Below are positions 1 to 64,000 of a stretch of 64,000 nt of DNA, one piece after another. Numbering within the stretch: the stretch's first letter is position 1; every line of letters begins with the position of its first letter. A program made the translations under genes and the position numbers. The stretch comes from Amphiplicatus metriothermophilus (GTDB lineage Bacteria > Pseudomonadota > Alphaproteobacteria > Caulobacterales > Parvularculaceae), in NCBI RefSeq assembly GCF_900199215.1, contig NZ_FZQA01000002.1:199501-263500 (forward strand), read 5' to 3'. Under the pieces are notes generated by a model. That model was given only the letters and a program-made list of their open reading frames with translations. It was not told the origin of the DNA and ran no database searches.

Positions 1-1
1 C

Positions 2-1636
2 GCCCTCGGCGTCGCGGTCGGTTTCGCGCGGGAGAACCACGGCGCGGCCGGCCTCGCCGGCGCCGTCGGCTTTCTCGTGGCGACGCAGGGGGCGGGCGCG
101 CTGATCGCCCCGCCCGCCGAGCTCGCCGCCGGATGGAGCGAGGCGACGCGCGCCTTCGAGCTCGCGGCCTACAAGGAGCAGGCGCTTTCCAAAATGAGCG
201 TGCCGATCGGCATTCTCTCCGGCGTCGTCGCGGGCCTGCTCTATAATCGCTATGCGGATATTCGCCTGCCGGATTATCTCGCCTTTTTCGGCGGCCGGCG
301 CTTCGTTCCCATAGCAAGCGGATTCGTCGGCCTGGGGCTCGCTTTCGTCTTCGGCTTCGGCTGGGCGCATCTGGAGCGGGCCATGGACGCCTTCAGCCTG
401 TGGATCGTCGATCTCGGGGGGCTCGGTCTGTTCCTTTACGGCGCGATCAACCGGGTACTGATCGTCACCGGCCTGCACCATATTCTGAACAACGTCGCTT
501 GGTTCATCGTCGGCGACTATGAGGGCGCGACGGGCGACCTCAGGCGCTTCTTCGCGGGCGACCCTGAGGCGGGCGCCTTCATGAGCGGGTTCTTCCCGGT
601 GATGATGTTCGGCCTGCCGGCCGCGTGCCTCGCCATGTATCACGCTGCCCGCCCGGAGCGGCGCAAGGCCGTGGGCGGCATGCTTCTGTCGATGGCGCTG
701 ACCTCTTTTCTCACCGGCGTCACCGAGCCCATCGAGTTCGCATTCATGTTCCTCGCCCCGCTTCTTTACGCCGCCCACGCGCTGCTGACCGGCCTTTCGA
801 TGGCGCTGATGGACGCGCTCGGCGCGAAGCTCGGATTCGGCTTTTCGGCGGGACTGTTCGATTACATCCTGAATTACCGCGCCGCGACGCGGCCCTGGCT
901 TCTTCTGCCGGTCGGAGCGGCCTATTTCGCCCTTTATTATGCCGTGTTCCGCGCCTGCATCGCCTGGTTCGACCTGAAGACGCCGGGGCGCGAGGCGGCG
1001 GACGAAGCCCCGCTCACGCGCGCGCCGCGCGCCGTCGAGGCCGGCGAGTCTGCGATGGGCGAGCGCGGGTCCGCTTTCGTCGTCGCGCTGGGCGGGGCGG
1101 ACAATCTCCTTTCCGTAGACGCTTGCACGACGCGGCTGCGCCTGACGCTCGCCGATCAAGACGCGGTCGATCGCGCCGCGCTCGCGCGGCTGGGCGCGAA
1201 AGGCGTCGTCAGCCCCGGCGGTCCGGCCTTGCAGGTGGTGCTCGGTCCGGTCGCCGATCAGGTTGCGGCGGAGATGCGCGCCGCGCTGCCCGCGCGGACG
1301 GGCGAGCGGCCCAGGGCGTCGGCCAGGGCTGCGCCGTCCGTGGCCGCGCCCGAGATCGACGACGACATGCGCGGGCTGGCGAAGGCCGTGCTCGACGCGC
1401 TGGGCGGGGCGGGAAATGTGACGGACGCGGAAGAAGGGGCGGGCCGGCTGTGCGTGCGTCTGGCCGATGCGGGCCGCATAGACGAGGCGGCGCTCAGGCG
1501 CTGCGGCGCGCGCGCGCTCGCGCGGCCCTCGCCGGCGAGCGTCCAGCTCCTGCGCATGGCCGCGCCGGCGCGCCTCGCCGCGGCGATGAAAGAGGCGCTG
1601 GGACAGGCCGGCGCGGCGCGCAGGGCGTCGCCCTGA
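2..1636 (+). CDS. PTS N-acetylglucosamine/glucose-type EIIBC permease, 5' end outside window
   Basis: The gene encodes the membrane permease of a sugar phosphotransferase system, which imports and phosphorylates N-acetylglucosamine or glucose. The reading frame is open from base 2 and already reads as EIIC sequence there (GVAVGFA near its start), so the true start lies upstream. The EIIC part contains the substrate-loop residues GLHHILNN and the helix with TEPIEFAFMF. After residue about 320 come two EIIB-like modules. The first has the phosphorylatable cysteine in DACTTRLR. The second (about residues 430-510) aligns with it, but has glycine where that cysteine should be. The EIIC signature favours GlcNAc (NagE-like), but the substrate is an inference. 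Confidence 0.88.
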   Translation, partial: ALGVAVGFARENHGAAGLAGAVGFLVATQGAGALIAPPAELAAGWSEATRAFELAAYKEQALSKMSVPIGILSGVVAGLLYNRYADIRLPDYLAFFGGRRFVPIASGFVGLGLAFVFGFGWAHLERAMDAFSLWIVDLGGLGLFLYGAINRVLIVTGLHHILNNVAWFIVGDYEGATGDLRRFFAGDPEAGAFMSGFFPVMMFGLPAACLAMYHAARPERRKAVGGMLLSMALTSFLTGVTEPIEFAFMFLAPLLYAAHALLTGLSMALMDALGAKLGFGFSAGLFDYILNYRAATRPWLLLPVGAAYFALYYAVFRACIAWFDLKTPGREAADEAPLTRAPRAVEAGESAMGERGSAFVVALGGADNLLSVDACTTRLRLTLADQDAVDRAALARLGAKGVVSPGGPALQVVLGPVADQVAAEMRAALPARTGERPRASARAAPSVAAPEIDDDMRGLAKAVLDALGGAGNVTDAEEGAGRLCVRLADAGRIDEAALRRCGARALARPSPASVQLLRMAAPARLAAAMKEALGQAGAARRASP

Positions 1637-1712
1637 CAGGGATCCGGCCTGGCGGCGGAGGAATCATGTTCCGTTCGAATGACGACGAACGCCGCCCGGA
1701 CCGGGGCGCGCG

Positions 1713-2255
1713 CTAGCCGCGCGCCTTCAGCGCCGCCCTGTGGGCGCGTGCCTCCTCCACATAATGGGCCGCGCCGATGAGGGCCATCCTGTCCTCGCCC
1801 TCCTTCAGGTCGCGGAATTTCCGCGCCGGCATGCCGGCCCACATCTCGCCCGTCGGCACGACCTTTTTCGGGCTGAGAAAGGCGCCCGCCGCCAGCGCGG
1901 CGCCGGTTTTCACCACCGAGCCGTCGAGCATGGTCGCGCACATGCCGACGAAGCCGCCGTCCTCGATCGTGCAGCCGTGCAGCATGCATTTATGGCCGAT
2001 GAGGACGTTCTCGCCGATGACGACGGGCAGGCCGCCCCAGCGCGGATCGTCGACATGGACGACCGTGCCGTCCTGCACGTTGGAGCCCTTGCCGACGACG
2101 ATCTTGTTGGTGTCCCCGCGCAGCACGCAGCCGTACCAGACGGAGGCGTTCTCATGCACCTCGACGTCGCCGCACACGACGGCGCCCGGCGCGATGAAGG
2201 CGCTCTCATGAATTTTCGGCTGCTTGCCGCCGATGGGGAAGATGAGGGGTTTCAT
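1713..2255 (-). CDS. Gamma-class carbonic anhydrase family protein
   Basis: A left-handed beta-helix hexapeptide-repeat protein of the gamma carbonic anhydrase/YrdA group, 180 aa, typical for the family. After the conserved N-terminus (MKPLIFPIGGKQPKI) the motifs appear in the usual order: RGD (VLRGDTN), NVQDGTVVHVD, then IGHKCMLHGCTIED with its two metal-binding histidines, and GMCATMLDGSVV. The ATG at 2255 was chosen because it gives the family N-terminus; the frame stays open further upstream without homologous sequence. The enzyme would interconvert CO2 and bicarbonate at a metal in the trimer interface, although many members are inactive or have unknown substrates. Confidence 0.9.
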   Translation of the reverse strand: MKPLIFPIGGKQPKIHESAFIAPGAVVCGDVEVHENASVWYGCVLRGDTNKIVVGKGSNVQDGTVVHVDDPRWGGLPVVIGENVLIGHKCMLHGCTIEDGGFVGMCATMLDGSVVKTGAALAAGAFLSPKKVVPTGEMWAGMPARKFRDLKEGEDRMALIGAAHYVEEARAHRAALKARG

Positions 2256-2303
2256 GGAGCGAAGTATGCGCGGGGCGGGGAAGCGGTCAATGGGAACGGG
2301 CAG

Positions 2304-2323
2304 ATGTTTCCTGCCTGAAACAT
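2304..2323. repeat. 7-bp inverted repeat upstream of DUF3800 gene
   Basis: ATGTTTC and GAAACAT form a perfect 7-bp inverted repeat around a 6-base spacer. It lies in the AT-richer 200-base gap between the carbonic anhydrase start and the DUF3800 start. It could be an operator or a small RNA hairpin; nothing further supports either role. Confidence 0.4.
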
Positions 2324-2457
2324 GTGGCGTTATTCGATCACGCTGTTCATGGTTTTGCATGTCTTTGGACGGCTGCTTCCATAGTGAAACTGGCCCTGTT
2401 TTGGGAAAAAGGTTATGCTTTTCAGAAATGACGACTGAGAATAAGCGGCCCTGAGAA

Positions 2458-3195
2458 GTGATCAACAGCGATTACGTCATCTACGTAGATGAGAGCGGCG
2501 ATGCGAACATCGACAAAATCGACCCGCAATATCCGATTTTCGTTCTGACATTCTGCATCTTCCAGAAGGAGCCATACGCCTCTACCGTTTCGCCTTCGAT
2601 TCAGCGATTGAAATTCAAGCACTTCAACCATGACAACGTGGTTCTGCACGAATACGACATCCGAAAGCCCCGAGGGCAGTTTGCGTTTTTGCGGGACGCC
2701 GTAAAGCGCGCTGAATTTCTGGCTGATCTTGCAAGGGTCATTTCGGATGCGCCGATGACCATCATCGCCGCCGTCATCAAGAAGGATGAACTGAAACAGC
2801 GATATGTCGATCCGGATCATCCCTATGAGACGGCCCTGAAATTTTGCCTTGAACGAACCTACCATTTTATGCGCGAGCGGGCGCAAGCCGATCGTCAGAC
2901 CGTCATTCTCGCCGAGGGGAGGGGAAAGGCGGAAAACGACGCATTGGAGCTTGCCTTCCGACGGATTGTCGATGGCGAGAATTTTGCTAGCGTACGAATG
3001 AATTGCTTTAAGCTGATGTTCGCCCCAAAAGGCGTGAATCTTGGCGGTATGCAGCTTGCCGATCTGACTGCAAGGCCGATCGGCCTTAGCGTTTTACGAC
3101 CCGATCAACGCAATCGTGCTTTCGAGATCATCGAGCCCAAGATTCGACGGGGACCGACGGGGCTCTCCGGGTTTGGACTGAAGGTTTTCCCATAA
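2458..3195 (+). CDS. DUF3800 domain-containing protein
   Basis: A 245-residue protein starting at GTG. It carries the DUF3800 hallmarks: an N-terminal acidic strand motif YVDESGD (about residues 9-15), a central VVLHEYDIRK segment, ILAEGRGKAEND in the second half, and the C-terminal GGMQLADLTA motif. These conserved acidic positions resemble an RNase H-like active site, but the biochemical function of the family is not established. Base composition and codon use are visibly more AT-rich than in the flanking genes, and the family is patchily distributed, so horizontal acquisition is likely. No strong Shine-Dalgarno is seen at the GTG (only GAGAAG nearby), so the start is moderately certain. 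A predicted small RNA gene lies convergently at its 3' end. Confidence 0.85.
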   Translation: MINSDYVIYVDESGDANIDKIDPQYPIFVLTFCIFQKEPYASTVSPSIQRLKFKHFNHDNVVLHEYDIRKPRGQFAFLRDAVKRAEFLADLARVISDAPMTIIAAVIKKDELKQRYVDPDHPYETALKFCLERTYHFMRERAQADRQTVILAEGRGKAENDALELAFRRIVDGENFASVRMNCFKLMFAPKGVNLGGMQLADLTARPIGLSVLRPDQRNRAFEIIEPKIRRGPTGLSGFGLKVFP

Positions 3196-3256
3196 AACAA
3201 AAGGCCCCGACAAAGCCGGAGCCTCTTGCCGACCGGATATGTCCAGTCCCTAGCTG
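3195..3256 (-). ncRNA. Predicted small structured RNA convergent with the DUF3800 gene
   Basis: On the minus strand the gap between the DUF3800 and maiA stop codons reads as a self-contained transcription unit. A promoter (3263-3291) is followed by about 60 bases and an intrinsic terminator. The RNA would fold into two stem-loops. The first pairs 3242-3248 with 3231-3237 (7 bp including one G-U, four-base loop). The second is the terminator hairpin 3203-3223 followed by a T-rich run. The terminator only pairs perfectly when read from the minus strand, where one pair is G-U; on the plus strand it is C-A. Structured RNA motifs associated with DUF3800 genes have been described by comparative genomics; whether this one matches any of them is not known. 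It could instead be part of the maiA 3' UTR. Confidence 0.55.
3203..3223 (-). terminator. Rho-independent terminator
   Basis: Read on the minus strand, GGCTCCG pairs with CGGGGCC around a 7-base loop. It is flanked by A-U pairs and followed by TTTTGTTTT (3194-3202). It would end both the predicted small RNA and any readthrough from maiA. Confidence 0.7.
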
Positions 3257-3262
3257 GCATGG

Positions 3263-3291
3263 AAAATAGGGCGAAATGTCCCTATTGTCAA
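3263..3291 (-). promoter_or_regulatory. Sigma-70-type promoter for the small RNA
   Basis: On the minus strand a perfect TTGACA (3286-3291) is separated by exactly 17 bases from TATTTT (3263-3268, four of six consensus bases). The expected start point is near 3255-3256. The spacer region also contains the inverted repeat AATAGGG/CCCTATT (3265-3271 and 3280-3286), which overlaps the -10 box and could be an operator. Confidence 0.55.
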
Positions 3292-3339
3292 GGATTCTGG
3301 TCGTTTTGAACGCTCGCGGCCTGTCGCCTTTCGCATGTC

Positions 3340-3981
3340 TTATCCCCTCGCCGCGTCCGGCTGATTGTCCGGGTGCGCCTTGACGAAGGCGGGATGCGCG
3401 GTGCAGCGCTCATAAATTGCATTGAGCCGCGGCGCGCCGGCGAGATCAACGCCGAAGCGCAGCGCGGCGTAGATCTGCGGAACGAGGCAGATGTCGGCGA
3501 GGGTGGGCTGATCGCCGACGCAATAATCGCCGGCGGTCTCGGCGACCATGGTCTCGACGGCCTCGATCGCGCCTTTCACGAAGCGGTCGAGCCAGGCTTT
3601 GACCCCCGCTTCGTCGAGGCCGGCCTCCTCGCGCAGGTATTTCTGTACGCGCAGGTTCTGAAGGGGCTGGGCCTCGCAGGCGATGGCGTAGGCGATCTGG
3701 CGCGCCCTGGCCCGCATGAGCGGATCGGCCGGCAGCAGCGGCGGGGCGGGATATGTCTCATCCAGATAGTCGATGACGGCGAGCGACTGGACGAGCGTCG
3801 CGCCGTCGTCCGTCATGAGCGCGGGCAGAAGGCCCTGCGGGCTGACCTTGAGATAATCGGGCGATTTCTGCTCGCCCTTGAGCAGGTTCACCGGCGCATA
3901 GTCATAGTCGAGTCCCTTGAGGGCGAGGGCGATGCGCACGCGATAGGTCGCGCCCGAGCGCCAGTAGCCGTAGAGCTTCAT
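3340..3981 (-). CDS. maiA: Maleylacetoacetate isomerase
   Basis: A zeta-class glutathione transferase of 213 aa that isomerises maleylacetoacetate to fumarylacetoacetate in tyrosine/homogentisate breakdown. The N-terminal thioredoxin-like domain shows MKLYGYWRSGATYRVRIALALKG, where the glutathione-activating loop is SGATYRVRI instead of the more usual SSCSxRVRI or SSAAYRVRI. VSPQGLLPAL and QSLAVIDYLDE complete the glutathione site. The helical C-terminal domain contains NLRVQKYL and the capping motif TLADICLVPQIYAA. It is divergent from hppD, with a shared palindromic operator in between, consistent with one tyrosine-catabolic regulon. Confidence 0.93.
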   Translation of the reverse strand: MKLYGYWRSGATYRVRIALALKGLDYDYAPVNLLKGEQKSPDYLKVSPQGLLPALMTDDGATLVQSLAVIDYLDETYPAPPLLPADPLMRARARQIAYAIACEAQPLQNLRVQKYLREEAGLDEAGVKAWLDRFVKGAIEAVETMVAETAGDYCVGDQPTLADICLVPQIYAALRFGVDLAGAPRLNAIYERCTAHPAFVKAHPDNQPDAARG

Positions 3982-4085
3982 GCCTTATCTCCTTCCACGC
4001 CGGCGATTTTTTGCGTCCAACCTAGAGAACCCGGCGGCCGGGGAAACCGCGTCGCGCCGCGCTCGCCGGGAATTGATTCAAGATA

Positions 4086-4099
4086 GTAACATATGTTAC
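4086..4099. promoter_or_regulatory. 14-bp perfect palindrome, candidate operator of the maiA/hppD divergent promoters
   Basis: GTAACATATGTTAC is a perfect palindrome between the divergent maiA (105 bases away) and hppD (67 bases away) starts. Size and symmetry suit a dimeric winged-helix repressor. The MarR-family regulator encoded just after hppD (5319-5819) is the obvious candidate ligand-responsive binder, by inference. Confidence 0.55.
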
Positions 4100-4165
4100 C
4101 AATCATCGCGAATGGCGGGCCGCGACGGCCCCGGCCGCCCTGGCAACAGGCGAAGGAGGCTTCCC

Positions 4166-5233
4166 ATGGCCGATCTTTTCGAAAACCCCATCGGCACCGA
4201 CGGCTTCGAGTTCGTCGAGTTCACGGGGCCGGAGCCGGACAAGCTCGCGAGACTTTTCGAGACGCTCGGTTTCACGGCGGTCGGCCGGCATCGGTCGAAG
4301 GACGTCGTTCATTACCGGCAGGGCGACATCAACTTCATTCTCAATCGCGAGCCGAGCGGCCAGCCGGGCGCCTTCCGCAACCGGCACGGCGCCGGCGCCA
4401 ACGCGATGGCCTTCCGCGTGAAGGACGCCGCCCATGCGTTCGAGGAAGCCGTGCGCCGGGGCGCCCGGCCGGTCGAGGCGAAAGCCGGTCCGATGGAGCT
4501 CAACATCCCCGCCATCGAAGGCATCGGCGGACTCTATGTCTATCTCGTCGACCGCTACGGCGCGAAGACCATCTACGACGTCGATTTCGAGCCCATCGAA
4601 GACGCGGAGCCGGCGAAGAACAGCGCGGGCCTTACCTATATCGATCATCTCACCCACAACCTCCATCGCGGCAACATGGCCAGGTGGGCGAAGTACTACG
4701 AGGACATCTTCAACTTCCGCGAGATCCGGTATTTCGACATCGAGGGCAAACTCACCGGCCTCGTCTCCAAGGCGATGACGAGCCCGTGCGGCAAGATCCG
4801 CATCCCGCTCAACGAAAGCCAGGACGACAAGTCCCAGATCGAGGAATTCCTCCAGCGCTATAACGGCGAAGGCATCCAGCATATCGCGCTGGGTACGGAC
4901 GATATCTATGAGACGGTGGAAGAGCTGCGCCGGCGCGGGGTGCCGTTCCAGTCGACGCCTGACACATATTACGAAAAGGTCGGCGAGCGCGTGCCGGACC
5001 ACGGCGAGGACCTGGCCCGGCTTAAAAAGAACCGCATCCTGATCGACGGGGCGCCGACAGAAGGGCAGGGGCTTCTTCTCCAGATCTTCACCCAGGACGC
5101 CATCGGCCCGATCTTCTTCGAGATCATCCAGCGCAAAGGCAATGAAGGCTTCGGCGAAGGCAACTTCAAGGCGCTGTTCGAATCGATCGAGGAAGATCAG
5201 ATCCGCCGCGGCGTCTTGAAGGAAAGCGCGTAA
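4166..5233 (+). CDS. hppD: 4-hydroxyphenylpyruvate dioxygenase
   Basis: An Fe(II) dioxygenase converting 4-hydroxyphenylpyruvate to homogentisate, the second step of tyrosine breakdown. The 355-aa length is normal for bacterial enzymes. Two vicinal-oxygen-chelate domains are visible. The C-terminal one carries the iron ligands: His in YIDHLTHNLHRG, His in GIQHIALGTDDI, and Glu in FFEIIQRKGNEGFGEGNF, followed by the usual C-terminal FKALFESIEEDQIRRGVL. The ATG at 4166 is preceded by a strong AAGGAGG (4153-4159), which fixes the start although the frame is open further upstream. Homogentisate dioxygenase and fumarylacetoacetase are not in the window. Confidence 0.96.
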   Translation: MADLFENPIGTDGFEFVEFTGPEPDKLARLFETLGFTAVGRHRSKDVVHYRQGDINFILNREPSGQPGAFRNRHGAGANAMAFRVKDAAHAFEEAVRRGARPVEAKAGPMELNIPAIEGIGGLYVYLVDRYGAKTIYDVDFEPIEDAEPAKNSAGLTYIDHLTHNLHRGNMARWAKYYEDIFNFREIRYFDIEGKLTGLVSKAMTSPCGKIRIPLNESQDDKSQIEEFLQRYNGEGIQHIALGTDDIYETVEELRRRGVPFQSTPDTYYEKVGERVPDHGEDLARLKKNRILIDGAPTEGQGLLLQIFTQDAIGPIFFEIIQRKGNEGFGEGNFKALFESIEEDQIRRGVLKESA

Positions 5234-5275
5234 GACGGCGTTCGCCCGTGATGTTCCGTGCGGATATTTTCTCCT

Positions 5276-5302
5276 GCCCGTCCGGACTTTCGCCGGACGG
5301 GC
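5276..5302 (+). terminator. Strong hairpin between hppD and the MarR gene, no T-run
   Basis: GCCCGTCCGG and CCGGACGGGC form a perfect 10-bp stem around ACTTTCG. The bases that follow (GGAAGAAGGAGG) contain the MarR ribosome-binding site rather than a T-run, so it is not a classical intrinsic terminator. It may reduce readthrough, protect the hppD 3' end or affect translation of the regulator. Confidence 0.45.
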
Positions 5303-5318
5303 GGAAGAAGGAGGCGGG

Positions 5319-5819
5319 ATGAGTACAGCGTCGCAAGTCGCGGAGGAAACCCCGCAGCTCGTCCTCGCCGCGTTTTTGCCCTATCGCATCGTGGCGCTCG
5401 GCCACGCCCTCAGCCGCCGGCTCGGGCGGGCCTACGCGGATGAAAATCTCGCCATTCCGGAGTGGCGCGTGCTCGCCGTGGTCAGCCAGGCCGCGGCGAT
5501 GGCCGCGCGCGACGTGGCGGCGATGACGCCGATGGACAAGATGGCCGTCAGCCGCGCCGTCGCCTCACTGGAGGAAAAGGGGCTCGTGCTGCGCAAGCCC
5601 GATCCGAACGACCGCCGCGTGTCGATGCTGTATCTCTCGGCGAAGGGGCGCGCGCTGTTCGCCCGCGTCGCGCGGCTCGCGCTCGATTTCGAGGCGCGCC
5701 TGATGGAGGCCCTCGACGAGGACGAGGCGCGCACGTTCCGGGCCGCGCTCGACAAGCTCGACGCGCGCGCGCGTCAGCTTGCGGCGGACGGGGTTTCGGA
5801 GCCGGCCGACGCCTCCTAA
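5319..5819 (+). CDS. MarR-family transcriptional regulator
   Basis: A 166-aa winged-helix regulator. The recognition helix region reads MTPMDKMAVSRAVASLEEKGLVLRK, and the wing is DPNDRRVSMLYLSAKG, both characteristic of MarR (DRR motif). Flanking helices form the dimer interface. The gene starts 85 bases after hppD with a good AAGGAGG Shine-Dalgarno. MarR proteins near aromatic-catabolic genes usually repress them until a pathway intermediate binds. Here the likely target is the palindrome at 4086-4099 (inference). Confidence 0.92.
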   Translation: MSTASQVAEETPQLVLAAFLPYRIVALGHALSRRLGRAYADENLAIPEWRVLAVVSQAAAMAARDVAAMTPMDKMAVSRAVASLEEKGLVLRKPDPNDRRVSMLYLSAKGRALFARVARLALDFEARLMEALDEDEARTFRAALDKLDARARQLAADGVSEPADAS

Positions 5820-5870
5820 ACTGGCGCCGACGGTCTGATCGGCGTTCTGCGGAGCCAGAGGCGAGTCGGC

Positions 5871-6932
5871 ATGCGGCGTTTCATCGAGGCGAGTCTCGCC
5901 GCGCTTTTCCTTTCCGCCTGCGTCTCCTTTCCTCCGCCGCCGCCGGCGCGCGAGACGCCGCGTTTCGAAGACGGGCGCTTCGTCAGCTTCGACGGCGCCG
6001 CATTCGGCCTGTCGGCGTGGCGCGCCGAGAACCCGCGGGCGGTCCTCATCGCCGTGCACGGCATGAACGACTACGCGAAAGCCTTCGAAGGCGCAGGCGA
6101 GTGGTGGGCGCGCGAAGCGGGCCTCGTCGTCTACGCCTATGACCAGCGCGGCTTCGGCCGCTCGCCCGGTTTCAGGCGCTGGCCGGGGGCTGCGACGATG
6201 CGCGCGGACCTGCGCGCCGCGATCGCGGCGGCGCGTGCCGCCCATCCCGGCCTGCCGCTTTACGTGCTCGGCCATTCCATGGGCGCGGCCGTCGTGATGA
6301 CCGCGATGCGCGACGGCCCGCTCGACGCCGACGGGGTCGTGCTCGCCGCGCCGGGCGTGTGGGGCGGGGCGCAAATGCCCGTCGCCTATCGCATCTTTCT
6401 CAATCTCGCCGCGAGCGTCGCGCCGGGCAAGACCGTCACCGGCGAACGGGCCGGCCGGCGCGCGACGGACAATGTCGAGATCCTGCGCGCGATGTTCGCC
6501 GATCCGTTGGTCATCAAGGACACCCGCCTCGATGCGGTTCTCGGCGTCGTGCGCCTGATGGGCGCGGCCTGGGACGCTTCGGACGAGATCGGCGGGCGGA
6601 TTCTGGTTCTCTACGGGCGCAAGGACGAGATCATCCCTGTACGGAAAATGCAGCACGCCGCCGCGCGCCTGTGCGGCCGGGTCGAGACGCGCGTCTATGC
6701 GGAGGGCTGGCATCTTCTCTTCCGCGATCTGCAGGCCGAGCGCGTCTGGCGCGACGTCGCGGCATGGACGGCTGAAACCGGCGCGGCGCAGCGCTGGCGG
6801 CCGACGGCGCGGGGAGCGGACGCCGCAAGCCCGGTGTCAGGGGCCGGGCCCGCGACGTCCGCCTGTGCAGGCGCCGACGGTGGCAGGTCAGTCGCCGTTG
6901 CCGTGCAGCGGCCGGACCGGACCGGCATGTGA
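5871..6932 (+). CDS. Alpha/beta hydrolase lipoprotein (lysophospholipase / monoacylglycerol lipase-like)
   Basis: A 353-aa serine hydrolase of the PldB/monoacylglycerol lipase type. It begins with a lipoprotein signal (lipobox LSAC, lipidated Cys 17), so it probably sits at an outer or inner membrane face. Fold markers are VHGMNDYAKAF (oxyanion region), YDQRGFGRSPG and the nucleophile elbow GHSMG with Ser 136. The acid lies in LVLYGRKDEIIPV, and the catalytic His is in EGWHLLF at about residue 280. The last 50 residues, after the WTAETG helix, are Ala/Gly/Arg-rich without family similarity. That tail may be a read-on extension caused by loss of an earlier stop. Confidence 0.85.
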   Translation: MRRFIEASLAALFLSACVSFPPPPPARETPRFEDGRFVSFDGAAFGLSAWRAENPRAVLIAVHGMNDYAKAFEGAGEWWAREAGLVVYAYDQRGFGRSPGFRRWPGAATMRADLRAAIAAARAAHPGLPLYVLGHSMGAAVVMTAMRDGPLDADGVVLAAPGVWGGAQMPVAYRIFLNLAASVAPGKTVTGERAGRRATDNVEILRAMFADPLVIKDTRLDAVLGVVRLMGAAWDASDEIGGRILVLYGRKDEIIPVRKMQHAAARLCGRVETRVYAEGWHLLFRDLQAERVWRDVAAWTAETGAAQRWRPTARGADAASPVSGAGPATSACAGADGGRSVAVAVQRPDRTGM

Positions 6933-7050
6933 GGGCGGCCGGCCGACCCGTCGTCTGGAGGGCGAGCGCCGCTGCACGTTGCTCGTTATACGCGCGCCGG
7001 CTTAACAAAAGGTTGTGATAAATAATTATAGCAATTTTTGGTTGTGTCTG

Positions 7051-7389
7051 TCATGGGCCTGGCGCGCCGCCGGATTCGGCGCGGATCCAGTCCAGAAAGG
7101 CGGCATTTGACGCGCCTGGATCGACTCTCAGGGCGGCGACGCAGGGAGTTTCATATGGGTGGAGCCGTAAAATGAGGTCGCGGGCTGAGGAAGCGGCGCC
7201 CTCATGCGTCTTTACGATGAAGGTGATTTCCTCCGCGGTTTCCACCGCGCCGCGCCAGCGATAGATTGAGGTCGAGCCGCCGAGGATGTTCACGCAGGCT
7301 GCGAACTTCTTTTCGACCAGCGCGGCGGCGATCTTCCGGGCGGTCTCAAAGTCGGGAGCGGTTGCGTAAAGAAATATTATGCTCGTCAT
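7051..7389 (-). CDS. cutA: Divalent-cation tolerance protein CutA
   Basis: A small trimeric PII-like protein of 112 aa, the usual size. Family motifs visible are LYATAPDFETARKIAAALVEKK, ACVNILGG, SIYRWRGAVETAEE, and the C-terminal HPYETPCV with LDWI. Originally linked to copper tolerance in E. coli; the molecular role is unsettled. It is divergent from queC with an 82-base gap. Confidence 0.93.
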   Translation of the reverse strand: MTSIIFLYATAPDFETARKIAAALVEKKFAACVNILGGSTSIYRWRGAVETAEEITFIVKTHEGAASSARDLILRLHPYETPCVAALRVDPGASNAAFLDWIRAESGGAPGP

Positions 7390-7471
7390 CGTATATCATA
7401 TCCTTCTATGAAGGTTCTGGTCGTCTTCCGTCAGCGCGACGGAGACGTCAACCGCGGAGACTGTCGATAGT

Positions 7472-8212
7472 ATGTATGCGTTGGATTCAGACAAGGCGGT
7501 GGTCCTTTTCTCCGGCGGCCAGGATTCGGCGATCGCGCTCGCCTGGGCGCTGCAGCGGTTTGACTGGGTGGAAACCATCGGTTTCGACTACGGCCAGCGT
7601 CATGCGGTGGAGCTGGGCGCGCGCACCGCGCTGCGGCGCGAGCTGACGCGCGACTTTTCCGCTTTCGCCGCGCGGCTGGGGCCTGACACGCTGGTCGATC
7701 TGGGCGGCCTTGGACGGCTCAGCGAGACGGCGCTCACGCGCGACGCCGAAATCGCCGTCGCTGAGAACGGCCTGCCGACCACCTTCGTGCCGGGGCGCAA
7801 TCTCGCCTTCCTGGTGTTCGCCGCGGCGCTCGCCTATCGGCGCGGCGCGGGCGCGCTGGTCGCCGGCATGTGCCAGGTCGATTATTCAGGCTATCCCGAC
7901 TGCCGGGAAGAAGCCTTGCGCGCGCAGATTGAGGCGATCCGCCTCGGCATGGACGCCGCTTTCCGTCTCGAAACGCCGGTCATGCATCTGAGCAAGGCCG
8001 AAAGCTGGCGCCTGGCTGAAAAGATCGGGGGGCGCAGACTCGTCGATCTCATCAACGAGCATTCGCACAGCTGCTATCGGGGCGTTCGCGCGACGCGCCA
8101 CGAGTGGGGCTATGGCTGCGGGGATTGTCCGGCCTGCGACTTGCGCGCCAAAGGGTGGGCGGCTTACGTCGCCGACGAGGGCGGCGAGACGGCGACCGGG
8201 AAGGCGAAGTGA
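7472..8212 (+). CDS. queC: 7-cyano-7-deazaguanine synthase
   Basis: An ATP-dependent enzyme making preQ0 from 7-carboxy-7-deazaguanine in queuosine biosynthesis. 246 aa. The N-terminal PP-loop is [15 protein letters not shown]. The zinc-binding cysteines are in the C-terminal [16 protein letters not shown] together with an upstream SCYRG. The downstream queE start overlaps its stop by four bases (GTGA), and queD follows, so the three genes form an operon supplying preQ0 for tRNA wobble-base modification. Confidence 0.96.
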
Positions 8213-8847
8213 CGACCTATTCCGTCAAGGAACGCTATTACACCTTGCAGGGCGAAGGGGCGCAGGCGGGCCGCGCGGCGGTGTTTCTGCGCTTCGCCGG
8301 CTGCAATCTGTGGACGGGCCTCGAAAAGGATCGCGACAGCGCCGACTGCCGGTTTTGCGACACCGATTTCGTCGGAACCGACGGACCGGGCGGGGGCAGG
8401 TTCCGCTCTGCGGACGCGCTCGCGGACCATGTCGCGGCGGCCTGGCCGGCGGGCGCAGGCGGGCGCCCGCTCGTGGTGTGCACCGGCGGGGAGCCGCTTC
8501 TGCAGCTCGACGCGCCGCTTATTGACGCGCTGCATGCGCGCGGCTTCGAGGTGGCGGTCGAGACGAACGGCACGATAGCTGCGCCCGCCGGGCTCGACTG
8601 GATCTGCGTCAGCCCCAAGGCCGGCGCGCCGCTCGTTCAGACCGAAGGCGACGAGCTCAAACTCGTCTTTCCGCAGGACGGGGCCCCGCCTGCGGCGTTC
8701 GAGCGCCTGCGCTTCAAGCGTTTTTTCCTGCAGCCTATGGACGGGCCGGAGGTTTCGCGGCATACAGCCGCCGCCGTCGAATACTGCAAAGCCCATCCGC
8801 AGTGGCGTCTGAGCCTTCAGACCCACAAGCTGATCGGCATTCCTTGA
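8209..8847 (+). CDS. queE: 7-carboxy-7-deazaguanine synthase (radical SAM)
   Basis: A radical-SAM enzyme that contracts 6-carboxy-tetrahydropterin to 7-carboxy-7-deazaguanine. 212 aa from a GTG at 8209 that overlaps the queC stop. The protein begins [20 protein letters not shown], matching the family. The iron-sulfur motif has the QueE-specific long spacing: C in GCNLW, then CRFC in the [17 protein letters not shown] block. [12 protein letters not shown] binds SAM. The frame is open upstream inside queC, but that extension is not homologous to the family. Confidence 0.95.
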
Positions 8848-8868
8848 AACGCCGAAGGACGCGCCGCC

Positions 8869-9225
8869 ATGCGCATCGTCAAGTCGATAACCTTCGACGC
8901 CGCGCACTATCTGGCCGATTGTCCGGATGCGCGGCCCTATGCGCGCATGCACGGCCATTCCTTCACGCTCGAGGTGGCGATCGACGGGGAGCCTGACCCC
9001 GAGACCGGCTGGGTCGTCGATCTCGGCGATGTCGCCGAGGCGCTCGCCGAGCTGCGGGACAGCCTCGATCATCGGCTTCTGAACGAGGTCGAGGGGCTCG
9101 GCCGGCCGACGCTCGAGAACATCTGCCGTTACGCGGCCGAGCGTCTGCGCGCGCGGTTCCCGGGCCTTGCGCGCGTGCGCGTCGCGCGTCCCTCCTGCGG
9201 GGAGGCCTGCGAGTACGAACTGTGA
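8869..9225 (+). CDS. queD: 6-carboxytetrahydropterin synthase
   Basis: A 118-aa enzyme turning dihydroneopterin triphosphate into 6-carboxy-tetrahydropterin, the first queuosine-specific step. Zinc ligands are visible: His in DAAHYL and the pair in MHGHSF. GWVVDLGDV and LDHRLLN are typical, and the C-terminal ARPSCGEACEYEL supplies the pterin-binding Glu. Oddly, the catalytic Cys of the usual CX3HXH motif is a Tyr here (YARMHGH), while a Cys occurs six residues earlier (LADCPD). Third gene of the queC-queE-queD operon. Confidence 0.93.
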   Translation: MRIVKSITFDAAHYLADCPDARPYARMHGHSFTLEVAIDGEPDPETGWVVDLGDVAEALAELRDSLDHRLLNEVEGLGRPTLENICRYAAERLRARFPGLARVRVARPSCGEACEYEL

Positions 9226-9360
9226 GGCGGCCCGCGAGACAGGCGCAAGACGAGGCGATCCGGCGCCGAATCGTCTTTCCCGCCGTTTCGTTCGCGCCAG
9301 CCGCCTCGCGCGCATCGTCAAGAGACGGCGCGCGTCGACGCGACGCCGGGAAAACGGCGG

Positions 9361-10116
9361 CTATTCCTCCAAGGCCTCGCCTCTGATCAGCGCACGGAAC
9401 GTCATCAGTTCCTCGCCCATGAGAATCATGTCGCCGTCCTGGTCCATCGCGTCGAAATCGAGAAGATATTCGCGGATGTAGTCCTCGCGGGCGATGGCCG
9501 GCGCCGCGCCGGCCATATAGGCGAACCTCTCGCGGGCCCGTTCCGCCGCCTGCCGCGCGGCCGCCTCAGGGTCGAGCTCTTCGACGAAAGCGCGGAACTG
9601 GCGCTGGCGGGCGGCCTCCTCGTCCGTCGCCGGCGCGGCGCGGGCGGCGTTTTCCCGCCAGGACAGAACGAGACCGACGAATTCCTCCGCCGTGAGGCGT
9701 CCGTCGCGGTCGCTGTCCGCCGCGGCGAAATCGAGCCGCGCTTCTTCATAGGCCTCCGAGCGGGTCAGCACCTCGCGGTCGAAGGCCGCGCGCAGATCCT
9801 CGATCGCCGACCCGCCGGCCTCGCTCGGCCGGACCGGATCGTCGCGCGTATAGGTGAGGGTGCGCTTCTCCTCGCCGACCACCTCGCCGTTGATGGTGCG
9901 GGTGAAGATGACCGTCTGCCGGAGCTGCTGGCGTTTGTTGAGCTGATCGGCCATCTCGTCCGGGTCGATCTCGGCCTCGGCGGACTGGTCTTCGGCCCGC
10001 CCTTCCTGCCCTTGCGCGGCTGATCCATCGGCGGGCTGCTCCGGCGCTTGCGCGCGCGCCGCGGCGAGGCTCGCGCCGACGACGGCGAACGCCGCGACGA
10101 TCTTCAAAACCGCCAT
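9361..10116 (-). CDS. Secreted EF-hand domain protein
   Basis: 251 aa from the ATG at 10116, giving an N-terminal signal peptide (MAVLKIVAAFAVVGASLAAA, cleaved near ARA-QA). Two EF-hand calcium loops can be read: DSDRDGRLTAEE in the middle and DQDGDMILMGEE near the C-terminus. Between them is an Ala/Arg/Glu-rich helical stretch. Probably a periplasmic calcium-binding protein of unknown role. It ends 65 bases before the lipB stop and is co-directional with lipB. Confidence 0.75.
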   Translation of the reverse strand: MAVLKIVAAFAVVGASLAAARAQAPEQPADGSAAQGQEGRAEDQSAEAEIDPDEMADQLNKRQQLRQTVIFTRTINGEVVGEEKRTLTYTRDDPVRPSEAGGSAIEDLRAAFDREVLTRSEAYEEARLDFAAADSDRDGRLTAEEFVGLVLSWRENAARAAPATDEEAARQRQFRAFVEELDPEAAARQAAERARERFAYMAGAAPAIAREDYIREYLLDFDAMDQDGDMILMGEELMTFRALIRGEALEE

Positions 10117-10180
10117 GATCGGCCTCTCCGATGATTGCGCCGCGGATGATAAGAGGTTCCGGCCCGCGCGCAAAATCGCG

Positions 10181-10894
10181 TCAGACCGGCGGAGCCGCCT
10201 CGACGGTCGGGCCGAAGATCTTCTCGAAGGCGGCGCGCAGGGCGGCGTCGGCCTCGTCCATCGAGACCGGCAGGCCGAGATCGACGAGGCTCGTCACCCC
10301 GTAGCGCGAATCGCGCACGCCGCAGGGCACGATGCCCCCGAAATGGGAAAGCTCGGGCTCGACGTTGAACGCGATCCCGTGAAAGCTCACCCAGCGCCGG
10401 ATGCGCACGCCGATGGCGGCGATCTTGTCCTCGCGCGGGGGCCCGCCGGGCTGCGTGCGGTCGACCCAGACGCCGACCCGGTCCTTGCGAATCTCCCCGC
10501 GCACGTTGAACCGGTCGAGCGCGCCGACGATCCACGCCTCCAGCCCCGACACGAAGGCGCGCACGTCCCGGCCGCGCTCGGCGAGATCGAGCATCACATA
10601 GGCGACCCGCTGCCCGGGTCCGTGATAGGTGAGCTGGCCGCCGCGGGCGCTTTTGTAGACGGGAAACCGGTCCCGCATGAGCAGGTCTTCGAGGCGGGCG
10701 CTGGTCCCTGCGGTGTAGAGGGGCGGATGCTCCAGCAGCCAGACGAGCTCGCCGGCCGCGCCGGCCCGGATGGCGCCGGCGCGCGCCTCCATCGCGGCGA
10801 CGGCCTGCGGATAGGCGATGCGGCCGGGACTGACGGCCCATTCCACGGGCCGGTCCCGCCGCAGACGGTCGAGAGGGACGGAGCTGCGAGTCAC
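10181..10894 (-). CDS. lipB: Octanoyl-[acyl-carrier-protein]:protein N-octanoyltransferase
   Basis: Transfers octanoate from acyl-carrier protein to lipoyl domains, the first step of lipoate synthesis. 237 aa. Diagnostic motifs are [13 protein letters not shown], the active-site [34 protein letters not shown] (catalytic Lys) and [17 protein letters not shown] (catalytic Cys). It reads away from the tRNA-Leu gene; lipA is not in the window. Confidence 0.95.
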
Positions 10895-11066
10895 GGACTT
10901 TTCTTGCCTGCCGGCTGCGATCGCCTAGATAGGGCCTGAAGCGCGCGAAAGCGACGCTTTCGGCGCCGTCGGCGCGGCGTCGCCGACAGGGCTTCACAGG
11001 GCGCGAGCGTTTTGCTATCCCGCGCCCTCTCTTCAGGCGACGGGCCTTGCCCGCGCCTGAGCCGGC

Positions 11067-11151
11067 GCGGTTGTGGCGGAACTGGTAGACGCGCAGCGTT
11101 GAGGTCGCTGTGGAGCAATCCGTGGAGGTTCGAGTCCTCTCAACCGCACCA
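11067..11151 (+). tRNA. tRNA-Leu (GAG)
   Basis: An 85-base leucine-type tRNA with a long variable arm and encoded CCA. The acceptor GCGGTTG pairs with CAACCGC. The anticodon stem CAGCG/CGCTG encloses TTGAGGT, giving anticodon GAG. The T-arm is GAGG-TTCGAGT-CCTC. Confidence 0.97.
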
Positions 11152-11289
11152 TTCTCATTGCATCGCCATCTGCGTTTGCGGATCTGGGCCGGCGCCGATT
11201 TACGTTTCGTTCATTCTCTCTGCAGTCCCATGCGCGAGTCGGTCTAGAATGACGGCCGACCGGGAAGGTGTCTGACAGAGGGGGGGCCG

Positions 11290-13407
11290 ATGTCGCCGGG
11301 CGCGCGACCGCAGCCGGATTTCCGGACGGTGTTCGAAGCCGGTCCGGGGCTCTATCTGCTGCTGTCGCCCGACTTCGATATCGTCGCGGTCACGGACGCC
11401 TACTGCCGCGCGCTCGGGCGCAGCCGCGACAGCCTCGTCGGGCGCAACGTCCTCGAAGCGTTCCCGCCGGACCCGTCGGATCCCGACCGCCGGGCGGTCG
11501 CGGATCTTGAAGCGTCCCTGCGCCAGACGCTTGCGCGCGGCCTGCCGGACCTCATGGAGATCGTCAAATACGACGCCCTCGGCGACGACGGCGGTCGGAT
11601 CGAGCGTTACTGGAGTCCGCTCAACGTTCCGGTCGTCGACAAGGAAACCGGCGAGGTCATCTGGATCATTCATGAAGCCCAGGACGTCACCGAGCTCGTC
11701 AGGGCGCGCGACAGCAGCGCAAGCGCGGGTCGTCTCGCCGAGGAGCAGGCCGCCGTCATCAGGCACCTCAACGTCCGCAACGAGGCGCTCGCCCGCCAGA
11801 TCGCCGAGAACGAGCGTCTGAGCAGGGAGCGCGAGCGCGCCTTCGACGCCTTTCTGAAAAGCGAGATGCGCTTCAAGACGCTCGCCGACAGCCTGCCGGG
11901 CGTCGTTCATCGCAGCGTGCGCGGCGCCGACGGCTCCCGGCGGAATGTCTTCATCAGCGCGGGCGTGGAGAAGCTTCTCGGCGTTCCCGCGCAGGAATTC
12001 ATGGAGAACCGGGCGTTCCTCTCTGACTTTATGGACCGGAACGACCGCGATCTGCGCGAGGCGGCGCTGAAAAGAGCGGTGGAGCGCGGCGAGACGGCCG
12101 AATTCGAAGCGAGGATGATTCCGCGCCAGGGCGGCGTGCGCTGGTGGCGCGTGCATACGACGCCGACGCGCATGGCGAACGGCGATATCCAGTGGGACGG
12201 ATTCGCCATCGACGTCACGGAACGCAAGGCCGCCGAGCATAATCTTCAGCAGGCGCTCAAAATGGAGGCCATCGGCCAGCTTACCGGCGGCCTCGCGCAT
12301 GACTTCAACAATCTGCTTTCGGTCATTCTTTCGAACGCCGAGACGCTGAGCGAGACGCTTGCCGACGACGAAGAGCTGCATGCGCTCGCCGACATGACGC
12401 GGCGGGCGGCCGAGCGCGGCGCGGAGCTGACGAACGGGCTTCTCGCCTTTGCGCGCCGCCAGCCGCTCGAACCGCGCCCCGTCGACGTCAACCGGCTGGT
12501 CGTCGGCATGGACGGGCTGCTGCGCCGCTCGCTGGGCGGCGATATCGAGATCGAACTGGTCCGGGGCGCGGGGCTGTGGCCGGCGATGGTCGATCCGGCG
12601 CAGCTCGAAGCGGCACTGCTCAACCTCGCGCTCAACGCCCGCGACGCGATGCCGAAAGGCGGGCGGCTGACCATCGAGACGGGCAATGCGCATATCGACG
12701 ACGATTACGCCGCGGCGCATGCGGAGGTTTCGCCGGGCCAGTATGTGATGGTCTGCGTGACCGACACGGGCGCGGGAATGGAGCCGGAGGTCGCCGAGCG
12801 CGCGTTCGAGCCGTTTTTTACGACGAAGGGGCCGGGCAAGGGCGCCGGGCTCGGCCTCGCCATGGTGTACGGCTTCGTCAAGCAGTCCCGCGGCCATGTG
12901 AAAATTTACTCTGAGCCGGGGCAGGGAACGGCGATCCGCATCTATCTGCCGCGCGCCGCGCCAGCGGAGGCGTCCGCCGAGGAGGACGACCGCCGCGCCG
13001 CGGACGGCGTCCCCGGCGGGACGGAGTCGATTCTCCTCGTGGAAGACGATCCGCTCGTGCGCGAGAACGCCGAGCGCATACTGAAGAATCTCGGCTATCG
13101 CGTGCTCTCGGCCGATCGCGGCGCGAGCGCGCTGGCGATTCTCGAGCGCGGCGATCCTGTGGACCTTCTGTTCACGGACGTAGTGATGCCGGGCGGGATC
13201 GCCGGCCCCGAACTCGCCGCGCGCGCAGCGGAGTTGCGGCCGGGGATCAGGGTTCTTTTTACGTCCGGCTACACCGAGAGCGCGGTGGTGCATCACGGAC
13301 GGCTCGATCCCGGCGTCAATCTCATTCGCAAGCCATACGGCCGCAAGGCTCTTGCAAGGAAGCTCAGGCAGACGCTCGATGAGAAAGGGGGAGCGAATGA
13401 CGGTTGA
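11290..13407 (+). CDS. PAS-domain hybrid sensor histidine kinase with C-terminal receiver
   Basis: A 705-aa, apparently soluble sensor kinase (no membrane segment seen). Domains in order: an N-terminal PAS (about 1-140), a short coiled coil, a second PAS/PAC (about 190-320, ending WDGFAIDVTERKAAE), then HisKA with GLAHDFNNLL (His 337). HATPase follows with NLALNARDAMPKGG, TDTGAGM and KGAGLGLAMVYGF. A receiver domain has the phospho-acceptor Asp 630 in LLFTDVVMPGG. The architecture matches CckA-like and PAS hybrid kinases in which the receiver modulates or relays the phosphate. The neighbouring single-domain regulator at 13525 may be its partner. Confidence 0.9.
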   Translation: MSPGARPQPDFRTVFEAGPGLYLLLSPDFDIVAVTDAYCRALGRSRDSLVGRNVLEAFPPDPSDPDRRAVADLEASLRQTLARGLPDLMEIVKYDALGDDGGRIERYWSPLNVPVVDKETGEVIWIIHEAQDVTELVRARDSSASAGRLAEEQAAVIRHLNVRNEALARQIAENERLSRERERAFDAFLKSEMRFKTLADSLPGVVHRSVRGADGSRRNVFISAGVEKLLGVPAQEFMENRAFLSDFMDRNDRDLREAALKRAVERGETAEFEARMIPRQGGVRWWRVHTTPTRMANGDIQWDGFAIDVTERKAAEHNLQQALKMEAIGQLTGGLAHDFNNLLSVILSNAETLSETLADDEELHALADMTRRAAERGAELTNGLLAFARRQPLEPRPVDVNRLVVGMDGLLRRSLGGDIEIELVRGAGLWPAMVDPAQLEAALLNLALNARDAMPKGGRLTIETGNAHIDDDYAAAHAEVSPGQYVMVCVTDTGAGMEPEVAERAFEPFFTTKGPGKGAGLGLAMVYGFVKQSRGHVKIYSEPGQGTAIRIYLPRAAPAEASAEEDDRRAADGVPGGTESILLVEDDPLVRENAERILKNLGYRVLSADRGASALAILERGDPVDLLFTDVVMPGGIAGPELAARAAELRPGIRVLFTSGYTESAVVHHGRLDPGVNLIRKPYGRKALARKLRQTLDEKGGANDG

Positions 13408-13524
13408 GACCCGTTTCGGCTTGACGGCGTCGATCGGCGCGTGTCAATCCGCGCGGCGCGAAAGCGATGCGCGCTTAAGGTCGTGGAGGAGACGACTGTC
13501 GCCAGACATGCGGAGGGCTGGATC

Positions 13525-13887
13525 ATGACCACCGTCCTGCTCGTCGACGACGACGAACTGTTTTGCGCCTCGATCAAAGCGGGGCTGGAGCAGAAAGCCT
13601 ATCGCGTGCTGGTCGCCAATGACGGCGAGTCGGCGCTGCGCGCGGTCGAGCGCGACGCGCCCGACGTGGTTGTGCTCGACCTTTTCATGCCCGGCATGGA
13701 GGGGATGGAGACCTTGCAGCGCATGCAGCGGCTGCGCCCGCAAATGCCGGTCTATGTCGTCACAGGCGGGGGCAGGAGCCGCCTCTTCGAGCTGCTCGAC
13801 GTGGCCGAGGGTCTCGGGGCCGCCGGAACCCTGCGCAAGCCGTTCACGGCGAACGATCTCATCCGGTTAATCGAGAAGAAAGACTGA
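13525..13887 (+). CDS. Single-domain response regulator
   Basis: A 120-aa CheY-like receiver with no output domain. Acidic pocket LLVDDDEL, phospho-acceptor Asp 52 in VVVLDLFMPGMEG, switch Thr in VYVVTGGG and Lys in TLRKPF. The ATG at 13525 gives the standard receiver start. It follows the hybrid kinase by about 120 bases in the same direction, so it may accept phosphate from it. With no output domain it would act by protein-protein contact. Confidence 0.88.
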   Translation: MTTVLLVDDDELFCASIKAGLEQKAYRVLVANDGESALRAVERDAPDVVVLDLFMPGMEGMETLQRMQRLRPQMPVYVVTGGGRSRLFELLDVAEGLGAAGTLRKPFTANDLIRLIEKKD

Positions 13888-13969
13888 CCGGGTTCGATAT
13901 CGTCTCCCGTCGGGCGCTGGCGGGAGATTTGCAGGCGCTGAAGGGCGAATCCGCCGCAGGAGGCGACAC

Positions 13970-14278
13970 GTGGCGCGATTATCCGCAATTGCGGCTGCGG
14001 CCGCGGCGGCTTTCGTTGCGAGTTCCGGTCTCGCGCCGGCGAAAACCGTCGTCGTCGGACCGGCGCCCTGTCCGGCGCCGCCCGATATCGAGCCCTATGT
14101 CCCGCCGGCGGACGTCGCGGCCGATTCGAACGCAGACTTGCGGTTGGACGACCGGGTTCTCGTTCTGAAAGACGCGGAGATCGGGCCGGAGCTTATCGGG
14201 CGGTTCATTCTCGACGCGCATACCGGCCTGCCCTACCGCGTCGAGCCGGGGGAGCAGGAACATGCTTGCGGGCGATAA
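13970..14278 (+). CDS. Small secreted protein of unknown function
   Basis: 102 aa starting at GTG, with a clear AGGAGG Shine-Dalgarno at 13958-13963. The first 25 residues are a signal peptide (Ala-rich core, GLAPAKT cleavage region). The mature part is short, Pro- and Asp-rich (PCPAPPDIEPYVPPADV), and contains LDDRVLVLKDAEIGPELIGRFILDA. Not recognised; likely periplasmic. Confidence 0.6.
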   Translation: MARLSAIAAAAAAAFVASSGLAPAKTVVVGPAPCPAPPDIEPYVPPADVAADSNADLRLDDRVLVLKDAEIGPELIGRFILDAHTGLPYRVEPGEQEHACGR

Positions 14279-14589
14279 ACCGCCTGCCTGACGGGCGCTT
14301 GTCCTGTCCGTCCTGAAATCATCACGAATTCCTCACGCAGACGGCCGCGACGGCGGCGGGCGCGCAGGGCGAAATCGCTCGCGCTGTCCCGGTCCGTCGC
14401 GCCGGCGTGCGCCTCCCGTCGCCGAGGCGCGGCGGGTCGGGACAGCCCCGATCGCAAGGAGGCGGGCTCGGCTCGATGTCAGGCGGTTTCGCCTGACTTC
14501 GCTCGCGGGCGCGCCCGGGAGCGCAGATCCACCCCTGAGGCCGGACGGCGAGCCGTCCCGCCCGAAAACGAAGCGGAAAGGAGACGCCG
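14279..14589. other. 311-base intergenic region with an 8-bp hairpin
   Basis: No coding frame is convincing here. A perfect hairpin, GTCAGGCG-GTTT-CGCCTGAC, lies at 14478-14497. No T-run follows it, so it is not a standard terminator. The downstream end carries AAAGGAGA, the ribosome-binding site of the UrcA gene. Confidence 0.5.
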
Positions 14590-14934
14590 ATGTCTTTCAG
14601 CAAACCTGTCCTGGCGACGATCCTCGCGGCGGCGATCATCGCCGGCGCCGGCCATGCCGCGGCCGATGACGCGCAGCGCATTCGCAGCGTGCGCGTCGCC
14701 TATGACGATCTTGATCTCGACAGGGAGGCCGATGCGCGGGAGATGCTCGCCCGCCTCGAACGCGCGGCGCATGAGGCCTGCGGACGCTATCCCGAGCGGC
14801 ACTCCAGCTACCGGATAATGCCGGAACGGACGAAGGCCGCGTTCCAGGAGTGCCGGCGGCGCGCGGTGGCGGCCGCCGTGCAAGAGCTGAACGCCGCAAG
14901 GCTTAACGAATTACATGCGCGATCGGCGGGATAA
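14590..14934 (+). CDS. UrcA family protein
   Basis: A 114-aa exported protein of the UrcA family, found mainly in Caulobacterales, Sphingomonadales and relatives. A signal peptide (ATILAAAIIAGAGHAAA) precedes the family pattern VRVAYDDLDLDREADAREM, LERAAHEACG, FQECRRRAVAAAVQEL with two conserved cysteines (CG and EC). Family function is unknown. The ATG is set by AAAGGAGA eight bases upstream. Confidence 0.85.
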   Translation: MSFSKPVLATILAAAIIAGAGHAAADDAQRIRSVRVAYDDLDLDREADAREMLARLERAAHEACGRYPERHSSYRIMPERTKAAFQECRRRAVAAAVQELNAARLNELHARSAG

Positions 14935-15049
14935 TCGGCCAGCCGGTTCGTCCGCGCGCGCCCGGCTTTATCTTGTGAGCGCGCGCATTTCATCGGAAAC
15001 TGATCGGGCCGCGCCTGAACGGTCGGGCGCGGATCCCGTCAGCTCCATA

Positions 15050-17152
15050 ATGAGTCGCATGAACGAACAGGCCGCCGCCGCCAGGCCTCAGGAGATCGAT
15101 CTCAGCCGCGAGGAGCCGTTCGCGCTGGGCGACATCCGCGTGCGTCCGACCGCTTTGGAGATTGAACGCCGCGGCCAGGCGACGTCGATCGAGCCGCGCG
15201 TGATGAAAGCGCTGATCGCGCTGCATCGCGCCGGAGGGGCGACCGTCACGCGCGATGCGCTGATCGATCAATGCTGGGGCGGGCGCATCGTTTCGGAAAG
15301 CGCGATCAATCGCTGCGTCTCGCAGCTGCGCAAGGCGCTGGCGAGCAACGGGGGCGATGCGGGCGTGATCGTGGAGACGATTCCCAAGGTCGGCTACCGG
15401 CTTCAGGTCTCGCCCGCGCGCGCGCCCCTCGCCGAGAAAGCGCCTGACGTCGCCGCGCAGGAAAAGCGGACGTCGCCCTTGCGATTGATCGCCGTTGCGA
15501 GCGCTCTCGGCGCGGCGCTCGTCGCGGGCGCGCTTTTCTTCCTGTCGCGTCCTGCGCCGTGGACCGCCGTGGCGTATCGACCGATCACGTCCACGCCGGA
15601 AATCGAGACCTATCCGGCCCTGTCGCCGGACGGATCGCAGATCGTTTATTCGTTTCAGAGCGACCCCGACGCGCCGCGCGACCTTTATTTGCAGGGCGTC
15701 GCAGCCGGCGCTCCCGCGCCCTTCACCTCGGGTCCGGCTGACGACTATGGCGCGGCCTGGTCGCCGCGCGGGGACAGGGTGGCCTTCCTGCGCCGGTCGC
15801 CCGGCGCGCCGTGCGCGCTCGCGATCGCCCCGATCCCGCGCGGGCCGGTGCGGATCGTCGCGCCCTGTCTCGCCGCCGACTACACGCGGGTTTCCTGGCT
15901 TGACGAGAGCACCCTGATCCTTTCCGACGCGCCCGGGCCCGGAGAGCTGCGCCGCATTCGCGCCGTCGATATCGAAACGGGCGCGGCGCGCGATTTGACG
16001 ACGCCGCCGGCTGCTACGCTCGGCGATCATGATCCGCAGGCTTCTCCCGACGGGCGCTACGTCGTCTTCCGGCGAACGCTCATGACCGGGGCGGACGATC
16101 TGTTTCTTCTCGATATGCGCGCCGGAAAGGAGCGGGCGCTGACCCGCGACGGGTGGAAGGCGGCCGGCTATGTGTGGTCGGCCGACAGCCGCCATGTCTT
16201 TTTCTCTTCCAATCGCGGCGGCGGCTTCGGTCTTTGGACCGTCGAGGTTCGCCGCCCCGGACCGCCGCGGCGCGTAAGCCTGGGGCTGGGCGCGGTCACT
16301 TTCACGCGCATGTCCGCCGACCGTCATGACAGGCTCGCCGTCGAGGCGCCGCGCGGGCGCGTCAACATCGCGGCCGCGACGCCGGGGGGCGAAATCGTTC
16401 CTGTCACGGACGGCGCCGGCGACGATTGGGAGCCCGCCGCCGCGCCCGACGGTCTCGTCGCCTTCGTATCCACGCGCAGCGGCTCGCCTGAACTGTGGAC
16501 CGCGGACGCGGACGGCCGGCTCGTCCGCGTCACAGAGCTTGGCGCGAGCTACATGACCGATCCTGTCTGGTCGCCGGACGGCGGCCTGATCGCCTTTTCG
16601 GCGGTGCGCGGGCGCCGCGCCGAGCTCTACGTCGTCGCGCGAGACGGTTCGCGGCTGCGCGTGCTCACCGACGACGGCGCGGCCAAGCATGACCCGGTCT
16701 TTTCCGCTTCGGGCGAGCAGGTCTTCTATGTCGAGCACGGACTTGCCGGCTGGCGGCTCATGCGGATCGAGCTGGCCGAAGGCGCCCGTCCCGAGCCGGT
16801 TCCCGGCGGCGAAGGCTGGCGATCGCTGCGCGCCGCGCCGGACGGCCGGCTGTTCGGGGTTCGGGAGGGCTCTTCGCAGATCGTCGCGCTGAACGGCCCG
16901 GCGCCGCATGTCGCGCTCGGCGAGGGCGATTTATGGGCGGCGGGCGAAGAGGGGATTTATATCGTCCGCGCCGGCGAAGGCTCCGGCGCCGCGCTGCTGC
17001 TTCATCCCTGGGAAGGCGCGCCGCGCAAGGCGGGCGATCTGCCGACCGGCGCCGGGCCGCCGAGCGCGGGCGCCGACGGGCGCGTGCTGTTCTCCCGGCC
17101 GCTCGATCAGGAGGTCGACATCGGCCTTTTGCGCCTCGGCCGCCGGCCATGA
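15050..17152 (+). CDS. CadC-like winged-helix transcriptional regulator with periplasmic WD40-like propeller
   Basis: About 700 aa. An N-terminal OmpR/PhoB-type winged helix (about residues 20-115: LGDIRVRPTALEIER, RDALIDQCWGGRIVSESAINRCVSQLRKAL, VETIPKVGYRL) is followed by a single membrane helix (IAVASALGAALVAGALFFL, about 155). The large C-terminal part is a PD40/TolB-like beta-propeller: repeats of the type YPALSPDGSQIVYS, DPQASPDGRYVVFR and DPVWSPDGGLIAFSA. This is a ToxR/CadC-style membrane-bound activator sensing a periplasmic cue. The start may be ATG 15050 or 15059. Targets and signal are unknown. Confidence 0.85.
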   Translation: MSRMNEQAAAARPQEIDLSREEPFALGDIRVRPTALEIERRGQATSIEPRVMKALIALHRAGGATVTRDALIDQCWGGRIVSESAINRCVSQLRKALASNGGDAGVIVETIPKVGYRLQVSPARAPLAEKAPDVAAQEKRTSPLRLIAVASALGAALVAGALFFLSRPAPWTAVAYRPITSTPEIETYPALSPDGSQIVYSFQSDPDAPRDLYLQGVAAGAPAPFTSGPADDYGAAWSPRGDRVAFLRRSPGAPCALAIAPIPRGPVRIVAPCLAADYTRVSWLDESTLILSDAPGPGELRRIRAVDIETGAARDLTTPPAATLGDHDPQASPDGRYVVFRRTLMTGADDLFLLDMRAGKERALTRDGWKAAGYVWSADSRHVFFSSNRGGGFGLWTVEVRRPGPPRRVSLGLGAVTFTRMSADRHDRLAVEAPRGRVNIAAATPGGEIVPVTDGAGDDWEPAAAPDGLVAFVSTRSGSPELWTADADGRLVRVTELGASYMTDPVWSPDGGLIAFSAVRGRRAELYVVARDGSRLRVLTDDGAAKHDPVFSASGEQVFYVEHGLAGWRLMRIELAEGARPEPVPGGEGWRSLRAAPDGRLFGVREGSSQIVALNGPAPHVALGEGDLWAAGEEGIYIVRAGEGSGAALLLHPWEGAPRKAGDLPTGAGPPSAGADGRVLFSRPLDQEVDIGLLRLGRRP

Positions 17153-17280
17153 TCCGCGCCGGCCTGTAGACATCGTCCGGCGGGCTTTCTATGAGCCAGA
17201 GCGAGAGCCCGCCCGCGTCGATGCGCGAAGGCGGCTTTTCGACAGCCCGCAGCCGCCGGCGTCCGACAGACGGAGACTTC

Positions 17281-18627
17281 ATGCGCCTTTCCCGATACTT
17301 CCTTCCGCTGCTCAAGGAGACTCCTTCCGAAGCGCAGATCGTCTCGCATCAGCTGATGCTGCGCGCCGGCATGATCCGGCAGGAGGGGGCGGGAATCTAC
17401 GCCTGGCTGCCGCTCGGATTCCGGGTGCTGAAGAAGATCGAGCGGATCGTGCGCGAGGAGCAGGACCGCGCCGGCGCGGTCGAAATGCTCATGCCGACCA
17501 TCCAGCAGGCGGAGCTGTGGCGCGAGAGCGGACGTTATGACGCTTACGGCAAGGAGATGCTGCGCATCAAGGATCGGGGCGAGCGCGAAATGCTCTACGG
17601 TCCGACCAACGAGGAGATGATCACCGAGATCTTCCGGGCCGGTATTCGTTCGTACAAGGACCTGCCGAAGCTGCTCTATCATATCCAGTGGAAGTTCCGC
17701 GACGAGATTCGCCCCCGCTTCGGCGTCATGCGCGGGCGGGAATTCCTGATGAAGGACGCCTATTCGTTCGACTTCGACGAGGCGGGCGCGCGGCGCAGCT
17801 ACAACCGCATGTTCGTCGCTTATCTGCGCACCTTCGCGCGCATGGGACTGACGTCCATTCCGATGCGCGCCGAGACGGGCCCCATCGGCGGCGATCTCAG
17901 CCATGAGTTCATCATCCTGGCCGACACGGGCGAAAGCGCGGTCTATTGCGACCGCCGCCTTTTGGAGCTGCCTGTTCCCGGCGCCGACACCGACTTCGAA
18001 GGCGATCTGCAGCCGATCATCGATCGCTACACGTCCTATTACGCCGCGACTGACGAGAAACACGACGCGGCGGCTTTCGAAAAACAGATCGCCGAGGCGG
18101 ACCGCATCGCCGCGCGCGGCATCGAGGTGGGACACATCTTCTATTTCGGGACCAAATATTCCGAACCCATGCGCGCCCATGTGACGGGGCCGGACGGGAA
18201 GGAGCGGCCCGTGGAGATGGGCTCCTACGGCGTCGGGGTCTCGCGGCTCGCCGGCGCGATCATTGAGGCCCATCATGACGAGGCGGGCTGCAAATGGCCG
18301 GTCCCCGTCGCGCCCTTTCACGTGGGGCTGGTCAATCTCAAGGCCGGCGACGCCGGGACGGACGACGCCTGCGAACGGCTTTACGCCGCGCTTGAAAGGG
18401 AAGGCGTCGAAACGCTCTACGACGACACCGGCGCGCGGCCCGGCGAAAAATTTGCGCGCATGGACCTGATCGGCCTGCCTTACCAGCTCATCGTCGGTCC
18501 GCGCGGACTGGAGAACGGCGTCGTCGAAATCAAGCGCCGCGCCGACGGCGCGCGCGAAGAGCTGGCGCCCGAGGCGGCGGCGGAGAAACTGGTCGCCGAC
18601 ATTCGCGCCGCCCTGGCGGTCGCATAG
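17281..18627 (+). CDS. proS: Prolyl-tRNA synthetase
   Basis: Class II aminoacyl-tRNA synthetase of 448 aa, the short alphaproteobacterial form without the editing insertion. It starts [19 protein letters not shown], the conserved N-terminus. Motif 1-3 regions include [42 protein letters not shown] and [17 protein letters not shown]. The C-terminal anticodon-binding domain has [22 protein letters not shown]. An in-frame extension from 17191 is possible but not family-like. The lol transporter genes follow, an arrangement common in alphaproteobacteria. Confidence 0.96.
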
Positions 18628-18643
18628 CCGCGTCGCGCCGGCC

Positions 18644-18727
18644 TTACAAAGCGAAAAGCCAGGCGGCGAAAACGATCGCGGACACGGCCATGGCGCCGAC
18701 GATCGCCCAGCTCGTTGCAAGCCTCAT
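18644..18727 (-). CDS. Possible 27-aa single-pass membrane peptide
   Basis: A short minus-strand frame starting at the ATG at 18727 encodes 27 residues (MRLATSWAIVGAMAVSAIVF and a few more), almost entirely a transmembrane helix. A purine-rich GGGGGAGAGGGAG tract lies immediately before the ATG. The frame is open further upstream, but that part is not protein-like. Real small membrane peptides look like this; no homology is recognised. Confidence 0.35.
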   Translation of the reverse strand: MRLATSWAIVGAMAVSAIVFAAWLFAL

Positions 18728-19035
18728 CTCCCTCTCCCCCGGACTCTCCAGCGTCGCGCTTGGCCGAAAAAGCCTGCCGGCCCGGCCTGGCCGGGAACGC
18801 AACGCGCTGGCGGCGAACGCGCCTGTCGCGGTCTCTCTTCCGGCGAGACCGAATTGACTTCCTCCGATCCCGCGCTTGCGCGGTCTGAATATGGATCCGC
18901 CCGGTCCAGAGATCATGTCCGGGAATTTTCCGACGCGCGCCGCGCCCTTCGGCGCAGAGGAAAATCGCGAGCGGTTTGGCGGCGCCGGAAATCGTGTTAC
19001 CTGCTCATTCCCGATACCGCCGCGAGCCCAGGCCG
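18728..19035. other. Gap before the lol genes, nothing recognised
   Basis: About 308 bases between the small membrane peptide frame and lolC. No convincing gene is seen. A promoter for the lol operon is likely here, but no strong -35/-10 pair was identified. Confidence 0.4.
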
Positions 19036-20334
19036 ATGACCGCCGCCTCCCAACCCCCCGCGCAGCCCGCCGCGACCCCGCCCTTCGCCTTTTTCGAATG
19101 GATGATCGCGCGCCGCTATCTGGGCGCGACGCGCAGCGGCAAGGGCGCTTCGCTCATCTCCATCATCGCCGTCGTCGGCATCGCGCTGGCGGTGGCCGTC
19201 CTCATCAGCGTGATGTCGATCATGCAGGGATTCCGGGCGAAGCTGCTCGACCAGCTTCTCGGCGTGAACGGCCATGTCTTCGTTCTCTCGCCCGAGCCGA
19301 TCGAGGACTACGAGGCTCTCGCCGCGCGGCTGCTCGACGTTCCCGGCGTGGTCGAGGCGACGCCGCTCATCCAGGCCCCTGTCTACGCCACGGCGCGCGG
19401 CGAGACCGGCATCTTCGTGCGCGGCGTGCGGCCTGAGGACCTTCAGCGCATCCGCTATGTGACGGGTCCGGATCATGTGAAGGCGGGCTCGTTCGAGACC
19501 TTCGGCCAGGGACGCAACGGCGGCGACGAAATCGCCCTCGGCAGCCGGATCGCCTATTCGCTGGGCGTGGGGCCGGGCGATCCCGTGACGCTCGTTTCCG
19601 GGCGCGGCGCCGACACGCCTTTCGGCCCGACCCTGCGCAAGAAGACCTATCGCGTCGGGGCGATCTTCGAGGTCGGAAACTCCGAATACGATGGATTCAT
19701 CGCCTATATGCCGCTCGCGCAGGCGCAGCTCTTCTTCAATTACGGCGACGCCGTCCAGCAGATCGAGCTCAAGGTCGAGGATCCGGACAGGGTGGCCGAC
19801 TATCGGCGCGCGCTTGCGGGAGCGGCGCCCGGCTATGAGATCCGCGACTGGCGGCAACAGAACCGCAGCTACTTCAACGCGCTCCAGGTCGAGCGCTTCG
19901 CCATGCGGCTCATCCTCTTCCTCATTCTCATCGTGGCGGGCCTCAACATCGCCACCGGCCTCATCATGATGGTCAAGGACAAGACCGGCGACATCGCCAT
20001 CCTGCGCACCATGGGCGCGACGCGCGGGGCGATCATGCGCATATTCTTCCTCTCCGGCTCGCTCATCGGCGTTCTCGGCGCGGCGTTCGGACTCCTCCTG
20101 GGGGCCATGTTCGTGTGGAACATCGACGCCATCGAGAACTTCCTTTCGATGCTGTTCAACACGGACCTTTTCCCGGCGGAGGTGTATTATTTCGACGGCG
20201 TGCCGGCGGAGATGCAGGCCGGCGAAGTGGCGTTCGTGGTGATCGGCGCGCTCCTCATGTCGTTTCTGACGACGCTGTACCCGTCCTGGCGGGCGGCGCG
20301 CCTCGATCCGGTGGAAGCCCTTCGTTACGAATAG
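19036..20334 (+). CDS. lolC: Lipoprotein-releasing ABC transporter permease (LolC/LolE family)
   Basis: 432-aa inner-membrane permease that extracts outer-membrane lipoproteins and hands them to LolA. The N-terminal FEWMIARRYLGATRSGKG and first membrane helix (LISIIAVVGIALAVAVLISV) precede a large periplasmic domain. Three C-terminal helices follow (LILFLILIVAGLNIATGLIM, SGSLIGVLGAAFGLLLGAMF, VIGALLMSFLTTLYPSW), ending in LDPVEALRYE. Only one permease gene is present, so it may work as a homodimer of the hybrid LolF type. The ATPase gene lolD is two genes downstream. Confidence 0.93.
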   Translation: MTAASQPPAQPAATPPFAFFEWMIARRYLGATRSGKGASLISIIAVVGIALAVAVLISVMSIMQGFRAKLLDQLLGVNGHVFVLSPEPIEDYEALAARLLDVPGVVEATPLIQAPVYATARGETGIFVRGVRPEDLQRIRYVTGPDHVKAGSFETFGQGRNGGDEIALGSRIAYSLGVGPGDPVTLVSGRGADTPFGPTLRKKTYRVGAIFEVGNSEYDGFIAYMPLAQAQLFFNYGDAVQQIELKVEDPDRVADYRRALAGAAPGYEIRDWRQQNRSYFNALQVERFAMRLILFLILIVAGLNIATGLIMMVKDKTGDIAILRTMGATRGAIMRIFFLSGSLIGVLGAAFGLLLGAMFVWNIDAIENFLSMLFNTDLFPAEVYYFDGVPAEMQAGEVAFVVIGALLMSFLTTLYPSWRAARLDPVEALRYE

Positions 20335-20343
20335 GAGGCGGCG

Positions 20344-20721
20344 ATGGCGTTGACCGAACAGAAGTTCAAGACATGGCTTTCCGCATACGGCCGGGCCTGG
20401 GAGGCGAGAGACGGGACGGCCTTCGCGAAGCTGTTCGCCGACAATGCGCTTTATTACTGGACGCCTTTCGCCGAACCGAAGAAGGGACCGGCGGAGATCG
20501 CCGCGGCGTTTCTCGCCGCCTCGAACGGCCAGCGCGAGATCGACTTCGGCGCCCGGGTTCTCTACGTGCAGGCGCAGCTCGGCGCGGCGCACTGGAGCTG
20601 CGCCTTCACCCGCGCGCGAACCGGCCGGCGCGTGCATCTCGACGGGGTTCTCGTGGTTCAGTTCGACGACGGCGGCAAGGCGCTGTCCTTGCGCGAATGG
20701 TGGCATACGGATGAGAGATGA
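20344..20721 (+). CDS. NTF2-like / SnoaL-like domain protein
   Basis: A 125-aa cone-shaped NTF2-fold protein: [32 protein letters not shown] at the N-terminus and a beta-sheet part with [18 protein letters not shown]. It could be a small ligand-binding protein or an orphan enzyme. It begins 10 bases after lolC and overlaps the lolD start by 11 bases, so it is translated as part of the Lol operon, which is unusual. Confidence 0.8.
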
Positions 20722-21430
20722 TCTGGAGACCGGCGGGGCGGGCGGACCGGTGCTGCGGCTCGAACGGATCGAGCGCCGCTATGGCGATCTCATCATTCTT
20801 CAGCCGTCGGATTTCGCGCTTAAGCGCAGCGAGACGGTCGCCCTGCTTGGCCCGTCCGGATCGGGCAAGTCGTCGCTCCTGCATATCGCCGGCCTGCTCG
20901 AGCCGCCAAGCGGCGGCGAAGTTTATATCGACGGGCGCGCCTGTTCGGGACTGTCGGACTCGCAGCGCACGCGCCTGCGCCGGGACGCGCTCGGCTTCGT
21001 CTATCAGTTTCATCATCTGCTTCCGGAGTTTTCCGCGCTCGACAATGTGGCGTTGCCGATGCTGATCGCCGGCCGGAAAAAGGCGGAGGCCGACCGCGAG
21101 GCGGCGCGCCTTCTGACGGCGCTCGGGCTCGGCGGACGTCTGCGTCATCAGCCCGGCCAGCTTTCCGGCGGCGAGCAGCAGCGCACGGCCATCGCGCGCG
21201 CGCTGGCGAACCGGCCGAAAATTCTGCTGGCGGACGAACCGACCGGCAATCTCGATCCGAAGACCTCCGACGTGGTTTTCGACGCGCTTCTCGAGGTCGC
21301 GCGCGCCGAAGGGCTCGCCGCCCTGATCGCCACGCACGATCAGCGCCTCGCCGCGCGCATGGACCGCGTGATCGAGATCCGCGACCAGCGGCTTCAGCCG
21401 CTGCGCCGGCCGGCGCAGGCGCCGCTCTGA
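20711..21430 (+). CDS. lolD: Lipoprotein-releasing ABC transporter ATPase
   Basis: 239-aa ABC ATPase powering the Lol permease. Walker [11 protein letters not shown]-loop [19 protein letters not shown] (the LolD/MacB-type pattern), signature [15 protein letters not shown], Walker [13 protein letters not shown] and H-switch ATHD. The start ATG at 20711 lies inside the end of the NTF2-like gene. Confidence 0.95.
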
Positions 21431-21537
21431 CGGCCGAAGGGTCTGCGAGTCCCTCAACAGCGCTTCGCTCTTTTCCCGCGCGGCCCTCGCGGCGTATCCT
21501 TTCAGGAAAACGACAACCGCTTCGAGGGAGGAAATCC

Positions 21538-23085
21538 ATGACGCTCGCCGCCGAGGAGCGGATCGTCTGCCCGAACATGCTCGCCGATGTGGTTCGCCTT
21601 CAGGCGGCGCGATTTCCCGATCGCGCGGCGCTGCATTTCGAAGGCGAGACGCGAACCTTCGCCGAGCTGGACGCCGAGTCGAACCGCGCGGCGCAGGCCT
21701 TCGTCGCGCTCGGGCTGAAGCCGGGCGACCGCATCGGCTGGCTGGCGCGCAATCTCGGGATTTTCTGGCCCGCCTTCTTCGGCGCCATGAAGGCCGGGAT
21801 GGTGATGACGCCGCTCAACTGGCGCCTCGCCCCGCCGGAGGTCGCCGCCATCTTGCAGGATTCGGGAGCGCGGCTGCTCGTCGGCGAGCGCGCCTTTCTG
21901 GCGGCGCTGGAAACCGTGGAAGGATATTCACCGCCGCGCGTCCTCGGACTGGAAGAGGAGGAAGGGGGATTTCAATCCGTCCTCGATGCGCAATCGCCTG
22001 ACGAGCCGGACTATCGCGCGCGCGAGGAGGACGTGATCGTCCAGCTTTACACCAGCGGCACGACGGGGCTGCCCAAGGGCGTCCTCCTGACCAACAGGAA
22101 TTACCATGCCGTGGGCGCAGCCGGCCTGGAGCGCGGCGTGTTCGTTCCGCAGACGGATGACGAGGCGATGCTGCACGCGCTGCCGCATTTTCACGTCGCA
22201 GGCGTCAATGTCGGCGTGCTCGCCATGGGGCGCGCCATGCCGGTCGTTCAGCATCGCCAGTTTGATCCTGCCGCCATCGTGCGCGAAGCGCAGGGCGGGC
22301 GGCCGCTCGATGCGTTCTTCGTGCCGGCGATGATTCTGATGATCCTCGAAGCGGCGAAGGCGGCGGGCGCGCGGCTGGACGCCTTTCGGACGGTCGGCTA
22401 CGGCGCGGCGCCGATGCCGGAGCCGTTGCTCGACGCCGCGCTCAAGGCGTTTGCCAACGCGCGCTTCTGGCAGTTCTACGGGATGACGGAGACCTGCGGC
22501 GGGGCGAGCCTGCTCGATCCGGAAGATCATGCGCCGGGCCTGGCGCGGCGCGTATCGGCCGGCCGGCCGCTGCCGGGCTGCGAGATCAAGGTCGTCGATC
22601 CGGAAACGCGCCGGCCGGCGCCCGCCGGCGCCATGGGCGAAATCGTTCTGCGTGCGGATTTCGTCATGGCCGGCTACTGGAACAGGCCGGATGCGACGGC
22701 GGAGATGATGCGCGACGGCTGGTGCGCCACGGGCGATGCGGGACGCTTCGACGAAGACGGCTATCTCTACGTGCTCGACCGCATCAAGGACATGATCATC
22801 TCCGGCGGCGAGAACATTTACCCAGCGGAGATCGAGAACCTGTTATCGGCCCATCCGGCCGTGCTGGAGGCGGCGGTCATCGGTCAGCCGGACGAGAAGT
22901 GGGGCGAGACGGTCAAGGCGATCATCGTGCGCCGGCCTGGCGCTACATTGACTGAAGAGGATGTCATTGCATTCCTCAAGCCGAAGCTCGCCCGCTTCAA
23001 GCTGCCGAAGACCGTGACGTTCGCGGAGGCGCTGCCGCGCAATCCGTCCGGCAAGATACTGAAGACGGTCCTGCGCAGGATGTAA
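21538..23085 (+). CDS. Acyl-CoA synthetase (AMP-forming, fatty-acid CoA ligase type)
   Basis: 515-aa ANL-superfamily enzyme that adenylates a carboxylate and transfers it to CoA. ATP/AMP signature [20 protein letters not shown], then [10 protein letters not shown], then [24 protein letters not shown]. The hinge and A8 motif are [20 protein letters not shown], and the catalytic Lys is in [16 protein letters not shown] Shine-Dalgarno sits before the ATG. Substrate cannot be fixed from sequence; medium- or long-chain fatty acids are likely. It follows lolD by about 100 bases and may be a separate unit. Confidence 0.92.
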
Positions 23086-23112
23086 GGCGCGTCTGCTGCG
23101 GCGCGGACGCGT

Positions 23113-23310
23113 TTAAGCCTTGTCCTCGTCTTCGGAGGAGGAAAGGTTCGGCTTCAACCGCCGCGGCGCCGTCAGCATGGACTGGGCGAGGGCTTCTTCC
23201 TCCTCGCTGCGCAGACGACGGAACAACCTGTCGGCGCGCGCGCTTCGCGAACGCGGCGTCGGCCCCAAACGCAAGAACAGCTCGCCCGTGGTCAGCTCGA
23301 TGCGGCTCAC
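23113..23310 (-). CDS. Small acidic-tailed protein with a CtrA box upstream
   Basis: A 65-aa frame from a GTG at 23310 with strong GC-rich third positions, ending in the acidic SSSEDEDKA. The start RIELTTGELFLRLGPTPR and a basic middle (RADRLFRRLRSEEEEALAQ) give an amphipathic helical look. No domain is recognised. Support is the coding-like composition and an upstream promoter region carrying a perfect CtrA box (23360-23374) and a GATTC (GANTC) site (23348-23352). An opposite-strand frame overlaps it but looks less protein-like. Confidence 0.45.
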   Translation of the reverse strand: MSRIELTTGELFLRLGPTPRSRSARADRLFRRLRSEEEEALAQSMLTAPRRLKPNLSSSEDEDKA

Positions 23311-23359
23311 CTTCGCCCCCGCCTTACGAAATCGAGAGGAAAAAGGTGATTCGAATTGG

Positions 23360-23374
23360 TTAACGATTGGTTAA
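23360..23374. promoter_or_regulatory. CtrA binding box TTAA-N7-TTAA
   Basis: TTAACGATTGGTTAA matches the CtrA consensus TTAA-N7-TTAA exactly, inside a direct repeat of TTGGTTAAC. It lies 50 bases upstream of the small minus-strand gene at 23310 and overlaps the last codons of nat. A GANTC methylation site (23348-23352) sits between box and gene, as in cell-cycle promoters. Confidence 0.6.
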
Positions 23375-24195
23375 CCAGCATTCTGCTGCGCGCCGAACAG
23401 GGCCTCGTGTCGAGCGCAGATCGTCGGCCACAGCCGTGCGGCGTCTGGCTCGTCAAGGCCGAACGTTTCGCGCAAAGTCTCGACGAGCTCGTCGGCGGTC
23501 TCCAGCACGCGCTTGCGCGCGCCCTCGGCTGTGAGCTCCTTCAGCACGCGCCCGCGCAGGGATATGTGGCGATCGGCGAGGCGCTTCTGCGCGACAAGAT
23601 TCTGCACGAAAGGCGAGGCGGGATCACTTTGCAGCCAGGCGCATTTCGCCGCGAGCAGACTCTCGTCGGCCGGGGCCGGCGCGAAGTCGAAACTGAAGGG
23701 AGCTCCGTCCGCGTCTTCCGTATACCGCCAGAAGCCGCCGCCCGCCTGCGACAGGCGCAAGCGGAACGGCGGCTGGTCGCGCTCGAGCGGCTCAAGCGGA
23801 AGCGGTTCCAGCAGACTTCCGCCGAAGCCGACGTCAGCGAGCCAGGGCCGGCCGTCGAGGCGAACCAGCAGACACAGATGATTGCCGAGAGCCGCATCGC
23901 CCGCCTGATCGCGGCGCACGCCGCCGGCCAGGCGCGCGACCTCGAAGCCGAGTTCGCCGAGGGCCCAGCCGAAGATCCCGTTCATCTCGTAGCACCACCC
24001 GCCGCGCCGGCGCGCGACGATCTTCTCGAAGATGCGCTCAGAGTTGAGATCGACCGGCCTGCCCAGCTGCACGTCGAGATTTTCGAAGGGAACCGCGGCG
24101 AGATGCGCGCGCATGAGCCCGCGCAATGTTTCAAGATCGGGGCGAAGGGCGCCCGCATAGCCGATCCGGCGAAAGTAACGCTCCAGCGGCGTCAT
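23371..24195 (-). CDS. nat: Arylamine N-acetyltransferase
   Basis: Acetyl-CoA-dependent N-acetyltransferase with a Cys-His-Asp triad. The Cys is in RRGGWCYEMNGIF, the His in GNHLCLLV and the Asp in PWLADVGFGG. About 274 aa from the ATG at 24195; an upstream in-frame ATG at 24231 would add 12 residues, and no Shine-Dalgarno decides. VPFENLDVQLGRPV is the usual substrate-pocket motif. Physiological role in bacteria is often unclear (drug or aromatic amine acetylation). Confidence 0.92.
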   Translation of the reverse strand: MTPLERYFRRIGYAGALRPDLETLRGLMRAHLAAVPFENLDVQLGRPVDLNSERIFEKIVARRRGGWCYEMNGIFGWALGELGFEVARLAGGVRRDQAGDAALGNHLCLLVRLDGRPWLADVGFGGSLLEPLPLEPLERDQPPFRLRLSQAGGGFWRYTEDADGAPFSFDFAPAPADESLLAAKCAWLQSDPASPFVQNLVAQKRLADRHISLRGRVLKELTAEGARKRVLETADELVETLRETFGLDEPDAARLWPTICARHEALFGAQQNAG

Positions 24196-24340
24196 GGCCG
24201 GGCGGGTAGCACGGCCCGCCGCGGCTGTCATCGGGCGAAGGGTCGGCGGCGAGCTCGCAGGAGGGCTTTACCATGACATGGCATGGGAAAGAAGCCGGCG
24301 CTGGACGCTGCGCCGCTTGTCGAGAAAGTTCAGCCTAATT

Positions 24341-24359
24341 AATATGACAGTGTCATATT
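24341..24359. promoter_or_regulatory. Operator of the parDE promoter
   Basis: AATATGACA and TGTCATATT form a perfect 9-bp inverted repeat around one G, ending 11 bases before the parD ATG. Type II antitoxins of the ribbon-helix-helix class bind such palindromes to autoregulate their operon. Confidence 0.65.
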
Positions 24360-24370
24360 GGGAGCGGTTC

Positions 24371-24655
24371 ATGCCGAGACGAGCAAGCCGTCCAATCACG
24401 GTTACGCTTGGCGAACTTCATGCGAGCGTCGAGGCGCGCGTGAAATCGGGCGCTTACGCCTCGGCGAGCGAAGTCATACGGGCGGCGCTGCGCGCGCTTG
24501 ATCGAGAAGAAGCGACGATCGGCGACTGGTTGCGGCGCGAGATCGCCGAATCGCTGGCTGATCCGCGACCGAATGTCCCGGCGCGGGCGGTCTTCCAAAG
24601 CCTGAGAGACCATCGTTTTACGCAAAAGAAAAAGGCCAAACGTGCGAAAACGTAG
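24371..24655 (+). CDS. parD: ParD-family antitoxin
   Basis: 94-aa ribbon-helix-helix antitoxin. The N-terminal strand PITVTLGELHASVEARVKSGAYASASEVIRAALRALDREE is the ParD/CopG-like DNA-binding and dimerisation region. The C-terminal half (WLRREIAESLADPRPN) would wrap the toxin. The ATG at 24371 follows the palindromic operator. The toxin gene overlaps its 3' end by 14 bases. Confidence 0.9.
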   Translation: MPRRASRPITVTLGELHASVEARVKSGAYASASEVIRAALRALDREEATIGDWLRREIAESLADPRPNVPARAVFQSLRDHRFTQKKKAKRAKT

Positions 24656-24968
24656 GGTCGACTTTCGGCCCATGGCCGAAGTCGATCTTGTCCGGCTTTG
24701 CGATTTTGTCGAGAAAGAGGCGGGCGAAGCGGTTGCAATCGGGTTCTTCGAGAAGATCGAGGCCGCATGTCTGTCGCTGGAAACCCACGCCGAGCGCGGC
24801 CTACGCCGCGATGATCTATTGCCGGGATTGCGCACGCTTGCGATCGAGCGACGCGTACTGATCGCGTACCGCGTTCTTGTGTCGAAAGTCGTCATTGTCC
24901 GTATATTTTACGGCGGGCGCCACTTCGAGCGAGTGTTGCGCGGCAGGAAAGGAAAGGGGCGTTCTTAA
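24642..24968 (+). CDS. parE: ParE/RelE-family toxin
   Basis: 108-aa toxin of the ParE fold, from a GTG overlapping parD. Motifs: VDFRPMAEVDLVRLCDFVEKEAG (family N-terminus), AERGLRRDDLLPGLRTLAIERRVLIAYRV, and the C-terminal strand VVIVRIFYGGRHFERVL. ParE toxins poison DNA gyrase; RelE relatives cleave mRNA. The arginine-rich end and GGRHFE fit ParE better. Composition is less GC-rich than the surroundings, consistent with acquisition. Confidence 0.88.
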   Translation: MRKRRVDFRPMAEVDLVRLCDFVEKEAGEAVAIGFFEKIEAACLSLETHAERGLRRDDLLPGLRTLAIERRVLIAYRVLVSKVVIVRIFYGGRHFERVLRGRKGKGRS

Positions 24969-24992
24969 ACGTTCGACCGCCTCACACGACCT

Positions 24993-27056
24993 TCACGCCT
25001 TCACTTTCACATAGCTTCCCGGCGCGTCCTCGATGGGCTCGAGCGCGCCGTCGCCGGGAATGCGGGCCGGAACGCGCCCGGGGCTTTTTTCGTTCAGCCA
25101 TGCGATCCAGTAGGGCCACCAGGAGCCGGGACGCTTTTCCGCGCCCGCCTTCCATTCTTCCAGCGTCGCCGGCAGGGCGGGATTCACCGAGTGGTGATAT
25201 TTGTTCCGGGACGGATGATTGATGACGCCCGCGATGTGGCCGGAGCCCGCGAGCATGTATGTCGCCGCGCCGTTCTTCGCGCCGCCGAACAGCCGAGCCG
25301 ACCTGAACACCGACGGGGCCGGCGCGATATGGTCGGTCTCGCCCGCCTGCATGAAGATCGGAATGGAGACGGCGCCGAGGTCGAGACGCTCGCCGCCGAC
25401 GACCATCTCGCCCTTGGCGAGGCGGTTATGCTGATAGAACTCGCGCAGGTAGAACAGATGAACGCCCTTGGGCATGCGCGTCGCGTCCGAGTTCCAGTAG
25501 AGCAGGTCGAACTTGGCCGGGTCCTTGCCCTTCATGTAGTTGTCGATGACGAAGGACCAGATGAGATCGTTCGAACGCAGCATGTTGAAAGTGGTCGCCA
25601 TCGCGCGCCCTTCCAGCACGCCGCCGGCGGCGTCCATCTGTTTCTCGATCGCCTCAAGCTGCGCGTCGTCGACGAAGAGCATGAGATCGCCGGCTTCGGA
25701 GAAGTCCGTCTGCGCTGTGAAAAAGGTCGCGGTCTTGATGCGCTCGTCGCCGCGTTTCGCCATCAGCGCCAGCCCGGCGGCGAGCATCGTGCCGCCGATG
25801 CAATAGCCGATGGCGTCGACTTCTTCCTCGCCTGCGGCCAGCTTGACAGCGTCGAGCGCCTCCAGCATTCCCTGCCGGATGTAATCCTCGAACGTCTTGT
25901 CACGAAGCTCCGGACCCGGATTGACCCACGAGACCACGAACACCGTGCGGCCCTGCTCGACCATCCAGCGGATGAACGAGTTTTGCGGCTGAAGGTCGAG
26001 GATGTAGAACTTGTTGATCCATGGCGGAAAGATCACCAGCGGCCGGCGCGCGACTTCCTCCGTCATCGGCGCGTACTGGATGAGCTGCATGATCTCGTTC
26101 TGATAGATCACCTTGCCCGGCGTGGTGGCGATGTTCTCGCCGAGGCGGAAATAGTTAAGATCGGCCTGCCGGATCGCCAGCTCTCCATGGCCGCGGTCGA
26201 GGTCTTCGAGCAGGTTCTTCATGCCCTTGAGAAAGCTCTCTCCGCGCGTCTCGATCGCAGTTTCGATCACTTCCGGATTCAGCATCGGGAAGTTCGTCGG
26301 CGCGATCGCGTCGAGAAACTGCCGGGTGAAGAATTCCGCTTTCTTCTTCTCATGCTCGTCCATGCCTTCGAGCTGGCCGACCGTGGTCTCCAGCCAGCGC
26401 GCGAAGGTCAGATAGGACTGCATGACGAAATCGAGCATCGGGTTCTCCCGCCAGGCGGGATGGGAGAACCGCTTGTCGCCGGGCGGCGGCTCGATGGCGG
26501 GGCGGACCTCTTCGCCCGCCATGCGCCGCGACATCGTCGCCATGAGCTTTGCGTAATCGCCCCAAAGATTGAACTGGCGCTGCAAGAGCGTGCCCGGGTC
26601 CATCGCCAGCGCGTTCATCATCTCGCGGAAGGAGTCGCTGAGATTGAGCGGATCGACCGGCCGGTCGCCGCGAACGACCTGAAGGTTGGGATTGCGCACG
26701 AAGAACTCGCGCACGAGCTCCTGGCTCGCGCCGGTGACGTCCGCGAGATATTCCGAAAGGGCGTCGTAATCCTCGAACAGGCTGCGCGACCGAACTTCGG
26801 ACGAAGCGGCCTTCGAAACGGTCTTGGCCTCTGGGGAGGGCGCCGGCCCGGCGTCCGCGGCCTTGCGGGGTCGGCTTTGCGCGCCTTTCTTCGAAATCGC
26901 CTTTTTCTTCTTTTTCGCCGTCTTCGCCGCGCCTTTCCGGGCCGACGGGCGTTCGGGCCGGACCTTCGCGCCGGCCTGTTTTTCGTCCGAACCGGCGCGC
27001 TTGTTCGTCTCCGCGCGGGATTCGGCGTCGGCGGGTTCTGGTTCGGCTTGCGTCAT
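24993..27056 (-). CDS. phaC: Class I polyhydroxyalkanoate synthase with Lys-rich N-terminal extension
   Basis: 687-aa enzyme polymerising 3-hydroxyacyl-CoA into PHA granules. The lipase-like box is GYCIGG with the catalytic Cys near residue 417. The acid lies in GETDHIAP and the His in GSGHIAGVINHPSRNKYHH. The N-terminal PHA-synthase domain contains RDKTFEDYIRQG and PPWINKFYILDLQPQNSFI. Class I enzymes are about 560-600 aa. Here about 95 extra residues precede the core and include a basic stretch (AAKTAKKKKKAISKK), which could bind DNA or granule proteins. phaA, phaB and phasins are not adjacent. Confidence 0.95.
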   Translation of the reverse strand: MTQAEPEPADAESRAETNKRAGSDEKQAGAKVRPERPSARKGAAKTAKKKKKAISKKGAQSRPRKAADAGPAPSPEAKTVSKAASSEVRSRSLFEDYDALSEYLADVTGASQELVREFFVRNPNLQVVRGDRPVDPLNLSDSFREMMNALAMDPGTLLQRQFNLWGDYAKLMATMSRRMAGEEVRPAIEPPPGDKRFSHPAWRENPMLDFVMQSYLTFARWLETTVGQLEGMDEHEKKKAEFFTRQFLDAIAPTNFPMLNPEVIETAIETRGESFLKGMKNLLEDLDRGHGELAIRQADLNYFRLGENIATTPGKVIYQNEIMQLIQYAPMTEEVARRPLVIFPPWINKFYILDLQPQNSFIRWMVEQGRTVFVVSWVNPGPELRDKTFEDYIRQGMLEALDAVKLAAGEEEVDAIGYCIGGTMLAAGLALMAKRGDERIKTATFFTAQTDFSEAGDLMLFVDDAQLEAIEKQMDAAGGVLEGRAMATTFNMLRSNDLIWSFVIDNYMKGKDPAKFDLLYWNSDATRMPKGVHLFYLREFYQHNRLAKGEMVVGGERLDLGAVSIPIFMQAGETDHIAPAPSVFRSARLFGGAKNGAATYMLAGSGHIAGVINHPSRNKYHHSVNPALPATLEEWKAGAEKRPGSWWPYWIAWLNEKSPGRVPARIPGDGALEPIEDAPGSYVKVKA

Positions 27057-27103
27057 AAGGTCGGATGTGAGTTATCTCGCGGATGGAGTCGTTATAGTCG
27101 GCG

Positions 27104-27613
27104 ATGGCGATGGGCGCAAAACGCAAGCTCGCGCGGTTTCTCATTCTCGGCGCGTCCGCGGCGGGCGCGCTCGCCTTGCCGGGCTGCGCCGGCTTCGAGC
27201 GGCTGCTGCCGCCCGGCTTCGTCAAATATGAGGATCTCGCCGGCGACGAGCCGCCCGATCCGCGCATTCAGGAGCGCATCGCCGAACGCCGCAAGGAAGA
27301 GGGGCGAGCTTTTCCCAATCTTTCGCAGGCGCCCCAGACGCGCCCGGAGCCGACGCCGGAGGCCGAGCGCGAGGCGCTGGCGGCCGAGCTGCGGGCCGCG
27401 CGCGACGCGCTCGCTGCAGCGGTGGCGCATGATCGGGAGCTCGCTGCGGAGGAGCGCAGCGAGAGGATCCTGCTGCCCGGCGGCGAAAACGGGCCGCTGC
27501 CGCTCGACGAGGCCGGCCGCGCCCTTCAGGATACGGTCGCCGGCGACGAGGCGATCGCCCGCCGCGAACGCGGCCTGCCGCCGAAGCCCCCGGCCCGGGA
27601 GGACGGCCAGTAA
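27104..27613 (+). CDS. Predicted lipoprotein of unknown function
   Basis: 169 aa with a lipoprotein signal: a positively charged start, a hydrophobic core and the lipobox LPGC. The mature protein is rich in Glu, Ala and Arg with a long predicted helix (EREALAAELRAARDALAAAVAHDRELAAEERSE, about 90-125) and no domain recognised. It is divergent from phaC (47-base gap) and 12 bases upstream of the aminotransferase, so it may be co-transcribed with it. Confidence 0.7.
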   Translation: MAMGAKRKLARFLILGASAAGALALPGCAGFERLLPPGFVKYEDLAGDEPPDPRIQERIAERRKEEGRAFPNLSQAPQTRPEPTPEAEREALAAELRAARDALAAAVAHDRELAAEERSERILLPGGENGPLPLDEAGRALQDTVAGDEAIARRERGLPPKPPAREDGQ

Positions 27614-27625
27614 GAGAGCGTCTAC

Positions 27626-28816
27626 ATGCCGGACACGGAAGAGTTCTATCGCATCAAGCGCCTGCCGCCTTACGTCTTCGAGGAAGTGAACGCCTTGAAG
27701 GCGCGCCTGCGCGCCGAAGGCCGCGACGTCATCGACTTCGGCATGGGCAACCCCGACATGCCGACGCCGCCGCATATCGTCGAGAAACTGATCGAAACGG
27801 CGCGGAAGCCGCGCACCAACCGCTATTCCGCCTCCCGCGGCGTTCCGGGCCTCCGGCGCGCCATCGCGCGCTATTATGAGCGGCGCTTCGGGGTGACGCT
27901 CGATCCGGATACGGAGATCGTGGCCACCCTCGGCTCGAAGGAGGGCTTCGCCAATCTGGCCCAGGCGATCACCGCGCCGGGCGACGTCATCCTTGCGCCC
28001 GATCCGGCCTATCCGATCCACGCCTACGGCTTCATCATCGCCGGCGGCGTGATTCGCGCCGTGCCGGCGCCGAGCCCCGAGGCCTATCTGTCCGGCATGG
28101 CCAGGGCGATCGGACGCACCACCCCGCGCCCGACGGCGATGGTGCTCAACTACCCTTCCAACCCGACCGCCCATGTCGTCGAGCTCGACTTCTATCGGGA
28201 AGCCGTGGCGCTGGCGAAAAAGCACGACATCTGGATTCTCTCCGATCTCGCCTATTCGGAGATCTATTTCGAGAAGCCCGCGCCCTCTGTGCTGCAGGTC
28301 GAAGGAGCGAAGGACATCGCCGTCGAGGTCAACTCGCTGTCCAAGACGTATTCGATGGCCGGCTACCGGGTCGGCATGGCGGTGGGCAACCCGCGCCTCA
28401 TCGCCGCGCTGGCGCGGGTCAAGTCCTATCTCGACTACGGCGCCTTCACGCCGATACAGGTCGCCGCCGTCGCCGCGCTCGACGGCCCGCAGGATTGCGT
28501 GGAGGAGATCCGCGCCATCTACAGGAGCCGGCGCGACGTGCTGGCGGAAAGCTTCGCCAACGCCGGCTGGACGATTCCGGTCCCGGCGGCGTCGATGTTC
28601 GCCTGGGCGCCGATCCCGGAGGAGTACCGCGCGCTCGGCTCGGTCGGCTTCGCCAAGAAGCTCATGGAGGAGGCCGACGTCGCCGTCGCGCCCGGCGTCG
28701 GCTTCGGCGAGCATGGCGAGGGCTATGTCCGCATCGGCCTCGTCGAGAACGAGCAGCGCATCCGCCAGGCCGCGCGCAACGTCAAGCGCATGTTCGCGCG
28801 GCGCAACGCGGCGTGA
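27626..28816 (+). CDS. alaC: AlaC-type aminotransferase (class I/II, PLP)
   Basis: 396-aa fold-type I aminotransferase of the AlaC/LL-diaminopimelate-aminotransferase-like group: DFGMGNPDMPTPPHIV, SKEGFANLAQAI, LNYPSNPT, and the PLP lysine in NSLSKTYSMAGYRVG. It most likely makes alanine from pyruvate and glutamate. The automated name LL-diaminopimelate aminotransferase is also possible for this clade. glpX follows by 21 bases. Confidence 0.88.
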   Translation: MPDTEEFYRIKRLPPYVFEEVNALKARLRAEGRDVIDFGMGNPDMPTPPHIVEKLIETARKPRTNRYSASRGVPGLRRAIARYYERRFGVTLDPDTEIVATLGSKEGFANLAQAITAPGDVILAPDPAYPIHAYGFIIAGGVIRAVPAPSPEAYLSGMARAIGRTTPRPTAMVLNYPSNPTAHVVELDFYREAVALAKKHDIWILSDLAYSEIYFEKPAPSVLQVEGAKDIAVEVNSLSKTYSMAGYRVGMAVGNPRLIAALARVKSYLDYGAFTPIQVAAVAALDGPQDCVEEIRAIYRSRRDVLAESFANAGWTIPVPAASMFAWAPIPEEYRALGSVGFAKKLMEEADVAVAPGVGFGEHGEGYVRIGLVENEQRIRQAARNVKRMFARRNAA

Positions 28817-28837
28817 CCATGCAAGGGAAAACAAGCC

Positions 28838-29797
28838 ATGCCCAATGAAGCCTTTCTCGACCGCGTGCTGACCATGGAGGTCGGCCGCTGCACGGAGGCC
28901 GCGGCGATCGCCGCCTCGACCATGATCGGGCGGGGAGACAAGGAAGGCGCCGACCAGGCGGCGGTCACGGCCCTGCGGGAGGCGCTGGGCAAGCTCGAAA
29001 TCGACGGCACGGTGGTGATCGGCGAGGGCGAGCGCGACGAGGCTCCGATGCTCTATATCGGCGAGAAGGTCGGCACGGGCCGCGGGCCCAAGGTGGACAT
29101 CGCCCTCGACCCGCTCGAAGGCACCGACCTCACGGCCAAGGCGATGGCGAACGCGCTCGCCGTGGTCGCCATGGCGCAGGGCGGCACCCTTCTCAACGCG
29201 CCCGACGTCTATATGGACAAGATCGCGATCGGGCCCGGCTATCCGGAAGGGCTCGTCGATCTCGACGCCCCGCATGAGGACAACATTCTGGCGCTGGCGA
29301 AGGCCAAGGGCGTGCCGGCGGAGGAAATCACGCTATGCGTGCTCGACCGGCCGCGTCACGACGGGATCATCAAGGCGGCGCGCAAAGTCGGCGCGCGGGT
29401 GTTCCTGATCCCCGACGGCGACGTCGCCGGGGTCTTCCACACCACCGAACCCGAGACCGGCATCGACATGTATCTGGGCCGCGGCGGCGCGCCGGAGGGG
29501 GTGCTGGCGGCGGCGGCGTTGCGTTGCGTCGGCGGGCAGATGCAGGGCCGGCTGCATTTCCGCAATGACGACGAACGCGCCCGCGCCGAGCGGCTGGGCG
29601 TCCAAGACCTCGATCGGAAATACTCCCTGCGCGAGCTCGCCTCCGGCGACGTCATATTCGCCGCGACGGGCGTGACCAACGGCACGCTGCTCGACGGCGT
29701 GCGATGGGATCCGAAATACGTCCACACGCACACCATCGTCATGCGCTCGAAGACCGGCACCATTCGCTACATCCGCGCGCGGACAAGGCGGAAATGA
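28838..29797 (+). CDS. glpX: Class II fructose-1,6-bisphosphatase
   Basis: 319-aa GlpX-type phosphatase acting in gluconeogenesis and the pentose cycle. Metal and substrate sites are visible: GRGDKEGADQAAV, VIGEGERDEAPMLYIGEKVG, ALDPLEGTDLTAKA and LDRPRHDGIIK. It belongs to the aminotransferase-glpX-fabH-like-recJ run of plus-strand genes. Confidence 0.95.
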   Translation: MPNEAFLDRVLTMEVGRCTEAAAIAASTMIGRGDKEGADQAAVTALREALGKLEIDGTVVIGEGERDEAPMLYIGEKVGTGRGPKVDIALDPLEGTDLTAKAMANALAVVAMAQGGTLLNAPDVYMDKIAIGPGYPEGLVDLDAPHEDNILALAKAKGVPAEEITLCVLDRPRHDGIIKAARKVGARVFLIPDGDVAGVFHTTEPETGIDMYLGRGGAPEGVLAAAALRCVGGQMQGRLHFRNDDERARAERLGVQDLDRKYSLRELASGDVIFAATGVTNGTLLDGVRWDPKYVHTHTIVMRSKTGTIRYIRARTRRK

Positions 29798-29848
29798 AGC
29801 CATGTGCGGAAAAGCGGTAGGATCCGCCGGCGAACCGTGCGATAATGA

Positions 29849-30859
29849 ATGTTTCGACGAGGGCGGGCGGCGGCGAGCGTGGTTGCGGCGGTAGAATCGG
29901 TCATCAGCGGCGTCGGCGCCTATCTGCCCGAGCGGATCGTGACCAATCACGATCTGGCTGAGATCGTGGACACCAGCGATGAATGGATCCGCACCCGCAG
30001 CGGCATCGAGGAGCGGCGCTTCGCCGCCGACGATGAGGCGACTTCCGATCTCGCCGCCAGGGCCGCATGGCATGCGCTCGATCAGGCCGGGCTGAAGCCG
30101 CGCGACATCGGTCTCGTCGTGGTCGCCACGGTGACGCCGGACCGCACCTTTCCGGCCACGGCGGTCTATGTACAGCGCAAGCTCGGCGTCCCCCGCGGGA
30201 TCGCCTTCGACATATCGGCGGCCTGCGCCGGGTTTCTTTACGCGCTGACGACGGCTCACGGCTTCGTCTCTTCGGGACAGGTCCGCCACGCTCTCGTCAT
30301 CGGCGCGGACAAGCTCTCGTGTTTTCTCGACTGGTCGGATCGCGCGACTTGCGTGCTGTTCGGCGACGGCGCCGGAGCGGTGGTGCTCAGCGGCGAGCCG
30401 CCGCGCACGGCCGCCCCGCCCCGCGGCGTGCTCGCAACCTATCTTTCTGCAGACGGACGGCTTGCGGATCATCTTTATGCGGACGGCGGGCCTTCCACGA
30501 CCGGGACGGTGGGCAAGGTGCGCATGAACGGCAAGGAGGTTTTCCGCAACGCCGTCGAACTCATCTCCGACGCGGTCTTCAAGGTGACCGAGCAGGCGAA
30601 CGTCGCGCGCGGCGAGATCGACTGGTTCGTGCCGCATCAGGCGAACATCCGCATCATCGAGGCCTGCGCCAAACGCCTCGAGCTTGAGCAGTCGCGGATC
30701 GTCGTCACCATCGGCAAGCACGCGAATACGTCCTCCGCCTCGATTCCGCTGGCGCTCGACGCGGCGGTCCGCGACGGGCGCGTCAGGCGCGACCAGCTTC
30801 TCGTGTTCGCCGCGCTCGGCGGCGGCCTCGCCTGGGGCAGCGCGCTCGCGCGGTACTAG
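29849..30859 (+). CDS. 3-oxoacyl-[acyl-carrier-protein] synthase III (FabH-like)
   Basis: Ketoacyl synthase of the FabH family, 336 aa from the ATG at 29849 (the first 15 residues are not conserved, so a later start is possible). The Cys-His-Asn triad is visible: Cys in DISAACAGFLYAL, His in WFVPHQANIRIIEA, Asn in HANTSSASIPLAL (usual form GNTSAAS). The early motif DTSDEWIRTRSGIEERR is standard. FabH starts fatty-acid chains by condensing acyl-CoA with malonyl-ACP. No plsX or acpP is adjacent, so it may be a second, specialised copy. Confidence 0.88.
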   Translation: MFRRGRAAASVVAAVESVISGVGAYLPERIVTNHDLAEIVDTSDEWIRTRSGIEERRFAADDEATSDLAARAAWHALDQAGLKPRDIGLVVVATVTPDRTFPATAVYVQRKLGVPRGIAFDISAACAGFLYALTTAHGFVSSGQVRHALVIGADKLSCFLDWSDRATCVLFGDGAGAVVLSGEPPRTAAPPRGVLATYLSADGRLADHLYADGGPSTTGTVGKVRMNGKEVFRNAVELISDAVFKVTEQANVARGEIDWFVPHQANIRIIEACAKRLELEQSRIVVTIGKHANTSSASIPLALDAAVRDGRVRRDQLLVFAALGGGLAWGSALARY

Positions 30860-30943
30860 GCGCCGCCCCTTCCGCGGCGGGCGCGAGATCATGTGGAAAG
30901 CCCGCCGCTGGCCGCCGGCGCGAATCGCGGGCAGGGTGAGAGC

Positions 30944-32752
30944 ATGACCTCGCTTTCCCCTGCGCCGCAGGCCGCCTGCGAAGACGTTCTCCTGCCGCTG
31001 CCGGAGATGGGGCCGACCGCCTCGGGCCGCCGGTGGGTTCTGCGCGAGGCCGATCCGCGCGAAGCGCTCGCCATCGAGCAGAAGGCCGGCGTCGCGCCGT
31101 TCGTGGCGCGCGCGCTCGCCGCGCGGGGCGTGACGGGCGAGGCCGCGAACGCTTATCTCAATCCTTCCTTGCGCGAGTCGATGCCCGATCCTTTCGTGCT
31201 GCGCGACATGGACCGGGCGGCCGCGCGCCTCGCCGAGGCCGTGCTTTCAGGCGAGACCGTCGGCGTCTTCGGCGATTACGACGTGGACGGAACCACTGCC
31301 GCGGCGATCTTCCGGCGCTATTTCGACGCCGCGGGCGCGCCGCTGACCGTCTATCTGCCGGATCGCATCCTTGAAGGCTACGGGCCGTCGATCGAGGCGT
31401 TCCGCGATCTTGCGCGCGCCGGCGCGCGCCTCGTCGTCACGGTGGATTGCGGCGCGTCGGCCCATGCGATCATCGAACAGGCGGCGGGCGAAGGCCTCGA
31501 CGTCCTCGTGATCGACCATCACCAGATGAGCGGGCCGCCGCCGGCGGGCGCCGTCGCGGTGGTCAACCCGAACCGCCCCGACGACGTGTCGGGCCTTGCG
31601 AATCTCTCCGCCGCCGGCGTCGCCTTCATGGCGGTCGCCGCCCTCAACCGGGCGCTGCGCGAGGCGGGCTGGTTCAAGGCGCGGCCGGAGCCCAACCTGC
31701 TCGCGCTTCTCGATCTCGCCGCGCTCGGCCTCGTCTGCGACGTCATGCCGATCACCGGCCTCGCCCGGGTCATGGTCGCGCAGGGGCTGAAGGTGCTGGG
31801 GCAGGGCGGCAATCCCGGCCTCAAGGCGCTTGCGGCGCGGGCCGGCGTGAAGGGCGCGCCCTCGGCCTATCACCTGGGCTTTCTGCTCGGGCCCCGGCTC
31901 AACGCCGCCGGGCGGATCGGCCATGCGCGGCTGGCGCTGGAGCTGCTGACCGGCGCAGACCCGGCGCGGCTTTCCGCGCTCGCCGAACGCCTGCATGTCA
32001 TGAACGCCGAGCGCCAGGCGATCGAGACGGCGGTGCTCGAAGACGCGATCGCGCAGGTCGAACGGACCGGCGCGCATGAATCCAGCGTGATTGTCGCGGC
32101 GGGCGAAGGCTGGCATCCCGGCGTGATCGGCGTCGTCGCCGGCCGGCTGAAAGAGAAATACGACCGGCCCGCCATTGTGATCGGCCTTGAGGGCGAGATG
32201 GGCAAGGGGTCGGGCCGCTCGATCGCCGGCGTCGATCTTGGCGCGGCGGTGACGGCGGCGAAGGCCGAAGGACTTCTCGCCGCCGGGGGCGGGCACGCCA
32301 TGGCGGCGGGGCTGACCGTCGCGCGCGCGGCGGTCGCTCCGTTCACGGCCTTTCTGAACGAGCGCCTTGGCGAGGACGTCGCCCGCGCGCGCGCGGACCG
32401 GCGCCTCGATATTGACGGCGTCGTCGCCGTCGGCGCCGTCTCCGGCGAGCTTGCGGCCATGATCGAACGGGCCGGCCCCTTCGGTCCGGGCAATCCCGAG
32501 CCTCTTGTGGCGCTGACCAATGTGCGCTCCGTAAGGGCGCGAACCGTCGGCTCCGGTCACGTCTCCTGCCTGCTGGCCAACGATTCGGGCGAGACCGCGC
32601 GGGCCGTCGCTTTCCGGGCGGAGGAAGCCGGACTCGCCGCGATCCTGACGGCCGGCGGGCGCGTGCATGTCGCCGGAAAGATCCGCCGGGACGACTGGCG
32701 CGGCGCCGACGCGGCGCAGTTCCACATCGTCGATGCGGCGCGCGCCGGCTGA
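30944..32752 (+). CDS. recJ: Single-stranded-DNA-specific exonuclease RecJ
   Basis: 602-aa 5'-3' exonuclease of the DHH family, used in RecFOR recombination and mismatch and base-excision repair. The active site is readable in GVFGDYDVDGTTAAAI, VTVDCGASAH, LVIDHHQM and LDLAALGLVCDVMPI. The DHHA1 part contains GWHPGVIGVVAGRLKEKY, GKGSGRSIAGVDL and AAGGGHAMAAGLTV, followed by the OB-fold end. The ATG at 30944 follows a GGTGAG site; the frame is open a little further upstream. Confidence 0.95.
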   Translation: MTSLSPAPQAACEDVLLPLPEMGPTASGRRWVLREADPREALAIEQKAGVAPFVARALAARGVTGEAANAYLNPSLRESMPDPFVLRDMDRAAARLAEAVLSGETVGVFGDYDVDGTTAAAIFRRYFDAAGAPLTVYLPDRILEGYGPSIEAFRDLARAGARLVVTVDCGASAHAIIEQAAGEGLDVLVIDHHQMSGPPPAGAVAVVNPNRPDDVSGLANLSAAGVAFMAVAALNRALREAGWFKARPEPNLLALLDLAALGLVCDVMPITGLARVMVAQGLKVLGQGGNPGLKALAARAGVKGAPSAYHLGFLLGPRLNAAGRIGHARLALELLTGADPARLSALAERLHVMNAERQAIETAVLEDAIAQVERTGAHESSVIVAAGEGWHPGVIGVVAGRLKEKYDRPAIVIGLEGEMGKGSGRSIAGVDLGAAVTAAKAEGLLAAGGGHAMAAGLTVARAAVAPFTAFLNERLGEDVARARADRRLDIDGVVAVGAVSGELAAMIERAGPFGPGNPEPLVALTNVRSVRARTVGSGHVSCLLANDSGETARAVAFRAEEAGLAAILTAGGRVHVAGKIRRDDWRGADAAQFHIVDAARAG

Positions 32753-32836
32753 GGCGGAAACGGCGCCGCAGGGGGCTTGCTTTCGGCGCGCATCCTCGCC
32801 TATACAGCGCCGGCGCCGCCGCAGCGGCGTCGGCGA

Positions 32837-32911
32837 GGGCCCTTCGTCTATCGGTTAGGACGCCAGGTTTTCAACCTGGAAAGAGGGGTTCGATTCCCCT
32901 AGGGCCTGCCA
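32837..32911 (+). tRNA. tRNA-Glu (TTC)
   Basis: 75 bases with encoded CCA. The acceptor GGGCCCT pairs with AGGGCCT (first pair G-U). The anticodon stem CCAGG/CCTGG encloses TTTTCAA, giving anticodon TTC. The T-arm is AGGGG-TTCGATT-CCCCT. Confidence 0.96.
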
Positions 32912-32919
32912 GATCCGGT

Positions 32920-33792
32920 TCAATCATTTCCGGCGATCTCCCGCGGCAGCGCGATGCAGTCGTGATAGGTCGCGCCGGGCGCCGCGGGCTCTGTCCGCAG
33001 GCGGAGAAAGCTGCGCGCGATTCCGCGGATCTCGTAATCCAGCGCCGCTAGGCGCCGGCGCAACTGATCGCCGCTCTCGCGGTTCGTCTCGAAGATGACG
33101 ATCGGCTGCAGACGCGCCAGCGTCTGGCGCGCGCCTTCGATCACGGCCGCTTCCGCGCCCTCGACGTCGATTTTCATCAATCGCAGCGACGGCCAGTCTG
33201 CGGCGACGTCGTCGAGCCGCGCGGTCCTCACCGTCAAGGCGGGATAAGGCTCGCTTCCTGTCGCGAGCGTCGCCGCGCCGGCGTTGCCGGGCGGTCGCGC
33301 AAGGCGCGCCGTTCCGGCGGCGTCGCTCAGCGCAAGCTCTTGGACATCGACCTGCCTCGCCCCGCTGCGCGCGACGGCGGCGCGCAGCCGCGCGGCCGTA
33401 TCGGGATGCGGCTCGAAAGCGACGACCCGCCCGTGCGGGCCAACCAGCTGCGCGAGCTTCAGGGCGGTGACGCCGATATTGGCGCCTATATCGGCGACCG
33501 TATCGCCGGAGCGGACGTAGCGCGCGAACAGCTTCGATATCTTGCGGTCGAGATCGCCGAAATACCAGGCCGCCCGGCCGACATAATCGTCGAGATCGGC
33601 GAGCACCGCCCCGCCGGCGACCCGCGCCCAGACGGTCGCGCGCGGCGCCCCGTCGAGCCGGCGCAGCAGGCGATGATTGGCGAGCGACGCGCAGCCGCTA
33701 AGGAACGGATAGGCTCGGGCGCAGACGGCGAGCAGCCGGGCTCCCGGCGGCGCCGGCGTCGTGCGTTCAGCGGCATCAATGGGAGCGCCCAT
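32920..33792 (-). CDS. FkbM-family methyltransferase
   Basis: 290-aa SAM-dependent O-methyltransferase of the FkbM type. The SAM-binding core is DIGANIGVTALKLAQLVGP with VVAFEPHPD. The family motifs are MKIDVEGAEAAVIEGA and IVIFETN. An N-terminal helical part precedes it. These enzymes often methylate sugars of surface glycans or secondary metabolites; no such genes are next to it, so the substrate is unknown. It lies head-to-head with the YbjN-like gene. Confidence 0.88.
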   Translation of the reverse strand: MGAPIDAAERTTPAPPGARLLAVCARAYPFLSGCASLANHRLLRRLDGAPRATVWARVAGGAVLADLDDYVGRAAWYFGDLDRKISKLFARYVRSGDTVADIGANIGVTALKLAQLVGPHGRVVAFEPHPDTAARLRAAVARSGARQVDVQELALSDAAGTARLARPPGNAGAATLATGSEPYPALTVRTARLDDVAADWPSLRLMKIDVEGAEAAVIEGARQTLARLQPIVIFETNRESGDQLRRRLAALDYEIRGIARSFLRLRTEPAAPGATYHDCIALPREIAGND

Positions 33793-33865
33793 CGGCGCCT
33801 CGCTTTCGCTTCCGAACCGGAGCAGAACGTCTCGCCGATTGATTTTGGCGATGATTTCGATTGTA

Positions 33866-33880
33866 TTAAACCAAGGTTAA
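33866..33880. promoter_or_regulatory. CtrA binding box TTAA-N7-TTAA
   Basis: TTAAACCAAGGTTAA fits the CtrA consensus exactly and is followed by C, as in the extended form. It lies 25 bases upstream of the YbjN-like start at 33906 and 73 bases upstream of the divergent FkbM gene. At that distance it could activate or repress the YbjN-like promoter. Confidence 0.6.
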
Positions 33881-33905
33881 CATCATCGCCGGGGTGGAGG
33901 GGCAT

Positions 33906-34364
33906 ATGAGGACTTTTTTTGGCGCGCTGATCGCCGCGGCGCTTGTCTTCTCGCCGCTTTGCCAGGCGGCCGCGGGCGGGGTCTCCAAGGGGCAGATCGC
34001 CGACCTTCTGTCCGATCAGGGCTATTCGGTTCGCGAAGACTTCCAGCCCAACGCGATCGCCGTCTTCGTCGGCGACCATGTCGTCGTGGTGGCGATCGAC
34101 GGGCCTGACGGCGACATTTCCTACATCACCTATCCGCCGGGCGTGTCCATCCGGCAGGTCGGGCATGAATTTCTGAGCAGATTCAACAGCGAAGTGAAAT
34201 TCGGCCGGGCCTATGTCGACCGCGACGGCGACATCGCCATCCAGATGGACCGGAATGCGGCCGGCGGCGTCTCCCTGGCGAATGTCGAGTCCGACTTCGA
34301 CGTCTTTCTCCTGCTGATCTCGAAATTCCTTTCCGATCTCGAATCGCGCGCCGCCTCAGCTTAG
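33906..34364 (+). CDS. Secreted YbjN-domain protein
   Basis: 152 aa from the ATG at 33906, chosen because a GGAGGGG Shine-Dalgarno precedes it and it begins with a signal peptide (FFGALIAAALVFSPLCQAAA). The mature part matches the YbjN sensory-chaperone fold: GQIADLLSDQGYSV, ISYITYPPG, NRFNSEVKFG-like spacing, VDRDGDIAIQMD, and the helical end ESDFDVFLLLISKFLSDLE. Function is unknown; the family is linked to stress and signalling. A CtrA box lies just upstream. Confidence 0.75.
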   Translation: MRTFFGALIAAALVFSPLCQAAAGGVSKGQIADLLSDQGYSVREDFQPNAIAVFVGDHVVVVAIDGPDGDISYITYPPGVSIRQVGHEFLSRFNSEVKFGRAYVDRDGDIAIQMDRNAAGGVSLANVESDFDVFLLLISKFLSDLESRAASA

Positions 34365-34406
34365 GCCGGATCCTTCGCAAAGACGCGACGGGGGAAGAGG
34401 AGAATT

Positions 34407-34420
34407 TTGCGGCGCCGCAA
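34407..34420. repeat. 14-bp palindrome in the leader of the cold-shock gene
   Basis: TTGCGGCGCCGCAA is a perfect palindrome. The surrounding 34365-34581 stretch is more AT-rich than the genome and holds no convincing gene. It probably contains the promoter and a 5' UTR of the cold-shock gene, but no -35/-10 pair stands out. Confidence 0.4.
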
Positions 34421-34581
34421 CCATTTGGAGAAAATGGGAGACGGACTAGCCAAAATCGTGCAATTCTGCTTTTCAGATCGTAGTGTTCGGACCGAGGCGG
34501 AGTATAGTGTTATCACCGACTCAGAGGTGCTTGCGGGGCGTATAACAGCATTCTCAGGGCGCAAGAGGGGTGGCCGCTGGT

Positions 34582-35115
34582 ATGGCTGGATTATCGGACG
34601 AAGCGGGGAGCGGCCCGAGCGGCGGCGAGAAGGAAGAGGTTTTCAGGCTCAAGGGCGTCGTCAAATGGTTTGACCCTTCCAAAGGGTACGGCTTCATCGT
34701 CGCCGCAGGCGGCGAAGGCGACATTCTGATCCACTCGACTTGCCTGCGCGAAGCGGGACACGCCACGGCGCGCGAAGGCGCGACCATCGAATGCGACGTG
34801 GTGCGCCGTCCGAAGGGCCTTCAGGCGCTCAAGCTAATCCATATTGATGAAAGCACTGCGACAGCGCGCCAACCGCCGCCGACCCAAACGCCGGCCGGCG
34901 ATTTCGTGCGCGCCGCCGTCAAATGGTTCAACAGGGGGCGGGGCTTCGGCTTTCTCACGCGCGGCGAAAACACCGACGACATCTTCATCCATATGGAGAC
35001 GCTGCGCCGCTGCGGCATGGGCGAACTGGTTCCCGGCCAGCGGGTGCAGGTTTCCTTCGCCTCCAGCGTCAAGGGGCTTCTGGCGATCGAGGTCCGGCCC
35101 GATCCCGAAAACTGA
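34582..35115 (+). CDS. Double cold-shock-domain protein
   Basis: About 177 aa with two cold-shock domains, the arrangement typical of alphaproteobacterial Csp proteins. CSD1 has GVVKWFDPSKGYGFIVAAGGEGDILIHSTCL. CSD2 has AAVKWFNRGRGFGFLTRGENTDDIFIHMETL. Each carries the RNP1 (GYGFI, GFGFL) and RNP2 (DILIH, DIFIH) single-strand-binding strands. It would bind RNA or DNA and act as an RNA chaperone. The start is ATG 34582 or GTG 34570; GAGGGG (34565-34570) suits the ATG better. Confidence 0.9.
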   Translation: MAGLSDEAGSGPSGGEKEEVFRLKGVVKWFDPSKGYGFIVAAGGEGDILIHSTCLREAGHATAREGATIECDVVRRPKGLQALKLIHIDESTATARQPPPTQTPAGDFVRAAVKWFNRGRGFGFLTRGENTDDIFIHMETLRRCGMGELVPGQRVQVSFASSVKGLLAIEVRPDPEN

Positions 35116-35204
35116 TCCGCCGCCATGGCGCTCCGAAAGGCGTCGCCCCGGTCTTTACATCCGACCCGGTTTCGCCGACATGAACGCCGGTTCCGGCCCT
35201 GGCG

Positions 35205-35281
35205 CGGGGCGTGGCGCAGCCTGGTAGCGCATCTGCTTTGGGAGCAGAGGGTCGCAGGTTCGAATCCTGCCGCCCCGACCA
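35205..35281 (+). tRNA. tRNA-Pro (TGG)
   Basis: 77 bases with encoded CCA. The acceptor CGGGGCG pairs with CGCCCCG. The anticodon stem TCTGC/GCAGA encloses TTTGGGA, giving anticodon TGG. The T-arm is GCAGG-TTCGAAT-CCTGC. Confidence 0.97.
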
Positions 35282-35340
35282 GCCGGCGGGAACGCTGATT
35301 TTGTCGGGCCGTTCGGGCCCTGAACCATGACGGAGCCGAG

Positions 35341-35649
35341 ATGCTTGCGCGCATTTATCGACCGGCGAAGACCGCCATGCAGTCCGGCAAGGCGCAAACC
35401 CGGGAATGGCGCCTGGAGTTCGAGGCGGAGGCCGCGCGCCGGATCGACCCGCTGATGGGCTGGACCAGCGGCGCCGACACCCGCGCCGGACAGGTGCGCC
35501 TTTCCTTTGCGAGCCGGGAGGAAGCGGTCGCCTACGCCGAGCGCCATGCGATTCCTTATGTGATCGAAGAGCCGCATCCGCTGGCGCAGCGGCCCAAGGC
35601 CTATGCGGATAATTTCGCCCATCGCCGCCGCGCGCCCTGGACGCATTAG
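35341..35649 (+). CDS. NDUFS4-like complex I accessory subunit
   Basis: 102-aa homologue of the mitochondrial complex I 18-kDa subunit (NDUFS4), which alphaproteobacteria share. Motifs: ARIYRPAKTAMQSGKAQTREW, DPLMGWTSGADT, LSFASREEAVAYAERHAIPY and a C-terminal KAYADNFAHRRRAPWTH. It probably sits on the peripheral arm of NADH:quinone oxidoreductase and stabilises the N-module. It stands alone between tRNA genes, as is common. Confidence 0.93.
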   Translation: MLARIYRPAKTAMQSGKAQTREWRLEFEAEAARRIDPLMGWTSGADTRAGQVRLSFASREEAVAYAERHAIPYVIEEPHPLAQRPKAYADNFAHRRRAPWTH

Positions 35650-35718
35650 ACCGTCCCGCGCAAAGGCAGGCGGCGGTTTTCGCAAAATCCGGCGCGCCTG
35701 CTAAAAGCGGCGAATCGG

Positions 35719-35795
35719 GGCCCCGTAGCTCAGCTGGATAGAGCACTCGCCTTCTAAGCGAATGGTCGCAGGTTCGAGTCCTGCCGGGGTCGCCA
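35719..35795 (+). tRNA. tRNA-Arg (TCT)
   Basis: 77 bases with encoded CCA. The acceptor GGCCCCG pairs with CGGGGTC (one G-U). The anticodon arm gives loop CTTCTAA and anticodon TCT. The T-arm is GCAGG-TTCGAGT-CCTGC. Confidence 0.95.
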
Positions 35796-35831
35796 GAAAC
35801 CGCCTCGCCATGTTGCGCTGCAAAAATTTTA

Positions 35832-35860
35832 TTGACACGCGCGTATGAGCGTGATGAAGT
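35832..35860 (+). promoter_or_regulatory. Possible promoter of the nitrate assimilation operon
   Basis: A perfect TTGACA (35832-35837) stands in an AT-rich patch. Seventeen bases later is TGAAGT, a poor -10 (three of six). If used, transcription would begin near 35867, at the first candidate NasT hairpin. Confidence 0.35.
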
Positions 35861-35866
35861 TCGTCC

Positions 35867-35970
35867 GCTCAAGGACGAGCCATCCGGTCTCCAGCGTAGG
35901 GCGGCGGACGAACCGAAACCGTAGCGTTCGGCTTCATTGACGCCGGCGGGCGCGCCTCACGGCGAGGCGC
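35867..35970 (+). promoter_or_regulatory. Candidate NasT (ANTAR) antitermination leader
   Basis: The roughly 200-base leader before narK holds a hairpin GCTC-AAGGAC-GAGC (35867-35880). A second, weaker one is TCC-AGCGTA-GGG (35890-35901, one G-U pair). Both have six-base loops with A at position 1 and G at position 4, the pattern recognised by ANTAR-domain antiterminators, and the loops are 16 bases apart. A stable GCGCCTC/GAGGCGC hairpin follows (35952-35970); it has no T-run, so it is only a possible terminator. The alternative stem TCGTCC/GGACGA (35861-35878) competes with the first hairpin. The operon's own NasT would be the binder (inference). Confidence 0.45.
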
Positions 35971-36063
35971 ACATCTCTCGACAATCCTGATCTTGAAACT
36001 CGCCGCGCGCGAGCAGCGCATGCGCGCGCCTGGCGCGCCCGGCGGAGGGAGGTTTCTCGTCGC

Positions 36064-37371
36064 ATGAGCGATCAGGCAGCAAGCCGCGCAGGCTTTCAAA
36101 TGCAAATGCGCCGCGACAGGGCAGGCCGCGCCGAACCGGCCCGCGCGCTCGTCATGTCGACGGCGGCCTTTACGGTCTGTTTCGCCGTCTGGACGATTTT
36201 CTCGATCATTGGCGTACAGATAAAAGACGAGCTGTCCTTGAGCGAGTCGCAGTTCGGCCTGCTGGTCGGGGCGCCGATTCTCACCGGCTCGTTGATCCGC
36301 CTCGCGCTCGGCGTTCTGGCCGACCGCCATGGCGGACGGCTGGTCTATACGCTCGCCATGCTGGCGGCGGCTGCGGCGACGTTTCTGCTCAGCTTCGCCG
36401 AGACCTACGCGCAGATGCTGATCGCCGCATTCGGCGTCGGGATCGCCGGCGGATCCTTCGCAGTCGGGGCGGCCTATGTGTCGCGCTTCTATCCGACCGA
36501 GAAACAGGGCGCCGCGCTGGGGATCTTCGGCGTCGGCAATGTGGGCGCGGCGGCGACGAAGTTCCTCGCGCCTTTCGTCATGGTCGCCCTCGGCTGGGAG
36601 GCGACGGCGCAGATCTGGGCGGCCTGTCTCGCGGTTGCGGGAGTCGTGTTCTACTTCGCGACCGAAGAGGACCCTGTGACGAAGGCGCGCGCGGGCGGAT
36701 TCGCGCCGCGGCGGCCTCTCGCCGGCGAGCTCGCGCCCCTGCGCAACATGCAGGTCTGGCGATTCGCCCTTTATTACTTTTTCGTATTCGGCGGGTTCGT
36801 CGCGCTGGCGCTGTGGCTGCCGCGCTATCTCATCGGCGTCTACGGGTTCGACATCAAGCTCGCCGGGATGATCGGCGCGGTCTATTCGATCCCCGGCTCG
36901 ATCTTCCGCGCCTGGGGCGGGGCGCTTTCGGACCGCGTGGGCGCGCGCAAGGTGATGTACTGGACCTTCGCGGCCTCGGCGGCGGCGACGCTCGTTCTGT
37001 CGATACCGCCTGCAGATTATACCGTATACGGAATGAATGGCGCCGTGACGCTCCATGTCGCCGTCGGGCCTGCGGCGTTCGTCGCGACGGCGTTCGTGCT
37101 CGGTTTCTTCATGAGCCTCGGCAAAGCCGCCGTCTACAAGCACGTGCCGGTCTATTACGCGGATAATGTCGGCGCGGTGGGCGGATTTGTCGGCATGATC
37201 GGCGGGCTCGGCGGTTTCTTTCTGCCGATCGCCTTCGGCTTGCTTCTGGAGACGACCGGGCTGTGGACGAGCGCGTTCATGCTGCTGTTCGTCCTCGCCG
37301 GGACGCTCCTCGCGTGGATGCATCTGGCGATCCGCAGCATGGAGCGGCGGCGCGCCGCGCAGGCGGCGTGA
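36064..37371 (+). CDS. narK: NarK-family nitrate/nitrite MFS transporter
   Basis: 435-aa, 12-helix major facilitator for nitrate uptake (or nitrite export). NarK signature motifs are present: ADRHGGR in the 2-3 loop, and the two glycine-rich helices GVGIAGGSFAVGAAYVSRFYP and GFVGMIGGLGGFFLPIAFG. FGVGNVGAAATKF is the nitrate-porter nitrate signature in the first half. GGAGGGAGG precedes the ATG. It is the first gene of narK-nirB-nirD-nasA-nasT-nasS. Confidence 0.93.
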   Translation: MSDQAASRAGFQMQMRRDRAGRAEPARALVMSTAAFTVCFAVWTIFSIIGVQIKDELSLSESQFGLLVGAPILTGSLIRLALGVLADRHGGRLVYTLAMLAAAAATFLLSFAETYAQMLIAAFGVGIAGGSFAVGAAYVSRFYPTEKQGAALGIFGVGNVGAAATKFLAPFVMVALGWEATAQIWAACLAVAGVVFYFATEEDPVTKARAGGFAPRRPLAGELAPLRNMQVWRFALYYFFVFGGFVALALWLPRYLIGVYGFDIKLAGMIGAVYSIPGSIFRAWGGALSDRVGARKVMYWTFAASAAATLVLSIPPADYTVYGMNGAVTLHVAVGPAAFVATAFVLGFFMSLGKAAVYKHVPVYYADNVGAVGGFVGMIGGLGGFFLPIAFGLLLETTGLWTSAFMLLFVLAGTLLAWMHLAIRSMERRRAAQAA

Positions 37372-37469
37372 GCCGCGCGGCGGGCGCCTAAGAAAACGAC
37401 CGTAGACTGACGGTCAAACCGCATGCGGCCGGGGTCGAACCGGAGAAAGAAGGCTGAACGAGGGAACAG

Positions 37470-39944
37470 ATGAAGCAGAAACTGGTCGTCATCGGCAACG
37501 GCATGGCGCCGGGACGCGCGCTCGATAAGCTTTTCCAGATCGCTCCGGACGCCTACGACGTTACGATCTTCAACGCGGAGCCGCGCGTCAATTACGATCG
37601 CATCATGCTCTCGCCGGTGCTTTCGGGCGAAAAGAGCTTCGAGGAGATCATCATCCACGGCGACGCCTGGTATGAAAAGAACGGCGTCACGCTATGGAAG
37701 GGCCACAAGGTCGTCGCCATCGACCGCGAGGCGAAAACGGCGCGCTCCGAGCGCGGCGTCGTCGCTTCCTACGACAAGCTGATCGTCGCCACCGGCTCGC
37801 TGCCTGTCGTGATCCCCGTGCCGGGCGCCGATCTGGCCGGCGTGCTGACCTATCGCGATCTCGACGACGTCAACGCCATGCTGCTCGCCGCCCAGTCGGG
37901 CGGGCGCGCCGTCGTCATCGGCGGCGGCCTGCTCGGCCTCGAAGCCGCGGCCGGGCTGAAGGAACGCGGCATGGACGTGACGGTTCTTCATCTCATGCCG
38001 ACGCTGATGGAGCGCCAGCTCGACGAAGCCGCCGGCCATCTTCTGCAAAAGGCGATCGAGGCGCGCGGCATCGCTGTGCGCACGAAGGCCAATACAGAGG
38101 CCATACTCGGAACCGATCCGGCGCTGGGCCCGCCGCGCGCGCGCGCGGTCCGGCTCGACGACGGAACCGAAATCGAGGCCGATCTCGTCGTCATGGCCGT
38201 CGGCATACGGCCGAACGTTCAGCTTGCGAAGGAAGCCGGCCTTGCGGTCAATCGCGGCGTCGTCGTCGACGCGGGAATGCGCACGAGCGATCCGGACATT
38301 TTCGCGCTCGGCGAATGCGCCGAGTTCGAGGGCCAGTGCTTCGGCCTTGTCGCGCCGCTCTATGAGATGGCGAACGTCGTCGCCGCCCGCCTGGCGGGCG
38401 ACCCGGCGCCGCGGTTCAAGCCGAGCGCGCTGGCGACGCGCCTCAAGGTCACGGGCGTCGACCTTTTCTCAGCCGGCGATTTCGCCGAAAAGCCCGGAAG
38501 GGACGAAATCGTCCTGCGCGATGCGGCGCAGGGCGTCTACAAGCGGCTCGTCATCGAAAACGACCGCATCGTCGGCGTCGTGCTTTACGGCGACACGGCG
38601 GACGGCGCCTGGTTCTTCCAGCAGCTCAAGGACGGCGCCGACATTTCGGACCGGCGCGAGACGCTTGTCTTCGGCCCGGCTTACGCCGGCGGGCAGGCGC
38701 TGGACCCTATGGCGGCCGTTGCAGCCTTGCCGGATGATACGGAGATCTGCGGCTGCAACGGCGTGTGCAAGGGCGCGATTGAGACGGCGATCGCGCAGTT
38801 CGGTTTGACCAGCGCGGAAGAGGTGCGCGCGCGCACGAAGGCGTCGGCCTCCTGCGGAAGCTGCGCGGGGCTGGTCGAGAAGCTGGTCGCGCTTTCGCTG
38901 GGGGACGCCTACCAGGCGGACGCGCGCAAGCCGATATGTCCGTGCACGACATTCAGCCATGAGGAGGTCCGCCGCGTCATCGTCGGCCAGGCGCTCAAAT
39001 CGATTCAGGCCGTCATGCAGGCGCTGGAATGGAAAACGTCCTGCGGTTGCGCGAAGTGTCGGCCGGCGCTCAACTATTATCTTTTGTGCGCCTGGCCGGA
39101 GGAGTATCGGGACGACGCGCAATCCCGGTTCATCAATGAGCGCGCGCACGCCAACATCCAGAAAGACGGCACGTTCTCCGTCGTGCCGCGGATGTGGGGC
39201 GGCGTAACGTCTCCGGCGGAGCTGCGCGCGATCGCGGACGTCGCCGAAAAGTACCGCATCCCCACGGTCAAGGTCACGGGCGGCCAGCGCATCGATCTGC
39301 TCGGCGTGAAGAAGGAAGATCTGCCGGCGGTCTGGCGCGACCTCAACAAGGCGGGGCTCGTTTCCGGTCACGCCTATGCGAAGGGGCTGCGCACGGTGAA
39401 GACCTGCGTCGGCGCTGACTGGTGCCGCTTCGGCACGCAGGATTCGACGGGGCTCGGCATAAGGCTCGAAAAATTCCTTTGGGGCTCCTGGACGCCGCAC
39501 AAGGTCAAGCTCGCCGTTTCCGGCTGTCCGCGAAACTGCGCCGAGGCGACCTGCAAGGATATCGGCGTCGTCTGCGTCGACAGCGGCTACGAGATACATT
39601 TCGCCGGCGCGGCGGGAATGCATGTGAAGGCGACGGAGCTTCTCTGCCGCGTGCGGACGGAGGACGAGGTCGTCGAATATGTCGCCGCGCTGATGCAGAT
39701 GTATCGCGAGCAGGCGGCCTATCTCGATCGCATCTACAAATGGGCCGAAAAAGTCGGCGTCGAGCATATCCGCTGCACGCTGACGGAGGACGAAGCGGCG
39801 CGTCGCGGCTATTTCGAGCGCTTCGTGCGCTCGCAGAAATCGGCGCAGATCGATCCGTGGGCGCGACGCGCGGCCGGAGAGGAACGGCGTGAATTCGTCC
39901 CGCTGGAACTGCCGCGGATGGAACGCAGCATGGAGATCGCCTGA
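37470..39944 (+). CDS. nirB: Assimilatory nitrite reductase, large subunit
   Basis: 824-aa NAD(P)H-dependent nitrite reductase producing ammonium. It has an N-terminal FAD/NAD pyridine-nucleotide reductase part (VVIGNGMAPGRAL, VVIGGGLLGLEAAAGLKERG). Two BFD-like [2Fe-2S] regions follow (CGCNGVCKGAIE... CGSCAGLV, and CGCAKCRP). The C-terminal sulfite/nitrite-reductase domain carries the siroheme-[4Fe-4S] cysteines in KTCVGADWCRFG and SGCPRNCAEATCKD. The stop overlaps the nirD ATG by one base, so the two are translationally coupled. Confidence 0.96.
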   Translation: MKQKLVVIGNGMAPGRALDKLFQIAPDAYDVTIFNAEPRVNYDRIMLSPVLSGEKSFEEIIIHGDAWYEKNGVTLWKGHKVVAIDREAKTARSERGVVASYDKLIVATGSLPVVIPVPGADLAGVLTYRDLDDVNAMLLAAQSGGRAVVIGGGLLGLEAAAGLKERGMDVTVLHLMPTLMERQLDEAAGHLLQKAIEARGIAVRTKANTEAILGTDPALGPPRARAVRLDDGTEIEADLVVMAVGIRPNVQLAKEAGLAVNRGVVVDAGMRTSDPDIFALGECAEFEGQCFGLVAPLYEMANVVAARLAGDPAPRFKPSALATRLKVTGVDLFSAGDFAEKPGRDEIVLRDAAQGVYKRLVIENDRIVGVVLYGDTADGAWFFQQLKDGADISDRRETLVFGPAYAGGQALDPMAAVAALPDDTEICGCNGVCKGAIETAIAQFGLTSAEEVRARTKASASCGSCAGLVEKLVALSLGDAYQADARKPICPCTTFSHEEVRRVIVGQALKSIQAVMQALEWKTSCGCAKCRPALNYYLLCAWPEEYRDDAQSRFINERAHANIQKDGTFSVVPRMWGGVTSPAELRAIADVAEKYRIPTVKVTGGQRIDLLGVKKEDLPAVWRDLNKAGLVSGHAYAKGLRTVKTCVGADWCRFGTQDSTGLGIRLEKFLWGSWTPHKVKLAVSGCPRNCAEATCKDIGVVCVDSGYEIHFAGAAGMHVKATELLCRVRTEDEVVEYVAALMQMYREQAAYLDRIYKWAEKVGVEHIRCTLTEDEAARRGYFERFVRSQKSAQIDPWARRAAGEERREFVPLELPRMERSMEIA

Positions 39945-40288
39945 TGGGATTCAATGTCGAGCAGTGGGCGGACGTGTGCGCCGTCGAGGACATTCCGCTT
40001 CGCGGCGCGCGGGTGGTCAAGACGCCCGCAGGCTGCGTCGCGCTGTTCAGAACCTTCGACGGCGCCGTCTTCGCGCTCGACGACCGCTGCCCGCACAAGG
40101 GCGGCCCGCTGAGCCAGGGCATCGTGCACGCCCGCGCCGTGACATGCCCGCTGCATGGCTGGGTGATCTCGCTCGATACGGGCAGGGCGCAAGCGCCGGA
40201 CAAGGGCGCGGTCAGAACCCGGCGCGCGCAGGTCGTCGACGGACGGGTGCGCCTGCTCGTTGCTGGCGCGGACGCGGCGGCGGAATGA
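39944..40288 (+). CDS. nirD: Assimilatory nitrite reductase, small subunit (Rieske-like)
   Basis: 114-aa Rieske [2Fe-2S] protein. Cluster ligands are in DDRCPHKGGPLS and TCPLHGWVISLDTG. It partners NirB. Start codon shared with the nirB stop (TGATG). Confidence 0.95.
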   Translation: MGFNVEQWADVCAVEDIPLRGARVVKTPAGCVALFRTFDGAVFALDDRCPHKGGPLSQGIVHARAVTCPLHGWVISLDTGRAQAPDKGAVRTRRAQVVDGRVRLLVAGADAAAE

Positions 40289-40310
40289 CCCTGTGGCGGA
40301 CGGCGGCGTC

Positions 40311-42992
40311 ATGATGCGCGTACGGACGACCTGCCCTTATTGCGGCGTCGGCTGCGGCGTCGCGGTCGAAGCGACGGGCGACGGCGTCGCCGTGAAGGGC
40401 GATCCGAACCACCCGGCGAATTTCGGGCGGCTCTGCTCGAAAGGAGCCGCTCTCGCCGAAACGCTCGGCCTTGAGGACAGGCTCCTCCATCCGCAGATCG
40501 AGGGCCGGCGCGCCAGTTGGGCTGCGGCGACCGAAACCATCGCGACGGCCTTCAGTCGAATCATCGAGCGTCACGGTCCCGACGCGGTCGCCTTCTACGT
40601 CTCCGGCCAGATGCTCATCGAAGACTATTACGTCGCCAACAAGCTGATGAAGGGGTTCATCGGATCGGCCAATATCGACACCAATTCGCGCCTGTGCATG
40701 GCCTCGTCGGTCGCCGGCCACAAGCGCGCTTTCGGCGCGGACGTCGCGCCCGGCTGTTATGAGGATCTCGAGCGCGCCGATCTCGTCGTGCTTGTCGGCT
40801 CCAATCTCGCCTGGTGCCATCCGGTTCTGTTCCAGCGCATCGAAGACGCGCGGCGGCGCCGGCCCGACATGCGGCTCGTGGTCGTCGATCCGCGCCGGAC
40901 GGCGACCAGCGAGGCGGCGGACATTCATCTTCCCGTCGCGCCCGGCGGCGATACGGCGCTGTTTCGGGGGCTTCTGCGCGCGCTCGAACGGCATGGCGCG
41001 CGCGACGCGGCTTTCGTCGCGGCGCATACGAGCGGCGTCGAGGCGGCTCTCGAGGCTTCGGCGCCGTTCGACCTCGCTCGCACGGCGCGCGAGACGCGGA
41101 TCGCGCCCGAGCTTCTCGCCCGGTTCTTCGATTTGTTCATTCATACGGAGAAAACCGTCACCGTCTATTCGCAGGGCGTCAATCAGGCGGCGGATGGAAC
41201 GGATCGCGTCAACGCCATTATCAATTGCCATCTCCTCGCCGGCCGCATCGGCAAGCCCGGCTGCAGTCCGTTCTCGGTCACCGGTCAGCCCAATGCGATG
41301 GGCGGGCGCGAGGTCGGAGGGCTCGCCAACCAGCTCGCCTGTCATATGGAGCTTGACGATCCGGCGGCGCGCGCGCGGGTGCGCCGCTTCTGGCGCGCGC
41401 CGCGTATGGCGGACCGGCCCGGCCTCAAGGCGGTCGACCTGTTCGACGCGGTCCATGCAGACAGGGTGAAGGCCGTCTGGATCATCGCCACCAATCCGGT
41501 CGTCAGCATGCCGGACGCCGACCGCGTGCGCGAGGCGCTGAGGCGCTGCGAGCTGGTCGTCGTCTCCGATATCGTCGCGACGACGGATACGGCGGCCTGC
41601 GCCGACATCCTCCTGCCGTCGACGGGATGGGGCGAGAAGAGCGGCATGACGACGAACTCCGAACGGCGCATGTCGCGCCAGCGCGCCTTCCTGCCGCCGC
41701 CCGGAGAAGCGCGCCACGACTGGCGGCAGATATGCGATGTCGCCGCGAAGATGGGCTGGGCCGAGGCGTTCGCCTACGCCGACTCCAGCGAGATCTTCCG
41801 GGAATATGCGCGGCTTTGCGCGCTGGAAAACGACGGCGCGCGCGCGCTTGATCTCGCCGGCCTGACCGCGCTCGATAAAGCCGGCTACGAGGCGTTTGAA
41901 CCGACGCAATGGCCGACGCCGAAAGGAGCGCGTGGCGGAATGGCGCGGCTTTTCGCCGACGGCCGGTTCTTCACGCCGTCGGGACGGGCCAACTTCGTGG
42001 TCCCCGGCGGACGGGCCGTGGCAGCCGTCAAGCCTGATTATCCGTATACGCTGAACACCGGGCGGGCGCGCGATCAGTGGCACACGATGACGCGCACCGG
42101 CCGCTCGCCGACGCTCGCCCGGCATATCGGCGAACCTTTCGTCGAGATGGCGCCGGCGGACGCTGCGCGCGAGGGCCTGCGCGACGCCGAAATCGTGCGC
42201 GTAATCTCGCCGCTCGGCGAAATGCTCGTACGGCTATGCGTAACCGCGCGCCAGCGGCCGGGGGAGCTCTTCGCGCCGATGCACTGGAACGACGCATTCG
42301 CGGCGCGCGCGCGCGTGGGCGCGCTCGTCGCGCCGATCGTCGATCCCGTTTCCGGCCAGCCTGCGCTGAAGGCGTCGCGCGTTCGCATCGAGAACGCAGG
42401 CGCCGTCTGGCACGCTTTCGCCGTCATCAGGACCGAAGACTTCGTCCGCTGGCGCGCGCCCGATACGGCGGGCTACTGGGCGAAAGCAAGAACGCGGGGC
42501 GGATTGCGCGCCGAGCTGGCGGGGTTCGAGGGCGCGCTCGAGTCGATTCATGCGCTCGTCGCCGATGAGTTGTTCGCCGAGGCGATCAGGCCGGCGCACG
42601 CCCGCGCGCAAATCGCCGCTCACGCCAACGCGGGGGCAGGCGTCTATAGCCGCGCGCTCTTCATCGACGACGTCTTCGCCGGCGCGATTTATTTCGCGCG
42701 CGGACCCGTACCGGTCGCGCGGAGCTTCGTGTGCGAACAGCTCGGGCGCGCTCTTACGGCGCGCGCTCGTCAGGCGGCGTTGCTCGGCCGGCCGGGCGCG
42801 GATGCGCCGGATCGCGGGGCGATCGTGTGCTCCTGCATGAATGTCGGCGCGAAGGAGATCGCCGCCGCCGCCCGAGCCGGCTGCGCATCGATCGAGGCGA
42901 TCGGCGCGGCGACCGGCGCCGGAACGAACTGCGGCTCCTGCCGCGCCGAGATCGCCCGCCTCCTGCCGGAGAGGGAGCATGTTCCGGCCTGA
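40311..42992 (+). CDS. nasA: Assimilatory nitrate reductase catalytic subunit
   Basis: 893-aa molybdenum bis-MGD enzyme reducing nitrate to nitrite. The N-terminal [4Fe-4S] motif is CPYCGVGCGV with the fourth Cys in RLCSKG. MoCo-binding motifs include NTNSRLC-type sequence (DTNSRLCMASS), GSNLAWCHPV, TGQPNAMGGREVGG, WIIATNPVVSMPD and LNTGRARDQWHTMTR. A C-terminal BFD-like [2Fe-2S] domain (CSCMNVGAKEI ... NCGSCRAEI) takes electrons, as in NAD(P)H-linked Nas enzymes. No separate nasC-type electron-transfer flavoprotein is seen in the operon. Start ATG 40311 or 40314. Confidence 0.95.
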   Translation: MMRVRTTCPYCGVGCGVAVEATGDGVAVKGDPNHPANFGRLCSKGAALAETLGLEDRLLHPQIEGRRASWAAATETIATAFSRIIERHGPDAVAFYVSGQMLIEDYYVANKLMKGFIGSANIDTNSRLCMASSVAGHKRAFGADVAPGCYEDLERADLVVLVGSNLAWCHPVLFQRIEDARRRRPDMRLVVVDPRRTATSEAADIHLPVAPGGDTALFRGLLRALERHGARDAAFVAAHTSGVEAALEASAPFDLARTARETRIAPELLARFFDLFIHTEKTVTVYSQGVNQAADGTDRVNAIINCHLLAGRIGKPGCSPFSVTGQPNAMGGREVGGLANQLACHMELDDPAARARVRRFWRAPRMADRPGLKAVDLFDAVHADRVKAVWIIATNPVVSMPDADRVREALRRCELVVVSDIVATTDTAACADILLPSTGWGEKSGMTTNSERRMSRQRAFLPPPGEARHDWRQICDVAAKMGWAEAFAYADSSEIFREYARLCALENDGARALDLAGLTALDKAGYEAFEPTQWPTPKGARGGMARLFADGRFFTPSGRANFVVPGGRAVAAVKPDYPYTLNTGRARDQWHTMTRTGRSPTLARHIGEPFVEMAPADAAREGLRDAEIVRVISPLGEMLVRLCVTARQRPGELFAPMHWNDAFAARARVGALVAPIVDPVSGQPALKASRVRIENAGAVWHAFAVIRTEDFVRWRAPDTAGYWAKARTRGGLRAELAGFEGALESIHALVADELFAEAIRPAHARAQIAAHANAGAGVYSRALFIDDVFAGAIYFARGPVPVARSFVCEQLGRALTARARQAALLGRPGADAPDRGAIVCSCMNVGAKEIAAAARAGCASIEAIGAATGAGTNCGSCRAEIARLLPEREHVPA

Positions 42993-43122
42993 ACGCCGCG
43001 GCCGCCGAGGCTTCGCAATCGCAACAACTTCTGTCGCCGACGCCAAGGCAGGCGAAAAGACGGAATTTTTTATATTTTTCAGCGGCTATGGCCACGCCGG
43101 ACGTCCGTTCATGGCTCTTGAT

Positions 43123-43158
43123 GTTGCGCCGCGACAATGAGATATTGTGCGTCGCAAC
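43123..43158 (+). promoter_or_regulatory. Long imperfect stem-loop before nasT
   Basis: GTTGCG, CGC and ACAAT pair with ATTGT, GCG and CGCAAC (14 bp with one mismatch and one bulged G) around GAGAT, ending 17 bases before the nasT ATG. It lies in an AT-rich gap of 183 bases after nasA. It could control nasT translation, process the operon mRNA or be an operator. No T-run follows. Confidence 0.5.
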
Positions 43159-43175
43159 AAAAATAACGGCAGGCC

Positions 43176-43775
43176 ATGGAGCGCCAGACCGAAACGCCGC
43201 TGATCGTTCTTCTGATCGACAGCAAGCCGGAACGCGCGAAGATCGTGGAGGACGGTCTGAGAGGGGCGGCCGTCGTCAGGCAGGCGCCGGCGTTGCACGG
43301 CGCCGAACTTCTCGCCGTCGTCGAACGGCTGCAGCCGGACGCCATCATCATCGACTGCGACAGCCCCGATCGGGACACGATCGAGAATCTTCAGCTCGTC
43401 GCTCGCAAGAATCCCAAGCCGATCGTCATGTTCGTCGAGAACGGCGACGGCGCCCTCGCGAGGGAAGCGGTGCGGGCGGGCGTGAGCGCTTACATCGTGG
43501 ACGGACTGTCCGAGCGGCGCGTCCTGCCCGTTCTTGAGATCGCCATCGAGCGGTTCAGAATGTTCGACGCTCTTTGGAAGGACCTTGAGCGATCCAAGCG
43601 CGATCTCGAAGCGCGCAAGGTCATCGAACGCGCCAAGGGGCTTCTCATGCAAAAGCGCGGCCTGTCCGAGAACGACGCCTATGCGGCGATGCGCACGATG
43701 GCGATGAATCAGGGCAAGACCATCAAGGACGTGGCGGACAATATCCTGGCGGTGGCCAGCCTGTTCGACGACTGA
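43176..43775 (+). CDS. nasT: NasT-type ANTAR-domain response regulator (antiterminator)
   Basis: 199 aa: an N-terminal pseudo-receiver (LIVLLIDSKPERAKIVEDGL, AIIIDCDSPDRDTIEN) and a C-terminal ANTAR domain (RSKRDLEARKVIERAKGLLMQKRGLSENDAYAAMRTMAMNQGK, about 140-195) that binds RNA hairpins. In related bacteria NasT is held inactive by NasS until nitrate arrives, then prevents termination in the leader of the nitrate genes. Here it is encoded within the regulated operon, 10 bases before nasS. Confidence 0.93.
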   Translation: MERQTETPLIVLLIDSKPERAKIVEDGLRGAAVVRQAPALHGAELLAVVERLQPDAIIIDCDSPDRDTIENLQLVARKNPKPIVMFVENGDGALAREAVRAGVSAYIVDGLSERRVLPVLEIAIERFRMFDALWKDLERSKRDLEARKVIERAKGLLMQKRGLSENDAYAAMRTMAMNQGKTIKDVADNILAVASLFDD

Positions 43776-43785
43776 CGGAAGCGCG

Positions 43786-45057
43786 ATGAAGCCTGAAATC
43801 AGCAACCTGACGATCGGTTTCGTTCCGTTAACGGACGCCGCCCCGCTTGTCGTCGCGCAAGAGAAGGGATTTTTCGAGAAATACGGCCTTCATGTCTGCC
43901 TGAGCCGCGAGAATTCCTGGTCGCAAATTCGCGACAAGCTCGCCGCGGGCGCGATCGACGCCGCGCACATGCTCGCGCCCATGGCGCCGGCGAGCTGGCT
44001 TGCGAACGCTTACGCGGCGGAGAAATTCGTAACGGCCGTCGCGTTCAATCTCAACGGCAACGCGGTCACCGTGTCGGAAAAGCTCTACCAGGAGATGGTC
44101 GCAGCCGATCCCGACGCGATGTTCGAGCGGCCGACTTCTGCGCGCGCGTTGAAAGCGGTCATCGCGGAGCGGTTGAGAAAGGGACGCGAGACCGTCACCG
44201 TCGGCGCCGTCTTCCCGTTTTCAAGCCATAACTATGCGCTGCGCTACTGGCTCGGCGCAGAGGGCGTCAATCCCGACCGCGACGTGCGCATGGTCGTGGC
44301 GCCGCCGCCTTTCATGGTCGACCAGCTCGACCGCGGCAAGGTGGACATGTTCTGCGTCGGCGAGCCATGGAACACGCTGGCCGAGCATCGCGGCCTGGGG
44401 CGCGCCATCGTGCGCTCGGCGGATATCTGGCGGCATATGCCGGAGAAGGCGCTCGGCGTGCGCCAGCGCTGGGCGGAGGATAATCCGGATACGCACATTG
44501 CGCTGGTTTCGAGCCTGCTCGAAGCGCTCATCTGGCTCGACGAGCGCGCGAACCGCATGGAGGCGGCCTATCTGCTGGCGAGCGAGCGCTATGTCGGCCT
44601 GCCGGCGGCGCTTCTGGCGCCGGCGCTGGTTGGAAAGGGCGCGCTCAGAACGCGGCGCAGCATCGTCGAAGCTGAAGACTTCCTCATTTTTCATCATTAT
44701 GCGGCCAATTATCCATGGCGCTCGCACGCGCTGTGGTTCCTGTCGCAGATGGCGCGCTGGGGCCAGATCGAAGCGCCGGCGAACTTCCTTGCGATCGCCG
44801 ACGGCGCCTATCGGCCCGACATCTACCGGATCGCCGCCGCGCGGCTCGGCGTCGCCGCGCCGCTGTGCGACGCCAAGACGGAGGGCGCGCCGGACCGCGC
44901 CTGGGTGCTGACCGAGGCGACTGCGCCGATCGCCATGTCCGCGAGCGCGTTCATCGACGGCGGCGTGTTCGATCCCGCCGCGGTCGGCCCCTATATCGAA
45001 GGCTTCATCCGCCACAATCTGCGAATCGACCCGTCGCAGGTCTACGCCGGCGCCTGA
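43786..45057 (+). CDS. nasS: NasS-type cytoplasmic nitrate sensor
   Basis: 423-aa protein of the NrtA/CmpA periplasmic-binding fold, but without a signal peptide, as in NasS. Motifs: TIGFVPLTDAAPLVVAQEKGFFEKYGL, AAGAIDAAHMLAPM, NGNAVTVSEKLY, FMVDQLDRGKVDMFCVGEPWN. It senses nitrate or nitrite and releases NasT. The order nasT-nasS at the operon end differs from the more common nasS-nasT upstream arrangement. Confidence 0.92.
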   Translation: MKPEISNLTIGFVPLTDAAPLVVAQEKGFFEKYGLHVCLSRENSWSQIRDKLAAGAIDAAHMLAPMAPASWLANAYAAEKFVTAVAFNLNGNAVTVSEKLYQEMVAADPDAMFERPTSARALKAVIAERLRKGRETVTVGAVFPFSSHNYALRYWLGAEGVNPDRDVRMVVAPPPFMVDQLDRGKVDMFCVGEPWNTLAEHRGLGRAIVRSADIWRHMPEKALGVRQRWAEDNPDTHIALVSSLLEALIWLDERANRMEAAYLLASERYVGLPAALLAPALVGKGALRTRRSIVEAEDFLIFHHYAANYPWRSHALWFLSQMARWGQIEAPANFLAIADGAYRPDIYRIAAARLGVAAPLCDAKTEGAPDRAWVLTEATAPIAMSASAFIDGGVFDPAAVGPYIEGFIRHNLRIDPSQVYAGA

Positions 45058-45077
45058 AAATCGCGCGCGTCTTAAAC

Positions 45078-46268
45078 TCAAGGATGCGGCGCGAGCAGCG
45101 TCTTCATCATCTCTTCGGCGAGAATGCGCGCCGCGGCTTCAGCTTCTGCGCGCGCAGCGCCGTCGCCGACCTCATAGGTGATGGCGGGCGCGCCGAAGCG
45201 AGAGAAAATATAATTCTTGAGCGTAGGCCGGCTGCTGTAAGCCCGCTCGGCGTGCTCGAATTCGTACTCGTCGAGCCGGGCGCGCGCGCCGGCCAGCCAG
45301 CGCTCGGCGAAACGGGGCGGGGCGGTCGTCTCATCCGCGCTCTGCGTGTAGAAAAGATTGCGCCGCGTCGAGTGGAAATCGAGCATCAGCGCAAGGCCGC
45401 CTTTTTCCTCTGCGCAGCGTTGATCGAGCAGAGCTTTGACTGCGGCGGTTTCTGGTTGAGTGAAAGGCCCCCAGTCACGGTTGAGATCGATGCCGCCCGC
45501 GTTGTGTCGCCAGTTGCCCAGCGCCACGCCGTCCGGGTTCAGATTGGGAACGGCGATGACGTCATAGCGCGCTCGAAAGGCGGCCGCCAGCGCGCTGTTG
45601 CCGAAGACGGTTTCGAGAAAGGCCATCATGGCGAAGGCCCCCGTAACCTCGGGCGGGTGCTGACGACCGACGAAGAGGGCGCATGGAGCCGGCTTTGTCT
45701 TTTCCGGCGCCCCGTCAAGCAAGGCGATGAGCGTGCGGCCTTGTCGGGATTCGCCGATTGCGATCGTCCTCGCGTGATCACGCCCGCGCGCAAGCGCATC
45801 GACCCAGGCGGCGTAATCTTCGTTGAGAAACAGCGGCTGCGCGGCGATGATCACTGGCGCGGCGGCGATCTTTATACGGAGCGCCGCCTTGCGTCCGCGC
45901 CGGTTTTCGCGCACGGCGTCGGCTGGCAGCGGCCGCCAGCCGGCGCCGTCGTCGATCCAGGGATGATAACGATGGGCCGCCTCGGCGTAGCGCAGGACGA
46001 TTTCAATTTCGCCGGCGCGCTTCGGCGTCAGGCGGAACGCATACCAAGGGCTCGGATTGATGGGCGAGTTTTCCGGCTCGATGCGTACAACAAACTTTGA
46101 TCGCCGAGGCTCGCACGCCGACAGGCGCGCGCCTTCAAAACCGCCGTCTAGAACGGCGAACCGGTTTTCGCAAGGCTCGGACCAGTCCGGCGCGGGCGCG
46201 ACGGCGCCCGCGCCGAGCGCCGCCGCCAAAGCGACGGCGATGCGGCCGCATCTACGCAACAGCAGCAT
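45078..46268 (-). CDS. M14-family zinc carboxypeptidase, exported
   Basis: 396 aa with a signal peptide (RIAVALAAALGAGAVAPA). An N-terminal beta domain is followed by the peptidase. The zinc motif HxxE is in VGRQHPPEVTG and the third ligand in LMLDFHSTRR. VPNLNPDGV and GGIDLNRDWGP are family hallmarks, and TYEVGDGA near the end supplies the catalytic Glu. It resembles the M14 cytosolic-carboxypeptidase-like group. Its ATG overlaps the TonB receptor stop (TGATG), so the two are translationally coupled, suggesting trimming of imported peptides. Confidence 0.88.
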   Translation of the reverse strand: MLLLRRCGRIAVALAAALGAGAVAPAPDWSEPCENRFAVLDGGFEGARLSACEPRRSKFVVRIEPENSPINPSPWYAFRLTPKRAGEIEIVLRYAEAAHRYHPWIDDGAGWRPLPADAVRENRRGRKAALRIKIAAAPVIIAAQPLFLNEDYAAWVDALARGRDHARTIAIGESRQGRTLIALLDGAPEKTKPAPCALFVGRQHPPEVTGAFAMMAFLETVFGNSALAAAFRARYDVIAVPNLNPDGVALGNWRHNAGGIDLNRDWGPFTQPETAAVKALLDQRCAEEKGGLALMLDFHSTRRNLFYTQSADETTAPPRFAERWLAGARARLDEYEFEHAERAYSSRPTLKNYIFSRFGAPAITYEVGDGAARAEAEAAARILAEEMMKTLLAPHP

Positions 46269-49200
46269 CAGAACTGTTTGCGCAGATCGAAGTACAGGTA
46301 GCGGCCGCGCGCGCTGTGATAACGCGCGTCATAACCATTTGTCGCATCCACCAGCGGCGGGTCCTCATTGGTGATGTTGTTCGCGCCCACGCGCAGGCGC
46401 GTATTCGCCAGAAGACCGTCGCCCGGATATTCATACTGAGCGTAGACGTTGAGCGTCGTCCAGTCATCGACCTCGAACGGATCGCCGTTTACGTCCAGGC
46501 CGGGGCTGGTGTCGATGTAAGAGCCGACATAACGCACGAGCGCGCCGCCGCCGACGCCGCTGTCGTGCCGCCAGGTCACCGTCGCCGAGCCCTGCCAGAC
46601 CGGTTGACCGTCCTGCCTGAGAATGTCGCCGGCGTTCGCGACCGTGATCGAGTCGTCGATTAGTCCTTGTTCGATCGCGTCGAGAATGATGCGGTCGTTC
46701 TCGGACGGCTCGATGGAGAATTCGCGCATCTTGACCACGTTGACCTTGAAGTCGAAGTCCCCTGCGGGCGTGTCGTCGAGCGAATAGTAAAGCGCGAAGT
46801 CCGTGCCGGAGATGTTCCGCGGCAGGAGATTGAGGTACGTATCTTCAATATGAAGAATGTCGCCGACGGGATCGAGTCCTGTTCCGGCGAAGAAGGCGAT
46901 CTGATCCTCTGTCGGGTCGGCGCGGACCACGGCCGGGTTGGACAGCCCCTGCACCCGCAGCGCGTAATCGAGATCGAGGTGATTGCCCCCTCCGAAGATG
47001 CCGACCACGTTCTCCTGCTCAATGTCCCAGCGGTCGACGGTGATGGTCAGTCCGTTGAGGAAGCGCGCTGCGCCTTCGAAGCCGCGCGGTTGGAACACGA
47101 CGCCGTAGGTGAGATTGCGGTTGTCCTCCGGCTTCAGATCTGGATTGCCGGCGCGCTGCTCCTCGCGCGATTCGGTGAAACCCACGCAATCCTCGAAGGT
47201 CGCGAAGGTTCCGTTGCGCACGCCCGCTTCGCAAAAGATCGAATCTTCGCGCGTGTTCGACCGGGCGACGTTTTTCTCGTTGATGGTCAGCAGGTTCGGG
47301 GCGCGAAAACCCTTCGACCATGAAGCGCGGAACTTCAGAAAGTCGGCCGGCTCCCATGCGGCGGCCACGCGCGGCTTGAAGCCGCTGCCGCCGACGTCGG
47401 AATAGTGTTCGTAGCGCCCGGCGAGCTGCAGACCGAAATGGCGCACGAGCGGGATCGCCTGGGATTCCCCGATTACCGGCACGGATAATTCGCCGAAGAA
47501 CGAGAACACCGAGCGCGAGCCGTCTGAGTCGGAGGTGGGGCTGGTGCCCATCACGTCGCTGCCGACGACTTCGCCCGTGACGGCGTCGGTGAAGGTGATG
47601 GTTCCGTCTAGACGCGGATCGCGATCTTCGACATAGGCCTCATAACGCGCCTCCGCGCCGAAAGCGGCGCCGAGCGGACCGCCTGGCAGATCGAAGACCC
47701 TGCCGTTCGACAGCTTGAAATCGGCGAGGCCGAGCTCCGTCGTGCTCAGACGCTGCACGTCGATCAGGAACGGCTCGATGGCGCTGCGCGGATTCGGCGT
47801 GGAGTCGAGCTCGCTCGGGTTGTTCGGGTCGGCGCCGTTGAACAGATTGTAGGCGTCCGGCGTTTCATTGAAGAGCGCCTGCTGAAACAGGGTCGAAGAA
47901 ACGCGGTTGTCCGTTACGTCGTTGGTCTTGGCGCGGGAGTAGAGAATGGCGCTGTCCCAGCCCCAGTTCGTCTGGCTGATCTGGCCGCGCGCGCCGAGAA
48001 GCGCCCGCCAGGAGGTGTTGAGCACGTCGACGTGACGCGGGCCGATATCGACCAGCCGAAAGCGCGCCCCGTCCACGAATACCGGCAGTCCCTCGTCCGG
48101 CACGTTTTCAAGACCGGGCAGGCGATTGGGGTTGGGCGCGCCGTCGGAAAATGTGACCGGGCCGAAGGGATTCCAGTAATTGTTCGCCGGCACGACGATA
48201 TCGCCGCTGGCGATCGGCGTGCTCGCTTCGATCACGGCCTCGGTCTTGGCGTAATAGTAGCCGAACTCGCCATACAGCTCGACGTCGTCGGACAGATCGT
48301 GATTGAGAAACGCGAAGATGTTGAAACGGTCGCGATCGGAAATAAGGCTGCGAACGGAGCCGACATTATATCTCAGGTCGCGGTCGAGCGAGCCGTCGTC
48401 GATGCAGATTCCCGGCGTGGCGAGATCGTCCGCCGTGGTTCCGCGACAGCCGGCAAGGCTGTCCGGCTGAATATGGAAAACGCCTGACGCCGAAGTCAGG
48501 GTTTCGCCGTTCTGACGCACGCGCGTGGAAGAAGTGGTGTTCAGCGTGAACTGTCCCCAGGGCGAGCGCGTGCTGCGATTGTCGAAAGACACGTCGCCCT
48601 CGAAGCTGGTTCCTTCCAGGAAGGGGCGAAGGTCCGAGCTTTCGGAGTAGGGCCTCTCCCGCGAAAACAGCCCGTCCCGGCGCGAGAAGGCGCCGGCAAG
48701 GGAGATGTTCGTCCGCCCGTCGTTGAAGGTTTTGCCGGCGTTGACGGTGAGCTGCTGCTCATCGAGTTCGACGCCCTGAGAAAAGCCGTGACGGAAAGAG
48801 AGGGTCAGGCCGTCGAAATCGTCTTTAAGCACTGTATTGAACACGCCGGCGACGGCGTCGGAGCCGTAGATCGCCGAGGCGCCGTCATTGAGCACTTCGA
48901 CGCGTCTGATGCCTGCGGGCGGCAGCGCGTTGATATTCACCGTCACGGCCGGCACCAGATTTTCCGTCTGCGTGCCAGGATGATTGACGAGTCTGCGGCC
49001 GTTGAGCAGCACCAGCGTGTTGCCCGGTCCGATCGAGCGTAGATTGATGGAGGCGACGTCCCCGCGCGCGTTGTTCACCGTGCTGGTGTTGTCGTCGCGG
49101 AAGTCGATGGCGCCCTGCGCCGGCAGGGCGCGCAGGATGTCCTCCCCGTCGAGACCGCCGATGGCGTCGAGATCGCCCTGGCCGATGACGACGACGGGCA

Positions 49201-49795
49201 GGGTCTCGTTGATGCGCGCGCCCTGAATATTCGTGCCGGTGACGATGATCTCGTCACGCTCCTGTTGCGGCGTGGGCTCGTCCTGCGCGATCGCCGTCGT
49301 AGCGGACGCGACGAAAGAAGAAAGCGCCGTCGTCAGAAAAAAGCCTGACCGTTTCATGGATTTATCCCCTCCAGAGGCTTGTTGTTCGATGGCGCGGGGA
49401 TGAATGGTGATCACCCCGCTCGCAGTCAGGCCGCCTTGCAGGCTGGTGCCCTCGAACATCGCCTCGAGAGCCCGCTCTAGGGTGAAACGCCCCTCGAGCG
49501 GATTGGTCGTCGCCGTCGCGACGTCTTCGGTCTGGAACAGTACGGATCGTCCGTAGGCGCGGGCGAGGGCCTTGACGGCGTCCTCGGCGTTTTGCGCCGG
49601 GATCGCCAGCGCGACGTTTTCCTGCGCTTCGGCGTTCGCGGTCGAACGCGCAGCGACGGGCGAAGCCGCTGCGGCGCATAAGACCGCGCACGCGATGACT
49701 AGTCGTATTGCGTCCAAACCTTTCCGCACGACGGTCGTCTTCGCATTGCGAGACGGCCATGCAAACCCGTTCGGACAGAAAGAAAAATCCGCCAT
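46268..49795 (-). CDS. TonB-dependent receptor with N-terminal STN signalling domain and internal second signal peptide
   Basis: An outer-membrane receptor and surface-signalling transducer. An STN domain (VALAIPAQNAEDAVKALARA ... GVITIHP) follows a first signal peptide. Then comes a second signal-peptide-like segment (MKRSGFFLTTALSSFVASA) with its own Shine-Dalgarno and ATG at 49357, then the TonB box region (DEIIVTGT), plug (ILRALPAQGA, INLRSIGPGNTLVLLNGRRL) and a barrel ending in LRKQF. No stop separates the STN part from the receptor. The fused form would be 1175 aa; the internal start gives 1029 aa. The plug type resembles carbohydrate/peptide receptors. The start of the long form is uncertain (49795, a GTG at 49729, or further upstream). 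Confidence 0.85.
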   Translation of the reverse strand: MADFSFCPNGFAWPSRNAKTTVVRKGLDAIRLVIACAVLCAAAASPVAARSTANAEAQENVALAIPAQNAEDAVKALARAYGRSVLFQTEDVATATTNPLEGRFTLERALEAMFEGTSLQGGLTASGVITIHPRAIEQQASGGDKSMKRSGFFLTTALSSFVASATTAIAQDEPTPQQERDEIIVTGTNIQGARINETLPVVVIGQGDLDAIGGLDGEDILRALPAQGAIDFRDDNTSTVNNARGDVASINLRSIGPGNTLVLLNGRRLVNHPGTQTENLVPAVTVNINALPPAGIRRVEVLNDGASAIYGSDAVAGVFNTVLKDDFDGLTLSFRHGFSQGVELDEQQLTVNAGKTFNDGRTNISLAGAFSRRDGLFSRERPYSESSDLRPFLEGTSFEGDVSFDNRSTRSPWGQFTLNTTSSTRVRQNGETLTSASGVFHIQPDSLAGCRGTTADDLATPGICIDDGSLDRDLRYNVGSVRSLISDRDRFNIFAFLNHDLSDDVELYGEFGYYYAKTEAVIEASTPIASGDIVVPANNYWNPFGPVTFSDGAPNPNRLPGLENVPDEGLPVFVDGARFRLVDIGPRHVDVLNTSWRALLGARGQISQTNWGWDSAILYSRAKTNDVTDNRVSSTLFQQALFNETPDAYNLFNGADPNNPSELDSTPNPRSAIEPFLIDVQRLSTTELGLADFKLSNGRVFDLPGGPLGAAFGAEARYEAYVEDRDPRLDGTITFTDAVTGEVVGSDVMGTSPTSDSDGSRSVFSFFGELSVPVIGESQAIPLVRHFGLQLAGRYEHYSDVGGSGFKPRVAAAWEPADFLKFRASWSKGFRAPNLLTINEKNVARSNTREDSIFCEAGVRNGTFATFEDCVGFTESREEQRAGNPDLKPEDNRNLTYGVVFQPRGFEGAARFLNGLTITVDRWDIEQENVVGIFGGGNHLDLDYALRVQGLSNPAVVRADPTEDQIAFFAGTGLDPVGDILHIEDTYLNLLPRNISGTDFALYYSLDDTPAGDFDFKVNVVKMREFSIEPSENDRIILDAIEQGLIDDSITVANAGDILRQDGQPVWQGSATVTWRHDSGVGGGALVRYVGSYIDTSPGLDVNGDPFEVDDWTTLNVYAQYEYPGDGLLANTRLRVGANNITNEDPPLVDATNGYDARYHSARGRYLYFDLRKQF
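49355..49372 (-). promoter_or_regulatory. Internal ribosome-binding site and start in the receptor gene
   Basis: GGAGGGG (49366-49372, read on the minus strand) lies eight bases before an in-frame ATG (49355-49357) that begins a complete signal peptide. It is a better translation start than any at the 5' end of the long frame, so a separate STN-less receptor is likely to be made. Confidence 0.65.
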
Positions 49796-49889
49796 TCGCG
49801 GCGACGCTTTTCGCAACGGCCGCGCCAAGTGTTGCCGAATTGCACCAAGAGCGAGAAGAGGCGGGGCGGACGCGGCGCGTCTCACGCCG

Positions 49890-50978
49890 TCACCTGCCGT
49901 CCGCCTTGCGCAGGATGATGCGGCCTTCGTCCGGCTGTTCGACCTCGATTCCCATTCGTTCAAGCGCTTCCAGCAGGGCGTCCAGGTCGCCGGTGCGGAA
50001 GATGCCGCCGAACTTCACGCTTCGAAGCTCGTCGTCGGCGAATTCGATCCGCACGCGATTATGCCGGGCGATTTCCGCCACGACCTCTTCGAGCGGCGTT
50101 TCCGAGAAGTCGAAGAGTCCTTCCGTCCACGACAGCCTGCGCTGCAATTCGCGCGGCGAGACGGCGAGCGGGGCGGCGGGAGCGGGCGCGCCTGCGTCGT
50201 CGGGCAGAGCGCTCGACAGCAGCGTCTGTCCGGCGCGCACGATGACGGCGGCGCGCGCGCGATCCGGTTTTTCAGCAGACGGCGTCGCGCGATCGGTCCC
50301 GAGCGCCTTCGCCGGCGCGGCGAAGACTTTGTAGAACGCCACCGCGCCCTCGATCACGGCGAGTTCAGCCGCACCCTCGCGCAGGCGGACCGCGAAAGCG
50401 GTGCCGACGGCTTCCGCCGCGGCGTCGCCCGAGAAGACGACAAAGGGACGGTCAGGGTCGGAGGCGACTTCGAAGAGCGCCTCGCCGTTGACGAGGCGGA
50501 TGCGCCGCCGGGTCTCCTGATAATCGACTTCGACCCGGCTGTCGGTGTTGAGCTTGACGACGGAGCCGTCCTCGAGCGCCACGGTGCGATATTCGCCGAC
50601 GCCGGTGGCGTAGATCGTCGGCTCCGGCGGGACGGGGCCGCGCAGCAGCAGCATCGCGACGAGTCCCGCCGCCACGGCGATCCACAGACCGAGCGCGGCC
50701 AGCGCCGCGCCGCCGCGCCGCCAGGCCGGCCGCCGCAGCCGGCTGCTCATCGCCGCGGCCGCGTCATGGACTTCGGCCATGTCCGTCAGGATCGAGAGCT
50801 GGCCGGAGAGCGCGGCGACGGCCCTGATCTCGCGCGTATGGGCCGGGCTTCTGTTGATCCATTCGCGCAGCGCCAACAGGTCGGCCGACGACAGATCGCC
50901 GGATTCGATCTGGGCGACCCAGGCGCAGGCCTCGGCCGTGATCTCGGAGTCGGCGGTCAGTTTCGGACGTTCGACCAT
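49890..50978 (-). CDS. FecR-family anti-sigma factor
   Basis: 362-aa single-pass regulator. A cytoplasmic N-terminal part with the FecR_N/DUF4880 pattern (EACAWVAQIESGDLSSADLLALREWINRSPAHTRE) is followed by one membrane helix (ALGLWIAVAAGLVAMLLL). The periplasmic FecR domain has VALEDGSVVKLNTDSRVEVDYQETRRRIRLVNGEALFEVA. The C-terminal STN-like part contacts the receptor's STN domain. Gene order sigma-FecR-receptor is the classic Fec arrangement. It controls the ECF sigma factor next to it. Confidence 0.92.
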   Translation of the reverse strand: MVERPKLTADSEITAEACAWVAQIESGDLSSADLLALREWINRSPAHTREIRAVAALSGQLSILTDMAEVHDAAAAMSSRLRRPAWRRGGAALAALGLWIAVAAGLVAMLLLRGPVPPEPTIYATGVGEYRTVALEDGSVVKLNTDSRVEVDYQETRRRIRLVNGEALFEVASDPDRPFVVFSGDAAAEAVGTAFAVRLREGAAELAVIEGAVAFYKVFAAPAKALGTDRATPSAEKPDRARAAVIVRAGQTLLSSALPDDAGAPAPAAPLAVSPRELQRRLSWTEGLFDFSETPLEEVVAEIARHNRVRIEFADDELRSVKFGGIFRTGDLDALLEALERMGIEVEQPDEGRIILRKADGR

Positions 50979-51000
50979 CTATGCGGCTCGCTTGGGTTCG

Positions 51001-51591
51001 TCATCGCCGGCGCGCGGGAAGATCGAGCACGCTTTCCGCTTCCGCCGTCCCGGGTCCGCCGGCCAGCTCCGACAGCATCCGCTCCCGGCACCGCTTCAGC
51101 CCCAGCGCGACATGCTTTTCCACGGTGCTGACCGCGATGCCGAGCTTGCGGGCGATCTCCTTATGGGACGCGCCATAGACGTATTTCAGCACGAATACTT
51201 TCTGACATTGCGACGGCAAGGTCTCGACCGCCTTCCAGAACGTCTCCATCCGGCGGCGCCCATCGACGATCTCGTCCACGGCCGGCTCGTCCGATACGTA
51301 CCTTTCAGCGCCCAAATCCTCCACTAGCTCGACGGCCATTTTCGAGCGGCGTTCGATTTCGGCGCGGGCGACGTTCTTGGCGATTCCGATCAGGAAGCGC
51401 CGGGGCTCGCGGATCTCGCGCGCCCGCGCCGCTTCGAGAGCGCGGGCGATGGTCTCCTGGCTGATGTCGTCGATGTCGAGACGGCTCAGGGCGTAGCGCC
51501 GCAGGACTGACGCGATGAGGCCCCTGTTGGCCATGAAGGCCGCCAGGAGCCGGGCTTCGGCTTGTTTCGCCCCTGATCTGTCGCGCGTCAT
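51001..51591 (-). CDS. ECF sigma factor (FecI-like)
   Basis: 196-aa extracytoplasmic-function sigma factor. Region 2: LDIDDISQETIARALEAARA with PRRFLIGIAKNVARAEIERRSK. Region 4: LPSQCQKVFVLKYVYGASHKEIARKLGIAVSTVEKHVALGLKRC. First gene of the minus-strand surface-signalling operon, 22 bases before fecR. It would transcribe the receptor and carboxypeptidase genes when the receptor is occupied. Confidence 0.93.
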   Translation of the reverse strand: MTRDRSGAKQAEARLLAAFMANRGLIASVLRRYALSRLDIDDISQETIARALEAARAREIREPRRFLIGIAKNVARAEIERRSKMAVELVEDLGAERYVSDEPAVDEIVDGRRRMETFWKAVETLPSQCQKVFVLKYVYGASHKEIARKLGIAVSTVEKHVALGLKRCRERMLSELAGGPGTAEAESVLDLPARRR

Positions 51592-51697
51592 TCGTCCGGC
51601 CCCTCCCTTTTCCAGACTAAAGCGGGATGCGGCCGGTTCGTCAAACGACGCGCGCGAGCACGGGCCGAAACGGGCGGGCGCCGTCCGGCCCGCGCGC

Positions 51698-52306
51698 TTA
51701 TTTCTGGTCTTCGGCTGCGAGAGTCTTCCGAATGGCCGGGCGCTCGCTCACGCGCTTCACATAGGCCTGAAGATTCGGCTGCCGATCAAGGCCGATCCCC
51801 GTCGGAATCGCCCAGCGCGCGACCGTGAACAGATAGGCGTCCGCGACCGTAAAGTCCTCGCCCATGAGATAGCGCCGCCCGTCCGAGAGGATTCGATCCG
51901 CGTAGCCGAGCCGCAGCTCCGCCCTGCCCCGGGCGAACGCCTTCATGTCGTCGCTTGCGGCCTTATAGAACAGCGGCCCGAAGGACTTGTGAATTTCGGT
52001 GCTGATGAAGTTGAGATGCTCCTGCAGTCGCACCCGCTCGAACGTGCCGGCCTTGGGCGCAAGGCGCGAGTCCGGATTGCGGTCGGCGATATATTGCAGG
52101 ATGGCCGGGCCTTCGGTCAGAACCTCGCCGTCGTCGAGCTCAAGCGTCGGGACGTAGCCTTTCGGGTTGATCCGTTTGAAATCGGCGCCGCTTTCGGTCT
52201 TGCCCGCGGCGAGATCGACCTTCTCAATCGAGAACGTCTCGTCCGCCTCGTTGAGCGCGATATGCGAGGCCATCGAGCAGGCGCCGGGCGCATAGTAGAG
52301 TTTCAT
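51698..52306 (-). CDS. Glutathione S-transferase
   Basis: 202-aa GST of the bacterial beta class. N-terminal thioredoxin-like domain with MKLYYAPGACSMASHIALNE (catalytic Cys of the beta class), the cis-Pro NPKGYVPTLELDDG and glutathione-contacting EGPAILQYIAD. The helical C-terminal domain has EDFTVADAYLFTVARWA. Likely detoxification of electrophiles. The next gene, a nitronate monooxygenase, is on the same strand 27 bases away, so the two are probably co-transcribed. Confidence 0.93.
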   Translation of the reverse strand: MKLYYAPGACSMASHIALNEADETFSIEKVDLAAGKTESGADFKRINPKGYVPTLELDDGEVLTEGPAILQYIADRNPDSRLAPKAGTFERVRLQEHLNFISTEIHKSFGPLFYKAASDDMKAFARGRAELRLGYADRILSDGRRYLMGEDFTVADAYLFTVARWAIPTGIGLDRQPNLQAYVKRVSERPAIRKTLAAEDQK

Positions 52307-52333
52307 GTGTTTTCTCCTTCGGTTGGGGGTGAA

Positions 52334-53395
52334 TCAGCGGAGGTCGGCGACGAGCGCGGCCATGAGATCACGCGCGCTGCGATGCTTGAGCAGCGGCGCG
52401 CCCTGGCCCGCGTAGAGCGAAAGGAAATCGGCGCGGTTCTGCGCGAGGGCGGCGGCCTTCAGCTTCGAGACGAACCAGCCCTGCGCAGGATAAGACGGCA
52501 GCGCGCCGGCGCGCGCCGTCAACTCTTCGACAAGGCGGTTGGGCATGCCGCGCGCGAGTCGTCCGGTATAGGCGCGTGTAAGAACGGTTTCCTCAGCTTG
52601 CGGACTGAACAGCGCTTCACGATGCGCGTCGTTTGTTCCGGACTCCGCGCAGGCGAGGAACGCCGTGCCGAGCTGGGCCGCCCCGGCGCCGAGGGCGAGG
52701 ACGGCCGCGATCCCGGCCGCGTCAACGATCCCGCCCGCCGCGATGACCGGACGGTTTGCGCGCGCGGCCGCGGCGCGCGTCAAGGCGAGCGTCCCCGTCA
52801 GGCTCTCCTCGGCCCGTTTCAGGAAGGAAGGCCGATGGCCGCCCGCTTCAAATCCCGTCGCGAGAATGAGATCGACGCCCGCGCCGTCGAGCGCTTCGGC
52901 CTCCGCAAGCGTCGTCGCCGCGCCGATGGTCGCGATGTCGCGCCGGCGGCATTCGGCGAGCACGGCCGGCGCAGGAACGCCGAACACGAAACTGAAGACC
53001 GGCGGGCGCGCTTCGAGGAGCGCGTCGACCTGATCCTCGAAACGCGGATGGTATCGCGACGGCGGCTCAGGCTTATCGAGGCCCAGCTCGCGATAGAGCG
53101 GCTCGAAAGCCCGCCAGGCGCGCTCGAAGGTTTCGTCGTCGAGAGCGGCCGTTTCCGTGTCCGGCTGAGCCGCCCACAGATTGATCGCAAAGGGTCGGGC
53201 GGTCGCCGCCCGCAGATCGGCCGCAAGCCTGACGATCTCGTCTCCTTCGAGAAGATGCGCGCCAAATGAGCCCAGCCCGCCGGCGTTCGAGACCGTCGCG
53301 GCCAGCGTTACGGTGGACAGCCCGCCGCCGAACGGGCCCTGGATAATGGGATGCTCGATCCCCAGCCGATTCTGAGCCTCGCTGCGTCGGGCCAT
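52334..53395 (-). CDS. Nitronate monooxygenase (NPD-like flavoprotein)
   Basis: 353-aa FMN TIM-barrel enzyme of the 2-nitropropane-dioxygenase family, oxidising alkyl nitronates. Motifs: HPIIQGPFGGGLSTVTLAATVSNAGGLGSFG, FVFGVPAPAVLAECRR, ATGFEAGGHRPSF with the catalytic His, and VIAAGGIVDAAGIAAVLALGAGAAQLGTAFL. It is divergent from an HxlR regulator gene with a palindromic operator in between. Confidence 0.93.
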   Translation of the reverse strand: MARRSEAQNRLGIEHPIIQGPFGGGLSTVTLAATVSNAGGLGSFGAHLLEGDEIVRLAADLRAATARPFAINLWAAQPDTETAALDDETFERAWRAFEPLYRELGLDKPEPPSRYHPRFEDQVDALLEARPPVFSFVFGVPAPAVLAECRRRDIATIGAATTLAEAEALDGAGVDLILATGFEAGGHRPSFLKRAEESLTGTLALTRAAAARANRPVIAAGGIVDAAGIAAVLALGAGAAQLGTAFLACAESGTNDAHREALFSPQAEETVLTRAYTGRLARGMPNRLVEELTARAGALPSYPAQGWFVSKLKAAALAQNRADFLSLYAGQGAPLLKHRSARDLMAALVADLR

Positions 53396-53440
53396 GCCTG
53401 CGTCCCTTTCTGTCGCCTGGTCGGGGAGATAGCGGCTTTA

Positions 53441-53455
53441 GTTACAAAATGTAAC
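53441..53455. promoter_or_regulatory. Inverted-repeat operator between the nitronate monooxygenase and HxlR genes
   Basis: GTTACA-AAA-TGTAAC is a perfect 6-bp inverted repeat around AAA, 46 bases from the monooxygenase start and 62 bases from the HxlR-type gene. A further half site, GGTAAC, lies near 53500. The HxlR regulator next door is the probable binder. Confidence 0.6.
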
Positions 53456-53516
53456 CATCAGATTTTTTGTTATCGAAAGAATGTGATATCCAACCGGTAA
53501 CAAAGAGACCGCGGCG

Positions 53517-53918
53517 ATGGCTCTGAGGCGCAGAAAGAACAAGGCTCCGCCCCTCGACGGGGAATGTCCGCTCATGGCCTGCATGAAGCTGCTCGGCGGG
53601 GCGTGGACGCCGAACATCGTCTGGTATTTGAGCGCTGGGCCGCGCCGGTTCAGCGAGCTGCGGCACGACATTCCGGGCGTGTCGTCGAAGGTGCTGAGCG
53701 CGCGCCTGAAGGAGCTGGTCGAGAAAGGGGTCGTAAGCCGCGAAGTGCGACCGACCTCGCCGCCTTCGGTGGAGTACGCGCTGACCGAGATCGGCGCTCA
53801 GCTCGTGCCGGTGATCGACGCGATCGTCGCCGTGGGCAAGCGCCTGAAAGAGGAAAAAGCGCGCGCCTCGTCCCGATCCCGGCAGGCGCCGGACAGGCTC
53901 GTTCTGGCCGAAGATTAA
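53517..53918 (+). CDS. HxlR-family transcriptional regulator
   Basis: 133-aa winged-helix regulator. The family cysteine and start are CPLMACMKLLGGAWTPNIVWYLSAGPRRFSELRHDIPGVSSKVLSARLKELVEKG, and the wing is YALTEIGAQLVPVI. HxlR proteins sense aldehydes, quinones or electrophiles, often through the N-terminal Cys. It probably controls the divergent nitronate monooxygenase-GST pair, which fits an electrophile-response role (inference). Confidence 0.92.
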   Translation: MALRRRKNKAPPLDGECPLMACMKLLGGAWTPNIVWYLSAGPRRFSELRHDIPGVSSKVLSARLKELVEKGVVSREVRPTSPPSVEYALTEIGAQLVPVIDAIVAVGKRLKEEKARASSRSRQAPDRLVLAED

Positions 53919-54000
53919 TTCGCGCCGGCCCTTTCCAAGCCCGCGCGGATCGGCGATTCTTTGTTCGCGCGCGAGAACGCGCGCGGCGGCGAGACGGGGA

Positions 54001-54510
54001 ATGCAAATGAAGACACGGATCATCCTTGCAGGGATCGGCGCCCTGGCGCTGGGTCTGGCGGCCTGCGGCGAGCGCGCGCCGGAAGAAACGGTCCCGGCCG
54101 AAGAAGAAACCGCGCCGCCTGAGGACGACGGGACGGCCGGCGCGGACGCCATGCGGGCTATGGGCGAGGCGAGCCCGGCCGCGCTCGCCTGCGTGAAGGA
54201 CCCGTCGCCCGAGTCGATCTGCACGATGGACATCAACGCTTGCGGGTTCAGCAGCGTCTGTCAGTGCGGCGAAGGCTATGTTTACGACGCCGCGCTCGGC
54301 AAATGCCTGCTCGACCTTGAAGGTTTTCAGGGCGAAGCCGTGCGCGTCGCCGTCGACGAAACGGACTGCGCGCAGGCCGCAGCCGGCGCGTGCACGCGCG
54401 ACATCAACGCCTGCGGCCATCCAAGCAGGTGCGACTGCCCGGACGGCTTCGTCTGGAATGCGGTCGCCGGGCTGTGCCTGCGCGATATGAGCCGGCCGGC
54501 GGAGCAATAG
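54001..54510 (+). CDS. Lipoprotein with two tandem six-cysteine repeats
   Basis: 169 aa; starts at 54001 or the second ATG at 54007. Lipoprotein signal with lipobox LAAC, then an acidic linker (ETVPAEEETAPPEDDG). Two similar modules follow. Module one runs from LACVKDP to GKCLLDL, module two from TDCAQAA to GLCLRDM. Each has six Cys with the shared core C-T-x-D-I-N-A-C-G, then C-x-C, G-(Y/F)-V and C-L-x-D. The spacing resembles EGF- or TIL-like disulfide domains. Function is unknown; probably anchored at the outer membrane. Confidence 0.75.
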   Translation: MQMKTRIILAGIGALALGLAACGERAPEETVPAEEETAPPEDDGTAGADAMRAMGEASPAALACVKDPSPESICTMDINACGFSSVCQCGEGYVYDAALGKCLLDLEGFQGEAVRVAVDETDCAQAAAGACTRDINACGHPSRCDCPDGFVWNAVAGLCLRDMSRPAEQ

Positions 54511-54565
54511 AAGCGACGGGGCGGGGCTCGCCGCGGCGGCGGGCGTCGGATAAGGTCGCCGCGCC

Positions 54566-55159
54566 ATGGCGAAAGCGACCCGACTGACGCGCCTCGTCGA
54601 GGAGATCCGCGCGTGCCGTCACTGTGCGGAGCATCTCCCGCACGAGCCGCGGCCGGTGCTGCAGGCCGCCGCGTCGGCGCGCGTCGGGATTTTCGGCCAG
54701 GCCCCGGGAACGCGCGTTCATGCAAGCGGCCGTCCGTTCACGGACCCGTCTGGCGTGCGGCTGCGCGACTGGCTGGGAATGAGCGAGGACGTGTTTTACG
54801 ACGCGCGACGCGTCGCGATCGTCCCGATGGGTTTCTGCTTTCCCGGTCTCGACGCGAAGGGCGGCGACCTGCCGCCGCGGCGAGAGTGCGCCGCGCTCTG
54901 GCGGGCGCGGCTGATGGCGCTGCTGCCGAAGCTCGAAGTCTGCGTGCTGGTCGGCGCCTATGCGCAGAGATGGCATCTCGGCGCGCGCGCGAAGCCGAGC
55001 CTCACCGAAACGGTCGCGGCATGGCGCGACTACGCGCCGGAATACTTCCCGACGCCGCATCCGTCGTGGCGCAACAACGCCTGGCTCAAGCGCAATCGGT
55101 GGTTCGAGGCGGAGCTGCTGCCCGCGCTGCGCGCGCGGGTCGCTGCGGCGCTGCGGTAG
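54566..55159 (+). CDS. Uracil-DNA glycosylase family protein
   Basis: 197-aa protein of the UDG superfamily. An N-terminal Cys pair sits in RACRHCAEHLPHEPRPVL. The active-site loop region is GIFGQAPGTRVHASGRPFTDPSG, and the second motif is TPHPSWRNNAWLKRNRWFE. Members with this look (short, FGQAPG) remain biochemically undefined; DNA repair is the general inference. Confidence 0.85.
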   Translation: MAKATRLTRLVEEIRACRHCAEHLPHEPRPVLQAAASARVGIFGQAPGTRVHASGRPFTDPSGVRLRDWLGMSEDVFYDARRVAIVPMGFCFPGLDAKGGDLPPRRECAALWRARLMALLPKLEVCVLVGAYAQRWHLGARAKPSLTETVAAWRDYAPEYFPTPHPSWRNNAWLKRNRWFEAELLPALRARVAAALR

Positions 55160-55165
55160 CGCGCG

Positions 55166-56014
55166 TCAGGAAACGCCTTCGCGGCGGGCGATGAAGGCGA
55201 GCCGTTCGAACAGGTGCACGTCCTGCTCGTTTTTCAACAGCGCGCCGGCGAGCGGGGGGATCGACTTGCGCGGATCGCGCTCGCGCAGGACTTCCTCCGG
55301 CAGCTCTTCGGCGAGCAGCAGCTTCAGCCAGTCGAGAAGCTCCGAGGTGGATGGTTTTTTCTTGAGTCCCGGAACGTCGCGGATCTCGTAGAAAATCCTC
55401 AGCGCGTCCGACACGAGCCGTTTCTTTACGCCCGGAAAATGCGCCTCGACGATCTGCGTCATCGTCTCGGGATCGGGAAACTTGATGTAATGGAAAAAGC
55501 AGCGGCGCAGGAAGGCGTCCGGCAATTCCTTCTCGTTGTTCGAGGTGATGACGACGATCGGGCGCTGTCTCGCCTTCACCGTCTCGCCGGTCTCGTAGAC
55601 GTAGAACTCCATGCGGTCGAGCTCCTGCAACAGGTCGTTGGGAAACTCGATGTCCGCCTTGTCGATCTCGTCGATCAGCAGAACGGGCCGCTCGGGAGAG
55701 ACGAACGCCTCCCACAGCTTGCCGCGCTTGATGTAGTTGCGCACGTCGCGGGCGCGCTCCTCGCCGAGCTGGCCGTCGCGCAGCCGCGCCACCGCGTCAT
55801 ATTCGTAAAGCCCTTGATGGGCCTTCGTCGTCGATTTGATGTGCCATTCGATGAGCGGCGCGCCGACCGCCCCGGCGATCTCCTGCGCGAGCACCGTCTT
55901 GCCCGTGCCCGGTTCGCCCTTCACGAGCAGGGGACGCTCCAGCGTGATCGCGGCGTTGACCGCCACCTTGAGATCGTCCGTGGCGATGTAGGTTTTCGAG
56001 CCGGCGAATTTCAC
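55166..56014 (-). CDS. MoxR-family AAA ATPase
   Basis: 282-aa AAA+ ATPase starting at a GTG (56014) preceded by AGAGGAGA. Walker A VKGEPGTGKTVLAQEIAG, Walker B VLLIDEIDKADIEFPNDLL, sensor 1 VITSNNEKELPDAFLRRCFFHYI. The C-terminal helical lid contains KKPSTSELLDWLKLLL. MoxR proteins usually act with a VWA-domain partner in chaperone-like maturation of metalloenzymes, but no VWA gene is adjacent on the same strand. The frame continues upstream without homologous sequence. Confidence 0.92.
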   Translation of the reverse strand: MKFAGSKTYIATDDLKVAVNAAITLERPLLVKGEPGTGKTVLAQEIAGAVGAPLIEWHIKSTTKAHQGLYEYDAVARLRDGQLGEERARDVRNYIKRGKLWEAFVSPERPVLLIDEIDKADIEFPNDLLQELDRMEFYVYETGETVKARQRPIVVITSNNEKELPDAFLRRCFFHYIKFPDPETMTQIVEAHFPGVKKRLVSDALRIFYEIRDVPGLKKKPSTSELLDWLKLLLAEELPEEVLRERDPRKSIPPLAGALLKNEQDVHLFERLAFIARREGVS

Positions 56015-56133
56015 TGGATCTCCTCTGATCGCGCCGCCCCCCGCAGGGCCTTCCCGTTGCGGCGCACTATAGGAACCGTCCGAATGCGCGGCAACGACGC
56101 GGCGCAGCCCGGCGCGGCCGGGCTCCTCAGCCC

Positions 56134-57090
56134 TCAGCCGGCGAGGCCGATTTCCTTGAGGCGCTGCTTCAGGAAGGCGTCCGCCGTGATCGGCGGGTAT
56201 TTCGCGCCGGCGCCGCGGCAGCTTTCGATGCATTCCAGCACCGCGCCCGAGTGCGGATGCATGAAGAACGGCATCGAATAGCGCGACGCGTTCAGGCCCT
56301 TCGGATTGACCACCCGGTGCGTCGTCGCCGGGATGACGTCGTTGGTCGCCCGCGCCAGCATGTCGCCGGCATCGACGATGAGATTGTCCGGGTCCGTATC
56401 GACGGGCAGCCAGTTTCCGTCGCGGTCGAGAAGCTCAAGCCCCGCGCCGTTCGCCGCCACGAGAATGGTGATGAGATTGATGTCTTCGTGCGGCGCGGCG
56501 CGCAGGGCGGCCGGATCGGCGTCCGGCGGCACCGGCGGATAGTGCAGGATGCGCAGGATGGAGTTGCCATCGGTCGCCATGCGCCGGAAGTAATCGTCGG
56601 GCACGCCGAGGGAGGGCGCGAGCGCTTCGAGCATCGCGAAGCCCGCTTCTTCGAGCGCGCCGTAAAGCGCAAGAAACGTCTCGCGAAAGCCGGCCGGCCG
56701 CTCCGGCCAGACGTTCGGCGGATAGATTTTTGCGAGCGGGGAGTCCGGCGCAAACTCCCGGCCCACATGCCAGAACTCCTTGAGGTCGGCGACCCGGGAA
56801 TCCTTGGCGTGCTCGCGGCCGAAGGGCGTATAGCCGCGCTGGCCGTCCGGGCCGGTCATGTAGCGCAGCTTCTCCGCCTCGGGCAGGGCGAAGAACGCTT
56901 CCGCCAGGCCGTAAGCGCGCTGAAGCAGGTCCCGGCCGATCCCGTGATCCTTCAGAATGATGAAGCCGAAATACTGAAACCCCTCCATCAGGGCGTCGAT
57001 GAAGGCCCGGCGCTCATCCGGCCCGCCTCGGGTGAACGTCCTGAGGCTGAGTTCGGGCACGCGCGTCAATTTTCGGGCCATGTCGATCAT
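56134..57090 (-). CDS. Isopenicillin-N-synthase-like 2OG-Fe(II) oxygenase
   Basis: 318-aa non-haem iron oxygenase. The N-terminal DIOX_N-like region has EGFQYFGFIILKDHGIG. The jelly-roll core carries the iron triad His-x-Asp...His in AAPHEDINLITIL and IPATTHRVVNP, and the 2-oxoglutarate-binding RYS in ASRYSMPFFMHP. Substrate unknown; bacterial members hydroxylate or desaturate small molecules. Start ATG 57090 or 57081. Confidence 0.9.
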   Translation of the reverse strand: MIDMARKLTRVPELSLRTFTRGGPDERRAFIDALMEGFQYFGFIILKDHGIGRDLLQRAYGLAEAFFALPEAEKLRYMTGPDGQRGYTPFGREHAKDSRVADLKEFWHVGREFAPDSPLAKIYPPNVWPERPAGFRETFLALYGALEEAGFAMLEALAPSLGVPDDYFRRMATDGNSILRILHYPPVPPDADPAALRAAPHEDINLITILVAANGAGLELLDRDGNWLPVDTDPDNLIVDAGDMLARATNDVIPATTHRVVNPKGLNASRYSMPFFMHPHSGAVLECIESCRGAGAKYPPITADAFLKQRLKEIGLAG

Positions 57091-57197
57091 CCGTTTCGGC
57101 TGCGTTCTTCATAAAGGATTTACACCGATGCGCGGCCTATGCGCCACCGGCCGCCGGAGCGATTGACCGACCCGTGCGGGGCGTCCAATAAGACGCG

Positions 57198-57935
57198 ATG
57201 GACGAGGCGGCCCGCATCGAGCACGAACACACGCCGGAAGCGATCGCCCGGAGGCTGAAGGAAGGGCCGAAAGCGCGCTATCTGCGCGACTGGGTCATCG
57301 GCGGAATCGACGGGGCGGTGACCACCTTCGCCATCGTCGCCGGCGTCGCCGGGGCGGAGCTTTCGACGCGGATCATTCTCATTCTCGGCGCAGCGAACCT
57401 GCTCGCCGACGGCTTCTCCATGGCGGCGGGCAATTACTCGGGCGTGAAAGCCGAGCGCGACGACTATCGCCGCCTGAAGGAGATGGAGCTGCGCCACATC
57501 GCCGTCGCACCGGAAGGCGAGCGCGAGGAGGTCCGTCAGATTTTCGCGGCGAAAGGCTTCGAAGGCGAAGATCTCGAACGCGCGGTCGCCGTCATCACGG
57601 CGAACCGCGAGCGCTGGGTTCGGCTGATGCTGGAAGAGGAGCACGGCGCGCCGCGCGTCGAACGCTCGCCTTTCGTCGCGGGCGCGGCGACCTTCGCGGC
57701 GTTCGTCCTGTGCGGCGCCGTGCCGCTGCTGCCGTTCCTGTTCGGGCTCGCCGACGCGCCGCTTCTGGCGGCGACGGTCATGACGGGCGCCGTCTTTTTC
57801 GGCATCGGCGCGCTGAAGAGCAAATGGTCCACCGCTTCCTGGCTGCGTTCGGGCATGGAGACGTTCCTGATCGGCATGCTCGCCGCCGGCGCGGCCTATG
57901 CGGTGGGCGCGTTTTTGAAGAACATCGCAGCCTGA
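57198..57935 (+). CDS. VIT1/CCC1-family transporter
   Basis: 245-aa membrane protein of the vacuolar iron transporter family, exporting Fe(II) or Mn(II). RDWVIGGIDGAVTTFAIVAGVAGA is the first helix motif, and LLADGFSMAAGNYSGVKAE contains the metal-site residues. A cytoplasmic helical insert (about 85-150) precedes three further helices. The C-terminal GALKSKWSTASWLRSGMETFLIGMLAAG is typical. Predicted 5 membrane helices. Confidence 0.9.
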   Translation: MDEAARIEHEHTPEAIARRLKEGPKARYLRDWVIGGIDGAVTTFAIVAGVAGAELSTRIILILGAANLLADGFSMAAGNYSGVKAERDDYRRLKEMELRHIAVAPEGEREEVRQIFAAKGFEGEDLERAVAVITANRERWVRLMLEEEHGAPRVERSPFVAGAATFAAFVLCGAVPLLPFLFGLADAPLLAATVMTGAVFFGIGALKSKWSTASWLRSGMETFLIGMLAAGAAYAVGAFLKNIAA

Positions 57936-57947
57936 GAAAGCTCGTCA

Positions 57948-59603
57948 ATGAAACAGTCCGCCGCCCGCCATATCGTCGATGCGCTCATTCAGAACGGCGC
58001 GACGCATGTGTTCTGCGTGCCGGGAGAGAGCTATCTCGCCGTGCTCGACGCGCTGCATGACGCGCGCGATCGCATAAGGCTCATCGCCTGCCGGCATGAA
58101 GCGGCGGCGGCCAACATGGCCGAAGCCTATGGCAAGCTCACCGGCCGGCCCGGCGTCGTCATGGTCACGCGCGGGCCGGGCGCGACGCAGGGCTCGGTCG
58201 GTCTGCATACGGCCTATCAGGACTCGACTCCGATGATCATGTTCATCGGCCAGGTCGCGCGCGGCCAGCTGGACCGCGAGGCGTTTCAGGAGATCGACTA
58301 CCGGCGGATGCTTTCCTCCGTGGTCAAATGGGCCGGCCAGATCGACGTCGCCGCCCGCGCGGGCGAGTATGTGAACCGCGCCTTCGCCACGGCCGCGAAC
58401 GGACGGCCCGGTCCCGTCGCGCTCGCCCTGCCCGAAGATATGCTGGTCGAGGAGGTCGACGCCGAACCCCTGCCGCCGGCGCCGCGTGCGATGGCCGCGC
58501 CCGACGAGCGCGCGCTCGAGTTGTTGCGGGAGATGCTCGGCGGCGCCGAGCGGCCGCTGCTGCTCGTCGGGGGCGGAGGATGGACGAACGAGGCCGTGCG
58601 TGATCTTAAAACCTTCGTCGAGGCGACCGGCCTGCCGGTGGCGGCGTCCTTCCGCGCGAAGGACCTGTTCGACAACCTCCATCCGCAATATGCCGGCGAC
58701 CTCGGCATCGCGCCCAATCCGAAGCTCGTCGAGCGCGTGGGGCGCAGCGATCTCATCATCGCCTTCGGACCGCGCCTCGGCGAGATGACCACCTCCGGCT
58801 ATACGGCGCTGAAAGCGCCGCTCGCCGATCAAATGCTCGTGCATGTTCATCCCGGCGCGGAGGAGCTAGGACGCGTCTACACGCCCATGCTTGCGATCAA
58901 CGCCGCGCCCGAGACGATGGCCCGCGCGCTCGCCGCGGAGGAATGGACGCAGGACGAGGGCTGGCTGCAGCAGGCCTACGACGCGCACGCCGACTTCGAA
59001 GCGTTCTCGAAGCCGATCGAAGTGAAGGCCGGGGTCAATCTGTCGGAGGTCTTCTCCTGGCTCGACAGGAATCTTCCCGACGACGCGATCATGTGCAACG
59101 GCGCGGGCAATTACGCGGCCTGGCTTCATCGCTTCTACCGGCACAAGGCGTGGAAGACCCAGCTTGCGCCCACTTCCGGGGCGATGGGCTACGGCTTTCC
59201 GGCGGCGCTGGCGGCCAAGGCGGTCTTCCCGCAGCGCGAGGTCGTGTGCGCCGCGGGCGACGGCTGCTTCATGATGGCCGCGAGCGAACTGGCGACCGCC
59301 ATGCAGTACGACCTGCCGGTGATCGTTCTCGTGGCGAACAACGCCAGCTACGGCACGATCCGGATGCATCAGGAGCGCGACTATCCGGGCCGCGTGGCCG
59401 GCACCGATCTCGTCAATCCTGATTTCGCCGCCTTCGCGCGGTCCTTCGGCGCCCATGGCGCGACGGTGACGCGAACCGAAGACTTCCCCGCAGCCTTCGA
59501 GGACGCGCGCAAGAGCGGCCTGCCGGCGGTCATCGAGCTCAAGACCTCGGTCGAGGAAATCGCGCCGGGGCGCACGATCGCGGGGCTGCGAGCGCGCTCT
59601 TGA
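57948..59603 (+). CDS. ThDP-dependent enzyme, acetolactate-synthase-like
   Basis: 551-aa thiamine-diphosphate enzyme of the IlvB/IlvG fold. The catalytic Glu is in ACRHEAAAANMAEAYGKLTGRPGVVMVTRGPGATQ. The central FAD/adenine-like domain follows (PLLLVGGGGWTNEA). The ThDP motif is AAGDGCFMMAASELATAMQYDLPVIVLVANNASYGTI (GDG...NN). No ilvN small subunit follows, so it may be a stand-alone lyase or decarboxylase rather than a true acetolactate synthase. It starts 12 bases after the VIT-family gene. Confidence 0.88.
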   Translation: MKQSAARHIVDALIQNGATHVFCVPGESYLAVLDALHDARDRIRLIACRHEAAAANMAEAYGKLTGRPGVVMVTRGPGATQGSVGLHTAYQDSTPMIMFIGQVARGQLDREAFQEIDYRRMLSSVVKWAGQIDVAARAGEYVNRAFATAANGRPGPVALALPEDMLVEEVDAEPLPPAPRAMAAPDERALELLREMLGGAERPLLLVGGGGWTNEAVRDLKTFVEATGLPVAASFRAKDLFDNLHPQYAGDLGIAPNPKLVERVGRSDLIIAFGPRLGEMTTSGYTALKAPLADQMLVHVHPGAEELGRVYTPMLAINAAPETMARALAAEEWTQDEGWLQQAYDAHADFEAFSKPIEVKAGVNLSEVFSWLDRNLPDDAIMCNGAGNYAAWLHRFYRHKAWKTQLAPTSGAMGYGFPAALAAKAVFPQREVVCAAGDGCFMMAASELATAMQYDLPVIVLVANNASYGTIRMHQERDYPGRVAGTDLVNPDFAAFARSFGAHGATVTRTEDFPAAFEDARKSGLPAVIELKTSVEEIAPGRTIAGLRARS

Positions 59604-59706
59604 GGTGCATTTCGCCGCGCCCGCTGCTAGAACGCGCCCGGGTCAGCGGGACCGGCGGCCCGTCTCTCCAAGCTCCGCCATTCATGCCTGACATCGGGAA
59701 GACGAC

Positions 59707-61023
59707 ATGGATCACGGGAAGAACGAATTCGTCACCAACGAGACGCTCAAGGCGCGCCGGGACGCGGCGCTGCCGGCCGGCTTGCCCTCGAAATCGGGGA
59801 TTTACGTCGCGCGCGCCGAAGGCGCCGAGCTGTGGGACGTGGAAGGCAAGCGCTATATCGATTTCATCGGCGGCATCGGCGTGCTCAATGTCGGCCATCG
59901 CCACCCGAAGGTCGTCGCCGCCGTCAAGAAGCAGGTCGACGCCTTTCTGCATACGAGCTTCGGCATCGCCCAGTACGAGGTGTATGTCGAACTCGCCGAG
60001 CGGCTGAACCGGCTTGCGCCGGGCCCGACGAAGAAGAAAACCGCGCTGTTCAACTCGGGCGCGGAGGCGGTCGAGAACGCGGTCAAGTTCGCCCGGCGCA
60101 TCACCGGCCGGCCGGGGATCGTCGCCTTCGAAGGCGCGTTCCACGGACGCACGCTTCTGGCGACCACGCTCACCGGCAAGGCCAAGCCTTACAAGCTCGG
60201 CTTCGGACCGCTCGTTCCCGGCGTTTATCATGCGCCGTATCCGGACGCGTATCACGGCGTGTCGGTCGAGGATGCGCTCGAAGGGCTCGATCATATTCTG
60301 AAGACGCAGATTCCCGCCGATGAACTCGCCGCGATCATCGTCGAGCCGGTGCAGGGCGAGGGCGGATTCAACCCTGCGCCCAAGGCCTTTCTGGAGGCGC
60401 TGCGCCGCATCTGCGACGAGCACGGCGCGCTTCTGATCGCCGACGAGATCCAGTCGGGCATGGGGCGGACCGGCAAAATGTTCGCCTTCGAACATTCCGG
60501 CGTCGAGCCCGACATGATCTGCATCGCCAAGTCCATCGCGGCGGGCCTGCCTCTGTCGGCCCTTACGGGCAAGGCCGAGCTGATGGACAAGATCGCCGCC
60601 GGCGGCATGGGCTCGACCTATGGCGGCAATCCGGTCGCCTGCGCGGCGGCGCTCGCGGTGCTCGACGTCATCGAGGAGGAGGGGCTGCTCGCCCGCGCCG
60701 AGGCGATCGGCCGGCGGGTGGCGGAAAGCTGGCGGGCCCTCCAGAACGGCGCCGCAAGAGGCGTCTTCGGGGACGTGCGCCAGATCGGCGGCATGATCGC
60801 CGTCGAGTGCGTTAGCGACGGCGATCCGATGAAGCCCAACGGCGAAATGGCCGGAAAGATTCAGGCCGAAGCGCGCGATCGCGGCCTGATTCTGACCACA
60901 GCCGGCTCCCACGCCCAATGCCTGCGCTGCCTGACGCCGCTGGTCATTACCGACGAGCTGCTCGATGAAGGCCTGAGTATTTTCGCTGAAGCGACTGAAG
61001 CAGCTATAAAATCATCCGCCTAA
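59707..61023 (+). CDS. gabT: 4-aminobutyrate--2-oxoglutarate aminotransferase
   Basis: 438-aa class III PLP aminotransferase. YIDFIGGIGVLNVGHRHPKVVAAVKKQ at the N-terminus, FNSGAEAVENAVKFAR, FHGRTLLATTLTGKA, LLIADEIQSGMGRTG, and the PLP lysine in ICIAKSIAAGLPLSAL. It converts GABA to succinate semialdehyde; gabD is not in the window. Other omega-amino acid donors are possible. Confidence 0.93.
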   Translation: MDHGKNEFVTNETLKARRDAALPAGLPSKSGIYVARAEGAELWDVEGKRYIDFIGGIGVLNVGHRHPKVVAAVKKQVDAFLHTSFGIAQYEVYVELAERLNRLAPGPTKKKTALFNSGAEAVENAVKFARRITGRPGIVAFEGAFHGRTLLATTLTGKAKPYKLGFGPLVPGVYHAPYPDAYHGVSVEDALEGLDHILKTQIPADELAAIIVEPVQGEGGFNPAPKAFLEALRRICDEHGALLIADEIQSGMGRTGKMFAFEHSGVEPDMICIAKSIAAGLPLSALTGKAELMDKIAAGGMGSTYGGNPVACAAALAVLDVIEEEGLLARAEAIGRRVAESWRALQNGAARGVFGDVRQIGGMIAVECVSDGDPMKPNGEMAGKIQAEARDRGLILTTAGSHAQCLRCLTPLVITDELLDEGLSIFAEATEAAIKSSA

Positions 61024-61036
61024 CTACCGAGCCGGA

Positions 61037-61783
61037 TCAGCCCCAGATCTCCATGACGAGGCCGCGGGCGTCGCGCGCGCCGTCGGTCAGCCGCAGGGCG
61101 CGTCCGTCGAGGCGCGCTTCGGCCGTCAGGGCGAGGGCGCAGGCGTCGAGAATGTCGTCCGGCTGAACCGCAGCGCGGAAGCGAGCCTTCGCCTGCGCGA
61201 GCAGGGCGGGCGCAGCCGGAAAGCCGCCGCGTCGCAGCAGGGCCAGGCGCTCGCGCCGGCCTTCCCCGGTTTTCTTCGAATGACGGCAGGGCGCGCCGTC
61301 ATTGAGCCGGGAGAACGCGACCTCCGGATGCCCTTCGCCCAGCCACGCCTGATCGGCCGGCGAGATGACCGCGTCGATCTCCCGGATTCGGGGAAGGATG
61401 TTCCAGGCCTGCTTCGACAGACCGCCGCCGGCTTCGGGGCCGGCGGCCTTTCCCCAGGCGTTCGCCTCCTCATACCGGGCGAAGTCGAGCATCGGCCGGC
61501 GCGGCGAGGGAAACACGCTGCCCGCCCGGCCCGCGCGGAGGCGCCGGCGCGCCATCGTCTCGCAGGCCCGCCGGCCCTTGTCTGAGAGACCGATGGGCAT
61601 GTCGACGATCATCGCCGCGGCTTTCCCGGCCCATTCGTCATAGATCTCGGCGAAGGTTCGCCGAATCTCCGCGCGCGCCCGGCGCGCAGTCAGCTCCAGC
61701 AGCACGACGATCCAGCCGCCGCGACAGCCGTCCGCCCCTGCGACGACGCGCTCTTGGGACCCGTTCTTCAGGAGGGATGGCAT
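61037..61783 (-). CDS. DUF429 domain-containing protein
   Basis: 248 aa. Family pattern: GADGCRGGWIVVLLE near the N-terminus, MIVDMPIGLSDKGRRACETMARRRL, VFPSPRRPML, ISPADQAWLGEGHPEVAFSRLN and a C-terminal DDILDACALALTA. DUF429 is predicted to have an RNase H-like fold with acidic catalytic residues; function is unproven. Confidence 0.9.
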   Translation of the reverse strand: MPSLLKNGSQERVVAGADGCRGGWIVVLLELTARRARAEIRRTFAEIYDEWAGKAAAMIVDMPIGLSDKGRRACETMARRRLRAGRAGSVFPSPRRPMLDFARYEEANAWGKAAGPEAGGGLSKQAWNILPRIREIDAVISPADQAWLGEGHPEVAFSRLNDGAPCRHSKKTGEGRRERLALLRRGGFPAAPALLAQAKARFRAAVQPDDILDACALALTAEARLDGRALRLTDGARDARGLVMEIWG

Positions 61784-61910
61784 GAGCGTTGCTGTCCGAT
61801 CTTCCGAGAGGCGAGCGCGGCGGGCGGCCCTGACGACCTGCCCCTGTTAACGCAATTCCGATTGTCACAGCAGCATGCGGTCTGCATGCTGGCGCAAAAC
61901 GAGGGGCGAG

Positions 61911-62420
61911 GTGGCTGCGAACCTGAAACCTGAGGAAGAAGAAAGCGCGGCGGGCGTATTCGTCCGTTCGGAGCTGTTCGCCAAGGCCTTCGGCGAGGGC
62001 ATGGGCCTGGTGGAGCTGACGGCGAACTATCTCGACGGCGCAGGCCGGGACGCCTCGCGGCATCTGTCGCGCTCGGCCGCGCTCGCCTACGCCAGCGCGT
62101 CGATGCAGCTCACCACCCTGCTGATGCAGATCGCCTCATGGCTTCTGGTGCTGCGCGCGGTGCGCGAAGGGGAGATGACGCTCGCCGAGGCCCGGGACGA
62201 GAAATACCGCCTGCCGCAGCGAAGCCTGCCCCTGGGCGACATGCGCGAGCTGGGCCTGCCGGAAGAGCTCATGACGCTCGCCGAACAAAGCAGCCAGCTA
62301 TATGCGCGGATCGCGCGGATCGATGCGGAGATATTCGGCGACGATCGCGCGCCGGCGCGCGTGCGCGACGCGGCCGCCCAGCAGCGCGCGCTGTTCGACG
62401 CCTTCGGTCAAAAGCTCTAG
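61911..62420 (+). CDS. rcdA: DUF1465-family protein, RcdA-like regulator of CtrA degradation
   Basis: 169 aa starting at GTG 61911 (GAGGGGCGAG just before). The whole family signature is present: FVRSELFAKAFGEGMGLVELTANYLDGAGRDASRHLSR, SMQLTTLLMQIASWLLVLRAVREGEMTLAEARDEKYRL. In Caulobacter, RcdA helps deliver CtrA and other substrates to ClpXP. Gene order rcdA/rpmE is common in alphaproteobacteria. With two CtrA boxes elsewhere in the window, it points to a working CtrA circuit. Confidence 0.9.
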   Translation: MAANLKPEEEESAAGVFVRSELFAKAFGEGMGLVELTANYLDGAGRDASRHLSRSAALAYASASMQLTTLLMQIASWLLVLRAVREGEMTLAEARDEKYRLPQRSLPLGDMRELGLPEELMTLAEQSSQLYARIARIDAEIFGDDRAPARVRDAAAQQRALFDAFGQKL

Positions 62421-62448
62421 GCGGACGCCAGCGGCGCGCGTTCGACCC

Positions 62449-62679
62449 TCACGACTTTTTGGTCAGGCCGAACTTGCCGAATTTCTGGTTGAATTTCGAC
62501 ACGCGCCCGCGGTCGGCGACATGTTGCGGGCCGCCCGTCCACGCCGGATGGCTGTTCGGGTCGATGTCGAGATGCAGGCTCGCGCCCGGCTCGCCATAGG
62601 TCGAGCGCGTTTCGAAGGTCGTCCCGTCGGTCATGACGACCTTGATCGGGTGATAGTCGGGATGGATGTCCTTCTTCAT
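62449..62679 (-). CDS. rpmE: 50S ribosomal protein L31
   Basis: 76 aa: [19 protein letters not shown] and [28 protein letters not shown]. It has no cysteines, so it is the zinc-free form of L31. Convergent with rcdA, 28 bases apart. Confidence 0.97.
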
Positions 62680-62865
62680 GGCCGGACCTTATGCGGAATC
62701 TGCGGGGGGCGTTCGGAACGCGCGCCTATACGCGCTGCGCGGCTGAATGGCAAGTCCGCCCCGTCCCGAGGGTGGCGGCGATCGCCGCCGGTTGATATAC
62801 CGCCGCGACGGCGCGCCGCAGCCGGACCTTCAAGGCGCGCCAGCGAGGCCGACAAGCGGCGCAGT

Positions 62866-63915
62866 ATGAAACGTGTTCTGTCAGTGTTCGGCCTCGCCGC
62901 CGCGGTCGCCCTCGGCGCCTGGCTGGTTCATCGCGAGCGGAGTTTCGCCCCGGACGGGCTCGGCGCCGTTGAAGGCTTTCAGGCGTGCGCGCCGGTCTCG
63001 GGCGTGCCCGGTCCGGAAGATCTCCAGATCGACCCGGCGCGGCGGCGCATCTTCGTCTCGTCCTTCGACAGGAGCGCGCCGGAGCCCGGCGCGCGCGGCG
63101 CGATATATGTCTTTTCGCTGGACGATCCGCTGGCGGCGGACGCCTGGCGCGACCGCACCGGCGGCGTTCCCGAAATCTTCGAGCCTGTCGGGATCTATTT
63201 CTACGACGACGGCGAGACGCGCCGGCTGTTCGTCGCCAATGCGGCGGCCCGCGCCGTCGAGCTGTACGACGTGACGGCGGGCGGCGACCTTCGTCACCTC
63301 GAAACCTTCGTCGAGCGCCGCCTGACGAGCCCAAACGACGTCGCGGCGGTCGGGCCGCGCGCCTTCTATGTGACCAACGACGCCGCGCCGGGGCGGAACA
63401 GCGCGCTCGGCCGTCTCCATTATCTCCTGGGCGTCGCCTCGGGACTGATCCTGCATTTCGACGGGGTCGCATGGCGGGCGGGCGCCGAAGGTCTGCGTTT
63501 CGCGAACGGAATCGCGCTCAGCCCCGACGGCGGAAGGCTTTACGCGGCCGAGACTGCGGCCCGCGGCCTGCGCATCTATGATCGCGACGCGGCCACCGGC
63601 GCGCTCGCGCCCGTGATGTTCGCGCCGATGGGCGCGCCGGTGCGCAACATCAATATCGACGGAACCGGCGCGCTCTGGATCGCGGCGTCGAGACCGGCGC
63701 CGCGCGCGACCGACCGCGAACGGCGCGCCGGCGACGCGCGCTCTCTGGTGCTGCGTTATGACCACATGGCGGACCTGGCCGTATCGCCGAGACCGGTGTT
63801 CGTCGATGACGGGCGCGGGCTCGCCGCGCCCACCGCGGCGGCGCGGCTGGGCGACATCGTGGTCGTCGGCGGGGCGCTTGAACAAAAGTTCCTGATCTGC
63901 GACCTGCCTGCGTGA
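62866..63915 (+). CDS. SMP-30/paraoxonase-like beta-propeller protein
   Basis: 349 aa with a signal peptide or membrane anchor (VLSVFGLAAAVALGAWLV). Six-bladed propeller features: GPEDLQIDPARRRIFVSS, SPNDVAAVGPRAFYVTND (the Asn-Asp calcium-site motif of SMP-30/PON), GLRFANGIALSPDGGRLYAAETAARGLRIY and VRNINIDGTGALWIA. Members hydrolyse lactones or aryl esters; the exact substrate is unknown. The start ATG at 62866 follows upstream frame that is not homologous. Confidence 0.82.
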   Translation: MKRVLSVFGLAAAVALGAWLVHRERSFAPDGLGAVEGFQACAPVSGVPGPEDLQIDPARRRIFVSSFDRSAPEPGARGAIYVFSLDDPLAADAWRDRTGGVPEIFEPVGIYFYDDGETRRLFVANAAARAVELYDVTAGGDLRHLETFVERRLTSPNDVAAVGPRAFYVTNDAAPGRNSALGRLHYLLGVASGLILHFDGVAWRAGAEGLRFANGIALSPDGGRLYAAETAARGLRIYDRDAATGALAPVMFAPMGAPVRNINIDGTGALWIAASRPAPRATDRERRAGDARSLVLRYDHMADLAVSPRPVFVDDGRGLAAPTAAARLGDIVVVGGALEQKFLICDLPA

Positions 63916-63962
63916 CGCTTTCGCGTATGATCGACCATTCGTCCCGACAGAGGTGCGCTGAC

Positions 63963-64000
63963 GTGCGTTATGTTTCCACGCGAGGAGAGGCCCCGGCCGT
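63963..64000 (+). CDS. thrC: Threonine synthase, 5' end only
   Basis: From a GTG at 63963 the frame reads MRYVSTRGEAPAV, the conserved N-terminus of ThrC (usually MRYVSTRG-APAL), and runs off the window end. Thirteen codons give a modest but specific match. Confidence 0.65.
   Translation, partial: MRYVSTRGEAPA

Follow-up and report, generated by a model that had tools for sequence, protein, structure and literature searches.

A DUF3800 gene of Amphiplicatus metriothermophilus converges on a small, apparently structured RNA gene that lies opposite its 3' end, an arrangement which raises the question of whether protein and RNA belong together and, if so, what the RNA might do to the protein. 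An initial annotation of the locus had proposed that the two form a mobile unit of two components, possibly an RNA-binding nuclease with its cognate RNA, in a toxin-antitoxin-like or defence-like role. Passages on DUF3800 in four papers report no tested function for the protein or for its RNAs. Here we examine the proposal in the 64,000-nucleotide stretch of DNA that was analysed (the window) and in relatives of the locus.

Layout of the locus and its predicted products

The DUF3800 gene (2458-3195, plus strand) codes for a protein of 245 amino acids, which scores 50.4 bits against PF12686 (curated cut-off 21 bits; E 5.2e-13) over residues 8-209. The gene is AT-richer than its surroundings, as first annotated, with a GC content of 52.6% vs 67.0% for the window. 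The protein is predicted with high confidence to have an RNase H fold, nearest to that of RNase HII: a Foldseek comparison of the predicted model with solved structures gave one match at E <=0.001, which was RNase HII, and PIWI domains were among the next-best folds. RNase HII shares ~12% identity with DUF3800 over the aligned part, DUF3800 having S-G-D in place of the G-R-G of RNase HII, and the linked RNA is a feature of DUF3800. Four acidic residues (D11, E12, E153 and D202) are invariant in all 35 alignment rows; L145, with an internal stop in its translation, was left out of alignment A5. From the predicted fold and these conserved residues we infer a nuclease activity, in keeping with the nuclease-like protein proposed at the outset. 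A sequence search of the PDB with A3 returned designed proteins only, at E 0.17 or worse; PHROGs gave no match for four proteins, the window protein included, and PADLOC 2.0.0, at E 0.001, matched neither the window protein nor that of L005, a Bacteroidetes locus.

On the minus strand, the elements read from the bare sequence in the initial annotation are all present. A predicted sigma-70-type promoter (3263-3291), identified by a consensus scan and, by eye, kept in two relatives, consists of a -35 element TTGACA (3291-3286), a 17-base spacer and a -10 element TATTTT (3268-3263). It is followed by the small RNA gene (3190-3254; predicted transcript from ~3256 to ~3190), which is delimited by a covariance model (R1) and by covariation. 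Hairpin 1 (3231-3248) has seven pairs and a loop of four, reading GACUGGA-cata-UCCGGUC from 3248 to 3231. Hairpin 2, the terminator stem (3196-3230), abuts hairpin 1 without a spacer; its 16 pairs join 3230-3215 with 3211-3196 and lead into a U-tract that is antisense to the stop codon of the DUF3800 gene (3193-3195). For the minus-strand RNA, 64 nt long, the predicted folding energy is -34.6 kcal/mol (z = -6.5; none of 200 shuffles as stable), vs -17.3 kcal/mol for the plus strand of the same stretch (z = -2.0; 7 of 200 shuffles as stable). By themselves the consensus scans are weak, with 2 promoters found vs 0.5 expected and 1 terminator vs 2.2 expected, and would not prove an RNA unit; the unit stands far above chance because it is conserved.

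Conservation of the RNA and its linkage to DUF3800 genes

To place the RNA among its relatives, DUF3800 loci were gathered from genomes, IMG/VR contigs, plasmids and phages, 133 of them with a stop codon, giving 93 distinct 3' flanks. A script detected hairpin 1 in 77 of these flanks and failed in 16 (L083, L122, L031, L148, L146, L036, L087, L090, L047, L030, L152, L015, L014, L160, L032 and L162), in three of which (L083, L087 and L122) the RNA was later found by R1; L138 and L048 were positive by script, yet were not reported by R1. When 30 distinct flanks were folded, the minus strand was the more stable in all save L005 and L031.

Covariation was assessed on alignment A4, made up of the window and 45 loci, selected out of 62 non-redundant sequences chiefly because their lengths were alike. 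The sequences were aligned without regard to structure, and the named two-hairpin structure was counted on the result afterwards. Across the 46 sequences and 21 pairs, standard pairs fill 92.1% of 960 cells, vs 82.9% in shuffles and 35-60% in slid controls (98.4% of cells are paired in hairpin 1 and 88.9% in hairpin 2). Changes on both sides occur in 15 of the 21 pairs (9.1 in shuffles), including 4 of 7 pairs in hairpin 1 and 11 of the 14 counted in hairpin 2, and double changes occupy 102 cells (30.2 in shuffles). None of 500 shuffles reached any of these measures, a count that is not a p-value because the shuffles do not preserve relatedness; the slid controls do preserve it and still fall far below the structure. 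The 16 pairs that RNAalifold predicted from A4 all belong to the 21. The initial annotation had suggested aligning the 3' flanks of DUF3800 relatives in search of covarying pairs; the alignment reveals strong covariation, with the hairpins conserved beside homologues.

The same pairs give the strand. G-U is found in 212 cells over the 21 pairs, vs A-C in 10, and A-C is what a G-U of the other strand would look like, which argues that the functional RNA is that of the minus strand. Because the pair at the base of the terminator gives 44 of the 212 cells, the bias holds without it.

Traces of a promoter are conserved alongside. In L003 and L004 (79% protein identity) the RNA block is kept and the neighbouring gene differs (by eye rlmN-like, not maiA); by eye on alignment A1, both also retain TTGAC and, after 17 bases, a TAT element, though the spacer has changed. 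The block common to the window, L003 and L004 starts near the predicted transcript start (~3256). Promoter matches of at least 9 of 12 within the 60 bases before hairpin 1 were found in 23 of the 62 non-redundant sequences, vs 6% in a control of shuffled single letters that did not keep dinucleotides, and matches of at least 8 of 12 in 38 (control 20%), the remaining 24 being without such a site. In 27 of these 38, the -10 element ends 9-12 nt before hairpin 1, and transcription of the RNA would begin just before that hairpin. L005 carries, by eye, TTTG-21-TATATTTG, which we take to be the Bacteroidetes type of promoter.

The covariance model R1, built from A4, was then run on the window and on 94 DUF3800 loci from which near-duplicates had been left out. 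In the window it scored 62.2 bits (E 7.7e-17; the window being 1 of the 46 seeds), the next best match there falling below 11 bits. Among the 94 loci it found the RNA in 78 at E 2.5e-5 or better, many of these being seeds of the model or near relatives of seeds. Detection followed the DUF3800 score: the RNA accompanied 64 of 64 genes at 280 bits or more, 6 of 8 at 200-280 bits, 5 of 15 at 100-200 bits and 3 of 7 below 100 bits. All 78 RNAs lie on the strand opposite to the DUF3800 gene, and in 72 of them the RNA ends (3') between 25 bases inside and 10 bases past the end of the stop codon. The same place and orientation are found beside the Bacteroidetes homologue, at 32-35% protein identity.

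A less biased test was to run R1 alone against 385 genomes of the class. Twelve genomes yielded 14 places with scores of at least 39 bits, and the next score was 29.5 bits. Nine of the 14 lie beside an intact DUF3800 gene, two beside a broken or partial one (L164 and L166) and three (L171, L172 and L173) without an adjacent DUF3800 gene. Close DUF3800 genes accompany the RNA in six (L163, L165, L167, which is the window, L168, L169 and L170); in L193 (G484:C341) tandem copies of the RNA (124-210 and 280-366) abut a single DUF3800 gene; and in L174 the RNA (1501-1566) sits beside a DUF3800 gene (704-1366) of another subfamily (FLDEAGN). At E 1e-20, DUF3800 genes of this kind were found in just 14 among 398 genomes from the phylum, a rarity that makes the linkage hard to ascribe to chance. 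Taken together, these data make it almost certain, at the level of sequence comparison, that a DUF3800 protein and a dedicated two-hairpin RNA form a unit. By eye, a TTGACA-like element precedes each of the tandem RNAs of L193.

The places without an intact partner differ among themselves. The genomes of L171 (G484), L164 (G501) and L166 (G201) have DUF3800 genes elsewhere, and no DUF3800 gene was found anywhere in those of L172 and L173. On plasmids of S. meliloti (L217, L218, L219 and L034), three DUF3800 genes are broken, in ways that differ by strain (5' truncation, frameshifts), and their RNA is letter-identical to that of the intact one; such identity carries little weight inside a single species, and several genomes are available as draft assemblies. 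As for their surroundings, the solitary RNA of L173 (G168:C3, 1501-1568) lies just before a gene (1814-2917) that matches a PADLOC dCTPase profile at E 1.2e-72, and that of L172 (G158:C19, 1457-1521) overlaps the 3' end of a gene for a TPR-repeat protein.

Weak R1 matches are common, occurring in 56 of the 385 genomes at E 0.001, and none of 18 weaker ones that were fetched had a DUF3800 gene beside it (A3 profile). These are probably generic hairpin-terminators, BjrC68 among them. A search of E. coli genomes with an 800-base relative gave no match, nor did a viral scan with the L005 protein.

Insertion site and gene neighbourhood

In the window, the unit stands between two minus-strand genes, a gamma-carbonic-anhydrase-like, hexapeptide-repeat gene (1713-2255; named by eye, Pfam Hexapep) and a maiA-like gene of the glutathione S-transferase family (3340-3981; named by eye), which are separated by 1,084 bp (2256-3339) occupied by DUF3800 and its RNA with short flanking stretches. 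Eight congeners were searched, and in all seven where maiA was found the corresponding distance is 0-73 bp. This comparison shows that the window copy is an insertion separating the maiA-carbonic anhydrase gene pair. The terminator of the RNA now lies between these two genes, on their strand, and a promoter-like TTGACC-16-CATACT (2290-2263) precedes the carbonic-anhydrase-like gene; this site may have replaced expression from the maiA side after the insertion. Beyond maiA, a gene that by eye resembles hydroxyphenylpyruvate dioxygenase adjoins it (3980-5233), and a run of genes further along (7472-9225) resembles, again by eye, queuosine precursor synthesis.

The unit is bracketed by a 13-bp direct repeat, whose left copy (2353-2365, plus strand) is identical at 12 of 13 positions to the right copy (3329-3341, plus strand), which overlaps the maiA stop codon. 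This repeat is one of five direct-repeat families listed, and shuffled flanks reach it in 3 of 300 cases, a weak result in that the flanks were picked after the repeat was seen. The 1.08-kb unit contains no transposase and no terminal inverted repeats were seen in it; flank alignment with the congeners gave no clean insertion junction. Relatives are found on conjugative and other plasmids, in phages and on viral contigs, and protein and RNA occur together on phages, plasmids and chromosomes. The proposal that protein and structured RNA stay together as a mobile unit is thus borne out, both by the 64 of 64 close loci and by the split gene pair.

We also ran Pfam on 21 genes upstream of DUF3800, all from phages and viral contigs apart from that of L174, a genome locus; because these were picked by eye for informative-looking starts, the counts are not frequencies. 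Ten were repressors of the S24 type (L035, L099, L101, L121, L122, L123, L127, L129, L132 and L146), with gaps to DUF3800 of -10 to 162 bases where placed, the repressor of L035 being taken from annotation. Four were type I restriction genes (L016, L112, L125 and L174), that of L174 being a specificity gene. There were also integrases (L098 and L102), a ribonucleotide-reductase small chain (L021) and HTH genes (L133 and, not adjacent, L040), and no family was found for the upstream genes of L018 and L097. L146 belongs to a cousin system, because it carries the Rfam class DUF3800-V. The rexAB genes of phage lambda sit in the repressor transcription unit, and the placement of DUF3800 in a repressor transcription unit likewise suggests expression in the lysogen. 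The defence-like character put forward in the initial annotation is upheld as far as context goes: S24 repressors and type I restriction genes are contexts typical of phage defence, and they were found in part of the relatives examined.

Relation to known systems and possible roles of the RNA

Weinberg and colleagues reportedly described eleven RNA classes, DUF3800-I to XI, in 2017, and the window RNA resembles the classes in Rfam in being a structured RNA beside a DUF3800 gene. The initial annotation had pointed to these families for the segment 3190-3300, where no DUF3800 family matches. At gathering thresholds, the Rfam DUF3800 families gave no match to the RNA in 22 R1-positive loci or in the window, and at E up to 10 they gave none in the window or in 14 loci, of which 13 carry the RNA. 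On these grounds the RNA is a class outside Rfam 15 and, by that comparison of sequences, a new one among DUF3800-associated RNAs. Four of the eleven classes were encountered by name in the Rfam searches (I, V, VI and IX). DUF3800-IX (L162, 683-745) and DUF3800-V (L146, 3413-3558) lie, like the window RNA, on the opposite strand and downstream of DUF3800, whereas DUF3800-VI (L200, 1431-1483) lies upstream on the strand of the gene and is typed as cis-regulatory. The layout of V and IX, together with the lack of a match in Rfam 15, indicates that a convergent arrangement is common to several RNA classes, of which the window RNA is a further one. DUF3800-I was not found in 299 genomes of the phylum, where its control was silent too, so that this search says nothing on absence.

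BjrC68 (RF02353), an sRNA of Bradyrhizobiaceae, has a hairpin followed by a terminator, as does the window RNA, and was considered as a possible identity. The window scores 13.0 bits and its relatives at most 28.8, vs a cut-off of 39; the window match and those of 5 among 14 loci (20.5-28.8 bits) are full-length and coincide precisely with the RNA, though all are sub-threshold. At E 0.001, BjrC68 matches occur in 47 of the 385 genomes, one of them over the cut-off, and a DUF3800 gene lies beside 1 of 30 such matches that were fetched (L075). The genuine BjrC68 (L049, 101.6 bits) stands beside a gene that by eye resembles an ammonium transporter, without DUF3800. Since DUF3800 is missing beside the genuine gene, and since low-scoring matches turn up widely, we rejected membership. 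Matches of sR17, sX6 and other Rfam families near the locus were below their cut-offs and were taken as chance.

Among better known systems, the type III toxin-antitoxin systems (ToxIN and its kin) are similar in combining a nuclease-like protein with a linked structured RNA on phages and plasmids, and the tandem RNAs of L193 are a further likeness. In those systems, however, the RNA repeats lie upstream on the strand of the toxin, whereas the DUF3800 RNA lies downstream and antisense (in 78 of 78 loci and the window) with a promoter-like site of its own. The fold of ToxN presumably differs from the RNase H fold of the DUF3800 protein; no toxin fold such as that of ToxN appears in the VIA-align match list, which is no evidence of absence. 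TnpB and IscB with their omega-RNAs, and IS110 elements with their bridge RNAs, carry a linked noncoding RNA on mobile DNA, and share with the DUF3800 unit the combination of such an RNA with a protein of RNase H-type fold. The DUF3800 unit differs from them in having its RNA on the opposite strand, no transposase and no clear ends, and no guide-like variable segment was found in the 67 modelled RNA positions of A4.

An RNA partner acting on the protein is suggested by three features, namely its promoter, its conserved and compact shape, and its constant presence beside the gene. In the reading we favour, the mobile unit combines a DUF3800 protein of predicted RNase H fold, RNase HII-like, with a convergent two-hairpin RNA of ~60-70 nt that would be transcribed from its own promoter. 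The RNA would bind the protein and keep the nuclease inactive; if its supply dropped, as on takeover of the host by a phage or on loss of the element, the nuclease would be freed and would damage RNA or RNA/DNA hybrids, and the pair would act as an RNA-antitoxin addiction or abortive-infection module. That the RNA is such an antitoxin-like inhibitor is the likeliest reading of the comparisons above, and is put at slightly under even odds because surviving RNAs may reflect recent decay of the gene. A wider proposition is that DUF3800 lineages, each with small structured RNAs of its own that hold an RNase H-fold nuclease in check, make up a hitherto undescribed class of modules with a widespread anti-phage function in which falling RNA levels release the nuclease; this we regard as a possibility to be entertained with greater reserve.

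That the gene always comes with its RNA is equally compatible with an inhibitor and with an activating cofactor. The RNA might serve as cofactor or scaffold by which an RNase H-fold protein finds or cuts its target, possibly against phages, in an activating ribonucleoprotein; such a complex would suit the retention of the RNA by all 64 close genes, the compact shape implied by two helices that abut without a spacer and the PIWI domains among the next folds. Passages of two papers (PMC10910872, PMC12669027) also place DUF3800 at some CRISPR class 2 loci, where they describe it as a nuclease of RNase H fold. However, the variation in A4 lies in stem 2 and the loops, not in an unpaired guide stretch, and RNAs that persist without an adjacent DUF3800 gene are not predicted by a cofactor role. 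An inhibitor is favoured over a cofactor because the RNA outlives the gene and occurs alone, and because none of the 64 close genes is without it; we consider the cofactor reading somewhat unlikely.

The remaining readings do without an action of the RNA on the protein. A purely cis-acting control of DUF3800, whether through convergent transcription or through an antisense RNA that pairs with the mRNA 3' end, would draw on the position of the 3' end of the RNA at or near the stop codon in 72 of 78 loci, and the terminator scan found no plus-strand terminator between 2000 and 4000 of the window. Antisense pairing, however, requires neither conserved hairpins nor double compensatory changes nor a strand-specific G-U bias, and the solitary RNAs of L172 and L173 have no neighbouring DUF3800 mRNA to pair with, which leaves such control distinctly unlikely. 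The free-standing copies, like the sRNA-like size and the terminator, would suit an sRNA that acts in trans, or as a decoy, on targets in host or phage and whose linkage to the nuclease gene is happenstance; happenstance accords poorly, however, with a tight linkage whose position and orientation stay constant even where protein identity falls to 32-35%, and we find this account very doubtful. An element acting as DNA, whether a bidirectional terminator or a conserved sequence (a recombination site where the unit ends, for instance), would explain why the RNA element lies near the edge of an insertion; the G-U bias, the minus-strand U-tract and the promoter-like sites at a kept distance (23 of 62 at 9 or more of 12; controls 6%) tell against it and make it extremely improbable.

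If the DUF3800 protein were indeed a nuclease controlled by its RNA, its solitary copies would act as antidotes to elements of this kind, and phages would keep DUF3800 behind a repressor, as noted above for lambda rexAB, with other carriers keeping it beside restriction genes. The role of these RNAs is directly testable, because the analysis supplies a covariance model of the RNA with its strand, promoter and ends, a confidently predicted nuclease-like fold, an empty-site comparison and named carriers. Cultivated carriers that are positive with R1 include Methylorubrum extorquens DM4, on plasmid p2METDI (L046), and Bradyrhizobium elkanii USDA 94 (L039).
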